DNA from: Elusimicrobia bacterium GWA2_62_23
GTDB lineage: Bacteria; Elusimicrobiota; Elusimicrobia; Elusimicrobiales; UBA9959
Assembly (NCBI GenBank): GCA_001799635.1
Contig: MGTV01000006.1
Coordinates: 1-42,036, forward strand
Length of the DNA stretch: 42,036 bases
Reading direction: 5' to 3'
Part shown: positions 1 through 42,036 of the stretch, one piece after another
How positions within the stretch are numbered: position 1 is the first letter of the stretch
How the letters are laid out: each line of letters begins with the position of its first letter
Translations under genes and position numbers: made by a program
Notes under the pieces: generated by a model
Database searches by the model: none
What the model saw: only the letters and a program-made list of their open reading frames with translations
What the model was told of the DNA's origin: nothing

Positions 1-45
1 CGGGATGTTGCGCAAAGTAGGTTATAACTTCATCCTGAAAACCCC

Positions 46-73
46 GCCAAATTTTCTTCTCGGAAAATTTGGC
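46..73. repeat. Perfect 11-bp inverted repeat
   Basis: Arms 46-56 and 63-73 are perfectly complementary (GCCAAATTTTC and its complement) around a 6-nt loop. An A-run follows on the plus strand. It could be the terminator of a plus-strand gene outside the window or an operator; nothing else in bases 1-147 looks coding. Confidence 0.5.
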
Positions 74-84
74 ACAAAAAAACA

Positions 85-111
85 CCGCCGGCACTGCCCG
101 GCGGTTATTTT
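85..111. terminator. Bidirectional intrinsic terminator after msrA
   Basis: Stem CCGCCGG (85-91) pairs with CCGGCGG (98-104). A-tract 76-82 lies on one side and a T-rich run on the other, so it can work on either strand. It sits just past the msrA stop and should end the minus-strand osmC-msrA transcript. Confidence 0.8.
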
Positions 112-147
112 TTTACGGAGCCGTTATAGGCCCGATGAAGAATTCCT

Positions 148-732
148 CTACTCCCTTATATAGTGGCAGGTGTAGCCGCCGGGATGTTTCTTGAGATAAT
201 CCTGGTGGTATTCCTCCGCGGGCCAGAATTTGGCGGCGGGAACGATCTCGGTGGTTATGGGCTTTTTCCAGAGGCCCGACGCCCGGGCCCGGGCCTTCGC
301 CGCCGCGGCCTCGGCCTTCTGCGCCGGGCTGTGGTAGAAAATGGCGGAACGGTACTGGGACCCCACGTCATTGCCCTGCCGATTGGGCGTGGTGGGGTCG
401 TGCATTTTGAAGAACAGGTCCAGGATGGCGCCGTAGGTTATCTTCGCCGGGTCGAATTTAAGCTCTATGCTCTCGGCGTGGCCGGTGGCGCCGGTCTTCA
501 CGGCCTCGTAAACCGGGTTTTCGGTCTTGCCGCCGGTGTAGCCCACCACGGTGTCCAGCACGCCCGGCTGCGCGCGCAGGATCTCTTCCATCCCCCAGAA
601 GCACCCGCCCGCCAGCGTGGCGGTTTCGGTCTTAACAGGTTTGGTCATTTTCTTTTTCCCCTTCGCTTCGGAACAGGCCGCCAGGCCCAGCAGCAGGGCG
701 GCGCAGCAGGCGGCCGGCAGGAACCTCTTCAT
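148..732 (-). CDS. msrA: Peptide methionine sulfoxide reductase A, lipoprotein form
   Basis: MsrA reduces methionine-S-sulfoxide in oxidised proteins. The 194-residue product has the catalytic GCFWGME motif near residue 43, followed by the conserved GYTGG and HAES segments and a YHQDYL stretch near the C terminus. The first 20 residues form a signal peptide ending in LAAC, a lipobox, so the enzyme should be anchored on the outer face of the inner membrane or in the outer membrane rather than cytoplasmic. Its start codon overlaps the stop of the upstream osmC-like gene in an ATGA tetranucleotide, implying translational coupling. The two form a small oxidative-damage repair unit. Family assignment is secure; the lipoprotein location is inferred from the signal sequence. 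Confidence 0.95.
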   Translation of the reverse strand: MKRFLPAACCAALLLGLAACSEAKGKKKMTKPVKTETATLAGGCFWGMEEILRAQPGVLDTVVGYTGGKTENPVYEAVKTGATGHAESIELKFDPAKITYGAILDLFFKMHDPTTPNRQGNDVGSQYRSAIFYHSPAQKAEAAAAKARARASGLWKKPITTEIVPAAKFWPAEEYHQDYLKKHPGGYTCHYIRE

Positions 733-1130
733 CTGAGTTCGAACTCCAGCTTTATGTCCGGGTGCAGGCTGCGGCTGACCGGGCAGGCCTTCACGCAGGC
801 GGCGAACTTTTCCCGCTGTTTAGGCTCCAGGCCGGGCGGCAGGGTTATCACGCCGGTCAGCTTGGCTATGCGGCGGGGCCCTTCCTGCATGTGCTTTTCT
901 ATCTCGAAAGAGGCGCCTGAGAACTTTATCCCCTCCCGCTCGGCCATTTTAGCCATGATGGTGAGCACGCAGGAAGCTACCGAGGCGGCGGCCAGGTCCG
1001 TGGGGGAGAAGGTGCGCCCCCGCCCGCCGTTGTCCGGCGGCAGGTCGGTCACCAGTTTATTGCCGCTCAGCCCGTGGGTCAGTTCCACCTGTTCGTCGCC
1101 GACGTAAACCGCGTTAATTTTAAACGCCAT
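729..1130 (-). CDS. OsmC/Ohr-family protein
   Basis: 133 residues with the OsmC fold pattern: a conserved Cys in SVASCVLTIMAKMAEREG near residue 54 and a second Cys in ACPVSRSL near residue 114. In this family the two cysteines form the redox centre that reduces organic or fatty-acid hydroperoxides. No signal peptide is present, so it is cytoplasmic. The start is supported by an AGGAGG box 6-7 nt upstream on the minus strand. It is the first gene of a two-gene unit with msrA. Which subgroup it belongs to (OsmC, Ohr or YhfA-like) cannot be settled by eye; the short length and the HPDIKLEFELR end fit the general OsmC-like group best. Confidence 0.9.
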   Translation of the reverse strand: MAFKINAVYVGDEQVELTHGLSGNKLVTDLPPDNGGRGRTFSPTDLAAASVASCVLTIMAKMAEREGIKFSGASFEIEKHMQEGPRRIAKLTGVITLPPGLEPKQREKFAACVKACPVSRSLHPDIKLEFELR

Positions 1131-1160
1131 GTCCCCTCCTGCTTCTGGGCCTTATTTTAC

Positions 1161-1166
1161 TATAAT
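1161..1166 (+). promoter_or_regulatory. -10 element in divergent promoter region
   Basis: A perfect TATAAT lies about 42 nt upstream of the cyclophilin start. The 77-nt gap also contains AT-rich minus-strand -10 candidates for the osmC gene. No good -35 is visible for either. Confidence 0.5.
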
Positions 1167-1207
1167 ATATGTTCTCTCATCTCTGCTTGTTCGCAGGAGG
1201 TCCCTAT

Positions 1208-1921
1208 ATGTCAGTTCGCTACACGGCGCTCGCTTTTGCGGCTGTCTTTGCCGCTTCTTGCGCGCCCAAAACACAGGAAGCAGCGCAGCCCGCCGCGCAG
1301 GAGCAGGCGCAGGCCCCGGTTGAAAGCAAAAAGGAGATTAAAACCGACATGGAAACACTTAAGAACCCCGCAGCGGCCACGGCCCCGGCCCCGGCCGCGT
1401 TCAAGGTAAAGTTCAAGACCACCAAGGGAGACTTCACGCTGGAAATCACCCGCGACTGGTCCCCCCTCGGCGCCGACAGGTTCTACAACCTCGTCAAGGC
1501 CGGCTACTTCACCGACGTGGCCTTCTTCCGCGTGATAGAGGGCTTCATGGTGCAGTTCGGCATCCACGGCGACCCCGAGGTTTCGGCCGCCTGGCGCGGA
1601 GCCCGCATCCAGGACGACCCCGTGAAGCAGAGCAACGCCAAGGGCTACATCTCCTACGCCATGGCCGGCCCCAACACCCGCACCACCCAGCTGTTCATCA
1701 ACTACGGCAACAACGGCCGCCTGGACGACATGGGCTTCTCCCCCTTCGGTAAAGTGACCGAGGGCATGGACGTGGTGGAGAGCATCTACTCCGGCTACGG
1801 CGAAGGCGCCCCGTCAGGCATGGGCCCCGACCAGGGCCGCGTGCAGATGCAGGGGAACGCCTACCTGAAGAAAGACTTCCCCAAGATGGACTACATCAAG
1901 AGCGCTGAACTGCTTAACTAA
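1208..1921 (+). CDS. Cyclophilin-type peptidyl-prolyl isomerase, lipoprotein
   Basis: A 237-residue protein with a lipoprotein signal (AASCAP, Cys near residue 18), an Ala/Pro-rich linker to about residue 60 and then a cyclophilin domain. Typical elements are TTKGDFTLEI, FFRVIEGFMVQFG and TQLFIN, matching the core of bacterial cyclophilins that isomerise Xaa-Pro bonds in exported proteins. The ATG at 1208 is preferred over an upstream one at 1169 because AGGAGG lies 7 nt before it and because it starts a proper signal peptide. A stem-loop follows the stop. The enzyme should act as a periplasmic folding catalyst tethered by lipid. Confidence 0.92.
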   Translation: MSVRYTALAFAAVFAASCAPKTQEAAQPAAQEQAQAPVESKKEIKTDMETLKNPAAATAPAPAAFKVKFKTTKGDFTLEITRDWSPLGADRFYNLVKAGYFTDVAFFRVIEGFMVQFGIHGDPEVSAAWRGARIQDDPVKQSNAKGYISYAMAGPNTRTTQLFINYGNNGRLDDMGFSPFGKVTEGMDVVESIYSGYGEGAPSGMGPDQGRVQMQGNAYLKKDFPKMDYIKSAELLN

Positions 1922-1937
1922 GCCGTTCTTTTCCTTG

Positions 1938-1966
1938 GTGCCGCCGCGTGAAAACCGCGGCGGCAC
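1938..1966 (+). terminator. Stem-loop after cyclophilin gene
   Basis: An 11-bp perfect stem (1938-1948 with 1956-1966) with a TGAAAAC loop lies 17 nt after the stop codon. The following T-tract is poor, so termination may be partial. Confidence 0.6.
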
Positions 1967-1986
1967 TATTCTGTCCGCATATTTAA

Positions 1987-2799
1987 ATGACCCTTCCCCC
2001 GGCCGCCGCCAAAACCTCCCAGATCAGCAAGGAAAAGATCTTCCTGCACAGGTCTTACCGCAAATTGGCGCCGGTCACCGCCCGCACGCTCGCCGCGGAG
2101 GGCCTCCTCCTGGCACTGCCGTTCGTGCTACTGATAATCCTGTTCTACCCGCAGCTCACGCTCGCTATTTCCCGGCTGGCCTACAAGATCCTGGCCATCG
2201 CCGTGCCGCCGGAACACCTGGGCATAGCGGAAGTGCCTTCCTATATCAGTCCCCTGTACGGTCTGGTGATCCCCGACAGGTTCCCCTCGGTCGGGTTCTC
2301 CCTCGCCGTCATGGGCCTGTCGGTGCTGGTGACGGTGCTGGCCTGGGGCGGCAGACAGCTGGCAAAGCCCCTGGGCTCCTGGGCGGTTTTCATCTGCCTT
2401 ATAAATTTCATCTCCGCGGCCTTCTTCGTCATCATGCCGGAAAAGTTCCCCTACACGGGCAGCATGTTCTCCGGCCTGTACCTGCAGACCATGCTTACGG
2501 TCTGGATGCTCATCCCGGTGGTCCTGGCGCTGAGCCTCCTGCCCATGCCGGGGCGGCGGCCGGGGAAATTCCTGCTCATAACCGTCTCCATGGCCTATTC
2601 CATCCTGTTCGGCACGGTGCGCTTCGCTTTTTTCATGCTCGTGCTCTACCGCTACAGCCTGCTCTTCATGCCGGCCATGATCTTCGCGGTGGGGCCGCTG
2701 CTGGATTTCATCTTCGTGGTGGGCTTCTACTCTTATTATGTAAGCCGCGTTTCGCTTAAGATACAGGGCTCCGAGAAAACATGGTACTGGCTCTACTGA
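1987..2799 (+). CDS. Polytopic membrane protein of exopolysaccharide operon
   Basis: 270 residues with a polar N-terminal 30 residues, then about six hydrophobic segments (roughly 36-58, 100-120, 130-150, 165-185, 195-225, 228-250). I recognise no family motif. It overlaps the GT2 gene by 19 nt, so the two are co-translated. That position suggests an accessory subunit of the polysaccharide synthase, comparable in place (not in sequence) to PgaD- or PelG-like partners. There is no clear Shine-Dalgarno before the ATG, so the start is uncertain. It is not an exosortase: the single Cys (in AVFICLINF) does not sit in the expected catalytic motif. Confidence 0.75.
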   Translation: MTLPPAAAKTSQISKEKIFLHRSYRKLAPVTARTLAAEGLLLALPFVLLIILFYPQLTLAISRLAYKILAIAVPPEHLGIAEVPSYISPLYGLVIPDRFPSVGFSLAVMGLSVLVTVLAWGGRQLAKPLGSWAVFICLINFISAAFFVIMPEKFPYTGSMFSGLYLQTMLTVWMLIPVVLALSLLPMPGRRPGKFLLITVSMAYSILFGTVRFAFFMLVLYRYSLLFMPAMIFAVGPLLDFIFVVGFYSYYVSRVSLKIQGSEKTWYWLY

Positions 2800-4052
2800 T
2801 CCTCAAGATCTACGTGAACATCGTGATAGCGCTGATGGTGCTTTATATCGCCAGGCAGTTCCGCTTCACCATGAACCGCATGTCCGGGGAACAGAAGATG
2901 TACTACCAGGACATCATGGACTCGGACATGCCGTCCGTAACGGTACTGGTGCCCATGCACAACGAGGAACTCGTGGCGCTCAACGTCCTGGAGCGCCTGC
3001 TGGACGCCGACTACCCGAAGGAAAGACTGGAGATCATCCCGATCAACGACCACTCCGAGGACAAGACCCGGGAGATCCTGGACAAATTCGCGGCCGAACA
3101 CCCGGCCATCAGGCCGCTGCACCGCTACGCGGGCCGCCGCGGCAAGCCGGCCGCCATCAACGAGGCGCTCCAGCGGGCCACCGGCGAGGTCATCATAGTC
3201 TTCGACGCCGACTACCGGCCGCCGCGCGGCATCCTGCGCGACATCGCGGTCTGCTTCAAGGACCCCGAGGTGGGCGCGGTGATGGGCCGCGTGGTCCCCG
3301 AGAACGTGGGGGCCAACCTCCTTACCCGCATGCTGGACCTGGAGCGTTCCGGCGGCTACCAGGTGGACCAGCAGGCCCGCTACAATCTGGGACTGCTGCC
3401 GCAGTACGGCGGCACGGTGGGCGGCTTCCGCAAGAGTTACTGCCTGCATACGGTGGACGGCGAGAAGGTCTGCTTCGACCCTAACATCCTCACCGAGGAT
3501 ACGGAACTGACCATAAAGCTTTACCTGCAGGGCAAGCAGGTGGTCTACGCCAACCGGGCCGAGTGCTACGAGGAAGTGCCCGAGGACTGGGACGTGCGGG
3601 GCCGGCAGATCCGCCGCTGGGCCCGCGGCCACACCCAGGTGATGTTCCGCTACCTGCCGCAGATCTACCGTTCGAAGATGCTTACCCGGCGGCAGAAGCT
3701 CGACGGGATGCTGCTCCTGGTGCTCTACGCCATGCCCCCGCTGTTCTTCCTGGCCGTAGCCGCGCTGATGGTGCTGTTCTTCGCCGGCGAGCCCGCCTAC
3801 GCCACGCTGCTGCCTGTTTTCTTCCTTACGGTAGCCTTCAACGCCTTCGGGAATTTCTCCGCCTTCTTCCAGATCGGGGCGGCCACTTTCATAGACGGTT
3901 CCACGTACCGGATCCGCCTGCTGCCTTTTTTGATGATGAACGTTTTCTTCAACGGCATCTACATTTCCGACGGCGTAATAGACGCGGCGCTGGACCACGT
4001 GTCCGGCCGCGCCACCGTCTGGCAGAAGACCATGAGGTTCCGCAAGAAATGA
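2781..4052 (+). CDS. Processive family 2 glycosyltransferase (polysaccharide synthase)
   Basis: 423 residues. Two N-terminal hydrophobic segments precede a GT2 catalytic domain (about 50-290), followed by about four C-terminal membrane segments. All inverting-synthase hallmarks are visible: VPMHNEE, FDADYRP (DxD-type), TEDTELT (catalytic TED) and RQIRRWARGH (QxxRW-type motif for holding the growing chain). This is the arrangement of cellulose, hyaluronan and poly-GlcNAc synthases, which polymerise UDP-sugars at the cytoplasmic face and push the chain through the membrane. The stop overlaps the next start in ATGA. Substrate is not readable from sequence; the wecB gene in the operon hints at UDP-GlcNAc or UDP-ManNAc. 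Confidence 0.9.
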   Translation: MVLALLILKIYVNIVIALMVLYIARQFRFTMNRMSGEQKMYYQDIMDSDMPSVTVLVPMHNEELVALNVLERLLDADYPKERLEIIPINDHSEDKTREILDKFAAEHPAIRPLHRYAGRRGKPAAINEALQRATGEVIIVFDADYRPPRGILRDIAVCFKDPEVGAVMGRVVPENVGANLLTRMLDLERSGGYQVDQQARYNLGLLPQYGGTVGGFRKSYCLHTVDGEKVCFDPNILTEDTELTIKLYLQGKQVVYANRAECYEEVPEDWDVRGRQIRRWARGHTQVMFRYLPQIYRSKMLTRRQKLDGMLLLVLYAMPPLFFLAVAALMVLFFAGEPAYATLLPVFFLTVAFNAFGNFSAFFQIGAATFIDGSTYRIRLLPFLMMNVFFNGIYISDGVIDAALDHVSGRATVWQKTMRFRKK

Positions 4053-5119
4053 AAAACCTCCTGCTCCTCCTGCTGCTGACAAGCGCGGCCCAGCCAGCCG
4101 CGGCGTACAACCTGTCCGACCCGGAAACGGCGGCCACGGTACTGACCCTGCTGACGGGGGTGGCCTGGCTGGCCCTGCTCATAGTCCCGTTCGGCCCCGG
4201 CATAATCGAGCTTTTCTACCCAAGAGACAAGATGCCGCTCAATATAAACTGGAACTTCGTGAAGGACCCTTTCTATTTCTTCAAGTCCTTCCGCGCCCTG
4301 ATGCTGGCCAAGAGCTACTATTTCCCCAAGGATTCCGGCACCGTGGAAATACAGCTTTCCCGCCCGGAGAAAGTGGACGTTTTCCGCAGGATGGAGGGGG
4401 CTCCCGAAGTCAATTACCCCAATATCGTCTACGCCAAGGAAACCCTGACCTGCGGGGAAGGGTCCGTCTTCGTGAAGGAGGTTTACAGCCTGGGCGACAT
4501 AACCTCCGGGCCGGCCACCGTTTTCCGCGCGGCCGGCGCGGAAGGCGCTTTCACCCTCGGCGCCGGCACGCAGATCACGCGCTGGGCCGCGGCCGAAGGC
4601 CCCATGCTGGCCGGCGAGAACGTTTCGCTCGGGGTCAGCGCCGCCTCCCGCAAGAGCCTCGCTCTCTCCGCCGGCTGTTCTTTCCACGCCCTTTTCGCCC
4701 CGGAGATCTCCACCGGGCCTTCGGCGGCGGATCTCCCCCCGCCCCCGGCCCTGCCCGGAGACACGGAACTGCCTCCCTGCCGCACCGAAGGCCTGCTCGT
4801 GACCCGGGCCCCGGTCAGGCTTCTGGCCGGAACGGAACTTATCGGCAGCGTGAAAAGCCATTCTTCGGTAACGCTCGAGGACGGGGTGAAGGTGTCCGGC
4901 GGCATCTTCGCCGAAGGCGACATCTTCGTGGGCAGGAACTGCCGCGTCGCCGGCAACGTTTTCGCGCAGGGCTCGGTGGCCATAAACCACGGGACCGAGA
5001 TAGGCGCGGCCGGCGGCATAAAATCCGTCGTAGCGAAAAGGCGGATCCTGCTCGGGGGCGGCGTAAAGGTCTTCGGGCACATAAGCACCCAGGGGCGCGG
5101 GGAGGTCCTGAAGGCATGA
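4049..5119 (+). CDS. Membrane-anchored bactofilin-like (polymer-forming) repeat protein
   Basis: 356 residues. A signal-like N terminus (residues 1-20) and a second hydrophobic segment (about 29-50) suggest membrane anchoring. The C-terminal ~100 residues contain short hydrophobic/Gly repeats (GSVKSHSSVTLEDGVKVSGG, then similar IFAEGDIF, GNVFAQGS and HISTQG units) of the kind that build right-handed beta-helices in bactofilins. A middle repeat-like section (VFVKEVYSLGDI onward) looks related. The start is the ATG at 4049 that overlaps the GT2 stop; the longer reading frame upstream is a shadow of GT2. In an exopolysaccharide operon it may scaffold the synthase or guide the polymer in the periplasm. 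That role is inference. Confidence 0.75.
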   Translation: MKNLLLLLLLTSAAQPAAAYNLSDPETAATVLTLLTGVAWLALLIVPFGPGIIELFYPRDKMPLNINWNFVKDPFYFFKSFRALMLAKSYYFPKDSGTVEIQLSRPEKVDVFRRMEGAPEVNYPNIVYAKETLTCGEGSVFVKEVYSLGDITSGPATVFRAAGAEGAFTLGAGTQITRWAAAEGPMLAGENVSLGVSAASRKSLALSAGCSFHALFAPEISTGPSAADLPPPPALPGDTELPPCRTEGLLVTRAPVRLLAGTELIGSVKSHSSVTLEDGVKVSGGIFAEGDIFVGRNCRVAGNVFAQGSVAINHGTEIGAAGGIKSVVAKRRILLGGGVKVFGHISTQGRGEVLKA

Positions 5120-6927
5120 CACGCTGGAAAATAGTCTTTCTCGCGGCCGCCGCGGCGGTCTTCGGGGCCATCTTTTATTCGGAGAATTTCCGCGGCCGGG
5201 AATACCCCGTGCTGCTCGTTTATAACCCCTCGGAGGTCAAGGACTACGGCCACGTGCTTTCCGCTTACGAACACGTCCTGCAGGAAATGGGCGTGCCCTT
5301 CGCCAAGGTAAAACCCTCCTTCCTGCTCTCCAGGGACCCGCACAAACTGGGCCGCCACGGCCTGACGCTGATCTTCCCGGACGGCTGCGCCCAAAGCGTG
5401 CCGGACGGGCTCAGGACCTGGACGGAATTTTTCCTCAACGACGGCGGGAGCATCGCCGTGGTCTATGACGCCGGCGTCAAAGACCCCAAAGGCAAGTTCC
5501 GCAAGTCGGGGGTGTTCTCCGAGGTCATGGGGGTCAACAACATCCTTTACGAGGAGAACCTGGAGAACTCCTACACCTACGGTCACCTGAAGTTCCGCAA
5601 CCCGGGCGCTCTCAGGACCTTCCCCTTCCCTTTCGGCAAGACCGACAAGGAACTTTTTGTAACGGGCTACGCGTACGGCCGGCTCTCCTACCCGCTGGCG
5701 CGTTCCAAAGCCCTGCCGGACCTCTCCGCCTCGGAGATCTACGCGGACATGGTGGCCGGCGACGGCAAGGTCTACCCGGGAGCCGTCATCCGGAGATATG
5801 GCAAGGGCAAGGTCATGTTCGCCAACCTCCCCTTGGGCCGCCTCAAGTCCTTCTCCGACGACCTGCCGGCAAAAGCCTTCCTCCAGGCTTTCCTCTACAA
5901 GGTGGTGCGCATCCCGCACCTGGTGAATTCTCCCAAGGCCAAGGGCGGGATAGTCTTCAACTGGCATATAGATTCCTCCGTGGAATGGCGCACCATCCCT
6001 CTGGCCATAAAGAACCGCTACCTGCGCCCCGGCATCCGCTACTCCATCCACGTCACCGCCGGGGAATTCCGGGACAAGCCCGGCGACGGCCTCGGCTTCG
6101 ACGCCTGCGGCAAGGGCCGCCCCCTCCTGCAGGAGCTCATGAAATACGGCCTGATAGGCTCGCACGGCGGCTGGGGGCACAACTGGTTCGCGGAAAAACA
6201 GGCGACAGGGGAGTTCAAGGAGCTGCAGATCCTCGCACAGGTGAAGCGCAACAGCCGCTGCCTCTCGTCTGTGACCGGCTACCCGATAACCGAGTACTCC
6301 GCCCCCGACGGAGTGCATCCGCAGCCGGACGCAACCAGGGCCCTGGAGAAAGCGGGCATCCTCTCCTACTACTACACCGGCGACACCGGTTCCGGCCCCA
6401 ACCGCACCTTCATCAGCGGCGGCCTGGTCTCCGATACGGTCTTCGCTTTCCCGGTCATGCCATACGGCAAGTCCGCCTCTCTCTACGAGATGAAAATGGA
6501 GGGCCGGAGCGAGGAAGACGTCTTCGCCTGGCTCAAGTCCATAGTGGCGTACGCCCGTGAGAACCGCTCGGTGCGGCTCATCTATTCCCACTTGTACGAC
6601 ACGGAGCGCTACCCCGCGGCGATGAAGCGGTTCATAGACCTGCTGGAGCGCGAACAGAAGGCCGGGCGGCTGGCGGTGGAGCCCATGTCCTACTTCACGG
6701 CTTTCTACGCGCGGTTCCTGAAGACCAGCTACTCGTTCTCGTTCGGCAGCACGCGCCTCAGCATGGAATTTTCCAACCCCGAGGGCCTGACCGACATTTA
6801 CGTGGCCGTCCCCTCGGACCGGTACCGGAAGCCCGGCAACAGGGAAAGTTTCGACGGCGGAGACGGCTATGTTTATATCCCCCTGGAGAAAAAGAATGAA
6901 GACCTTATCGTGCTCGAGTCCGACTAA
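5116..6927 (+). CDS. Periplasmic polysaccharide deacetylase with N-terminal Rossmann-like domain
   Basis: 603 residues with an N-terminal membrane anchor (about 5-22). Residues 30-275 look like an alpha/beta, glutamine-amidotransferase-like domain. Residues 285-530 resemble a NodB/CE4-type deacetylase: NWHIDSS supplies a metal-binding Asp, SHGGWGHNW supplies His ligands, followed by EYSAPDG and a late YSHLYD. A C-terminal beta-rich segment follows. The likely reaction is partial N-deacetylation of an exported hexosamine polymer, as done by PgaB and PelA. The combination of an upstream alpha/beta domain and a deacetylase recalls PelA, but no GH114-like hydrolase is apparent. The start codon overlaps the preceding stop (ATGA). 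Confidence 0.82.
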   Translation: MTRWKIVFLAAAAAVFGAIFYSENFRGREYPVLLVYNPSEVKDYGHVLSAYEHVLQEMGVPFAKVKPSFLLSRDPHKLGRHGLTLIFPDGCAQSVPDGLRTWTEFFLNDGGSIAVVYDAGVKDPKGKFRKSGVFSEVMGVNNILYEENLENSYTYGHLKFRNPGALRTFPFPFGKTDKELFVTGYAYGRLSYPLARSKALPDLSASEIYADMVAGDGKVYPGAVIRRYGKGKVMFANLPLGRLKSFSDDLPAKAFLQAFLYKVVRIPHLVNSPKAKGGIVFNWHIDSSVEWRTIPLAIKNRYLRPGIRYSIHVTAGEFRDKPGDGLGFDACGKGRPLLQELMKYGLIGSHGGWGHNWFAEKQATGEFKELQILAQVKRNSRCLSSVTGYPITEYSAPDGVHPQPDATRALEKAGILSYYYTGDTGSGPNRTFISGGLVSDTVFAFPVMPYGKSASLYEMKMEGRSEEDVFAWLKSIVAYARENRSVRLIYSHLYDTERYPAAMKRFIDLLEREQKAGRLAVEPMSYFTAFYARFLKTSYSFSFGSTRLSMEFSNPEGLTDIYVAVPSDRYRKPGNRESFDGGDGYVYIPLEKKNEDLIVLESD

Positions 6928-7738
6928 AGCGCTCCTGGCTGCGGCGCTGCTGGCGGCCTCCACGGCCGCCGGAGCCGCGGACACCCGCTCCGCCGCCGAG
7001 CGGGAGGCGGCTTTCAGCAAGGCCGGGGCCGTGCGCCTGGACACCTCTTTCTCCTACGAACACCTCAGCCCCAACGGCGCCTACGGCTCCTGGAAGGCCT
7101 TCAACGCCGCCCTGTATTTCCCGCTGCCGGGCTTCTCGGCCTTCGCCCAGGCCTCCTCGCATTCCCGCCGGGAGGGCAAGGGAGTGGTGGTCTCGGCGGG
7201 CGGCTACAAGGACTGGACGTCCGGGTTCTACACCTACACCTCGCTGTCCGGGGGCTCGCATTCCCCCTACCTGCCGAAGTTCCGGGTGGACCAGGATTTC
7301 AATTTCAAGGTCCTGCCGGCCAGGAACCTGGTGCTCACGGCGGGCGTCTCGCATATCCGCTACCACGACATCCACAAGGATTTGGTGCTCTCGGCCGGCC
7401 CGGCCCTTTACCTGGGCAGGCTTATCCTTTCCGCCAAACTGATGCGCAATATCAGCGACCCCGGGTCGGTAAGATCCTCCACCTTCATACAGAGCGCCGG
7501 CTGGGGCGCGGAAGGCTCGCAATGGACCTTCCTCACCGCCTCGCAGGGCAGGCAGGCCTACCTTGCCACCTACCTGGCGGACCCGCAGGAAGTCAGGCAG
7601 GACGCGGTCAGCTTCACGCTCAACCACAGACGCTGGCTCAGGAAAGATTTCGGGCTTACCGGGGACGTTTCCTGGTTCGAGCTCAAAGACGGCTATAAAA
7701 AGTACGGCGGTTCGCTGGGCTGCTTCTACAACTTCTAA
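6896..7738 (+). CDS. YaiO-family outer-membrane beta-barrel protein
   Basis: 280 residues with a signal peptide (cleavage near residues 28-30, AGAADT). The mature part has alternating amphipathic strands, many Gly/Tyr/Ser turns and a terminal aromatic residue (CFYNF), typical of outer-membrane barrels. The pattern SYEHLS, then AGVSHIRYHD and GWGAEGSQW, resembles the YaiO domain. In E. coli yaiO lies beside a GT2 gene (yaiP) and a deacetylase gene (yaiS), the same neighbourhood as here. It probably forms the exit pore for the polymer. The start at 6896 has GGAG 7-8 nt upstream and lies inside the deacetylase end (32-nt overlap); an upstream ATG at 6869 would spoil the signal peptide. Confidence 0.75.
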   Translation: MKTLSCSSPTKALLAAALLAASTAAGAADTRSAAEREAAFSKAGAVRLDTSFSYEHLSPNGAYGSWKAFNAALYFPLPGFSAFAQASSHSRREGKGVVVSAGGYKDWTSGFYTYTSLSGGSHSPYLPKFRVDQDFNFKVLPARNLVLTAGVSHIRYHDIHKDLVLSAGPALYLGRLILSAKLMRNISDPGSVRSSTFIQSAGWGAEGSQWTFLTASQGRQAYLATYLADPQEVRQDAVSFTLNHRRWLRKDFGLTGDVSWFELKDGYKKYGGSLGCFYNF

Positions 7739-7747
7739 AGGACTACT

Positions 7748-8944
7748 ATGCCCAACAAAACAAGAAAAGTGCTCGTGGTGATGGGAACGCGGCCGGAGGT
7801 CATAAAGCTGGCCCCGGTGATAACGGAGCTCAACAAGCACCCGGCCCGCCTCAAGACCATAGTCTGCTCCACCGGGCAGCACCGCCACATCCTCGACCAG
7901 ATGATGACCGTGTTCAAGCTGAAGGCAGATTTCGACCTGAACCTGATGCGCCCGAACCAGGCCCTGCCGGAATTCCTCCAGCACTCCATCCTGGAACTCA
8001 ACAAGGTCATCGAAAAGGTGCGGCCGGACATGACCATAGTGCAGGGCGACACCATAACCGCCACGGCGGCGGCCCTGGCTTCCTACTACGCCCGGGTGCC
8101 GGTGGCCCACGTGGAAGCCGGCCTGCGCTCGCATGACCGCAACAATCCTTTCCCCGAAGAGGCTAACCGCCTGATAGTGGACCAGATCAGCGAACTGCTG
8201 TTCGTGCCTACCAAGGCCTCCGCCCGCAACCTGGAGAAAGAAGGCTTCCCGCGCTCGCGCGTGCTCATAACCGGGAATACGGTCATAGACGCGCTGCGCC
8301 AGTCGCTGAAACTGATAGACAAGAAGATGGACTGCTGCAAGATCCCCAGGGGCAAGAAGCTGCTGCTGGTCACGCTGCACCGCCGGGAGAGCTTCGGCAA
8401 GCCTCTCGAAGGCATCCTCAAGGCCCTGAAAGAGGTGGTGGCGGCGAACAAAAAGCTCTACATGATCTACCCGGTACATCCCAACCCCAACGTGAAGGGG
8501 CCGGCCTACCGGCTGCTGAACCACCCGAGGATAAAACTGATAGACCCGCTGTCCTACCTGCCGTTCCTCTCGCTGATGGCCAAGAGCGACCTGATAGTGA
8601 CCGATTCTGGAGGCGTGCAGGAGGAGGCTCCGGCCCTCAACAAGACGGTGCTGGTCCTGCGCGACAAAACCGAGCGCAGCGAGGCCGTGCTGGCGGGTTA
8701 CGCCAAGCTGATAGGAACCAGATACGAGGATATAGTAAGGGAAATGAGCGTCTCGACCGAGCAGCTCTGCGCGTCCCGCGCTGCCTGCTCCGACATTTAC
8801 GGCGACGGCCTGGCTTCGCGCCGGATAACGGAAGCCATACTGCACTACTTCGCGCCCGGGAAATTCCCCCAGCCAAAGGAATTCACCAGGGACATCTTCC
8901 TAAAGGATATACTGCACACCGCGGTAGCCGCGGCTAAGGATTAA
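7748..8944 (+). CDS. wecB: UDP-N-acetylglucosamine 2-epimerase
   Basis: 398 residues of the non-hydrolysing epimerase that interconverts UDP-GlcNAc and UDP-ManNAc in the cytoplasm. Family segments run in order: VMGTRPEVIKLAPVI at the N terminus, STGQHRHILDQM, VQGDTITA, HVEAGLRSHD, GNTVIDAL, VTLHRRESFG, YPVHPNPNV and TDSGGVQEEAP. It is last in the plus-strand exopolysaccharide operon, with AAGGA upstream, so it probably supplies a ManNAc-type precursor for the polymer. The 3' end overlaps the convergent LtaS-like gene by 11 nt with no terminator visible. Residues 370-398 form a tail slightly longer than typical. Confidence 0.95.
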   Translation: MPNKTRKVLVVMGTRPEVIKLAPVITELNKHPARLKTIVCSTGQHRHILDQMMTVFKLKADFDLNLMRPNQALPEFLQHSILELNKVIEKVRPDMTIVQGDTITATAAALASYYARVPVAHVEAGLRSHDRNNPFPEEANRLIVDQISELLFVPTKASARNLEKEGFPRSRVLITGNTVIDALRQSLKLIDKKMDCCKIPRGKKLLLVTLHRRESFGKPLEGILKALKEVVAANKKLYMIYPVHPNPNVKGPAYRLLNHPRIKLIDPLSYLPFLSLMAKSDLIVTDSGGVQEEAPALNKTVLVLRDKTERSEAVLAGYAKLIGTRYEDIVREMSVSTEQLCASRAACSDIYGDGLASRRITEAILHYFAPGKFPQPKEFTRDIFLKDILHTAVAAAKD

Positions 8945-10844
8945 GCCGGTTCAGGCGTTTTTTATAGACGTAGTTGGCGCCCTGGTAGAAGGAGACGGCT
9001 TCTTCTTCCAGGGCTTTGTCCCGGGCGGCTTCGGAAACGCCCTTGGCGGATTCGTCCCACCGGTAGGTCTTCAGATATTTCTTAGGCCCCAGCACGGCCA
9101 GGCGGCCGTCCTTCAACAGGCCGGTTTTCTGGAAAGTTGACAGGAAGGCCCTGCCTTCCGGCCGGCCGGCCAGCATATCCCGGCCGAAGAAGCGGCTCTC
9201 GTAAGAGGCGTTCATCAGGCCCAGCACCGTCGGAGCCAGGTCGGCCTGGGCCGAGAGCGTCTCCACCGCCGCCGGCTTGACGTGCGCCGGGGAATAGATC
9301 AAAAGCGGGATGTGGTAATTGCGCACTGGGATCTCGGCCTTGCCGGCCGAATTGGCGCAATGGTCGGCGGTTATCACAAAAACGGTGTCCTTGAACCAGG
9401 GCTTCTTGCGCGCGGCGGCCAGGAATTCCCCGATAGCGTAGTCGGAATACTTTATGGCGCCACGCCGGCTCTGCGAGGAGGACGGGATATCTATCTTGCC
9501 GTCCGGGTAGGTGAAAGGCCGGTGGTTGGTGGTGGTCATCACCATGTAGAAGAAGGGCTTGCCGGCCTTATGGTCGGCGTCTGCCTCCTTCAGGGTCTTC
9601 GCGAGCAGGTCTCCGTCGCAGACGCCCCAGATGTTGGCGAAGGTGATCTCGTCCTTGGTGAAATTGGCCCGGTCCACTATCGCGAACCCGTTGCCGGAAT
9701 AGAAGGCGTTCATGTTGTCGAAATAACCGTACCCGGCGTAGATGTACTTGTTCGTATACCCCAGGCCGCGCATCACCGAACCCCAGGAGAAGAAATCCCC
9801 GTTGTCCGGGCGCTTCACAATGGAAGTGCCGGGCAGCGGCGGAATGGACAAGGTCATGGCCTCCAGCCCGCGCACCGTGCGCGTGCCGGCGGCGTAATAG
9901 CGCTTGAAGAACAGGGATCCCGCGGCGAGCGCGTCCAGGTTGGGCAGGGTATCGGCGCCCTTGGCCGCCCCGAAGGCGGCGAGATACTCGGCGCTGAGGC
10001 TTTCCTCCACTATCACCACCACGTTCAGCCGCTTCAGCGGGCCGCGGCCTTTTATCCGCCGGGCTATGTCCAGGCCGCCGCCGGTGAATTCCGCCCCGGG
10101 CTGGGCCAGGGCGGCGCGCAGCGAACGGAAGACGTCCTCCGGTTTCAGCGTGGCGTAGAATTTATCGTAGGGGAGTTCGTTATTTAAAAAGGCCGAACCG
10201 AAGGAATAGAGGCCGTTCATGGCCACTTCGTTGGAGTACTCGTTGGCCGAGACCTGCGCCAGGCGCCCGTCCAGCAGCAGGAAGCACAGCCCCGGCAGCG
10301 CCAGGGCCGGCAGGGCCCACCGGGCGCGGCGGCCGGGCGGCAGGGCCTGCGAGAAGCAGAGGGCGAGGCGGCGTCGGAACAGCCACAGCGAGAATGCGGC
10401 CAGCGCGGTCACCAGCGGCAGCACCACCGGCAGGTTGTAGGACTCCCTTATATTGCCCACAACCTCGTTCGTATAGACGAGATAGTCCACGGCGATGAAG
10501 TTGTAGCGGACGCCGAACTCGTAGAAGAAATAATATTCCGCGGCCAGGTTGAAGGCCAGCAGGAAGGCCGAGACGAAGAACAGCCCGTGCGCGAGCCGCC
10601 TGTGCCAGCTATGGGAGTAAACCCGTTCCGGCAGGACCAGCAGGTAAAGGGCCAGGGCCGCGCCGGGGTAGGAGAAGGCGGCGCAGTCGTACACCAAGCC
10701 GGCGGCGAACGCCTTCACGAGGACCCAAAGGCCGCCGTCCAGCTCCGGCCACGCCATCACGAGCAGGGTCAGCCGGGTAAGCAGGGAAAAGCCCAGGAAC
10801 AGGGCAAAGAAGTTGAGGAAAAGACCGCGCCGGTCCTTGTTCAT
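8934..10844 (-). CDS. LtaS/OpgB-like phosphoglycerol transferase (sulfatase fold)
   Basis: 636 residues. About five N-terminal membrane segments (residues 10-190) precede an extracytoplasmic alkaline-phosphatase/sulfatase domain (about 265-560). Visible hallmarks are VVIVEES (metal ligand Glu), GTRTVRGLEA containing the nucleophile Thr, TTTNHRPF and TADHCAN. These proteins transfer phosphoglycerol (or phosphoethanolamine) from a lipid to a glycan or lipid acceptor. In a diderm the acceptor may be a periplasmic glucan or a surface polysaccharide rather than lipoteichoic acid. It stands alone on the minus strand, converging with the exopolysaccharide operon. Function by family is secure; substrate is unknown. 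Confidence 0.88.
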   Translation of the reverse strand: MNKDRRGLFLNFFALFLGFSLLTRLTLLVMAWPELDGGLWVLVKAFAAGLVYDCAAFSYPGAALALYLLVLPERVYSHSWHRRLAHGLFFVSAFLLAFNLAAEYYFFYEFGVRYNFIAVDYLVYTNEVVGNIRESYNLPVVLPLVTALAAFSLWLFRRRLALCFSQALPPGRRARWALPALALPGLCFLLLDGRLAQVSANEYSNEVAMNGLYSFGSAFLNNELPYDKFYATLKPEDVFRSLRAALAQPGAEFTGGGLDIARRIKGRGPLKRLNVVVIVEESLSAEYLAAFGAAKGADTLPNLDALAAGSLFFKRYYAAGTRTVRGLEAMTLSIPPLPGTSIVKRPDNGDFFSWGSVMRGLGYTNKYIYAGYGYFDNMNAFYSGNGFAIVDRANFTKDEITFANIWGVCDGDLLAKTLKEADADHKAGKPFFYMVMTTTNHRPFTYPDGKIDIPSSSQSRRGAIKYSDYAIGEFLAAARKKPWFKDTVFVITADHCANSAGKAEIPVRNYHIPLLIYSPAHVKPAAVETLSAQADLAPTVLGLMNASYESRFFGRDMLAGRPEGRAFLSTFQKTGLLKDGRLAVLGPKKYLKTYRWDESAKGVSEAARDKALEEEAVSFYQGANYVYKKRLNRLNP

Positions 10845-10891
10845 AGGTCTATTTTACAATTTTCACGGGCGGGCACGACCCGGCAAGGGCA

Positions 10892-11617
10892 TCAGACGGC
10901 CTTGTGGCAGTCGGGGGAATCGTTCTTTGGATCGTTCACCACGTCGGAAACCCTGTAGCCGTGCATCTGCGCGGAATCATAGGCGCGCAGCAGCGGCAGC
11001 AGGGTTTCGCTGTCGCGGAACTTGGGGTCCAGCCAGAGCGCCTCGTGGCGGCGCTCCAGGATCACCGGCATGCGGTGGTGGACCGTGCGCACCAGGGCGC
11101 TGGCGGCGGTGGTGATGATGGCGAAGGTGTTGCTCTTCTCCTCGTAAACCCCGGCCATCCCGAACAGGGACTTATCCTTGAGCTCGAAGCGGTACGGCAC
11201 CTTGGCGCCGGCGGAACTCTGCCACTCGTAAAAACCGTCGGCGGGAATGAGGCAGCGGCTCCGGTAGAAAGCGGCCCTGAAAGCCGGCCGGGAGGCGATG
11301 CCTTCGGCCCTGGCGTTCATGAAGCCCTCGCGCTCCTGCGGGGCGGCCGTCAGGGGGGCGGTCTCTTCCGAAAATTTCTTCTCCAGCGTGTTCCCCGCCG
11401 AGAACAGCGGCAGCGACCCTCCGGGGCCGGCGGCGCCGGCGGACCAGGCCGGGATGAAGCCCCATTTCATCTGGCGCAGGCCTACGGCGCAGACCACCGG
11501 GGCTTGGGTGCCCGGAGCGATGTTCCAACTGGGCTTGGCGCTGAAGGGCGCCTGTTTTATGCCGAAACGTTTTACGACTTCGGCCAGGTCGAGCGACTGA
11601 GAGTATCGTCCGCACAT
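10892..11617 (-). CDS. yedK: SRAP-domain abasic-site crosslinking protein (HMCES/YedK family)
   Basis: 241 residues beginning MCGRYS: Cys2 becomes the N terminus after Met removal and forms a thiazolidine link to abasic DNA. Other active-site signatures are present: WNIAPG (Asn), NARAEG, CLIPADGFYEW (Glu) and HHRMPVIL (His). It shields abasic sites in single-stranded DNA. Between GFIPAW and NARAEG there are about 40 residues where many relatives have about 12, so it carries a Gly/Pro-rich insertion. The start is fixed by the conserved MCGR; GGGAGG lies about 9 nt upstream inside the end of the histidine kinase gene, 2 nt away. Longer upstream reading is a shadow. Confidence 0.95.
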   Translation of the reverse strand: MCGRYSQSLDLAEVVKRFGIKQAPFSAKPSWNIAPGTQAPVVCAVGLRQMKWGFIPAWSAGAAGPGGSLPLFSAGNTLEKKFSEETAPLTAAPQEREGFMNARAEGIASRPAFRAAFYRSRCLIPADGFYEWQSSAGAKVPYRFELKDKSLFGMAGVYEEKSNTFAIITTAASALVRTVHHRMPVILERRHEALWLDPKFRDSETLLPLLRAYDSAQMHGYRVSDVVNDPKNDSPDCHKAV

Positions 11618-11619
11618 GA

Positions 11620-14427
11620 TCAGCTTCCTCCCGCCGCGGCCCGGTTCAACGGCACCAGGAAACGGAAAACCGCGCCCTGCCCGGGCTCCGACTCCACCCA
11701 GATGCGGCCGCCATGGGCCTCCACCGCCAGTTTGCAGAAGGCCAGCCCCAGTCCCTTCCCCGCCCACTTGCGCGGGGAGGGGTCCTCTATCTGCACGAAC
11801 TTTTCGAAGATGCGGGAATGGTACTCGGCGGGAATGCTTTCGCCGCGGTTCTTGACGAAGAACTCCACGCCCGTGCCGGCCGGGAGGGCCCCTGCCTCTA
11901 TCTCGCTGCCCGGCGCCGCGAACTTTACCGCGTTCATCAGCAGGTTCTCCAGCACGCGGCGCAGCATATCCCTGTCGCCGGCCAGCTCCGGCAGGCCCCG
12001 CGGCGCCGACGCCTTGATCTTTTTCTGTTCGTGGGCGGCGGCTATCCTGACCGCGCCCGCGGCGTCGCGCAGCAGCCGCCCAGGGGCGAACGGTTCCGCC
12101 TTGAGCGGGACATGCCCCTCCTCCAGGCGGTTGATGTCGAGGATATTGGAGACCATGCCGTTCATTTCCTCGGCCATGGAGTTCAGGATGACGAGACTGT
12201 CGCGCAGCTCCGCGGACAGGCGGCCTTTCAGGCCCTCGGCCAAAAGCTGGCCGGCGGCTATTATCGAGGCCAGCGGGTTGCGCAGGTCGTGCACTATGGT
12301 ATGGGTGAGAAAATCCTTCATGCCGGCCAGGCGCGCCCGCTCCGAAGAAGCGATGGCGAGCGCCGCGAAATCGGCCACGGCGCCCAGCATGTTCTGTTCG
12401 TCTGGCCCCCAGGGCGCCGGTCTGCCGAAGCGCTCCGCTGAAATGACCCCGGCCGTCTTCTTGCCGTTGGCGATGGAAATGCACAGGATAGAGGCTACGT
12501 TCTTGGGCCTGATATACGCGTCGCGCAAGTCGCGCACCCTGAAATCAGAAGCCGCTTCGTCTATGACCAGCATCCTTTCCCTTTCCAGCAGCCGGAAGAA
12601 GGAAGGGAATTCCGCCGCCGACAGGGCCGGCCCCTCGGAATGGGCATGCTCGGCTCTTTCGTACATGGCGCCGCAGGCGAGCGAGGAATGGTCCTCGTTG
12701 AAGAACCAGATGCCCACCCGGTCAGCGCCCAGCGCGGAGGCGGCCGTCTCCACCGCTTCCCTGAAGGCGCCTTTCACGTCGGAAGCAGCGCTTTCCCTGC
12801 CGCGCCCCAGTTCGGCGAGCGCGGCGTTATGGGTCTGCAGGCGCTCCTTGGTTGCGCGCAACTCCGTTTCGATGCGGCGGCGTTCCGTAACGTCGCTGAA
12901 AGTCACCACGGCCCCCGAGACCTCGCCCCTGGCGTACATGGGCCGGGCGGAGTAGCGCACGTACAGCCCGGTGCCGTCCTTGCGCCACAGAATCTCGTCC
13001 TGCACCACGCTTTCTTTCCTGGCGGTATAGGCCGCGTACATGGGACAGTCCTCTATTGGATAGGGCCTGCCGTCCGGGCGCTTTGAATGAATGACCGCGT
13101 GCAGGTTCTTGCCGCGAAGCTCCTCGAAGGTCCAGCCCAGCGCGGTCTGGGCCGCCTCGTTCATAAAAAGGATCCGCCCCTTGCCGTCCACGCCTATGAT
13201 GCCGTCTCCCACGGAGCTGAGGATCAGCCGGCGGAACTCCTCGGATTTGCGCAGGGACTCCTGCGCCATTTTAAGCGGCGTAATATCGTCCAGGCAGATC
13301 AAAAGCTGTTTCACCCCGCCGGCGTTTATCAGGGCGGTGGAGAGCAGGAAGCAAACCCTGCCGGAACCTGTCTCCAGTTCCGCTTCCAGCCTGGAAACCG
13401 GCTTGCCGGTGCGCAGGGTCCCGTTGACGGCGTTCCGTAACGGGCAGCCGCCGCAGAGCTTGCCCCGCCCGCAGTCGCCGCCCGTGGCGTTCACGCAGCG
13501 CAGCACCGCCCCCATCAGACCGCCGCTATGGGAAGCCGCGTTGGTGCGCAGGACCTTTAAGCCGCTGTCGAGCAGGATGATCAGCACCGGGGTCCTGTCG
13601 AAAACCGCCGTCAATTCCGCGGTCCGCTCTTCCACCAGTTTTTCAAGACCGCTGCGGTAGCTGGCAAGTTCATCCTCCGCCTTTACCCGGGCGGTGATGT
13701 CGTGGGCTATGCCCTCCACGGAAACGACATGCCCGGAGGCGTCGCGTACCGGGACCTCGAACACCTCCAGCCAGCGGCGGCCGCCCTTGGCGTGAAAAAG
13801 TTCCAGTTTGTAAGGCGGCTGCGCGCGGCCCCTAAGGCTTTCCTGGGTGTAGCGGCGCGCTTCTTTATTGATCGGGTTGGGGGTTAAATACTTCGAGAAA
13901 TGCTTCATGAACCGCGGCTGCGTGTAGCCCAGCACGTCCTTTATGGAAGGGCTGAGGTAGGTGAAAACCCCTTTCGCGTCGTGCTGGTAGAAAAAATATT
14001 CGCCCTTGAACCCTTCTACCAGGCGGCGGTAGCGCTCGCGCGCCTCGTCCATGGCACTCAGCGCTTTCTCGCCGCTGGGCACGCCGCGGGCTATGCAGAA
14101 CACGCAGGGTTTGCCGGCCATGGAAGTGACGTCGCACCGGGTCTCGGCTGAAAAAACGCCGCCCCCCTTGCGCTTGTAAGCGGTAGTTATAACGAGCTCG
14201 CCCTCGGCCTTAAGCCTGCTGGTCCGGGCGCCGAGCAGGCGGTTATACGGGGGAGCCACCAGGTCGGCCATTTTGCGGTCGAGCAGTTCCGCCTGGGTCC
14301 AGCCCAGGACGCGGCAGACCGTCTCGTTGACGTAAAGGACGCGGCCGTCCATGCCGTAAACGAGTATCAGGTCTTTCAGCGAGTCGAGCATCCTCGTCTC
14401 GCAGGCGCCCTTCGCGGTCTTTGCCAT
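11620..14427 (-). CDS. Soluble multi-PAS/GAF histidine kinase
   Basis: 935 residues without membrane segments. Order: PAS (about 12-115), PAS (135-255), short coiled coil (255-280), PAS (280-400), PAS (410-530), GAF (555-705), HisKA with phospho-acceptor His in IVHDLRNPL (about 725), and HATPase (820-930, with N-box ENLLMNAVKF and GKGLGLAFCK). The third PAS carries a C-x7-C-x5-C-x2-C cluster that could bind a metal or an Fe-S cluster. No receiver gene lies nearby, so it is an orphan kinase. It follows htpX by 20 nt and precedes the SRAP gene by 2 nt, suggesting one transcript linking envelope stress, sensing and DNA damage tolerance. The signal sensed is not known. Confidence 0.9.
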   Translation of the reverse strand: MAKTAKGACETRMLDSLKDLILVYGMDGRVLYVNETVCRVLGWTQAELLDRKMADLVAPPYNRLLGARTSRLKAEGELVITTAYKRKGGGVFSAETRCDVTSMAGKPCVFCIARGVPSGEKALSAMDEARERYRRLVEGFKGEYFFYQHDAKGVFTYLSPSIKDVLGYTQPRFMKHFSKYLTPNPINKEARRYTQESLRGRAQPPYKLELFHAKGGRRWLEVFEVPVRDASGHVVSVEGIAHDITARVKAEDELASYRSGLEKLVEERTAELTAVFDRTPVLIILLDSGLKVLRTNAASHSGGLMGAVLRCVNATGGDCGRGKLCGGCPLRNAVNGTLRTGKPVSRLEAELETGSGRVCFLLSTALINAGGVKQLLICLDDITPLKMAQESLRKSEEFRRLILSSVGDGIIGVDGKGRILFMNEAAQTALGWTFEELRGKNLHAVIHSKRPDGRPYPIEDCPMYAAYTARKESVVQDEILWRKDGTGLYVRYSARPMYARGEVSGAVVTFSDVTERRRIETELRATKERLQTHNAALAELGRGRESAASDVKGAFREAVETAASALGADRVGIWFFNEDHSSLACGAMYERAEHAHSEGPALSAAEFPSFFRLLERERMLVIDEAASDFRVRDLRDAYIRPKNVASILCISIANGKKTAGVISAERFGRPAPWGPDEQNMLGAVADFAALAIASSERARLAGMKDFLTHTIVHDLRNPLASIIAAGQLLAEGLKGRLSAELRDSLVILNSMAEEMNGMVSNILDINRLEEGHVPLKAEPFAPGRLLRDAAGAVRIAAAHEQKKIKASAPRGLPELAGDRDMLRRVLENLLMNAVKFAAPGSEIEAGALPAGTGVEFFVKNRGESIPAEYHSRIFEKFVQIEDPSPRKWAGKGLGLAFCKLAVEAHGGRIWVESEPGQGAVFRFLVPLNRAAAGGS

Positions 14428-14447
14428 ATTCCCCCCTGCGCCGACGG

Positions 14448-15344
14448 TTAAGCCATCAGTTTAAGTCTCTCAATCCGGTCTTCCAGCGGCGGATGCGTGG
14501 AGAACGGGTTGAAGCCCGCCCTTCGCTTGCCGGAGATCTTGAGCGTGGCCATGGATTCCTTGCCGGTAAGGTCGGCGTACTCCACGGTGCGCCTGAGCGC
14601 TTCCAGCGCGGCTATCATCTTCTCCCGGCCGGCGAGCGAAGCGCCTCCGGAGTCGGCCCGGTACTCGCGGTAGCGCGAGAAGGCGGCCACGGCTATCATG
14701 CCGAAGAAGCTCAGCACCATTTCCAGCACCAGGACCACCAGATAATTCGGGGCGGAGCTGCTTTCGCTGTCGCGCCCGCGGTTGGCCAGGAAGAAAGCTA
14801 TGACCCGGGCGAGGAACATCACCAGCGCGTTTATCACGCCCTGCACCAGCGTCATGGTGACCATGTCGCCGTTGGCCACGTGGGCTATCTCGTGGGCCAG
14901 CACGCCCTCGAGCTGCGCTTGGTCCATGCGCTGTAGCAGCCCGGCCGAGACCGCCACCAGCGCGCGGCTTTTTGTGGGGCCGGTGGCGAAAGCGTTCACC
15001 TCGGGGCTGGGATAGTAGCCGACTTCCGGCATCTTGGGCAGGCCGGCGGCCCGGGCCAGCGTGTGCACCGTGTTCACCAGGCCGGCCAGCGCCGGGTCCC
15101 GGGTGCCGGGGTCTATCACCACCACGCCCATCATCCATTTGGCCATCACGCGCGACAGCGCCAGCGAGATGAAGGCGCCTCCCATGCCCCAGACCAGGCA
15201 GAAGATAATAAGGGAGCGGTAATCTATGCCCCGCGCGCCGAAATAGGCCCCTATCCCCAGCAGGTTGAAGGTGATGGAAAGGGTGATCAGTATCAGGAAG
15301 TTTACGGCAAGAAAAAGAAGAGTGCGTTTGGCGAATCCGAGCAT
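14448..15344 (-). CDS. htpX: HtpX-type membrane zinc metalloprotease
   Basis: 298 residues with two N-terminal membrane segments (about 8-30, 35-58), the zinc-binding HEIAH in GVLAHEIAHVANGD near residue 145, two more hydrophobic segments, then EYRADSGGA carrying the third zinc ligand. HtpX degrades misfolded inner-membrane proteins at the cytoplasmic face during envelope stress. The ATG at 15344 is chosen because AAGGAGG lies just upstream and it begins the conserved N-terminal helix. It is first in the htpX - kinase - SRAP unit. An AT-rich TAGAAT-like -10 lies upstream, in the 124-nt gap to the divergent transglycosylase gene. Confidence 0.93.
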   Translation of the reverse strand: MLGFAKRTLLFLAVNFLILITLSITFNLLGIGAYFGARGIDYRSLIIFCLVWGMGGAFISLALSRVMAKWMMGVVVIDPGTRDPALAGLVNTVHTLARAAGLPKMPEVGYYPSPEVNAFATGPTKSRALVAVSAGLLQRMDQAQLEGVLAHEIAHVANGDMVTMTLVQGVINALVMFLARVIAFFLANRGRDSESSSAPNYLVVLVLEMVLSFFGMIAVAAFSRYREYRADSGGASLAGREKMIAALEALRRTVEYADLTGKESMATLKISGKRRAGFNPFSTHPPLEDRIERLKLMA

Positions 15345-15447
15345 GAGCCCTCCTTGGCGTTGTACGTATATTCTATCACACCGGGAACGGCATTGGGCCC
15401 CCCGCCTCCTGGGACCAAAGGCCCTCCCGCCCCGGCCCGGCGCCCCG

Positions 15448-15453
15448 TATACT
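15448..15453 (+). promoter_or_regulatory. -10 element of transglycosylase gene
   Basis: TATACT lies 16 nt upstream of the start codon, so the leader would be very short. No convincing -35 is seen in the GC-rich sequence before it. Confidence 0.4.
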
Positions 15454-15468
15454 ATGAATGGAGACGAT

Positions 15469-16194
15469 ATGAAAAACCTTATTCTGACCATGGTCTGCCT
15501 GACGGCCCTTTCGGCGTCCTCTTCCGCCCAGTCCCTGGAACAGCTTTTTTCCGCCGCCAAGGCCCCCGAAACCGGCCTGCCGGTACCGGTCGCCGTGAAC
15601 GCCGAAGAAGAGGCCATGCCCACGGAGCCCATGCCCGACGAAGTCGCCTTCTTCGTGAATACCCCGGCCGAGCACGAGCCGGGCGCGGAACTGTTCCCCC
15701 CCGACTCCAGGGACCCCAAGCTTTACTCCGACAAGTCCAAGATCCCTTACCTCATGACCGCCACCGCGCAGGCCAACGCCCAGGGCGTGGACCTGGACCT
15801 GGTGCTCGCCATCATACAGCAGGAATCCTCCTTTAACCCCAAGGCCAAAAGCTCGGCCGGCGCCTGCGGCCTCATGCAGCTGCTGCCCTCTACCGCCAAG
15901 TGGCTGGGGCTCAAGGACACCGCCCAGATCTGGACCCCTGAAGTCAACATCAAGTACGGCACCAAGTACATAAAGTACCTGTGGGGCGAGTTCGGCCAGG
16001 GTTCGCCCGCGGATATCGCCAAGGAAGCCATAGACCTGGAAACCTCCAGGATGGCCGTGGCGGCCTACAACGCCGGCCCCGGCAACGTGAAGAAATACAA
16101 CGGCGTACCTCCTTTCAAGGAAACCCGGCATTATGTGGCCGTGGTGACCGCCAATTTCAGGCACTACACGGACCTGCTGGCCGCGGCGCAGTAG
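15469..16194 (+). CDS. Periplasmic lytic transglycosylase (SLT domain)
   Basis: 241 residues with a cleavable signal (MKNLILTMVCLTALSASSSA). After an acidic, Pro-rich linker to about residue 85, an SLT domain follows with catalytic Glu in IIQQESSFNPKA, then GACGLMQLLPSTA, NIKYGTKYIKYL and AVAAYNAGPGNVKKY. It cleaves the MurNAc-GlcNAc bond of peptidoglycan with 1,6-anhydro product formation, as in Slt70 and MltC-type enzymes. The ATG at 15469 is favoured by GGAG 7-8 nt upstream; an ATG at 15454 would only add five residues. It is monocistronic, divergent from htpX. Confidence 0.93.
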   Translation: MKNLILTMVCLTALSASSSAQSLEQLFSAAKAPETGLPVPVAVNAEEEAMPTEPMPDEVAFFVNTPAEHEPGAELFPPDSRDPKLYSDKSKIPYLMTATAQANAQGVDLDLVLAIIQQESSFNPKAKSSAGACGLMQLLPSTAKWLGLKDTAQIWTPEVNIKYGTKYIKYLWGEFGQGSPADIAKEAIDLETSRMAVAAYNAGPGNVKKYNGVPPFKETRHYVAVVTANFRHYTDLLAAAQ

Positions 16195-16215
16195 CCCGCC
16201 CGCACCAGGAAAAAG

Positions 16216-16248
16216 CGAAACGGCCGGACAGCGATGTCCGGCCGCTTT
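16216..16248. terminator. Terminator between convergent genes
   Basis: A perfect 10-bp stem (16221-16230 with 16235-16244) has a GCGA loop. Read on the minus strand it is followed by a T-rich TTTCGCTTTTT run, so it best serves the thioesterase transcript, but it also lies just after the transglycosylase stop. Confidence 0.75.
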
Positions 16249-16267
16249 GCGTGGCGCCAGTGAAGGG

Positions 16268-16720
16268 TCAGGGCCTGGAAGGTTTTGGCCCCGTTTCTCC
16301 GGACGGCTCCCAGGCCGTGAAAGCCTGGAGCACCGGTTCGGGAATGCGGGCCGGGCGGCCCGTTTTGTAGTTGATCCACACCCAGACGCTCTTGCCGCAG
16401 CAGGCCTTCCGCCCGTCGGACAGCCTGTAGATCTCGTACTGCCGCTCGGAAGAGGCCTTCTCGGCCGTCTCTATCCAGGTGCGCATCTTTATGGTCTCGC
16501 CGGGCAGCACCGGCAGCAGGTAGTCTATCTCGTGCCGGCGCACCACCCAGCCCTCGCCCATGGCCAGCAGCTTCTGGATATCCCAGCCCACCGCCTCGGA
16601 GTGGGCTGTGGCCGCCTGCATGAACCACTCCAGGTAAACCTGGTTGTTCACGTGGCCAAGCCCGTCTATCTCCTCCGGCTTCACCTTCTGTTCATATTCG
16701 AAGACCTTTGATACAGCCAT
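16268..16720 (-). CDS. Hotdog-fold acyl-CoA thioesterase (4HBT-like)
   Basis: 150 residues with the YbgC/4-hydroxybenzoyl-CoA thioesterase pattern: DGLGHVNNQVYLEWFMQAA near the N terminus (general base Asp position, HVNN), then a TWIETAEKASSERQYEI strand pair. It hydrolyses an acyl-CoA or acyl-ACP in the cytoplasm; the substrate cannot be read. It follows dinB by 12 nt, without a good ribosome binding site, so it probably depends on coupling with dinB. The C-terminal WEPSGETGPKPSRP tail looks disordered. Confidence 0.88.
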   Translation of the reverse strand: MAVSKVFEYEQKVKPEEIDGLGHVNNQVYLEWFMQAATAHSEAVGWDIQKLLAMGEGWVVRRHEIDYLLPVLPGETIKMRTWIETAEKASSERQYEIYRLSDGRKACCGKSVWVWINYKTGRPARIPEPVLQAFTAWEPSGETGPKPSRP

Positions 16721-16732
16721 AGTCAGATAATA

Positions 16733-17902
16733 CTAAATATCCTTTTTGCCTCCGGCCCTGTAAATAGCTCCCCTCCCGAACTTCTCCCTTATGGCCTCTA
16801 TGGCCTTGTGCGCTTTTTCCCGCCGGCCGTCCTCGGCCTCCTCAAAAAGGCTTTCCCGCTCGCCGGCCGGCATCAGCCCGGACACTTTCACCCCCAGCAG
16901 CCGCACCTTTTTACGGCCCCGGTCGAAGGCGGCGTACAGGGCCAGCGCCTCTTTCGCCAGCACGTCGGCATAGTTGGTGGCGAAAGCCAGGGTCCGGGCG
17001 CGAGTATGCGTTTCGAACCCCTCCAGCCGGACCTTCAGCGTTACCGTGCGCCCCTTGAAGCCGCCCTCCCGCAGCCGCGAGGAGACCTTGTCGGCCAGCG
17101 CCACCAGGGACTCCTTTATTTCCCTGGCGTCGCCGGTATCGGCCGAAAAAGTTATCTCGTTGCCCACCGACCTGGCGCCCTCCTCCTCGCGCACCTCGCG
17201 CGGGTCCTCGCCCATGGCCAGGTTCTTCAGTTCGGGCCCGTGGACGCCCAGGCCGCGCAGCTCGTCCGCCTCGGCGGCCGCCAGTTCGCCTACCGTGTTG
17301 ATGCCGCGCGCGCGCAGGACTTCGGCGGTCTTGGGGCCCAGCCCCCACAGCCGCGAGATGTCCAGCGGCGCCAGGAAGGCGCGCAGCCCCTCGGGCCGAA
17401 CCTCCACCAGGCCGTCCGGTTTCTTCAGGTCCGAAGCTATCTTGGCCGCCATCTTGGTGGGCGCCAGGCCCACGGAGCAGGTAAGCCCGGTCAGCTCCTT
17501 CACGCGGGCCTTGATGCGGCGGCAGGTCTCCAGCGGCCCCCCGAACAGGTGGGCGCTGCGGGTAATGTCCAGGAAAGCCTCGTCTATGCTGACCTGCTCC
17601 AGGTCGGGCGTGAACTCGTAAAAGGCCGAGCGGATCAGGCCGGAGGCTTCCTCGTATTTGCGGAAATCGGGGGCGAGGTACACGCCTTTTGGGCAGCGGC
17701 GCCAGGCCTCGGAGATGGGCATGGCCGAACGCACGCCGAACTTGCGGGCTTCGTAGGAACAGGTGGACACCACGCCGCGGCCCCGCCCGCCCAGCGGGTC
17801 GGCGCCGATAATGACCGGTTTGCCTTTCAACGACGGATCGTCGCGCTGCTCGATGGCGGCGAAGAAGGCGTCCATGTCCACGTGCACTATCCTGCGTTCC
17901 AT
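16733..17902 (-). CDS. dinB: DNA polymerase IV (Y family)
   Basis: 389 residues. Catalytic acidic residues are visible in HVDMDAFFAAIEQ at the N terminus and SIDEAFLD near residue 105. The fingers segment VVSTCSYEARKFGVRSAMP, a helix-hairpin-helix region (SRLWGLGPKTAEVLRARG) and a C-terminal little-finger domain follow. It performs error-prone translesion synthesis. The C terminus has no clear beta-clamp-binding QLxLF-type motif; SLFEEAEDG near residue 355 is the nearest. It lies 6 nt after a 30-residue peptide gene and precedes the thioesterase gene. No LexA-like box is obvious upstream. Confidence 0.95.
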   Translation of the reverse strand: MERRIVHVDMDAFFAAIEQRDDPSLKGKPVIIGADPLGGRGRGVVSTCSYEARKFGVRSAMPISEAWRRCPKGVYLAPDFRKYEEASGLIRSAFYEFTPDLEQVSIDEAFLDITRSAHLFGGPLETCRRIKARVKELTGLTCSVGLAPTKMAAKIASDLKKPDGLVEVRPEGLRAFLAPLDISRLWGLGPKTAEVLRARGINTVGELAAAEADELRGLGVHGPELKNLAMGEDPREVREEEGARSVGNEITFSADTGDAREIKESLVALADKVSSRLREGGFKGRTVTLKVRLEGFETHTRARTLAFATNYADVLAKEALALYAAFDRGRKKVRLLGVKVSGLMPAGERESLFEEAEDGRREKAHKAIEAIREKFGRGAIYRAGGKKDI

Positions 17903-17908
17903 GCGCGG

Positions 17909-18001
17909 TTAACCGAACTTCCCCGTAAAATAAAGATAAGCCAGCGCCAGGGCCGCTATGACCGCGGCGGCCGCGCGCGCCACTTTCACGAACCAGTTCA
18001 T
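17909..18001 (-). CDS. 30-residue single-pass membrane peptide upstream of dinB
   Basis: The reading frame encodes MNWFVKVARA, then an Ala/Val/Ile/Leu-rich stretch, then AYLYFTGKFG: 30 residues with one predicted membrane helix (about 5-25). Support for translation is a strong GGAGGAG ribosome binding site ending 3 nt before the ATG, and a stop only 6 nt before the dinB start, which itself has a poor ribosome binding site. It may be a true small protein or mainly a leader that couples dinB translation. No homologue is known to me. Confidence 0.6.
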   Translation of the reverse strand: MNWFVKVARAAAAVIAALALAYLYFTGKFG

Positions 18002-18064
18002 ACGCTCCTCCGGCTACTATGGTACAAAATCTCCGACGTGGCCAGATTGGGTCTTTTTTAGGCC

Positions 18065-18093
18065 TTGACAAGTCAACGGGCGGCTGTTATACT
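18065..18093 (+). promoter_or_regulatory. Near-consensus sigma-70 promoter
   Basis: TTGACA (18065-18070), a 17-nt spacer and TATACT (18088-18093) form one of the best sigma-70 promoters in the window. Transcription would begin near 18100, about 290 nt before the next start codon. Confidence 0.8.
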
Positions 18094-18099
18094 CAAAGT

Positions 18100-18340
18100 G
18101 CAGCCAGTGATTTTCAGATGCGCCGTCGGTGCGGTCTCGGTGGGTCCCGGTGAGTCGCCCGGCCCCGGCGCTCTCCCGGTCCGCGCCCGCTTCTGGCGGA
18201 CGGCCGGGCGCCCGGTCCCCCCGCCAGTGGCGGCCAGGGTCTGCCGGGCGGGCGACAGGCCCCTTCTCCGGGGCGCGCCCCCCAGTCCCGGCCTCGCCCG
18301 GGTGTTGGCCCCCGCAACTGCGGGGGCCCTCATTTTAGGC
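18100..18340 (+). ncRNA. Structured GC-rich RNA or long leader of unknown class
   Basis: This stretch has no credible gene: its open frames lack ribosome binding sites and arise because stop codons are rare at about 83 % GC (counted over 18121-18300). It is rich in nested pairing. An irregular hairpin pairs 18167-18170, 18175-18178 and 18179-18184 with 18209-18212, 18205-18208 and 18196-18201. Smaller hairpins lie at 18221-18233, 18259-18274 and 18287-18302. An outer helix can pair 18154-18161 with 18249-18256. A strong 9-bp hairpin (18307-18328) then precedes CTCATTTTA, a weak terminator. It is driven by the promoter at 18065. I see no RNase P, tmRNA, SRP or known riboswitch core. It could be a free RNA or an attenuating leader of the downstream operon. 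Confidence 0.5.
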
Positions 18341-18389
18341 CCTGTGAAAGCGGCGTTTAATTTTATATCGTCTTTATAGAGAGGTAAAA

Positions 18390-18797
18390 ATGAAAACCCT
18401 ACTGGCAGCCGTACTCTTTTTCGCCCCCGCCCTGCTTTGGGCGGAGCCGCCGCCCCCGCCCAAAACCACGCCCGAGGTGAGGGCCCGCCTCCAGGTGGAA
18501 GCCGCCGCCCTTGAAAAACAGGCGCTGGCCTCGCCCAACGACCCGGAACTCTTCACCCGCCTGGGCTTCACCTACGCCCGCCTGGACCAGGCCGACGACG
18601 CCCAGCGCGCTTTCGAGAACGCAGTACGCCTGGACTCCAAAAAGGCGCCGGCCTGGTACATGCTGGGCCTTATTTACGAAAAGAAGGGCTTGAAAGAACA
18701 GGCCATAGCCGCCTGGAAAGCCTGCCTGGCGAATACCCAGGACCAGAGGGCGCGCGACACCGCCGCCCGCCATATCCACCACCTGAGCCAGCCCTGA
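18390..18797 (+). CDS. Secreted TPR protein
   Basis: 135 residues: signal peptide (about 1-18, ending LLWAEP), a Pro-rich spacer, then two to three tetratricopeptide repeats (ASPNDPELFTRLGFTYARLD and the next unit with DSKKAPAWYMLGLIYEKKG). TPR units mediate protein contacts; a periplasmic assembly role is likely. GAGAGG lies 6 nt upstream of the ATG. It is followed after 3 nt by a CsgG-like lipoprotein gene, so the two probably work together. Upstream lies the structured leader or RNA region. Confidence 0.85.
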   Translation: MKTLLAAVLFFAPALLWAEPPPPPKTTPEVRARLQVEAAALEKQALASPNDPELFTRLGFTYARLDQADDAQRAFENAVRLDSKKAPAWYMLGLIYEKKGLKEQAIAAWKACLANTQDQRARDTAARHIHHLSQP

Positions 18798-18800
18798 CGC

Positions 18801-19424
18801 ATGAGACTAAAATACTTTCTCCCCGTCCTTTTCCTCGCCGGCTGCGCCACCCCCAAAGTGGCGGTGAACCCGCGCGCCGACTTCTCCGGCATCAAGCGCG
18901 TGGCCGTGCTGTCTTTCTCCGGGCCCAAGGGAGACCTGGCCGCGGACGTGATGACACAGAGCCTGCTGGAGCACGGCGCCGACGTGGTGGAACGCCAGCG
19001 CCTGGACTCGGTCCTGAAAGAACAGTCCCTCACCGCCTCCTCCGCCTTCGACCCGGCCACCGCCAGACAGCTGGGCCGCCTGCTCGGCGTGGACGCCTTG
19101 TTCGTGGGCACGGTGGCGGAAAGCACGCCGCAGAGCACTTACATCGTGAGCCAGTCGGCCAACCCGCAAGCCAACGTCACCCAGGTGGCCAACAGTTCCG
19201 TTTACTCGGAGGGCACGGTTATGGGCATGCCCAGCGCCCAGTTGCTCAGCACCACGGCCAATGTCTCGCTGCTGAGCCGCATGGTGGACGTGGAAACCGG
19301 CTCTATCATGTGGTCCGCCTCCATGGCCTACGAAGGCTTTGACATCACCTCCGCCATGAGCGGCATCACGGACGCCTTCATGCGCTCGCTGACCCCCATC
19401 TGGCCCGGCCTTTCGGCGAAGTAG
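18801..19424 (+). CDS. CsgG/LpoB-like lipoprotein
   Basis: 207 residues with a lipoprotein signal (LFLAGCATP, Cys near residue 15). The fold pattern of the CsgG family is visible: RVAVLSFSGPKGDLAADVMT, VVERQRLDSVLKEQ, ATARQLGRLLGVDALFVGTV and SLLSRMVDVETGSIMWS. Family members include the curli secretion pore CsgG, LpoB activators of penicillin-binding proteins and assorted outer-membrane lipoproteins. No curli subunit gene is nearby, so a CsgG secretion channel is not supported. The gene is paired with the TPR gene and closed by a strong terminator. Confidence 0.85.
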   Translation: MRLKYFLPVLFLAGCATPKVAVNPRADFSGIKRVAVLSFSGPKGDLAADVMTQSLLEHGADVVERQRLDSVLKEQSLTASSAFDPATARQLGRLLGVDALFVGTVAESTPQSTYIVSQSANPQANVTQVANSSVYSEGTVMGMPSAQLLSTTANVSLLSRMVDVETGSIMWSASMAYEGFDITSAMSGITDAFMRSLTPIWPGLSAK

Positions 19425-19435
19425 CCCGTCCGGGC

Positions 19436-19468
19436 GTGAAAAAAGCCGGACCCTCGTCCGGCTTTTTC
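19436..19468 (+). terminator. Strong intrinsic terminator
   Basis: A 12-bp stem (19441-19452 with 19457-19468) has a CCTC loop and an A-run on one side and T-run on the other. It closes the TPR-CsgG-like unit and may also stop the convergent PAS gene. Confidence 0.9.
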
Positions 19469-19484
19469 ATTTCAGGAGGGCGGC

Positions 19485-19892
19485 TTAATCCATCAGGCGC
19501 CGCTGGCCCTGCAGTTCGCGTATCTCCTGCACGTCCTGGGTGAACTCCAGGCAGCCCAGGTAGTTGCCCTTGTCGTCGCGCAGGGCGTAGAACTCTATAA
19601 GCATCTTGTGCTTGGGCTCGCCTTTCACCACTTCCAGGTCTATCCAGAAAGTCGCCTTGTCCCTGGTCCCGGCCTTCAGCTCCCCCACCAGGCGCTCCAC
19701 CAGGTCCAGGCTTTTCTGCGGGTGGCATTGCCGGAAATTCATGCCCATGGCGGTCATGGGCCGCCTGAAAACGCGGGTCTCGTGCTTGTTCCAGCCAACC
19801 ACCTCGTCATTGGCGTCTATCACCGTGATCTCGGCCGGGATGGTCTCTATCAGGGCCTTCACCATGTCCGCGCTCATTTTGTCGAAAAGCAT
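19485..19892 (-). CDS. Single-domain PAS protein (DUF438-type PAS)
   Basis: 135 residues. A PAS fold spans nearly the whole protein, from ETIPAEITVIDANDEVVGWN to EFTQDVQEIRELQG. The RQCHPQKSLDLVERLVGELK segment matches the C-terminal PAS of DUF438/hemerythrin-associated proteins, where the CHPxKS region is thought to bind a ligand, possibly haem. There is no output domain, so it may act as a stand-alone sensor or partner of a kinase. AGGAGG lies 5 nt upstream of the ATG. It appears monocistronic on the minus strand. Confidence 0.85.
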   Translation of the reverse strand: MLFDKMSADMVKALIETIPAEITVIDANDEVVGWNKHETRVFRRPMTAMGMNFRQCHPQKSLDLVERLVGELKAGTRDKATFWIDLEVVKGEPKHKMLIEFYALRDDKGNYLGCLEFTQDVQEIRELQGQRRLMD

Positions 19893-19930
19893 ACAACCTC
19901 CTGAAGGTAAAACAAGATTATAGGAAAATA

Positions 19931-19956
19931 AAAAGCCCCGCCGGAGCGGGGCTTTT
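19931..19956. terminator. Terminator after the lipid-binding-like gene pair
   Basis: Stem AAAAGCCCCG (19931-19940) pairs with 19947-19956 around a 6-nt loop. It sits 16 nt past the stop of the minus-strand gene at 19972 and is flanked by A/T runs. Confidence 0.85.
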
Positions 19957-19971
19957 CACGGGGAACGTTTT

Positions 19972-20709
19972 TTAATTGGGGGTCTGGATGTTCAGCACCA
20001 GGCCGGAGTCGTTGAAGGAGAAGCCGGTCAGGTGCAGCTCGCCCACCAGGCCGGGCGGGACGAACTGGCCGATGATCCTGGAGGAAACCGTGGCCCGCAG
20101 GGTCCAGTCGGCCTTGTTGTACTGCATCCGCACCACGTCCTCGGCCTTCATGGGGATCTGCTTTTCCTTCAGGAAATTATTGAGCGAGGAGTAGACGCCC
20201 TTCACCAGCACGTCCATCACCTGCGCCATGATCTCTTCCTGGTTGATGACGGGCATAGGGGCGGCCTTCACCGAAGGTTCCATGGAAGCGTGCAGCTGGA
20301 TGCGCTGCACGCGCACGGCCAGGCGGTCTTTCGCCTCGAGGTAGGGTTTCAGGGTCAGCGTGGGGATCACTTCTATGCCGTTGGCGTTTATATGAATGTT
20401 GCTGATCTTGAGGAACTCGCCGGACTTGAAGATCACCGGGGCGTCCTTGTTTATGATGGTCAGGCGCTTCTCGGAAGCGGCCACCATCAGCGTGGCCTTC
20501 TTGAGGGTCTTATACGGCACCCGGATGTTCATGTCCACGCCTATCAGCTCGTCGGCCACCGGCTTGAGCGCCGGGGCTTTCACATCGGCCTGTATGGCGC
20601 GGATATCTTCCACGTTCAGCGCGGCCAGACCGAAGTCCGAGGCCTTGGCGCTGCCGCCCAGCAGCAGGGCCGCCGCGGCTATCAGCATTTTAAAGGTATT
20701 GTTTTTCAT
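19972..20709 (-). CDS. Secreted protein, paralogue of its upstream neighbour
   Basis: 245 residues with a signal peptide (cleavage after GGSAKA, near residue 23). The rest is rich in amphipathic beta strands: VRIPYKTLKKATLMV, ANGIEVIPTLTLKPYLEAKDRLAVRV and ADWTLRATVSSRIIGQFVPPG. These segments align with the neighbouring 422-residue protein (NGIEAEPTIIIKPFFEGENR, LSWTLRTTVNPRFI), so they are tandem duplicates. The long twisted beta-sheet pattern with a WTLR signature suggests a TULIP/BPI-like lipid-binding fold, but this is inference from pattern only. The gene has GGGAG upstream and lies 22 nt after the neighbour. Confidence 0.8.
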   Translation of the reverse strand: MKNNTFKMLIAAAALLLGGSAKASDFGLAALNVEDIRAIQADVKAPALKPVADELIGVDMNIRVPYKTLKKATLMVAASEKRLTIINKDAPVIFKSGEFLKISNIHINANGIEVIPTLTLKPYLEAKDRLAVRVQRIQLHASMEPSVKAAPMPVINQEEIMAQVMDVLVKGVYSSLNNFLKEKQIPMKAEDVVRMQYNKADWTLRATVSSRIIGQFVPPGLVGELHLTGFSFNDSGLVLNIQTPN

Positions 20710-20731
20710 AAATTTTCTCCCTGGCCGCGGC

Positions 20732-22000
20732 TTACAGGTCGAACCCGAGGTACATGAGGCCGTTGGTCACTTTGAGGTTATTGATCACGGCGCCCTTGGC
20801 GAAGGAGGGCATGAAAGCGCTGTTTTTGAGGACGATCTTCACGGTCTTGTCGTCCAGCTTGGTGGCGGTCATCACCTTGGCCAGTTCGGGGTTGGTCACC
20901 AGGGTCTCGGTGATGGAGCGGATGACCTTGCCCTGGATCCAGTTATTGATGAAGCCGGGGATGCCTATGCCGTAGGCCTGGTCCACGTCCACGCGCTCCA
21001 CCTTCACCTTCAGGGTGTTGGCGCCTATGAGCTCGGGCAGGATGGTCGCCTTGAAGTAAACGTTGGGCTTGCCGAACACGTCGCGGGCGTAGATCTTGCC
21101 GGCCACTTCCAGGCGGCCGTCCGCGCGGAACTTCAGGCCGCCCTCTTTGCCCTGGGGGTGGAACTCGAAGTCGGTCTTCTGGGTGAACTGGTTGATGAAA
21201 TTGTCCAGCAGGCCGTCCGAGACGGTCAGGTTGTAGCCGGCCAGCTGCGCGGCGCTGGCGGAACCGGATTTCACGCTGAGCGCGAAACCCTGGTCGTCGA
21301 AGGTGAAATTGCGCAGGGAAACGTTGCTGATGAACCCGGGCAAGAGCGGCGCTATGAACCGGGGGTTCACGGTGGTGCGCAGGGTCCAGCTCAGGCGGTC
21401 GTACTTGAAAACAAGCACGTCCTTGGCCTTCAGCTGCACCTTGTTCTTGGAGAAGGCCGCGTCCATGGATTCCAGGATGCCGGTGGAGAGGTTGGTCATC
21501 ACCAGTTCCATCAGGCCGTCCTTGTCCAGCTGGGAGGAGGGGTTGAAGGCTTTGGGGCCGAAGGCTATGTCGGCTTCCACCTTCACCACCTTTATGGCCA
21601 GGCGGTTCTCGCCTTCAAAGAAGGGCTTTATAATTATGGTGGGCTCGGCCTCTATGCCGTTATAGTCCACGGTCACGTTGCCGAACACTATCTGGTCGCC
21701 CTTGCGGAAGAGCACCGGGGCGCCGGCGGTTACGGGGCGCATCTTGATGCCGGGCAGTTCGGCCAGGCGGGAGCTGAGGGAACTGAAAGGCAGCTTTATG
21801 GTCATGTCCAGGAAAGGCGAGGGCAGATTGGGGGATTTCTCCATGCCGAGCAGTTCGGGCTGGACCGGGACCGGCACGGCCTGGAGTTCCTGTGAACCCT
21901 TCAGGTCCGCCGCGCTTACCGAATCGAGATTAAAATCCCCGGCGAAAACGGCCGCCGAGAGATTCGCCGCAGTTATGACCGCGAGGATAAGCTTTTTCAT
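20732..22000 (-). CDS. Secreted two-module protein, possible lipid-binding fold
   Basis: 422 residues with a signal peptide (MKKLILAVITAANLSAAVFAGD). Residues about 55-260 correspond to the whole mature part of the downstream 245-residue protein. Residues about 275-422 form an additional module (AGYNLTVSDGLLDNFINQF through TILPELIGANTLKVKVERVDVD), again beta-rich with an internal amphipathic helix (GIPGFINNWIQGKVIRSI). Proteins of this look can carry lipids across the periplasm, but no family motif is certain. It begins a two-gene minus unit. No good ribosome binding site precedes the ATG. Confidence 0.8.
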   Translation of the reverse strand: MKKLILAVITAANLSAAVFAGDFNLDSVSAADLKGSQELQAVPVPVQPELLGMEKSPNLPSPFLDMTIKLPFSSLSSRLAELPGIKMRPVTAGAPVLFRKGDQIVFGNVTVDYNGIEAEPTIIIKPFFEGENRLAIKVVKVEADIAFGPKAFNPSSQLDKDGLMELVMTNLSTGILESMDAAFSKNKVQLKAKDVLVFKYDRLSWTLRTTVNPRFIAPLLPGFISNVSLRNFTFDDQGFALSVKSGSASAAQLAGYNLTVSDGLLDNFINQFTQKTDFEFHPQGKEGGLKFRADGRLEVAGKIYARDVFGKPNVYFKATILPELIGANTLKVKVERVDVDQAYGIGIPGFINNWIQGKVIRSITETLVTNPELAKVMTATKLDDKTVKIVLKNSAFMPSFAKGAVINNLKVTNGLMYLGFDL

Positions 22001-22140
22001 ACTAATAGTCTAACAGCCCCCCCTCAAAACCGTAAGTGTCCAAGGGCCTACCCCCATGGGCCAATAGGCCCCCCCCGGAAAGGGCCCCGGATCCCGCCGG
22101 ACGCGAAATAATTGTGTAATAGGCCCGGGCTATACTTTAA
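22001..22140. promoter_or_regulatory. Divergent promoter region with TAGGCCC motifs
   Basis: This gap holds the promoters of the secreted-protein pair (minus) and the TPR-like gene (plus, TATACT at 22131-22136). It contains TAGGCCC at 22065-22071 and 22120-22126 and the reverse GGGCCTA at 22044-22050, plus C-runs. No gene is visible. Confidence 0.4.
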
Positions 22141-22166
22141 GCGGGGGTTCCCCTCAAGGAGAGGTC

Positions 22167-22556
22167 ATGAAAACATTCGTCAAAATATCCCTCTGGGTAC
22201 TGGCGGTAGCGGCGCTGATAGCCATCCCGGCCAGCGAAGGCAGGATCTTCGACTCCGTGAAAGATATGCTGGGCGGCGGCCCCCCGGCCGAGGCCGCCCT
22301 CAAGGATATAGCGCACAGCCCGGCCGCCGAACCGCTGCCGGTGAACAAAACGGCACTGGCGCCGGCCGTCCCGGAAGCGCAGGCCGAGGCCGCCAAGGAG
22401 GGCTTCGAAAGGGGCCTGAAATGCTTCCAGGACGAAAAATACTCTGAGGCCTGGAAAGAATGGCTGGCCGCGGAGAAGCTGGACCCGAACAATATGGACA
22501 TCCGCACCGGGCTCAAGCGCCTGGAAAGCATCTCCCCTAAAACCCGGCCCGAATAA
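22167..22556 (+). CDS. Small membrane-anchored TPR-like protein
   Basis: 129 residues. An N-terminal hydrophobic segment (about 6-22) acts as signal or anchor. A Pro/Ala-rich linker leads to one TPR-like helical pair (ERGLKCFQDEKYSEAWKEW and AEKLDPNNMDIRTGLKRLE). AAGGAGAGG lies 4 nt before the ATG. It is monocistronic and convergent with tex. Function is unknown; such mini-TPR proteins often serve envelope assembly. Confidence 0.8.
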   Translation: MKTFVKISLWVLAVAALIAIPASEGRIFDSVKDMLGGGPPAEAALKDIAHSPAAEPLPVNKTALAPAVPEAQAEAAKEGFERGLKCFQDEKYSEAWKEWLAAEKLDPNNMDIRTGLKRLESISPKTRPE

Positions 22557-22570
22557 CGCCAACCGCAAAA

Positions 22571-22598
22571 AAAAGACCCCGGGAGCCCGGGGTCTTTT
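22571..22598. terminator. Bidirectional terminator between TPR-like gene and tex
   Basis: AAAAGACCCCGGG (22571-22583) pairs with 22586-22598 (functional loop probably GAGC). A-tract before and T-tract after fit both converging genes. Confidence 0.9.
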
Positions 22599-22615
22599 TA
22601 TTTCAGGCGGCCGGC

Positions 22616-24916
22616 CTAGCTGCGGCGCTTGTCCATGAAGGCCTTGAGAGCCTCGGCCATGGAGCCGGCAGGGGCCTCTTCGCGCTGCGGCCGGTTGTCC
22701 GGGCGGCGGTCGCGGTTAAAGCCGGGCCTGGGGCCGGCGGCCTGCGCCGGCTCCTGCCTTGGCCCGCGGCTCTCGCGCGGCCCCACCACGGGATTGGATT
22801 TCATGGAGAGGGCTATGCGGTTGCGCGGCAGGTCCACGTCTATCACCGTAACGCTCACCCGCTGCCCCACTTTCACCACGGTGGAAGGGTCCTGCACAAA
22901 GCGGTCGGCCAGTTCGCTGACGTGCACAAGGCCGTCCTGGTGCACGCCTATGTCCACGAAAGCGCCGAAGGCCGCCACGTTGGTGACTATGCCCGGCAGT
23001 TTAGCCCCGGGTTTCAGGTCCCCTATCTTCTGCGCCTCGCCGAAAGCGAAGGCTTCGAACTGCTTGCGCGGGTCACGGCCCGGCTTGGCGAGTTCGGCCA
23101 GGATGTCCTTGAGCGTGGGCTCGCCCACCTCGGCGGATATATATTTGGAAATGTCTATTTTGGCGCGCAGGGCGGCGTCGGCCATCAGGTCCTTCACCGA
23201 GCAGCCCAGGTCTTCTGCCATTTTTTCCACTATAGCGTAGCGCTCGGGATGCACGGCGCTGGCGTCCAGCGGGTTCTTGCCGGCCGAAAGGCGCAGGAAG
23301 CCGGCCGCCTGTTCGAAAGCCTTGGGCCCCAGGCGCGGCACTTTCTTCAGCGCGGCGCGGCTGGGGAAAGCTCCGTTCTCGTTGCGGAATTCCACTATGT
23401 TCTTGGCCAGGGCCGCGTTCAGGCCGGAGACGTAGCTGAGCAGTTCGCGGCTGGCGGTGTTCACTTCCACGCCCACGCTGTTCACGCAGCTCTCCACGGT
23501 GGCGTCCAGGCTCTTCTTCAGGCCGTTCTGGTCCACGTCGTGCTGGTACTGACCCACGCCTATGCTCTTGGGGTCTATCTTCACCAGTTCGGCCAGCGGG
23601 TCCATGAGGCGGCGGCCAATGGACACGGCGCCGCGCACGGTCACGTCCTTGTCGGGAAATTCGTTGCGGGCGACTTCGGAAGCTGAGTATACGGAGGCGC
23701 CGCTCTCGTTGACCATCACTATGATCACGCCTTCCAGCTTCAGGCCGCGGGCGAACTCTTCGGTCTCGCGGCCGGCGGTGCCGTTGCCAATGGCTATCAC
23801 TTCGGTCTTGAACTTGGCGGCCAGTTCTTTCACCTTGGCGGCGGCGGAAGCGGCCGCGCCGTCGCCGTTATGCGGGTAGACCACGTCGTCGTGGATCAGC
23901 TTGCCGTTGGAGTCCAGGCAGACCAGCTTGCACCCGGTGCGAAAGCCCGGGTCCAGCGCCAGGATGTTCTTGTGGCCCAGCGGCGAGCTCATAAGGATCT
24001 CGCGCAGGTTGCGGGCGAACACCTCTATGGCCTGGGCGTCGGCGCGCTTCTTGGTCTCCAGCCGCGCCTCGCCTTCCATGGAGAGGGCGAGCAGGCGGTT
24101 GTAGGAATCCGTCACGGCCTCTTTCACCTGCCTGCCGCAGGCGCCCGCGTTCTTGACGAACAGCGGCTCCAGCAGGGATATGGCCTCTTCGGCCTCCACC
24201 TCTATGCGCATGGAGAGGAACCCCTCGGTCTCGCCGCGGCGCATGGCCAGTATGCGGTGCGACGGAGCCTTGGCCGCCGGCTCTTTCCAGTCGAAATAGT
24301 CCTTGAACTTGGCGCCCTCGGCTTCCTTGCCGGTGAGCACCTTGGAGTGGAATACGCCTTTCTGGGCGAACAGCTGCCGCAGGCGGGCGCGGGCCTGCTC
24401 GTCCTCGCTCACGCGCTCGGCTATGATGTCGCGCGCGCCGGCCAGGGCCTCTTCGGCGGTCTTCACGCCTTTTTCCTCGCTGATATACGCCGCCGCGAGC
24501 GCGGCCGGGTCGTCGTTGCCCTGCTCGAAAATTTTATCGGCCAGCGGCTCCAGGCCTTTCTCCTTGGCTATGGTGGCGCGGGTGCGGCGCTTGGGGCGGA
24601 AGGGCAGGTAGATGTCCTCCAGTTTGGCCATGGTCTGCGCGGCGTCTATCTTGGCCTTGAGCTCGGGGGTGAGCAGGTTGCGTTCGGTGAGCGATTTAAG
24701 AATGGCCTCGCGGCGGGCGTCCAGTTCCTTCAGCTGCTCAAGGCGTTCGTGGATCTTGCCCAGGGCCACCTCGTCCAGGCCGCCGGTGGCTTCCTTGCGG
24801 TAGCGCGAGATAAAGGGGATGGTGGCGTCTTCTTTGAAAAGGTTGATGGCCGCGGCCACGCCGCCGGCGTTCAGGCCGAGTTCGGCCGCTATTTTAGGAA
24901 CATATACGTCGCTCAT
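22616..24916 (-). CDS. tex: Tex/YhgF RNA-binding transcription accessory protein
   Basis: 766 residues, full family length. The N-terminal helical region (IPFISRYRKEATGGLDEV) is followed by the YqgF/RNase H-like domain (ILALDPGFRTGCKLVCLD), a helix-hairpin-helix pair (LLSYVSGLNAALAKNIVEF, LKKVPRLGPKAFEQAAGFLR) and a C-terminal S1 domain (about 645-715: KLPGIVTNVAAFGAFVDIGV). An Arg/Pro-rich tail of about 45 residues ends the protein and is probably disordered and RNA-binding. Tex binds nucleic acids and affects transcription. GGAGG lies 6 nt before the ATG. It stands alone on the minus strand. Confidence 0.97.
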   Translation of the reverse strand: MSDVYVPKIAAELGLNAGGVAAAINLFKEDATIPFISRYRKEATGGLDEVALGKIHERLEQLKELDARREAILKSLTERNLLTPELKAKIDAAQTMAKLEDIYLPFRPKRRTRATIAKEKGLEPLADKIFEQGNDDPAALAAAYISEEKGVKTAEEALAGARDIIAERVSEDEQARARLRQLFAQKGVFHSKVLTGKEAEGAKFKDYFDWKEPAAKAPSHRILAMRRGETEGFLSMRIEVEAEEAISLLEPLFVKNAGACGRQVKEAVTDSYNRLLALSMEGEARLETKKRADAQAIEVFARNLREILMSSPLGHKNILALDPGFRTGCKLVCLDSNGKLIHDDVVYPHNGDGAAASAAAKVKELAAKFKTEVIAIGNGTAGRETEEFARGLKLEGVIIVMVNESGASVYSASEVARNEFPDKDVTVRGAVSIGRRLMDPLAELVKIDPKSIGVGQYQHDVDQNGLKKSLDATVESCVNSVGVEVNTASRELLSYVSGLNAALAKNIVEFRNENGAFPSRAALKKVPRLGPKAFEQAAGFLRLSAGKNPLDASAVHPERYAIVEKMAEDLGCSVKDLMADAALRAKIDISKYISAEVGEPTLKDILAELAKPGRDPRKQFEAFAFGEAQKIGDLKPGAKLPGIVTNVAAFGAFVDIGVHQDGLVHVSELADRFVQDPSTVVKVGQRVSVTVIDVDLPRNRIALSMKSNPVVGPRESRGPRQEPAQAAGPRPGFNRDRRPDNRPQREEAPAGSMAEALKAFMDKRRS

Positions 24917-25005
24917 TACATCCTCCGGATAAAAATTCTCCGTATAGGATATAAAATACCCGGCCGGCCGGGCGAGCGCCCCGACGTCGAACGCGGCCGA
25001 AGGCG

Positions 25006-25680
25006 CTACAGCAGACCTTTCTGCTTGAAGCTCATGAAACCCTCCCGCGTCACTATCACGTGGTCCAGCAGCTCTATACCCAGCAGTTTGCCGGCCTGCG
25101 CCAGCCGCTTGGTGAGGCTCAGGTCCTCGTCGGACGGCTCCAGGCAGCCCGACGGGTGGTTATGCGCCACTATCACGCTCGCGGCCAGGTTCTTCACCGC
25201 CGGCTCGAACACCTCACGCGGGTGTACCAGGTTGTAGTTCAGCGTGCCGATGGAAACGATGTCCCGCTTTATCTCCTGGTTGCGCGTATCCAGGAAGAAC
25301 ACCACGAAGTGCTCCTTCTTCTGCTCGCGCACGTCCCGCAGTTCCTCCCAGATGTCGCGCGGCTTGAGGTAGATGCCGGCCTTTTTGCCGTTGAGGTAGC
25401 GGCGGCCCAGCTCGAACGCGGCCAGTATCTCGCAGGCGCGCGCCGGCCCCAGCCCCGGCGCCGCGCGCAGCTCCGCGAACCCGGCCTTGGCCAGGTCCGC
25501 CCGGCCGAAGCGCCGCAGCAGTTCCCCCGCCAGGTCCAGCACGCCCTTGCCCCGCGAGCCGGTGCGCAGCAGGATGGCCAGCAGTTCCTCCTCGGCCAGC
25601 TTCTCCGGCCCGTAGCGCATCAGTTTTTCCCTCGGCCGCTCCACCCGCGGCATGTCCTGTATGGCTCCCGCTCCTTTCAT
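25006..25680 (-). CDS. radC: RadC/UPF0758 family protein
   Basis: 224 residues: an N-terminal helix-hairpin-helix-like region (LRAAPGLGPARACEILAAFELG) and a JAB/MPN metal-binding domain with HPREVFEPAVKN, SVIVAHNHPSG and an acidic residue in EPSDEDL. Despite the name, a direct role in DNA repair is doubtful; the JAB domain suggests a metal-dependent hydrolase. GGGAGG lies 6 nt upstream of the ATG. Between it and tex (24917-25005) there is no terminator that I can identify. Confidence 0.94.
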   Translation of the reverse strand: MKGAGAIQDMPRVERPREKLMRYGPEKLAEEELLAILLRTGSRGKGVLDLAGELLRRFGRADLAKAGFAELRAAPGLGPARACEILAAFELGRRYLNGKKAGIYLKPRDIWEELRDVREQKKEHFVVFFLDTRNQEIKRDIVSIGTLNYNLVHPREVFEPAVKNLAASVIVAHNHPSGCLEPSDEDLSLTKRLAQAGKLLGIELLDHVIVTREGFMSFKQKGLL

Positions 25681-25724
25681 AACGCCTCCCTTTCCCGTTC
25701 CCCGCCAATAGCCTAGCAGGCCGT

Positions 25725-25752
25725 CCCGACAGCGTAGTGTCGGGGTTTTTTT
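25725..25752 (+). terminator. Orphan plus-strand terminator upstream of a gene
   Basis: CCCGACA (25725-25731) pairs with TGTCGGG (25738-25744), followed by GTTTTTTT. It is oriented to stop plus-strand transcription, yet no plus-strand gene precedes it; it lies 28 nt before the gene at 25780. It may block read-through into the gene or act as an attenuator. Confidence 0.65.
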
Positions 25753-25779
25753 GTATCATTGCCTCATAGGGTGGACCAG

Positions 25780-26472
25780 ATGGACCAGAAAACTTTCGAG
25801 ATCTACGCGCCCGTGCGCAATACCATAAACAAATCCCTCGGCGTGGTGGTGAAAGTGGCCGGGGATAACGTGACCGTGCAGCCGCCGACGGGCGACCGGC
25901 TCACCTTCCGCGCCCAGTACCTGGCCCCCGCCACCGAAGCCGAAGCCGCCTCCCTGCAGGACCTCATCACCCGCCTCAAGATAGACGAGGAGAACCGCAA
26001 CAAGGCCAAGGTCATGAAGGCCGACCCCGCCCTGATCCGCGAGGAGTTCGAAAAATTCGTGAAGCACATAGCCGTGCGCTACCCCAAATCCGCCGAAATC
26101 TTCCGGGAGTTCTGGGCCGAGCTCATGCAGGCCGCCGGCGACCTGCCCGGCCAGACCTGGGAAATGCGCCCCAACACGGCCAAGAACCCGGGCCCGGTGC
26201 TCAAGATCTTCAACCCCGCCACCCAGAAATGGGTGTACTGCCTTTCCCTGCTGGCCGGCTGGGGCCTGCGCATGGAGATAAAGAAGGAATTCCTCCCGCC
26301 AGGCGCGGAGCCGCTTTTCCCCATAGACCACGCTATGTTCGGCTCCGGCCGCGCGGTGGAACTGATCTACCGGGATTTCACCCCTGAGAATCGCAAACCT
26401 TACGCCGACTGCGTGCGGGCCATCTACGCCAGGGCCGCGCAGGACAACGCCCAGGGTCCTGTCGGCCCTTGA
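25780..26472 (+). CDS. Hypothetical cytoplasmic protein
   Basis: 230 residues, no signal peptide or membrane segment. The N-terminal ~50 residues (TINKSLGVVVKVAGDNVTVQ) look like a small beta domain, followed by a charged helical section (residues 55-120) and a mixed C-terminal part with WEMRPNTAKNPGPVLKIFN and WVYCLSLLAGWGLRMEIKKE. I do not recognise the family. The ATG at 25780 has AGGGTGG 5 nt upstream; a GTG at 25771 would add three residues. Its stop codon overlaps the -35 box of the next promoter. Confidence 0.75.
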   Translation: MDQKTFEIYAPVRNTINKSLGVVVKVAGDNVTVQPPTGDRLTFRAQYLAPATEAEAASLQDLITRLKIDEENRNKAKVMKADPALIREEFEKFVKHIAVRYPKSAEIFREFWAELMQAAGDLPGQTWEMRPNTAKNPGPVLKIFNPATQKWVYCLSLLAGWGLRMEIKKEFLPPGAEPLFPIDHAMFGSGRAVELIYRDFTPENRKPYADCVRAIYARAAQDNAQGPVGP

Positions 26473-26496
26473 CAAAAAACCGCCGTAAGTTAGACT
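26469..26496 (+). promoter_or_regulatory. Sigma-70 promoter of caspase-like gene
   Basis: TTGACA (26469-26474), a 16-nt spacer and TAGACT (26491-26496). The -35 overlaps the TGA of the preceding gene. Transcription should start near 26503, giving a leader of about 43 nt. Confidence 0.65.
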
Positions 26497-26545
26497 ATAT
26501 CTGCGCGCTGGCGAGGTACGCGTTCGCCGCGGCGCGGAGAAATTT

Positions 26546-27988
26546 ATGAAAAGAACATTCATCCTTATACTGCTGGCCCTGCAGGCCGGCGCGGCGCTGG
26601 CCGCGGAGCCGGTACGCTGGGGCGACCAGGAGTACCAGGCGCAGTTCAAATATTTTATAGAGCGGGACGCCTATGAGCGTTCCTCCTGGGAAGAACTCGC
26701 TCCCGAAGCCCGGGAGAAGGCCCTGAGCGACGCGGCGGAACCGGCCCAGAGCCGGCAGGAGGCGGTGGCCGCCTACTACGCGAAGGCCATGGAGAAATGG
26801 GACAGTTCCAGACTGCAGGATTATTGCGAGAATACGGCCGCGGACGACGTAGCCAGCGTCAAGGTCTGGATGGGGACGCTCAAAGGCACGCTCTTCGAGA
26901 ACAAGCTGGCCCTGGCGCGGGCCATGCTGCGCAAAGCGCAGGCCGCCGGCCTGGAAGAAACGGACGCGGCGGCTCTGCGGCCGCACCTGACCGAAGACGC
27001 CATCGCGAACCTCCGCTACCTGAAGGAGGCCGAAGCCCTGAGGGCGCAGTCCGGCGGGCAATTCAAGAAACACGAACTCCCCAAAAAAACGGTGGACGCC
27101 ACCATTAAGGGCGTTTCCGGAGCGCTGTCCGGCAACGTGGAACGCAACATGGCCAAGGTTTTCGACGGCGACCTCTCCGCCGGGGTCGCCGGCTCGTCCT
27201 TTCTGGGCGGGAAGTACGCCGTTCCCAAAGGGGCCGTGAACGGCGCCGTCTCCGGCCTCTCGTCCCAGACCGGCGCTTTCGTGGCCGGCAATACCGCGGC
27301 GGCCCTCGGCGCGCCGCGCGCCACTTCAGCCTCCACCATAAAATCCGCGGCCCCGGCCTCGCTGGACGCGGCCGGCAAGGCCAAGTCCACCGCCTGGACC
27401 TCGGACGCCTACGGCGTAACGGTAGAGACCGCCAATGGTAAAAAAAGTTACCGCGACCACCAGGAAGCGGAAGCCGCCATCAGGCAGATGCCCGCCGGCT
27501 CCGTAAAAAAGATCACGCTCTACGGCCATGGCTCGCCCGGGATGCAGACGGTGGGGCCGGGCCAGTACGACGCCCTTTACACCGCGGAACTGCTCGACGG
27601 CAAAATGGCCAAGAACGGAGTTATCCAATTCTCCGGCTGCAATACCGCTTCCATAGGCGACTCCACGCTCAACCCCGCCGTGGGCCTCTCCATGGTGGCC
27701 CGCCGGCTGCTCTACTTCAGCCTGCCCTACTGGCAGGACCGGGCCGACGGCATACCGGCGGCCCAGGCCAAGCAGCAGTGGGAGAAGGAATGGAACGCGG
27801 ACCTCTCACAGGACACCAGCAAGCTAGTGAAAGGGGCTATAGTCTGCGGCTACCGCACCTTCGGCCTGGTTCCCGGCCGCCTGCCCGGGCTCACCAGGCT
27901 GATGGGCAACCAGGAAGCCACCGAACCCGGCTATGTGGCCGGCAAGAAAGTCTGTTACCAGAACGGTAAAGAGGTACCGGCGCCATGA
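26546..27988 (+). CDS. Secreted protein with caspase-like/DUF4347-like C-terminal domain
   Basis: 480 residues. Signal peptide 1-20 (ends AALAAE). Residues 25-190 are helical and charged; 190-290 are Gly/Ala/Ser-rich with low complexity. From about 290 a compact domain carries VKKITLYGHGSPGMQTVGPG and, about 30 residues later, VIQFSGCNTASIGDS. The His-Gly after one strand and the Cys after the next is the dyad pattern of clan CD cysteine peptidases and of DUF4347. If the dyad is active, this would be a secreted protease or self-processing protein. GCGGAG lies before the ATG. It overlaps a two-helix membrane protein gene (ATGA). The family call is pattern-based. Confidence 0.78.
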   Translation: MKRTFILILLALQAGAALAAEPVRWGDQEYQAQFKYFIERDAYERSSWEELAPEAREKALSDAAEPAQSRQEAVAAYYAKAMEKWDSSRLQDYCENTAADDVASVKVWMGTLKGTLFENKLALARAMLRKAQAAGLEETDAAALRPHLTEDAIANLRYLKEAEALRAQSGGQFKKHELPKKTVDATIKGVSGALSGNVERNMAKVFDGDLSAGVAGSSFLGGKYAVPKGAVNGAVSGLSSQTGAFVAGNTAAALGAPRATSASTIKSAAPASLDAAGKAKSTAWTSDAYGVTVETANGKKSYRDHQEAEAAIRQMPAGSVKKITLYGHGSPGMQTVGPGQYDALYTAELLDGKMAKNGVIQFSGCNTASIGDSTLNPAVGLSMVARRLLYFSLPYWQDRADGIPAAQAKQQWEKEWNADLSQDTSKLVKGAIVCGYRTFGLVPGRLPGLTRLMGNQEATEPGYVAGKKVCYQNGKEVPAP

Positions 27989-28215
27989 CGGATCTTTCCT
28001 ACCTGCTCGAAACCATACTGCTCCTGGCCGTGCCCTTCGTGCCGGTGGCGCTGGGCGCGATACTGCGCAAAAAATTCCCCGCCGCGCCGGAAACCCCGCC
28101 CAGCGGGGCGCAGAAAGCCGGCCGCCTGGCAGGCAACGTCCTGTTCTGGGGCGGTATCGCCGGCATACTGTTCGTGATAGTCCTGTTCCTGCACTTCAAG
28201 GGAAAACTGTTCTAA
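27985..28215 (+). CDS. Small two-helix membrane protein
   Basis: 76 residues with two hydrophobic segments (about 6-27 and 50-70) separated by a Pro/Lys-rich loop. Its ATG overlaps the stop of the caspase-like gene (ATGA), so it is translationally coupled and may be its membrane partner or immunity-type companion. It ends in a 4-nt overlap with the convergent M48 gene. No family recognised. Confidence 0.75.
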   Translation: MTDLSYLLETILLLAVPFVPVALGAILRKKFPAAPETPPSGAQKAGRLAGNVLFWGGIAGILFVIVLFLHFKGKLF

Positions 28216-29012
28216 AGGCCTTTCACCGCCGCGGCGTAGGCCCGCTCGTTGCGGGCGCCGCCGGCCCCGGGCGAGCCGGCTATCTGCCCCTCTATCTTCT
28301 TTATCCGCTCGCCGGTGGGCGGATGGGACAGGAAAAGTTTCTGCAGGTCGTTGGCCTTTTTGCCCCCCTCCATCTTCTCCAGCTTGCGGAAGAAATCCAC
28401 CGTGCCGCGCGGGTCGTAACCGGCGGCCAGGGCGTAACGCGTGCCTAAATTGTCGGCCTGGAATTCATTGTCGCGGCCATAACCCATCAGCAACATGTTG
28501 GTAAGGTAATCGGTGTACTTCTGCATGCCCGAGAGGTCCCGCTGCGTTACCATGGAAGCCAGGTTCAGGGCGGCCTGGTAGCCGTACTGCTTCTCCATGG
28601 CCTTCATGCTGTGGCGCGCGGTCACATGCCCTATCTCGTGACCCAGCACGCCGGCCAGCTCCGATTCGTCGCCCATCGCCTTGAGTATCCCCTTCGTCAC
28701 GAAGATGTAGCCGCCGGGCGCCGCGAAGGCGTTCACCATGTCGGTATCCAGCACATAGAAACTATAGTCCAAGTTCCGCCGGTCGCAGACCGCGGCTATC
28801 TTGCGCCCCACCCCGGCCACGTAGGCCTCCAGCACGGGGTCGGCGTGCCGGCCGTACTGCTTTATCACGGAGTCGCGGGTATTGGCGCCCAGGGCCACCT
28901 CCTCCTTGTCGGAGAAGAGGCGCAGTTCGCGCTTGCCCGTAACGGGGTTAGTGGCGCAGCCGGCCAGCAGCAGGCAGGCGAGAACGGTAAAGAGAAGGTT
29001 TTTCTTTTTCAT
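28212..29012 (-). CDS. M48-family metalloprotease, lipoprotein
   Basis: 266 residues with a lipoprotein signal (LLLAGCATNPVTGKRE, Cys near residue 19). The catalytic motif HEIGH lies in AGVLGHEIGHVTARHS; a third ligand sits in DNEFQADNLGTRYA. The FVTKGILKAMGDESELA segment is typical of the LoiP/YcaL/BepA group, which degrade or help assemble outer-membrane proteins. It should act in the periplasm, anchored by lipid. It lies 7 nt after the helicase gene, so both may share a transcript. Family is certain; the subtype is not. Confidence 0.94.
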   Translation of the reverse strand: MKKKNLLFTVLACLLLAGCATNPVTGKRELRLFSDKEEVALGANTRDSVIKQYGRHADPVLEAYVAGVGRKIAAVCDRRNLDYSFYVLDTDMVNAFAAPGGYIFVTKGILKAMGDESELAGVLGHEIGHVTARHSMKAMEKQYGYQAALNLASMVTQRDLSGMQKYTDYLTNMLLMGYGRDNEFQADNLGTRYALAAGYDPRGTVDFFRKLEKMEGGKKANDLQKLFLSHPPTGERIKKIEGQIAGSPGAGGARNERAYAAAVKGL

Positions 29013-29019
29013 AACGCTC

Positions 29020-30603
29020 CTATTTTATGATTCCGGCTTCGGCCACCGGAACCGCTTTCAGCTCCAGTATGCGGTCCACGCGGAAGGTGCGGCGCTCGCC
29101 GCGCCGGTGGCAGTCCGCCACCAGGCCTTTAAAAACATGTTCCTTGAAGCGGCAGTCGCCCACGCTTACCGGCTTAACTACCCGGCGGCTGCGTTCGTCG
29201 GTGGCCTTCAGGTAGGTCATCTCCAGCAGGTCGCCGTCGGCTATGGCGGTGATTATAAGCCCTATCTTGCGGTCCAGCGGCATGGCGGCCTCGCTGGCCC
29301 CGTACTGGTGGCCGGTAACGTAGCGCACTATGCGCCAGTCCGTCATAACGTCGGAAGGCCGCACCGCCCTGGCGAGCGATAGCCCTTCCAGCCCCGTGCA
29401 GCGGCTCAGGGCCACATAGGTCTGCCCGGCCGCGAAAGCGCGCCGCCCCAGGTCTATCACCGCGCGGCTGAAGGTTTTGCCCTGGCTCTTGTGTATGGTA
29501 ACGCCCCAGGCCAGCTTCAGCGGGTACTGCATGAAGGTGCCCGCGGTCTGGGCCTTTATCTTTTTCTCTTCGGCGTCGTAGGTAAAATGGAACAGCTCCC
29601 AGGCGTGGCGCTCCACCTCTTCCACGGAGCCGTCGGCCAGGCGCACGTGCACCACGTCGTCCTGGCCCGGCGGGCCTTTCATGATGTCCTGCACCACGGC
29701 CATGGTGCCGTTCACCCAGCGGCCGTCCGGGTCGTTATTGAGCAGCATCACCTGCGCCCCGGCCTTCAGGTGCAGCTCCTCGTCGGCGGGATAGGACTCC
29801 CGCGAAAACTGCCCGCCTATCTCCGCCTTGTACACGTGCGAACGCCCGTCTATAGCGCGCAACTTCTCGTTATTTATCCCGGCGGCGTCGGCGTTGGTGG
29901 TCAGCAGGCGCACCACGGCGCCGCGCCCTTCGCTTTCCACGTCTGCGCCCACCCGCTTGTTGAGGGCCGCGAGCTGGGCCGGCGTCACCCGGTTATTGCG
30001 GATGCCGTTGAGGATGTCTATAAAGCCCTGGTCTTTCTGCCGGTAGATCTTCTCCAGCTCCACGTATTCCAGCCCGGCCCGGGAGAACACCTTGGCGTTG
30101 AAGAAATACGGGCCCGGGTAATAAGAGGAGAACAGTTCGCGCTCGGCCCCGGTCACCACCGGCGGCAGCTGGTACAGGTCCCCGAACAAGGCCAGCTGGG
30201 CGCCGCCGAAAGGCAGCCCCGCGTCCCGGCCATTAGCCCGCATGAAGGCGTCCACGCAGTCCAGTAGGTCCGCGCGCAGCATGGAGGCTTCGTCTATCAC
30301 TATGACTTCCAGCTCCCGGTAAATATCGGCGTCCTTGCGGCGCACCCGGCGCACCTTATCCGGGGTTGTGCCCGGTTTAAATCGGAAGAAGGAATGAATG
30401 GTCTCGCCGCCCACGTTAATGGCGGCCACCCCGGTAGGGGCCAGGACTACTATCTTTTTAGAGGTATGCGCCCGGAAATAGCGCAGCAGCGTACTCTTCC
30501 CGGTACCGGCCTTGCCTGTAACAAAGAGGTTGCGGCTGCCGTGCTGCAGCAGGTGCAGGGCCTTGGCGAACTGTTCATTGAACTCTATTTCCTGCTGGTC
30601 CAT
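29020..30603 (-). CDS. Pif1-like SF1B helicase with C-terminal WYL domain
   Basis: 527 residues. Helicase motifs: Walker A TGKAGTGKST (about 29-38), APTGVAA, Walker B VIDEASML, GDLYQLPP, VMLLNNDPDGRWVNG, and the C-terminal TIHKSQGKTF and YVALSRC. This is the Pif1/RecD2 group of 5'-3' DNA helicases. From about residue 455 a WYL-type domain follows (KIGLIITAIADGDLLEMTYL, then VFKGLVADCHRRGERRTFRV), which in other proteins binds nucleic acid or nucleotide ligands. The fusion suggests regulation of the helicase by a bound ligand. GAGG lies 4-5 nt before the ATG. It is the first gene of a unit with the M48 lipoprotein. Confidence 0.9.
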   Translation of the reverse strand: MDQQEIEFNEQFAKALHLLQHGSRNLFVTGKAGTGKSTLLRYFRAHTSKKIVVLAPTGVAAINVGGETIHSFFRFKPGTTPDKVRRVRRKDADIYRELEVIVIDEASMLRADLLDCVDAFMRANGRDAGLPFGGAQLALFGDLYQLPPVVTGAERELFSSYYPGPYFFNAKVFSRAGLEYVELEKIYRQKDQGFIDILNGIRNNRVTPAQLAALNKRVGADVESEGRGAVVRLLTTNADAAGINNEKLRAIDGRSHVYKAEIGGQFSRESYPADEELHLKAGAQVMLLNNDPDGRWVNGTMAVVQDIMKGPPGQDDVVHVRLADGSVEEVERHAWELFHFTYDAEEKKIKAQTAGTFMQYPLKLAWGVTIHKSQGKTFSRAVIDLGRRAFAAGQTYVALSRCTGLEGLSLARAVRPSDVMTDWRIVRYVTGHQYGASEAAMPLDRKIGLIITAIADGDLLEMTYLKATDERSRRVVKPVSVGDCRFKEHVFKGLVADCHRRGERRTFRVDRILELKAVPVAEAGIIK

Positions 30604-30742
30604 GTTTCCTCTATTTTATCATTTAGGCCCCTGCCCGCCCCCAGCGCCCCTCCCGAAAGCAGGCATATAGGCCCTTGGACCTATTCGCGCATAGGCCCTT
30701 TGGCCCTTGAGCAAAGTCAATGTAAGGGTAAACTATACATAG
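30604..30742. promoter_or_regulatory. Divergent promoter region with clustered TAGGCCC motifs
   Basis: Non-coding gap between the helicase gene (minus) and the leader of the metallo-beta-lactamase-fold gene (plus). It holds TAGGCCC at 30624-30630, 30668-30674 and 30692-30698, all in the same orientation. A TATACA -10 candidate lies at 30735-30740 with no strong -35. Confidence 0.45.
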
Positions 30743-30838
30743 TTGCCGTGTAATCCCCGGAATTGGCCGGGGAGCATCCACCTCCGGACCTTAATCCGGA
30801 TTCACCACGGCAAGCAGCAATACGCGGAGGTGGATATG
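30743..30838 (+). promoter_or_regulatory. Riboswitch-like leader with Shine-Dalgarno sequestration
   Basis: Two mutually exclusive folds can be drawn. Fold A is a three-way junction: P1 pairs 30743-30750 with 30806-30813, P2 pairs 30754-30760 with 30767-30773, P3 pairs 30783-30787 with 30796-30800. Fold B pairs 30776-30786 with 30825-30835, an 11-bp perfect helix that covers the GGAGG and every base up to the ATG at 30836. Fold B consumes the 5' strand of P3. This is the layout of a translational riboswitch or RNA thermometer. It matches no class I can recall. Confidence 0.6.
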
Positions 30839-31822
30839 CAACTCGTGACCAGTACCTCTCCAGCACCCGTAAAGCGCACCCTAATAGCGGCGGCATTCTT
30901 ATTGCTAGCCGTATTCCATTTTGCCCCCCAGGCGGCCGCCGCCCCGGCCCTCAGCCAGCTTATAGAGGCCGCCCCCGCGGTGGAGATCCCTTACGCGCCG
31001 CCCCCCGACAACGCCACCGTTTACACCCCGGCCCCGGGCCTCAACGTTTATTTCCTCAGCGTGGGCCAGGGCGACGCCGTCTACATCGAACTGCCCGGCG
31101 GCCGCAACGCCCTCATAGACGGCGGACCTTCCCGCACCTCCTCCTCCCCCCTGGCCAAGTTCCTGGCCGAGAAGAATATTACCGCTATAGACCATGTAGT
31201 GCTCACCCACCCCCACTCCGACCACTACAACGGCCTGCAGTACGTTTTCTCCACCATGACGGTGCGCAATTTCTACGACACCCGGGTGGACAACAAAGGC
31301 GCCACCGGCGACGACGCCGTGCGGGCCAAGGTAGCGGACTTGGGCATAAATACGGTCTACCCCTCGCCCGGGGACAACCTGGACTGGAGCGCCCCCGGGG
31401 TGGAAATAAAGGTCTTTAACGCCTGCGACAAGGCCTTCGCCTCTTCCAACAGCGAAACGCTCAACAACTGCTCTATCATGTTCAAGCTCACCTACCGCGG
31501 CTCCTCCATCCTCTTCACCGGGGACACCGAGGGCGAGACCGAGGCCATGCTGGCCGGCAAATACGGCGAAGAGCTCAAGGCCGACGTGCTGAAGGTGGGC
31601 CACCACGGCAGCAAATATTCCTCCTCCGACCTGTTCCTGGGCGCCGTGAAGCCCGCCAAGGCCTACATAGAGGTAGGCAAGAACAATTACGGCCACCCCA
31701 CGCAGGAAGCGCTGGGCCGCCTGCTCAACTCCGGCGCCAAGGTTTTCCGCACCGACCTGGACGGCACGCAGGAATTCTGCGTGGCCGGAGCCATGGAAGA
31801 GGTGGAGCTTCCCGCGCAATAA
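30836..31822 (+). CDS. Secreted ComEC-like metallo-beta-lactamase-fold hydrolase
   Basis: 328 residues with a signal peptide (about 1-38, ending AAAAPA). The rest is the metallo-beta-lactamase fold as found at the C terminus of ComEC/Rec2: LSVGQGDAVYIELPGG, IDGGPS, zinc site THPHSDHYNG, ILFTGDTEGE and VLKVGHHGSKYSSS. Stand-alone relatives hydrolyse nucleic acid or other phosphoesters; a secreted nuclease is plausible. There is no competence channel domain. The start at 30836 is fixed by GGAGG and the signal peptide; an earlier in-frame ATG lacks both. Expression may be governed by the structured leader just upstream. Confidence 0.9.
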   Translation: MQLVTSTSPAPVKRTLIAAAFLLLAVFHFAPQAAAAPALSQLIEAAPAVEIPYAPPPDNATVYTPAPGLNVYFLSVGQGDAVYIELPGGRNALIDGGPSRTSSSPLAKFLAEKNITAIDHVVLTHPHSDHYNGLQYVFSTMTVRNFYDTRVDNKGATGDDAVRAKVADLGINTVYPSPGDNLDWSAPGVEIKVFNACDKAFASSNSETLNNCSIMFKLTYRGSSILFTGDTEGETEAMLAGKYGEELKADVLKVGHHGSKYSSSDLFLGAVKPAKAYIEVGKNNYGHPTQEALGRLLNSGAKVFRTDLDGTQEFCVAGAMEEVELPAQ

Positions 31823-31855
31823 CTTTCCCCCCGAACCCATATACAGAGCATAACA

Positions 31856-31887
31856 GAAGACCCCGACAGCGTGCTGTCGGGGTCTTC
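31856..31887. terminator. Long hairpin between convergent genes
   Basis: GAAGACCCCGACAGC (31856-31870) pairs perfectly with 31873-31887 (15 bp). It has no T-tract but is very stable and separates the hydrolase and SxtJ genes. Its core resembles the hairpin at 25725. Confidence 0.7.
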
Positions 31888-31912
31888 GCTTGGTCCCTGC
31901 GGGAACCGGAGC

Positions 31913-32290
31913 TTACCAGGGGTTCTGAAGGTCGGCGGGGGTAAAGACGCGGTTGCGCTCGCGGAAGTAGCTTTTGGCGGCGGGATCGAACTTAAGGTAT
32001 TTAGCCCGGCCCGTGAACAGCCTGAAGAGCAGCGCCGTGGGGGTAAGCACCAGGAAATACACCAGCCCGAGCAGCAGGGCGGTGTTGAACTTGCCCAGCA
32101 CCTCGGAGAATTTCAGCCACCACCCGGCCACAGCGGCCGCGGCGCCGCGGAAAGCCAGGGCCAGTATGAGGAATGCCGCCGCCAGCACGGCGAAGGCCGG
32201 CCGCTTGAAGATGAAGAACAGCAGCAGGGACGCCGCCGCCAGCACGGCCAGCGTTTCCAGCGCTTTCTCCCGGGTAACTTTATGATTCAT
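31913..32290 (-). CDS. SxtJ-family membrane protein
   Basis: 125 residues with three or four hydrophobic segments (about 12-28, 32-54, 68-92) and a polar C terminus ending FTPADLQNPW. The RLFTGRAKYLKFDPAAKSYF stretch and the final NPW-type ending match SxtJ proteins that accompany O-carbamoyltransferases in many bacteria. It starts 1 nt after the DUF5989 stop and ends the cluster. Its biochemical role is unknown; a membrane partner of the carbamoylation step is likely. Confidence 0.82.
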   Translation of the reverse strand: MNHKVTREKALETLAVLAAASLLLFFIFKRPAFAVLAAAFLILALAFRGAAAAVAGWWLKFSEVLGKFNTALLLGLVYFLVLTPTALLFRLFTGRAKYLKFDPAAKSYFRERNRVFTPADLQNPW

Positions 32291-32291
32291 A

Positions 32292-32444
32292 TCAGAACAG
32301 CGTATAGATGAACGGCGCCACCGAAGAGCCGGCCGACATTATCACCAGGGCGCCTATGGCCAGCAGGATGACTATTACCGGCAGCAGCCACCACTTCTTT
32401 CTTTCCTTCAGGAAGGACCAGAGGTCCTTGAGCACGTCCAGCAT
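32292..32444 (-). CDS. DUF5989-family small membrane protein
   Basis: 50 residues: MLDVLKDLWSFLKERKKWW, a single membrane helix (about 20-36), then GSSVAPFIYTLF. The SFLKERKKWWL start and APFIYTLF end are characteristic of the DUF5989 proteins seen between carbamoyltransferase and SxtJ genes. The ribosome binding site TAGGAG is 6 nt upstream. It lies 8 nt after the carbamoyltransferase stop and 1 nt before SxtJ, so it is part of the cluster. Confidence 0.88.
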   Translation of the reverse strand: MLDVLKDLWSFLKERKKWWLLPVIVILLAIGALVIMSAGSSVAPFIYTLF

Positions 32445-32452
32445 CTTTTCTC

Positions 32453-34333
32453 CTAATCCGGCGCGTATTCTTGTTTGCCCAGCCGGCCCGCGGGCTGAAC
32501 CTTCTTGTCGAACAGCAGGTTGCCCACCACCAGGTAGTCCATCTCGGTGCCCATGAAGCAGCGGTAGGCGTCGTCGGGCGTGCAGATAATGGGCTCGCCG
32601 CGCACGTTAAAGCTGGTATTCACTATCACGCCGTAGCCGGTGAGCTTCTTGAAGGCGCTTATGAGGCGGTGGTAGCGGGGATTGGTATCGGCGTGCACGG
32701 TCTGCACCCGCGCGGAGTAGTCCAAATGCGTGATGGCCGGGATATCGGAGCGCAGGTGGTAGAGCTTTTCCTTGAGCGGCATGGCGTGGTAGCCGGCCGG
32801 CAGGGGCTTGCGGCGTTCCGCGGTCACGTAATCTATGAGCAGCATGTAGGGCGAAGCGTAACCCTTCTCGAAATAGGTCCCGGCGTCCTCGGCCAGCACC
32901 GACGGGGCGAAAGGCCTGAAGCTCTCGCGGTACTTGATCTTGAGGTTCAGCTTCTTCTGCATCTCGGGGTTGCGGGGATCGCCGAGGATGCTGCGGTTGC
33001 CGAGGGCGCGCGGCCCCCACTCTTCGCGGCCCTGGTGCCAGCCTACCACCGCGCCGCCGGCTATGAGGCCGGCCACGGTATCGTAAAGTTTTTCCTCCGG
33101 CACGCGCTCATACGGCGCGCCGTAGCCTTCGGCCATCAGCAGGGCTTCGGCCTCGGAATACTCCGGGCCCAGGAAAGAACCGGCCATCCGGTCCTTGCCG
33201 GTGGAAGCCGCGCGGGGCTCGCCGAAATACACGTGCTGGGCGGCCAGGGCGGCGCCCAGGGCACCGCCGGCGTCGCCGGCCGCGGGCTGTATCCAGACTC
33301 CGTCGAAAATATTCTCCCGCAGGATCTTGCCGTTGGCCACGCAGTTCAGGGCCACGCCGCCGGCCAGGCAGAGGTTCTTGGAACCGGTCAGGCGCTTGGC
33401 CTCGCGGGCGAGCTTTAAAATTATCTCTTCGGTCACGTCCTGTATGGCCAGGGCCATGTCGCAGTAGTCCTGCGTCAGTTCGGCCTCGGCGCCGCGCGGC
33501 GGCAGGCCGAAAAGCTCCGTCCACTTGGATTCGTTCACCATGCGCAGGCCGGCCGCGTAATCGAAATAGTCCTGGTTGAGGCGGATGGAGCCGTCGGGCT
33601 TTATGTCCACCAGCGCGGAGCGGATCTTGTCCGTCATCTCTTTGACGCGCGCGGAACCCGGCGCGCCGTAAGGGGCCAGGCCCATCAGTTTGTATTCGCC
33701 GGAGTTCACCTTGAAACCGGTATAGTAGGTAAAGGCCGAATACAGCAGGCCTATGGAATGCGGGAAGTCCTGCTCTTTGAGGATTTCTATGTCTTTGCCG
33801 CGGCCGTGCCCTATAACGCCGGTGGCCCATTCGCCCACGCCGTCCACGGTCAGGATGGCCGCCTCGTCGAAGGGCGACGGGTAGAAGGCGCTGGCCGCGT
33901 GGGAAAGATGGTGTTCCGGAAAAAGCAGCTTAACCTTGGAAGTGTCCAGCGGACCCAGCTCGCGCAGCTTGTCCAGCATCACCTTCTTGAGCAGCATCTT
34001 CTCTTTTATCCACACCGGCATGGCGGAGAGGAACTGGCGCAGGCCTTTAGGGGCGAAGAGGTAATGGGTTTCCAGCAGGCGCTCGAACTTGAGCAGCGGC
34101 TTTTCGTAGAAGACTATGGCGTCCAGGTCGGAGAGGTTCAAAGGCTGGCCGCCGGGCAGCAGGCGGCCGCCGCGTTCAAGGCAGGCGCGCACGGCGTTAA
34201 CGGGGAAGGAGGCGTCCTGCTTTACGCGGGTGAGCCGTTCCTCGTGCACGCCGAACACCACCCGCCCGTCTACGGCCAGGGCCGCGGCGGAATCATGGTA
34301 AAAAGCGGAGATACCGAGTATTTTTTTAGCCAT
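32453..34333 (-). CDS. NodU/CmcH-family O-carbamoyltransferase
   Basis: 626 residues. N-terminal Kae1-like domain with FYHDSAAAL, EHHLSHAASAFYPSPF and LTVDGVGEWAT (metal/nucleotide-binding His and Asp residues); C-terminal YrdC-like region with VGWHQGREEWGPRALGNRSI and NTSFNVRGEPIICTPDDA. These enzymes make carbamoyl-adenylate from carbamoyl phosphate and ATP and pass the carbamoyl group to a hydroxyl of a sugar or natural product. The cluster with an SGNH hydrolase, DUF5989 and SxtJ is widespread and likely modifies a cell-surface glycan. A TATAAT lies 18-23 nt upstream. Confidence 0.95.
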   Translation of the reverse strand: MAKKILGISAFYHDSAAALAVDGRVVFGVHEERLTRVKQDASFPVNAVRACLERGGRLLPGGQPLNLSDLDAIVFYEKPLLKFERLLETHYLFAPKGLRQFLSAMPVWIKEKMLLKKVMLDKLRELGPLDTSKVKLLFPEHHLSHAASAFYPSPFDEAAILTVDGVGEWATGVIGHGRGKDIEILKEQDFPHSIGLLYSAFTYYTGFKVNSGEYKLMGLAPYGAPGSARVKEMTDKIRSALVDIKPDGSIRLNQDYFDYAAGLRMVNESKWTELFGLPPRGAEAELTQDYCDMALAIQDVTEEIILKLAREAKRLTGSKNLCLAGGVALNCVANGKILRENIFDGVWIQPAAGDAGGALGAALAAQHVYFGEPRAASTGKDRMAGSFLGPEYSEAEALLMAEGYGAPYERVPEEKLYDTVAGLIAGGAVVGWHQGREEWGPRALGNRSILGDPRNPEMQKKLNLKIKYRESFRPFAPSVLAEDAGTYFEKGYASPYMLLIDYVTAERRKPLPAGYHAMPLKEKLYHLRSDIPAITHLDYSARVQTVHADTNPRYHRLISAFKKLTGYGVIVNTSFNVRGEPIICTPDDAYRCFMGTEMDYLVVGNLLFDKKVQPAGRLGKQEYAPD

Positions 34334-34350
34334 CAGGTCGTCTGACTTAA

Positions 34351-34376
34351 ATTATATTAAAAAGGCCCGCCGGGCC
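34351..34376 (-). promoter_or_regulatory. Overlapping terminator and promoter before carbamoyltransferase
   Basis: Minus-strand reading: hairpin GGCCC-GCC-GGGCC (34364-34376) just past the SGNH stop, a TTTTT run, then TATAAT (34351-34356). One short segment could end the SGNH transcript and start the carbamoyltransferase one. Confidence 0.6.
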
Positions 34377-34377
34377 C

Positions 34378-35469
34378 CTATTTTAAACCGAAGTCCGAGC
34401 GCACCCGCGCGTACAGCGCGCCGGCCACTATCTTGTGCCCTTCGGGGTTCCAGTGCACGTCTTCGGCTATGAAATTATCCTTTATAACAGCCCCGGGGGC
34501 GCCACGGCCAGAGAACACCGGGAAATAATCCAGGAAAGCGCAGCCGTGCTTGGCGGCGAAGTCTTGCCACACCGTCACCTGCAGCGGCCGCAGGTCCCGG
34601 CGCAGCAGCTGCTCGGGCCAAGGGTAGACTACTATGGTCACCGGTATGCCGCGCTCCCGGCAGAGGTCCGCGAATTTTTCCATATGCGCGAAGGCGGAAG
34701 CCAGGCCCTTGTCTCCCCACTTTTTGCGCACTTCCGCCGAATAGAGCCACGCCCCGCGCTCATTGTAGCGCTCCTGCTCCGTACCCCACAGCTCGAATTG
34801 CGTTTTCTTCTCGGTATCGGTCACCCGGTTCAGGCCCACCCGGGAATAAAGGAAAGGGAACACTAAAGAATGATCTCGCAGGAAGACCCTCAGGCGCTTG
34901 TAGAGGGAGTAGGCCGGCTCGGGGGAGAAGGATTCATACATCACCTCGTCCTGGATATCGGAGATATCTATGAAGAGATAGACCCGGTCGAAGGCCAATT
35001 GCTCCCGCTCCAGCAGGTCTTTCAGGCGGAGATAGTAAAGCTTGGGCGAAAAACTGGCCACGCCGCCGTTGAGCACTTCAAACCCGCCGCCGAGCTTCTC
35101 CTGGAGCAGCGCCGGGAAAGTCTCTTCGTGGGGAATGCCAACGCCTTCGGCGAAAGAGTCGCCCATTATGAGCACGCGCTTTTTGCCGGCCGCGTTGGCG
35201 GGGTCCACCCGGCGTGTCGAAGCGTCCTTGAAACCCAGGGAATTGGTGCTGATATCGCGCGTCATGCCGCCCCAGTCGCGCCGGCCCCGGGCGCCCGCGC
35301 GCATGCCGTGGTGGTAATAAGGATGGGAAATGCCTATGCCCCGCGCCCGCAGGTGCAGGAAGGTGCCCGCCCCGATGTCCGCCAGGGCGAACACGGCCCC
35401 CAGCAGCACCAGAACGGTCTTTACCGGGTTGCGTTCGAAAACGGTGGTTTTTTTCCCCTCTTGTCCCAT
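34378..35469 (-). CDS. Membrane-anchored SGNH/GDSL hydrolase
   Basis: 363 residues. An N-terminal membrane helix (about 17-38) precedes an extracytoplasmic SGNH domain: block I VLIMGDSFAEGVGIP (nucleophile Ser), NGGVASFSP (block II Gly), a DISDIQDE segment and the C-terminal EDVHWNPEGH with catalytic Asp/His. Such enzymes add or remove acyl groups on polysaccharides. The neighbouring carbamoyltransferase suggests that both decorate the same surface glycan. A TATAAT 14-19 nt upstream (35483-35488) marks its own promoter. Confidence 0.88.
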   Translation of the reverse strand: MGQEGKKTTVFERNPVKTVLVLLGAVFALADIGAGTFLHLRARGIGISHPYYHHGMRAGARGRRDWGGMTRDISTNSLGFKDASTRRVDPANAAGKKRVLIMGDSFAEGVGIPHEETFPALLQEKLGGGFEVLNGGVASFSPKLYYLRLKDLLEREQLAFDRVYLFIDISDIQDEVMYESFSPEPAYSLYKRLRVFLRDHSLVFPFLYSRVGLNRVTDTEKKTQFELWGTEQERYNERGAWLYSAEVRKKWGDKGLASAFAHMEKFADLCRERGIPVTIVVYPWPEQLLRRDLRPLQVTVWQDFAAKHGCAFLDYFPVFSGRGAPGAVIKDNFIAEDVHWNPEGHKIVAGALYARVRSDFGLK

Positions 35470-35482
35470 AGTCTGGTCTTCA

Positions 35483-35500
35483 ATTATATAAAAAAGGCCG
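35483..35500 (-). promoter_or_regulatory. Promoter of SGNH gene
   Basis: Minus-strand reading gives GGCCTTTTTTATATAATT, almost identical to the carbamoyltransferase promoter sequence GGCCTTTTTAATATAATT. GC-rich inverted sequence lies upstream of the T-run. Confidence 0.55.
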
Positions 35501-35550
35501 CCGGGGCCGGGGCCGCCATATTCCCCGCGCTATTGTGCTATCATTTAGTC

Positions 35551-35727
35551 ATGGACAAGATAAAGATTAAAAATGAGAGCGCCACCGGTCTCTCCTGGAT
35601 CGCCGGCTGGCTTTTCACCATCGGCTTCCTTAAGCTCGCCTTCTGGAAAGGCCTGCTGGCCCTGCTGGTCTGGCCTTACTACATCGGCGTTTACGTAAGT
35701 TCCATCGTCACCAAAGCCCAGCCCTAA
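35551..35727 (+). CDS. Small two-helix membrane protein
   Basis: 58 residues: polar start MDKIKIKNESATG, then two hydrophobic segments (about 15-30, 33-53) with many aromatics (FWKGLLALLVWPYYIG) and a short polar end. No clear ribosome binding site precedes the ATG, but the hydrophobic pattern and length look real. It is divergent from the SGNH gene. No family recognised. Confidence 0.6.
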   Translation: MDKIKIKNESATGLSWIAGWLFTIGFLKLAFWKGLLALLVWPYYIGVYVSSIVTKAQP

Positions 35728-35743
35728 AACAAAACCGCCGGGG

Positions 35744-36250
35744 CTACGGCTTAAATCCGGTTATCTTCTTCGGCTCCGGCCCGTCAGGCGGCTCCATAAG
35801 CGCCTTTATCGCGTCGAAGACGCTTTTAAACTGCGCGTCGTATTTCTTTTCCAACTCGTCCAGCTTGCGCGCCAGGTCACGGTGAGAGGCCATCAGCCCG
35901 CGCAGCCGCACAAACGCCCGCACGATCTGGATGTTAACCTGCACAGCCCGTTCGCTGCTTAAGACACTTGAAAGCATTGCTATCCCTTGCTCCGTAAAAA
36001 CGAAGACATTGGGCGCGTGCTTTATGCTGGAACTTATCACAATTTGTGATAAGTTCCTTATCTCCTCCCTTGTCAGGGAGAACATAAAGTCATCAGGGAA
36101 ACGCCCAATATTCCTGCGCACCGCCTGATTCATCACGCGGGTTTCAACCCCATACAACAACGCTAGGTCGCGGTCCAGCATCACCTTATGGCCGCGGATC
36201 AGCAGTATCTTGGACTCCAGCACTTCCTGCGGAACGATACTTTTAGACAT
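35744..36250 (-). CDS. ORF6N-domain DNA-binding protein
   Basis: 168 residues. The N-terminal ~85 residues match the ORF6N domain: ILLIRGHKVMLDRDLALLYG, NQAVRRNIGRFPDDFMFSLT and NVFVFTEQGIAMLSSVL. These domains come from large DNA viruses and phages and are common on bacterial islands. A helical tail (residues 120-150, HRDLARKLDELEKKYDAQFK) may form a coiled coil. The ATG at 36250 is chosen because it begins the family-typical N terminus and has a GGGGGG box before it. Its context of palindromes and AT-richer DNA indicates acquired sequence. Confidence 0.88.
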   Translation of the reverse strand: MSKSIVPQEVLESKILLIRGHKVMLDRDLALLYGVETRVMNQAVRRNIGRFPDDFMFSLTREEIRNLSQIVISSSIKHAPNVFVFTEQGIAMLSSVLSSERAVQVNIQIVRAFVRLRGLMASHRDLARKLDELEKKYDAQFKSVFDAIKALMEPPDGPEPKKITGFKP

Positions 36251-36287
36251 AGCCCCCCCATTGCCCAAAGATACTATAGCAGGCGAA

Positions 36288-36335
36288 CCCGACAAGGGAG
36301 TGTCGACTTCTCTAAGGTTCCAATTTGGGACCTTA
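36288..36335. repeat. Two hairpins upstream of ORF6N gene
   Basis: CCCGACA (36288-36294) can pair with TGTCG (36301-36305), resembling the hairpins at 25725 and 31856. TAAGGTTCCA (36313-36322) pairs with 36326-36335 with one mismatch. The second could be an operator. Confidence 0.45.
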
Positions 36336-36351
36336 AAGCCCTAAAACAAAA

Positions 36352-36371
36352 CCGCCGGGCTTCCCCGGCGG
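36352..36371 (-). terminator. GCCGGGG-type terminator hairpin
   Basis: CCGCCGGG (36352-36359) pairs with 36364-36371; on the minus strand TTTTGTTTT follows. It is nearly the same hairpin as that at 36446. Confidence 0.65.
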
Positions 36372-36375
36372 CTCT

Positions 36376-36421
36376 CTAGCGATTCGCCGAATCACTAGTC
36401 CAGGTCAAAAGTAAAGACCTG
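36376..36421. repeat. Palindrome cluster, possible REP-like remnants
   Basis: CTAGCGATTCG (36376-36386) pairs with 36388-36398 with one mismatch. CAGGTC (36401-36406) pairs with GACCTG (36416-36421) around AAAAGTAAA and is followed by ACCCC. The GACCTGACCCC layout recalls sequences beside REP/IS200-type elements. No transposase is present. Confidence 0.45.
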
Positions 36422-36445
36422 ACCCCATCCCCCCCCAAAAAAAAC

Positions 36446-36473
36446 AAATCCGCCGGGCTTCCCCGGCGGATTT
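36446..36473 (-). terminator. Terminator of CoiA-like gene
   Basis: A 12-bp stem (36446-36457 with 36462-36473); on the minus strand it is followed by GTTTTTTTT. It lies 54 nt past the CoiA-like stop. Confidence 0.85.
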
Positions 36474-36527
36474 AAAGGCTCCTGCTGCCTTTTCTCCGGT
36501 GGTTTTGGAAGTAAACACCGCAACTTC

Positions 36528-37220
36528 CTATCTCCCGCGGGCGGTAGTTGAAGCCCTTGCGTCCTGGAGAAGCGCTTCAAAATCCTGCATATTTCCGCCG
36601 CGAAGAAGGTTTATTAACATACCACGTGAGAAGCAGAATACATGTCCGAGCTTATCCTTCCCATTTGCAATCAGACAGAAAAGATTCAAGTCCTTACCAA
36701 AGTCAAAAAAAACGGCGGCGCGACTATCCGACCATTCCCGCAATAGGGCGCAATCATCCAGAAAGACTTTCCTCAAAAAAGTGTTCCTGCCAACTGGCGT
36801 GCCTTGGGACCAAGCATCGCGAAACTGCGTCACATCCCGTTTTCTTCGTGTACCATCCACTATCCAGATCAATTTTGAATAAAAGCTGTCGCGAGACTGC
36901 CGCTCTTCAGGCTTTATGTGCGAATGCTGAAACTCAAGCACCCACCCCTGATTTGTTTTTACGTCAGCAATATGTTTTTCTCCGTTATGGCCCTGGTGAA
37001 CAACCTCCTGCCACTCAGAGGGAAAATGTCCTTTCCAGGCGCGATGCCATTCAGTTTCATTCTCCCACCACGGATCACACGTGCGCCCCCCCTTATGGGC
37101 CCAGTGCCAAATCCTGACTTTCCCGCACTTTGCCAACATTGGATGCCCGCAGGCCGGGCAGGCTCCAAAAAGATTTGGCTGAGCTTCTTGACGCTGTTCA
37201 TTTACAAGGGCGAATTTCAT
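36528..37220 (-). CDS. CoiA-like protein with N-terminal zinc motif
   Basis: 230 residues. The N terminus carries CPACGHPMLAKCG and RIWHWAH, a possible zinc site. Residues ~60-140 match the CoiA nuclease-like pattern: EWHRAWKGHFPSEWQEVV, KHIADVKTNQGWVLEFQHS and RDSFYSKLIWIVDG, with Asp, Glu and Gln in the spacing of PD-(D/E)xK enzymes. CoiA acts in competence, but many stand-alone relatives lie on accessory islands, so a DNA-processing or defence role is possible. No clear ribosome binding site is seen; MKFALVNEQ is preferred over an ATG eight codons upstream. Its base composition is clearly lower in GC than its neighbours. Confidence 0.85.
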   Translation of the reverse strand: MKFALVNEQRQEAQPNLFGACPACGHPMLAKCGKVRIWHWAHKGGRTCDPWWENETEWHRAWKGHFPSEWQEVVHQGHNGEKHIADVKTNQGWVLEFQHSHIKPEERQSRDSFYSKLIWIVDGTRRKRDVTQFRDAWSQGTPVGRNTFLRKVFLDDCALLREWSDSRAAVFFDFGKDLNLFCLIANGKDKLGHVFCFSRGMLINLLRGGNMQDFEALLQDARASTTARGR

Positions 37221-37437
37221 ATTTAAATACACTAGCATTAGCATTCAAAGAGATACCCCTCAAAAACCCGGTCTTTTTCCTGACGGCTTCAAAAAGCTCC
37301 TATTGCCTTTCCCCCACTACCCTCTTCAGCTAAATATACGTTCGACGTCATCAATTCGTTTTACATTTATTATCAAACACATGACCTGGTTCCGAATTTT
37401 GATTCACCCCCATATCAAGCATTCTACAAAACAAAAG
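37221..37437. other. AT-rich non-coding stretch
   Basis: About 41 % GC over 37261-37440 (counted), far below the surroundings. No reading frame, repeat or RNA is convincing. It probably contains the CoiA-like gene promoter and the junction of the acquired segment. Confidence 0.55.
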
Positions 37438-37457
37438 CGCCGGGGCTTTCCCCGGCG
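37438..37457 (-). terminator. Terminator of argG-argH
   Basis: CGCCGGGG (37438-37445) pairs with CCCCGGCG (37450-37457); on the minus strand CTTTTGTTTT follows. It lies just past the repeat at the argH end. Confidence 0.8.
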
Positions 37458-37465
37458 GTTTTGCG

Positions 37466-37492
37466 ATTAGGAATTAGGAATCAGCGTCCCCT
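37466..37492. repeat. Solo arm of the argR-end repeat, forming the argH 3' end
   Basis: 24 of 27 bases match the right arm of the inverted repeat at 40454-40536. It includes the argH stop codon and encodes the last Arg-Gly-Arg residues. Confidence 0.75.
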
Positions 37493-38662
37493 GAACTTTT
37501 GGGCGACTTGGCGGTAGGCGTCGCGGAAGGGGAGGCCGGCTTTTACCAGCCGGTAGGCCTCTTCCGTGGCGAACAGTTCCGGGGCGAGGGCACACTTTTC
37601 CTTGTTGAAGACCAGGCCGTCGGCCACTTTGGCCATTATGCCAAGAGAGGCGAGTGCGGCGGCGAGCGCGGCGAACAGGGGGCCTTTGCCCAGCTGGGCG
37701 TCGCGGTTGTAGCCGGAGGGCAGGTTGCCGGCCAGCGACAGCGCCTTCAGTTCCTCGCCCAGCACCGCGTGGTATTTGCCACGCACCAGTTCCAGCACGT
37801 CGGGGTTCTTCTTTTGCGGCATGATGGAGCTGCCGGTGCAGAACTTCTCCGGCAGGCTGACGAAGCCGAACTCGGGCATGCTGAACAGCACCAGGTCGGT
37901 GGCCAGTTTATTGAGCGTCAGCATAACCTGCGAGCACAGGTGCATGATGGCCGGCTCGAACTTGCTGCGGGTGAACTGGGCGTAGATAGGGTTCTCTATG
38001 GCTTTCGAAAAGCCCATTAACTTGGCGCTGTAGCCCTTGTCTATGCCGAGCACCGGCACGCCGAAGCCGGCGGCAGAGCCCAGCGGGGACTGGTCTATGA
38101 GCTTGAGCAGGAAGTCTACATGCTTTGCGTCGTCCGCCGCGGCGGCGGCGAAGCAGCCCAGCCAGACCCCCACAGTGGTGGGCATGGCCCGGCGCATATG
38201 GGTGTAGCCGGGCATGGGCAGGCGGCCCTGCTTGGCCGCGACCTTTTTGCAGGCCGCGGCGAAAGCGCCCAGCCGCGTCTTCAGCTCACCGAGGGTTTCC
38301 CGCTCATAGAGCCGCAGGGCGGCGAGCACCTGGTCATTGCGGGAGCGGCCGGTATGCACCTTCTTGCCGGCCTCGCCGTATTTCGCGGTCAGCCAGCCTT
38401 CTATGGCCGTGTGGCAGTCTTCGTCCTCGCGCTTCACCTCGAACTTACCTGCGGCGTCCAGCGCCGCGATCTGCTTCAGCCCGGCGAGTATATTCTTCAA
38501 CTCGCCCGCTTTCAGCAGCCCGGCCTTCCTTAGCGCGCGCGCATGCGCGGCCGAAGCCAGGCAGTCGAACTTCACCAGCCGCCGGTCCAGAATATAGTCG
38601 TCCCCCACCGTGAAGGACTCTATATCCTTGTCCAGGTCATAGCCCTTGGCCCAGAGTTTCAT
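37481..38662 (-). CDS. argH: Argininosuccinate lyase, short C terminus
   Basis: 393 residues; family members are commonly about 460. It splits argininosuccinate into arginine and fumarate. Present are HTGRSRNDQVLAALRLYERE, PGYTHMRRAMP and the catalytic loop GSSIMPQKKNPD. After FRDAYRQVAQKF, where relatives continue, it ends in RGR within a repeat element. The core lyase domain is complete, so activity is likely, but the C-terminal lid helices are missing, perhaps cut off by element insertion. The start codon overlaps the argG stop by 1 nt (TAATG). Confidence 0.95.
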   Translation of the reverse strand: MKLWAKGYDLDKDIESFTVGDDYILDRRLVKFDCLASAAHARALRKAGLLKAGELKNILAGLKQIAALDAAGKFEVKREDEDCHTAIEGWLTAKYGEAGKKVHTGRSRNDQVLAALRLYERETLGELKTRLGAFAAACKKVAAKQGRLPMPGYTHMRRAMPTTVGVWLGCFAAAAADDAKHVDFLLKLIDQSPLGSAAGFGVPVLGIDKGYSAKLMGFSKAIENPIYAQFTRSKFEPAIMHLCSQVMLTLNKLATDLVLFSMPEFGFVSLPEKFCTGSSIMPQKKNPDVLELVRGKYHAVLGEELKALSLAGNLPSGYNRDAQLGKGPLFAALAAALASLGIMAKVADGLVFNKEKCALAPELFATEEAYRLVKAGLPFRDAYRQVAQKFRGR

Positions 38663-39897
38663 TAGTTGTTACCGTGGCTGTTCATGATGGCGCTGTGGGC
38701 CATCAGCCGGGTGGCGTGGATCTTGATGAACCCTTCCGAGTCCTTCTGGTTGAAGCCGCCGGCTATGTCCATGCTGGACAGGTCCTTGTTGTAGAGCGAG
38801 CTGGGGCTCTGCCGGCCCATCACCATAACATTGCCCTTGTAGAGCTTCAGCGTAACGGAGCCGTCTATGGCCTTCTGGCTCTCGTTGATGGCCGCCATCA
38901 GGAAGCTCATCTCCGGGCTGAACCAGAAGCCGTTGTAGACGAGCTCGGCGAACTTGGGCGAGAACATGTCCCGCAGGCGCATCACCTCGCGGTCCATGGC
39001 TATGCCTTCAATGTCTTTGTGCGCGGCGTAGAGTATGGTGCCGCCGGGCGTCTCGTACACGCCGCGGGATTTGATGCCGACGAAGCGGTTCTCCACCATG
39101 TCTATGCGGCCTATGCCGTTCCGGGCGCCAAGGTCGTTCAACATATTGAAGAGCTTCAGCGGGTCGGTCTCGCTTTTGCCGGTGTTCAGGTTGGTCACCT
39201 TCACCGGGGCGCCGTCCTTGAAGACTATCTTTATCTTGGTAGGCGTATTGGGGGCCTTCTCCGGCGAGACGGTCTTGGAGTAAATATCCTCGGCGCATTC
39301 ATGCGCGGGGTCCTCCAGAATGCCGGCCTCGTGGCTGATATGCAGCAAATTGTCGTCCTCGCTATAGGGCTTGGCAATAGTGCTGGAGATCTCAATATTA
39401 TGCGCCTTGGCATAGTTGATGAGGTCCGTGCGGCCTTTGAACTCGGAGAGGAATTCTTCGGTCTTCCACGGTGCTATCACCTTTATCTTGGGGTTCAGCG
39501 CGTAGTAACCCAGTTCGAAGCGCACCTGGTCATTGCCTTTGCCGGTGGCGCCATGGGAAACATAGGCGGCGCCTTCCTTGGCGGCTATTTCTATCTGGCG
39601 CTTGGCTATCAGCGGCCGCGCGGCCGAGGTGCCCAACAGGTATCGGCCCTCGTAAAGGGCGTTCGCCTTGAATATCGGGAAGATGTAGTCGGTGACCAGC
39701 TCTTTCTTCAGGTCCTCGATATAAACCTTGGTAGCGCCGGCTTTGAGCGCCTTCTTCTTGGCCTTCTGGAAATCCCCGGCCTGGCCCACGTCGGCTATAT
39801 AGGCGATCACCTCATAGCCCTTGTTCACCAGCCACTTGAGTATCACCGAGGTATCCAGGCCGCCGCTGTAGGCGAGCACCACTTTGTTGTTCTTCAT
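38662..39897 (-). CDS. argG: Argininosuccinate synthase
   Basis: 411 residues. It condenses citrulline and aspartate with ATP. The N-terminal [15 protein letters not shown] is the PP-motif for [42 protein letters not shown] and YETPGG further mark the family. AAGGAGAG lies 7 nt upstream of the ATG. It is first in the argG-argH unit, divergent from argR, with an ArgR-type operator between. Full length and intact. Confidence 0.97.
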
Positions 39898-39930
39898 CTT
39901 ATTACTCTCCTTAATATATAGCAGCCCGGG

Positions 39931-39978
39931 GGGCTGTTGTATAAATATACGAAATTATGGATATTTATACAATAGCCC
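39931..39978. promoter_or_regulatory. ArgR operator between argG and argR
   Basis: Two 18-nt arms (39931-39948, 39961-39978) form an inverted repeat with one mismatch. Each contains an ARG-box-like AT-rich palindrome, GTATAAATATAC (39939-39950) and ATATTTATAC. It overlaps the -35 region of argR and lies within the argG promoter, so ArgR with arginine should repress both. Confidence 0.75.
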
Positions 39979-39991
39979 GGCCGGCTTATGC

Positions 39992-39997
39992 TATAAT
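39992..39997 (+). promoter_or_regulatory. -10 of argR
   Basis: TATAAT, 17 nt before the start codon; the operator covers the expected -35 position. Confidence 0.65.
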
Positions 39998-40013
39998 ATT
40001 TCCGGAGACCGAT

Positions 40014-40472
40014 ATGAACAAGACCGAACGCCTCTACTGCATACGCAAGATAATAGCCGAGGGCATAGTGGGCAGCCAGGAGGACCTGCGCCGGGCGCTG
40101 GCCGCCCAGGGCTGCAAGACCACGCAGGCCACGCTGTCGCGAGACCTCAAGGACCTGGGTGCCGCCTGGGTGCCCGGCCCGGGCGGCGGGCGCTACTCGC
40201 TATCCGCGCAGAGCGACGCCGCGGCCATCAAGCCCTTCATGGGCGCCAATATCACCGATATAGCCGCCAATGAGACCCTGCTGCTCATCCGCACCCTGCC
40301 GGGTGCCGCCGGCGCGGTGGCGGAATACATAGATTCGCAGAAACTCCCCGAGGCGCTGGGCACCGTGGCCGGCGACAATACGGTGCTCGTCATCCCCTCC
40401 AGCGTAAAGAAGCTCCCCGCCCTGCGCGCCCTGCTCAGGGAAAAACTCCTGAGAGGGGACGTACATTCCTAA
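40014..40472 (+). CDS. argR: Arginine repressor
   Basis: 152 residues. N-terminal winged helix (ERLYCIRKIIAEGIVGSQED, TQATLSRDLKDLGAAWV) and C-terminal oligomerisation/arginine-binding domain (LLIRTLPGAAGAVAEYIDSQ, LGTVAGDNTVLVI). It forms hexamers that bind arginine and repress arginine genes. The ATG at 40014 has GGAG upstream; an in-frame ATG at 39957 falls inside the operator. The last residues (RGDVHS) are encoded by the left arm of an inverted repeat. Confidence 0.95.
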   Translation: MNKTERLYCIRKIIAEGIVGSQEDLRRALAAQGCKTTQATLSRDLKDLGAAWVPGPGGGRYSLSAQSDAAAIKPFMGANITDIAANETLLLIRTLPGAAGAVAEYIDSQKLPEALGTVAGDNTVLVIPSSVKKLPALRALLREKLLRGDVHS

Positions 40473-40536
40473 TTCCTAATTATCCACAGGCTCCTGTGAA
40501 TTGTTAGTAATTAGGAATTAGGAATGTACGTCCCCT
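40454..40536. repeat. 83-bp MITE-like inverted repeat at the argR 3' end
   Basis: Perfect 29-bp arms (40454-40482 and 40508-40536) enclose a small CACAGG-CT-CCTGTG hairpin (40485-40498). The left arm supplies the last argR codons and stop. It has internal ATTCCTA duplications and ends in AGGGGAC. The layout is that of a non-autonomous palindromic element. Confidence 0.8.
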
Positions 40537-40546
40537 ACCGGAAAAA

Positions 40547-40571
40547 AACCGCCGGCTTTTGGCCGGCGGTT
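40547..40571. terminator. Bidirectional terminator
   Basis: A 10-bp stem (40547-40556 with 40562-40571) is flanked by A- and T-runs. It serves argR and the convergent deiminase gene. Confidence 0.9.
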
Positions 40572-40591
40572 CTTTTTTCTTTCGGTAAGTC

Positions 40592-41800
40592 TTAGAAGCC
40601 CTGCAGCAGCTGGTCCACGGAACCGGATTTGCCGTAGTTAAGCGGGGACATCGGCACGGTGACCTGCATTTCCACGAACTCGGGGATCTCGGTCAGGTCC
40701 ACGGCCTTGCCGGGGGCGCCGGGGATGGTCTGCGTCACGCAGTGGATGGAGCCGCCGGCGACTATGCTGCTGTCGGAGGGCACCGGCACCACGGTATAGC
40801 CGGCCGACTCGTAGGCGGCCTTGGCGTTGGCCTCCTCGGAAGAGCCGGAGTAGGAAGGGATTATGGCCACGCCGTTGACCAGCGTGGAGTTGGTATAGGT
40901 ATACCAGGCGTCGCCGGCCCAGCCCTTCACGGTGATTATCTTGTAGGGCTGGCCGTTGGGGGCCTTATTGGCCTTGAACCAGGCCAGGGCCTTCTCGCTA
41001 TTGGTCTTGAAAGGTTCGTCTTCGGAGACGGCCAGCAGCACGGTGTTATCATTGAGCAGCTTCATGAACATGTCGATGTGGCCGGTGCCGTCAGCCGGCT
41101 CGCCGGGATAGCCGGAATAATCGAAGGTGATGATGTTCTTGACCTTGAGGTAGCTCTTCAGGTGCGCGTCCACCTGCTCCTTACTCATGTTGGAGTTCCA
41201 GAGATAGGTGCGCTTGGTCATGAACAGGTTGCCCTTGCTGTCCACCATCAGGTTGCCGCCGTCCATGATGATGGGCATGGCGTAGACGCCTATGTTCTTG
41301 GCCTGGCCCAGCACGCCGGGCACCGCGTCGTCGTTGCGGCGGTACTGGTAGTGGCGGTAAATGGAATCCACTATGCCGGGCTTGCCGCTGGAAACGCCGA
41401 AAGGACCGTAGTCGCGCATCCAGACGGTGTCGAGCCGGGCGGAGATGCGGGAATATTTATTGGCGGCCACGCCGGAGATGGAGGTGGGACCGGCCACGGC
41501 CCAGAGCTGGGCATTGCCGGGGCCGGTAACGGCGCGGGCTATGCTGCCCAGCATGGGGGTATAGCCGGCCCAGCCTATGGCCACGGCGGCCACCGGCTCG
41601 TATTCGGCCGGCATGCGGAAATCGGAGGGCGTAACACCGCGGCGGGTGGGCGCCATGACCGGCGCGCGGCCGTCGGCTTTTTCACGGCCATGGTCTATCC
41701 AGTTCGGAAGAGGCTTGTTCAGGTCCAGGGCATAAACGCCGCTGGAGAGGGCGGAAAGCAGAAGCAGGGTGAGGAGGCCGTTCTTTTTTACCATAACCAT
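40592..41800 (-). CDS. Secreted agmatine/peptidyl-arginine deiminase family protein
   Basis: 402 residues with a signal peptide (MVMVKKNGLLTLLLLSALSSGVYA is too hydrophobic to be otherwise, cleavage near 24). The guanidino-modifying fold shows DTVWMRDYGPFG, MDGGNLMVD, a GTGHIDMFMK His/Asp pair and the nucleophile Cys in GGSIHCVTQ. The family (PF04371) includes agmatine deiminase and the Porphyromonas peptidyl-arginine deiminase; export favours action on proteins, peptides or external agmatine/arginine. Citrulline, if formed, is the ArgG substrate encoded next door. The start is either 41800 or 41794; neither has a strong ribosome binding site. Confidence 0.9.
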   Translation of the reverse strand: MVMVKKNGLLTLLLLSALSSGVYALDLNKPLPNWIDHGREKADGRAPVMAPTRRGVTPSDFRMPAEYEPVAAVAIGWAGYTPMLGSIARAVTGPGNAQLWAVAGPTSISGVAANKYSRISARLDTVWMRDYGPFGVSSGKPGIVDSIYRHYQYRRNDDAVPGVLGQAKNIGVYAMPIIMDGGNLMVDSKGNLFMTKRTYLWNSNMSKEQVDAHLKSYLKVKNIITFDYSGYPGEPADGTGHIDMFMKLLNDNTVLLAVSEDEPFKTNSEKALAWFKANKAPNGQPYKIITVKGWAGDAWYTYTNSTLVNGVAIIPSYSGSSEEANAKAAYESAGYTVVPVPSDSSIVAGGSIHCVTQTIPGAPGKAVDLTEIPEFVEMQVTVPMSPLNYGKSGSVDQLLQGF

Positions 41801-41819
41801 ATTAAACCTATAAAATAAA

Positions 41820-41852
41820 GACGCCGCATGGGCTTTTGGTCCCTGCGGCGTC
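41820..41852 (-). terminator. Terminator of the right-edge gene
   Basis: GACGCCGCA (41820-41828) pairs with 41844-41852; on the minus strand TTTATTTTATAG follows. The same T-rich run could include the -10 of the deiminase gene. Confidence 0.75.
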
Positions 41853-41889
41853 TGGGCCCTTTGGTCCAGGGCTGTCCCAAGAAAGTTCT

Positions 41890-42036
41890 TCAAGCGAAGG
41901 GCAGCAAGGGCTGCAAATCCCCGTCACGTATCCTTTTCAGCCGGTTTTCGCTCAAATTAAGCGTGTCCAAAAGCGATAACCGCTCCATCAAACCCGCCTT
42001 TATCACGTTGTGCAGGTAGTACAGCGAATGCGCGTA
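41890..42036 (-). CDS. 3' end of an unidentified gene
   Basis: The last 48 codons of a minus-strand gene that enters from the right edge: YAHSLYYLHNVIKAGLMERL, then LDTLNLSENRLKRIRDGD, ending LLPFA and a stop at 41890. Amphipathic helices are evident. The HNVIKAGLMERLS region vaguely recalls the C terminus of tRNA-guanine transglycosylases, but this is too short to claim. A terminator follows. Confidence 0.7.
   Translation of the reverse strand, partial: YAHSLYYLHNVIKAGLMERLSLLDTLNLSENRLKRIRDGDLQPLLPFA

Follow-up and report, generated by a model that had tools for sequence, protein, structure and literature searches.

The window analysed here, a 42,036-nucleotide stretch of contig MGTV01000006.1 from Elusimicrobia bacterium GWA2_62_23, carries on its forward strand a gene for a ComEC-like MBL-fold hydrolase. 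The gene is preceded by a leader with an aptamer of the purine-riboswitch type and a strand complementary to the Shine-Dalgarno (SD) sequence. The features of this locus, from 5′ to 3′, are listed below; MBL leaders are those of homologous genes, as defined in the next paragraph.

30669..30682, + strand: imperfect palindrome AGGCCCTTGGACCT, upstream copy, possible transcription-factor site
30693..30707, + strand: palindrome AGGCCCTTTGGCCCT, possible activator site adjoining the −35 hexamer
30707..30712, + strand: putative −35 hexamer TTGAGC, from hexamer comparison across MBL leaders
30729..30734, + strand: putative −10 hexamer TAAACT, 16 nt past the −35 hexamer and 8 nt ahead of the aptamer
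30743..30813, + strand: 2′-dG-II aptamer (RF03165, 71/71 positions, 83.6 bits)
30743..30750, + strand: 5′ strand of P1, pairing with 30806-30813 through 8 Watson-Crick pairs
30754..30760, + strand: 5′ strand of P2, pairing with 30767-30773; loop 30761-30766
30774..30782, + strand: J2/3 GCAUCCACC, junction of the ligand pocket and bulk of the anti-SD strand
30776..30786, + strand: anti-SD strand AUCCACCUCCG, complementary to 30825-30835
30783..30788, + strand: 5′ strand of P3, UCCGGA, pairing with 30795-30800; loop 30789-30794
30806..30813, + strand: 3′ strand of P1, from the fold, the Rfam alignment and covariation
30825..30835, + strand: SD and spacer CGGAGGUGGAU, the 11 bases before the ATG, complementary to 30776-30786
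30836..31822, + strand: 328-aa ComEC-like MBL-fold hydrolase, HPHSDH at residues 125-130
31858..31886, + strand: 12-bp palindromic stem with a poor T tail, possible terminator, found by eye

Only one family, RF03165 (2′-dG-II purine riboswitch), was matched in an Rfam scan of the whole 42-kb window at gathering thresholds. Positions 30743-30813 align to all of model positions 1-71 of 71 without gaps and with a posterior accuracy of 1.00, and score 83.6 bits (E 2.1e-20 for the 42-kb window) where the gathering cut-off is 60 bits. Judged by this match, the window leader is a member of the already known 2′-dG-II class of ligand riboswitches, and the class is not new. For comparison, 167 distinct leaders were assembled, 92 from the genus and 75 more; a ComEC-like MBL gene comes next after 36 of them (the MBL leaders), and 144 are exactly 71 nt long. 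Wherever a column is nearly invariant among these 144, the window has the commonest base. C30779, in a column that is C in 141 of them, is by our own mapping what we take to be position 51 of the purine-riboswitch numbering, where the guanine class has U. The bases required for the L2-L3 G-C tertiary pairs are present in the sequence as GG at 30765-30766 and CC at 30789-30790, and columns 23, 24, 47 and 48 are conserved in 134, 143, 132 and 143 of the 144 leaders, respectively. The junction end of P1 is formed by the pair G30750-C30806, found in 33 of 33 aligned MBL leaders, and J3/1 (30801-30805) fits the model gap-free, so that the two-nucleotide J3/1 insertion of the class is present. PMC8872408 describes the base at position 51 as important for the class, names the junction-proximal G-C pair of P1 and the G and C bases of the two loops as class features, and gives J3/1 as two nucleotides longer than in the other classes. 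We infer that the window leader binds 2′-deoxyguanosine.

The earlier note had proposed a riboswitch in which a three-way junction competes with SD sequestration, a proposal that fits the Rfam match as well as the leaders of homologous genes. As it had claimed, 30776-30786 are perfectly complementary to 30825-30835 up to the ATG, being the exact reverse complement, and an 8-bp P1 of Watson-Crick pairs closes the P1-P2-P3 junction, which is the minimum free energy structure of 30743-30838 (−36.4 kcal/mol, z −2.06; 7 of 200 shuffles equal or better). Its further statement that the anti-SD bases form the 5′ strand of P3 holds for 30783-30786, the four bases that the two strands have in common, and fails for 30776-30782, which belong to J2/3. 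That such folds exceed chance is borne out by the full-length Rfam match and by the leader's dinucleotide shuffles, none of 300 reaching an 11-bp complement (p 0.0033). Both pairings, whose conservation the note had made decisive, are kept in homologous leaders, the anti-SD helix with 9-10 of its 11 pairs. In sequence, then, strand 30776-30786 is usable either for the ligand pocket and P3 or for pairing with the SD. The calculated balance between the two folds shifts with the end of the RNA. The centroid of 30743-30838 is the anti-SD helix, and in forced-fold ensembles of RNA ending at 30838 the anti-SD fold is ahead by 0.9 kcal/mol; with coding sequence included, the aptamer is ahead by 1.6 kcal/mol (end at 30850) or 3.8 kcal/mol (end at 30868), and the lowest-energy fold contains the intact aptamer together with a helix between the SD and codons 7-10.

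Most leaders of the collection have one of two expression platforms. A Watson-Crick anti-SD helix of at least 8 bp is found in 30 of the 36 MBL leaders versus 2 of 120 others, and one of at least 9 bp in 27 of 36 versus 0 of 120, where 120 of the 131 non-MBL leaders were scored and the 11 without a recognisable J2/3 core were left aside; six of the 36 MBL leaders have no 8-bp anti-SD helix. Conversely, a terminator-like arm that takes the 3′ strand of P1 occurs in 95 of the 120 non-MBL leaders versus 3 of the 36 MBL leaders (L046, L098 and L196), and in the MBL leader L121 a terminator replaces the SD helix, as judged by eye. The count of 95 of 120 is probably an underestimate: no terminator was called in 25 of the scored non-MBL leaders, yet 11 of these have an arm of at least 11 complementary bases. 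The start codon is uncertain in MBL leaders L026, L142, L153, L164 and L204, and the spacer from aptamer to ATG ranges from 22 to 102 nt across 21 members from the genus. In 12 of the 36 MBL leaders, most of which have a long linker, the 3′ strand of P1 is complementary over 5-7 bp to the bases just before the SD, through complements that differ from leader to leader (CCACTG/CAGTGG, CCACTAG/CTAGTGG, CGGTAA/TTACCG); this pairing is absent from the window leader.

Covariation was assessed on 33 of the 36 MBL leaders, L121, L153 and L221 being omitted for want of an assigned start or SD-type leader. P1-P3 pair in 92.2% of cells, and 10 of their 21 pairs are changed on both sides; such changes fill 48 cells against 16.6 in shuffles, a number that none of 500 shuffles reached. 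The outer pairs of P1 are often non-standard (1/71 in 14 and 5/67 in 18 of the 33). For the anti-SD helix the share of paired cells is 91.1%, versus 36-54% in slid registers, and none of its pairs shows a compensatory change among the aligned MBL leaders; its eleventh pair (30786/30825) is standard in 13 of the 32 homologous leaders with letters there, and the inner ten in 26-33. Absence of compensatory change is to be expected if the ligand constrains one strand and the ribosome the other, and the anti-SD helix thus rests on its conservation and on the contrast between leader classes. The same absence, together with the constraint that the ribosome puts on the SD core, would suit the view that the second fold is a by-product, the aptamer's CACCTCC resembling the 16S anti-SD by chance and being able to pair with whatever strong SD follows. 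We consider this unlikely: in most MBL leaders the match includes TGGAT and extends as far as the ATG, and P3 starts with CTCC, CTTC or TTCC in all 36 of them, versus 11 of 60 other named or phylum leaders and fewer in the other classes of the genus.

The earlier note had left the choice between a ligand riboswitch and a thermometer open, and the choice now leans to the ligand, given a complete aptamer that belongs to a known class. An RNA thermometer, whose SD helix would melt with temperature and need no ligand, could draw on the anti-SD and aptamer folds lying within about 1 kcal/mol of each other at 30838; it is nonetheless highly improbable, since it accounts neither for a complete, covarying aptamer of a ligand-binding class nor for the terminators that follow the same aptamer elsewhere, which melting does not explain.

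Two groups of unusual aptamers were seen in the collection. Five variants (L080, L081, L085, L087 and L249) have GUGAAACGC or a close relative as J2/3. The four genus variants among them score 42-56 bits with RF03165, and a model built from these four found one further match (G071) at 91 bits in 59 family genomes, the next scoring 63 bits; the altered pocket may mean an altered ligand. In three genomes (L086, L090 and L091), the aptamers end after ..CCAC and run into a common unrelated sequence near contig ends, a break due to an inserted repeat or to an assembly effect.

Taken together, the leader is likely a 2′-dG-II riboswitch that acts as a translational ON switch for a probably exported ComEC-like hydrolase. 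Without ligand, the nascent RNA would refold so that 30776-30786 masks the SD and the gene is silent; 2′-deoxyguanosine, and possibly guanosine, would lock P1 and the junction and thereby free the SD. Nucleosides from degraded extracellular DNA would then induce more hydrolase, closing a positive loop of DNA scavenging, in which external DNA as the source of 2′-deoxyguanosine has about an even chance of being right. The sign of the switch is suggested by leader anatomy: the SD-sequestering and terminator platforms are unrelated and both predict that ligand means ON, so that the SD helix of the MBL leaders and the P1-3′-strand terminators of the sister leaders agree. Several points speak against this explanation: with coding sequence present, the folding model prefers the aptamer even unliganded; the anti-SD helix lacks compensatory change; outer P1 pairs are often non-standard; six MBL leaders have no 8-bp helix; the strict promoter scan was negative; and the metal motif of the hydrolase departs from that of ComEC. 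The predicted pairing of the SD with codons 7-10 alongside the aptamer also means that the SD may stay hidden when the aptamer is folded, as would be required if the ligand reduced expression. Such an OFF switch is nevertheless improbable: the codon 7-10 pairing was not seen as conserved, whereas that of the SD with the aptamer strand is, and sister leaders with terminators likewise predict ON.

Transcription of this leader has a putative start near 30743, as placed by the hexamers listed above. TTGAG occurs within 50 nt upstream in 27 of the 36 MBL leaders, and of the 36 MBL leaders examined, 34 have a hexamer pair scoring at least 7/12, which in 23 of them stands 8 nt ahead of the aptamer. 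A start downstream of 30786, which the earlier note had named as fatal to its reading, is thus disfavoured by the hexamers, but a stricter scan found no promoter. Directly 5′ of the hexamers lies an imperfect palindrome, AGGNCYNNNNGGNCCY, that is also seen upstream of other 2′-dG-II leaders and, by eye in similar form, ahead of the unswitched MBL paralogue L232. In a relaxed form, written after inspection of the data and applied to related sequences, the motif occurs in 35 of the 35 MBL leaders with enough upstream DNA and in 43 of 131 others, against a shuffled mean of 0.1 each. It is a possible site of a second, protein-based control. As a marker of a genome-wide regulon the palindrome was rejected, the strict pattern giving 11 strand-rows in the window's own genome versus 10 for a reversed-pattern control, hence no overall enrichment. 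The 11 rows correspond to nine places, two of them before 2′-dG-II aptamers (C6 and C41) and two others (C5 and C18) before secreted-looking proteins.

The 328-aa product begins with a signal-peptide-like stretch of about 36 residues, recognised by eye, and is probably exported. It matches Lactamase_B and misses the equivalog cut-off of TIGR00361 (ComEC/Rec2), with 107.5 versus 190 bits over model positions 440-663 only, and the Competence membrane domain is absent from it. By these matches it is a relative of one ComEC domain and not a ComEC. Its best structural relatives by sequence are the solved ComEC MBL domains (9ic4, E 1.3e-31), to which the family profile aligns with an E-value of 8.4e-43. 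The metal-site residues H125, H127, D129, H130, D230 and H257 are invariant in 21 of 21 sequences, and the Asn-containing motif III aligns with that of ComEC. The ComEC MBL domain is described in the excerpt of PMC8579336 as a Mn-dependent nuclease with the motif HxDxDH, in place of which the window hydrolase has HxHxDH. Nuclease activity is likely but not certain for the hydrolase, and this difference means that its activity may differ. The genome encodes a separate ComEC with the Competence domain and one more stand-alone relative (50% identity over residues 68-318), on whose contig no 2′-dG-II match was found. The earlier note had regarded a ComEC-like target as unusual for a riboswitch; this does not hold, as ComEC is already listed among the genes downstream of 2′-dG-II in the excerpt of PMC8872408.

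The window's own genome has six RF03165 matches over the cut-off. All 25 examined genomes of the genus (own included) have at least one match, and none of 16 genomes of the sister family has any; the 41 relatives together gave 92 matches, 80 of them over the cut-off. In a sample of the phylum, 69 of 294 genomes have a match over the cut-off, with up to nine matches per genome, and one f2 genome matches weakly (E 5.6e-5). Of the 14 genomes used as controls, Bacillus subtilis alone gives a match, below the cut-off, and the one Bacteroidota control genome has no match over it. An exact pattern, drawn from the own genus and so biased to near relatives, hits at least 114 stretches in named genomes; among the 114 matches listed, 98 are titled Elusimicrobia, -ota or -ales, 16 only 'bacterium' and none another phylum. 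A phage origin was rejected, the exact pattern giving 0 stretches in IMG/VR, and restriction to a single species was ruled out by the genus- and phylum-wide matches. At one place (L034/L092, G004:C300), two 2′-dG-II leaders lie on one strand 1.4 kb apart.

Several further kinds of gene follow these leaders. In the genus, the first genes include a secreted-looking 293-aa family without Pfam match after 19 leaders (alignment, 16 of the 19 members), and 13 genus leaders are followed by genes for peptides of 61-70 aa and then a radical SAM gene. A terminator-type leader, a 61-70-aa peptide and a radical SAM gene stand in this order at L003/L093 (C17 of the own genome) and 12 other genus loci, and the same peptide/radical SAM arrangement occurs at L099, L101, L110, L162, L207 and L216. 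The peptides have a conserved N-terminus, MTNKDKIIAAFLVS..., and may, as a lead only, be matured by the neighbouring enzyme, with both genes under a nucleoside riboswitch. The NCBIfam model that best fits the own genome's radical SAM protein is YydG peptide epimerase, at 46.7 bits against a cut-off of 300. At L004/L094 (C41 of the own genome), L083, L104, L108 and L201, the leader is followed by a peptide gene of 59-81 codons and a solute-binding-protein-like gene, assigned by Pfam SBP_bac_5 for L094 and L083 and by similarity of their starts for L104, L108 and L201. Phosphatase-like, trypsin-like or TPR proteins follow leaders at single loci. Uptake and use of deoxyguanosine are plausible, since genes for a nucleoside transporter of the CNT type, a deoxynucleoside kinase and two proteins of the PNP family are present in the own genome.

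The many co-regulated genes that have no link to DNA bear on a further reading, in which the fold is the same and the ligand or cue is another one, such as guanosine or an intracellular overflow of deoxyguanosine from nucleotide metabolism, not external DNA. 2′-dG-II aptamers are stated in the excerpt of PMC8872408 to recognise both deoxyguanosine and guanosine, and aptamer position 33 (C in the window) is variable among relatives. Pocket positions 34-39 and 63-64 agree with the class consensus, however, and the window target is a relative of a ComEC domain, which makes this reading the less probable one. Returning to deoxyguanosine from DNA, we suggest, still tentatively, that Elusimicrobiota use it to sense that DNA has been degraded or that neighbours have lysed. 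A multi-copy regulon with two unrelated ON platforms, often with a palindromic promoter site, would switch on an exported set of products: the ComEC-like hydrolase, at single loci a secreted protein resembling trypsin or a phosphatase, and small peptides beside radical SAM genes.

What is known of 2′-dG-II riboswitches is mainly their structure and a few target genes, and a phylum with many copies per genome is well suited to the question of why cells sense 2′-deoxyguanosine. If both platforms are ON switches, the regulated genes show the cell's response to deoxynucleosides. Literature searches on riboswitches in Elusimicrobi, on dG-II/2dG-II and on extracellular DNA gave no description of this regulon; the two primary papers on the class, Weinberg 2017 and Matyjasik and Batey 2019 (the latter cited in PMC9295807), may anticipate part of it. 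The class and the kind of target are already known, whereas phylum-wide multi-copy use and two ON platforms were not found described. The add riboswitch is a translational ON switch of the adenine type, in which ligand frees the SD. The window leader shares with it the common three-way junction scaffold of purine riboswitches and differs from it in pocket bases and ligand, and in using the J2/3-P3 strand itself to pair with the SD. The hydrolase corresponds in profile and sequence to the C-terminal MBL nuclease domain of ComEC, and differs from ComEC in standing alone, with a signal-peptide-like N-terminus and no Competence domain. With the 2′-dG-II class itself (RF03165), the window leader shares the full-length match, the pocket bases, the G-C pair at the P1 junction and the GG/CC loop bases. 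PMC8872408 assigns the class to Bacteroidetes; in the genomes examined here it recurs widely among Elusimicrobiota, with up to 9 copies per genome and with other secreted targets.
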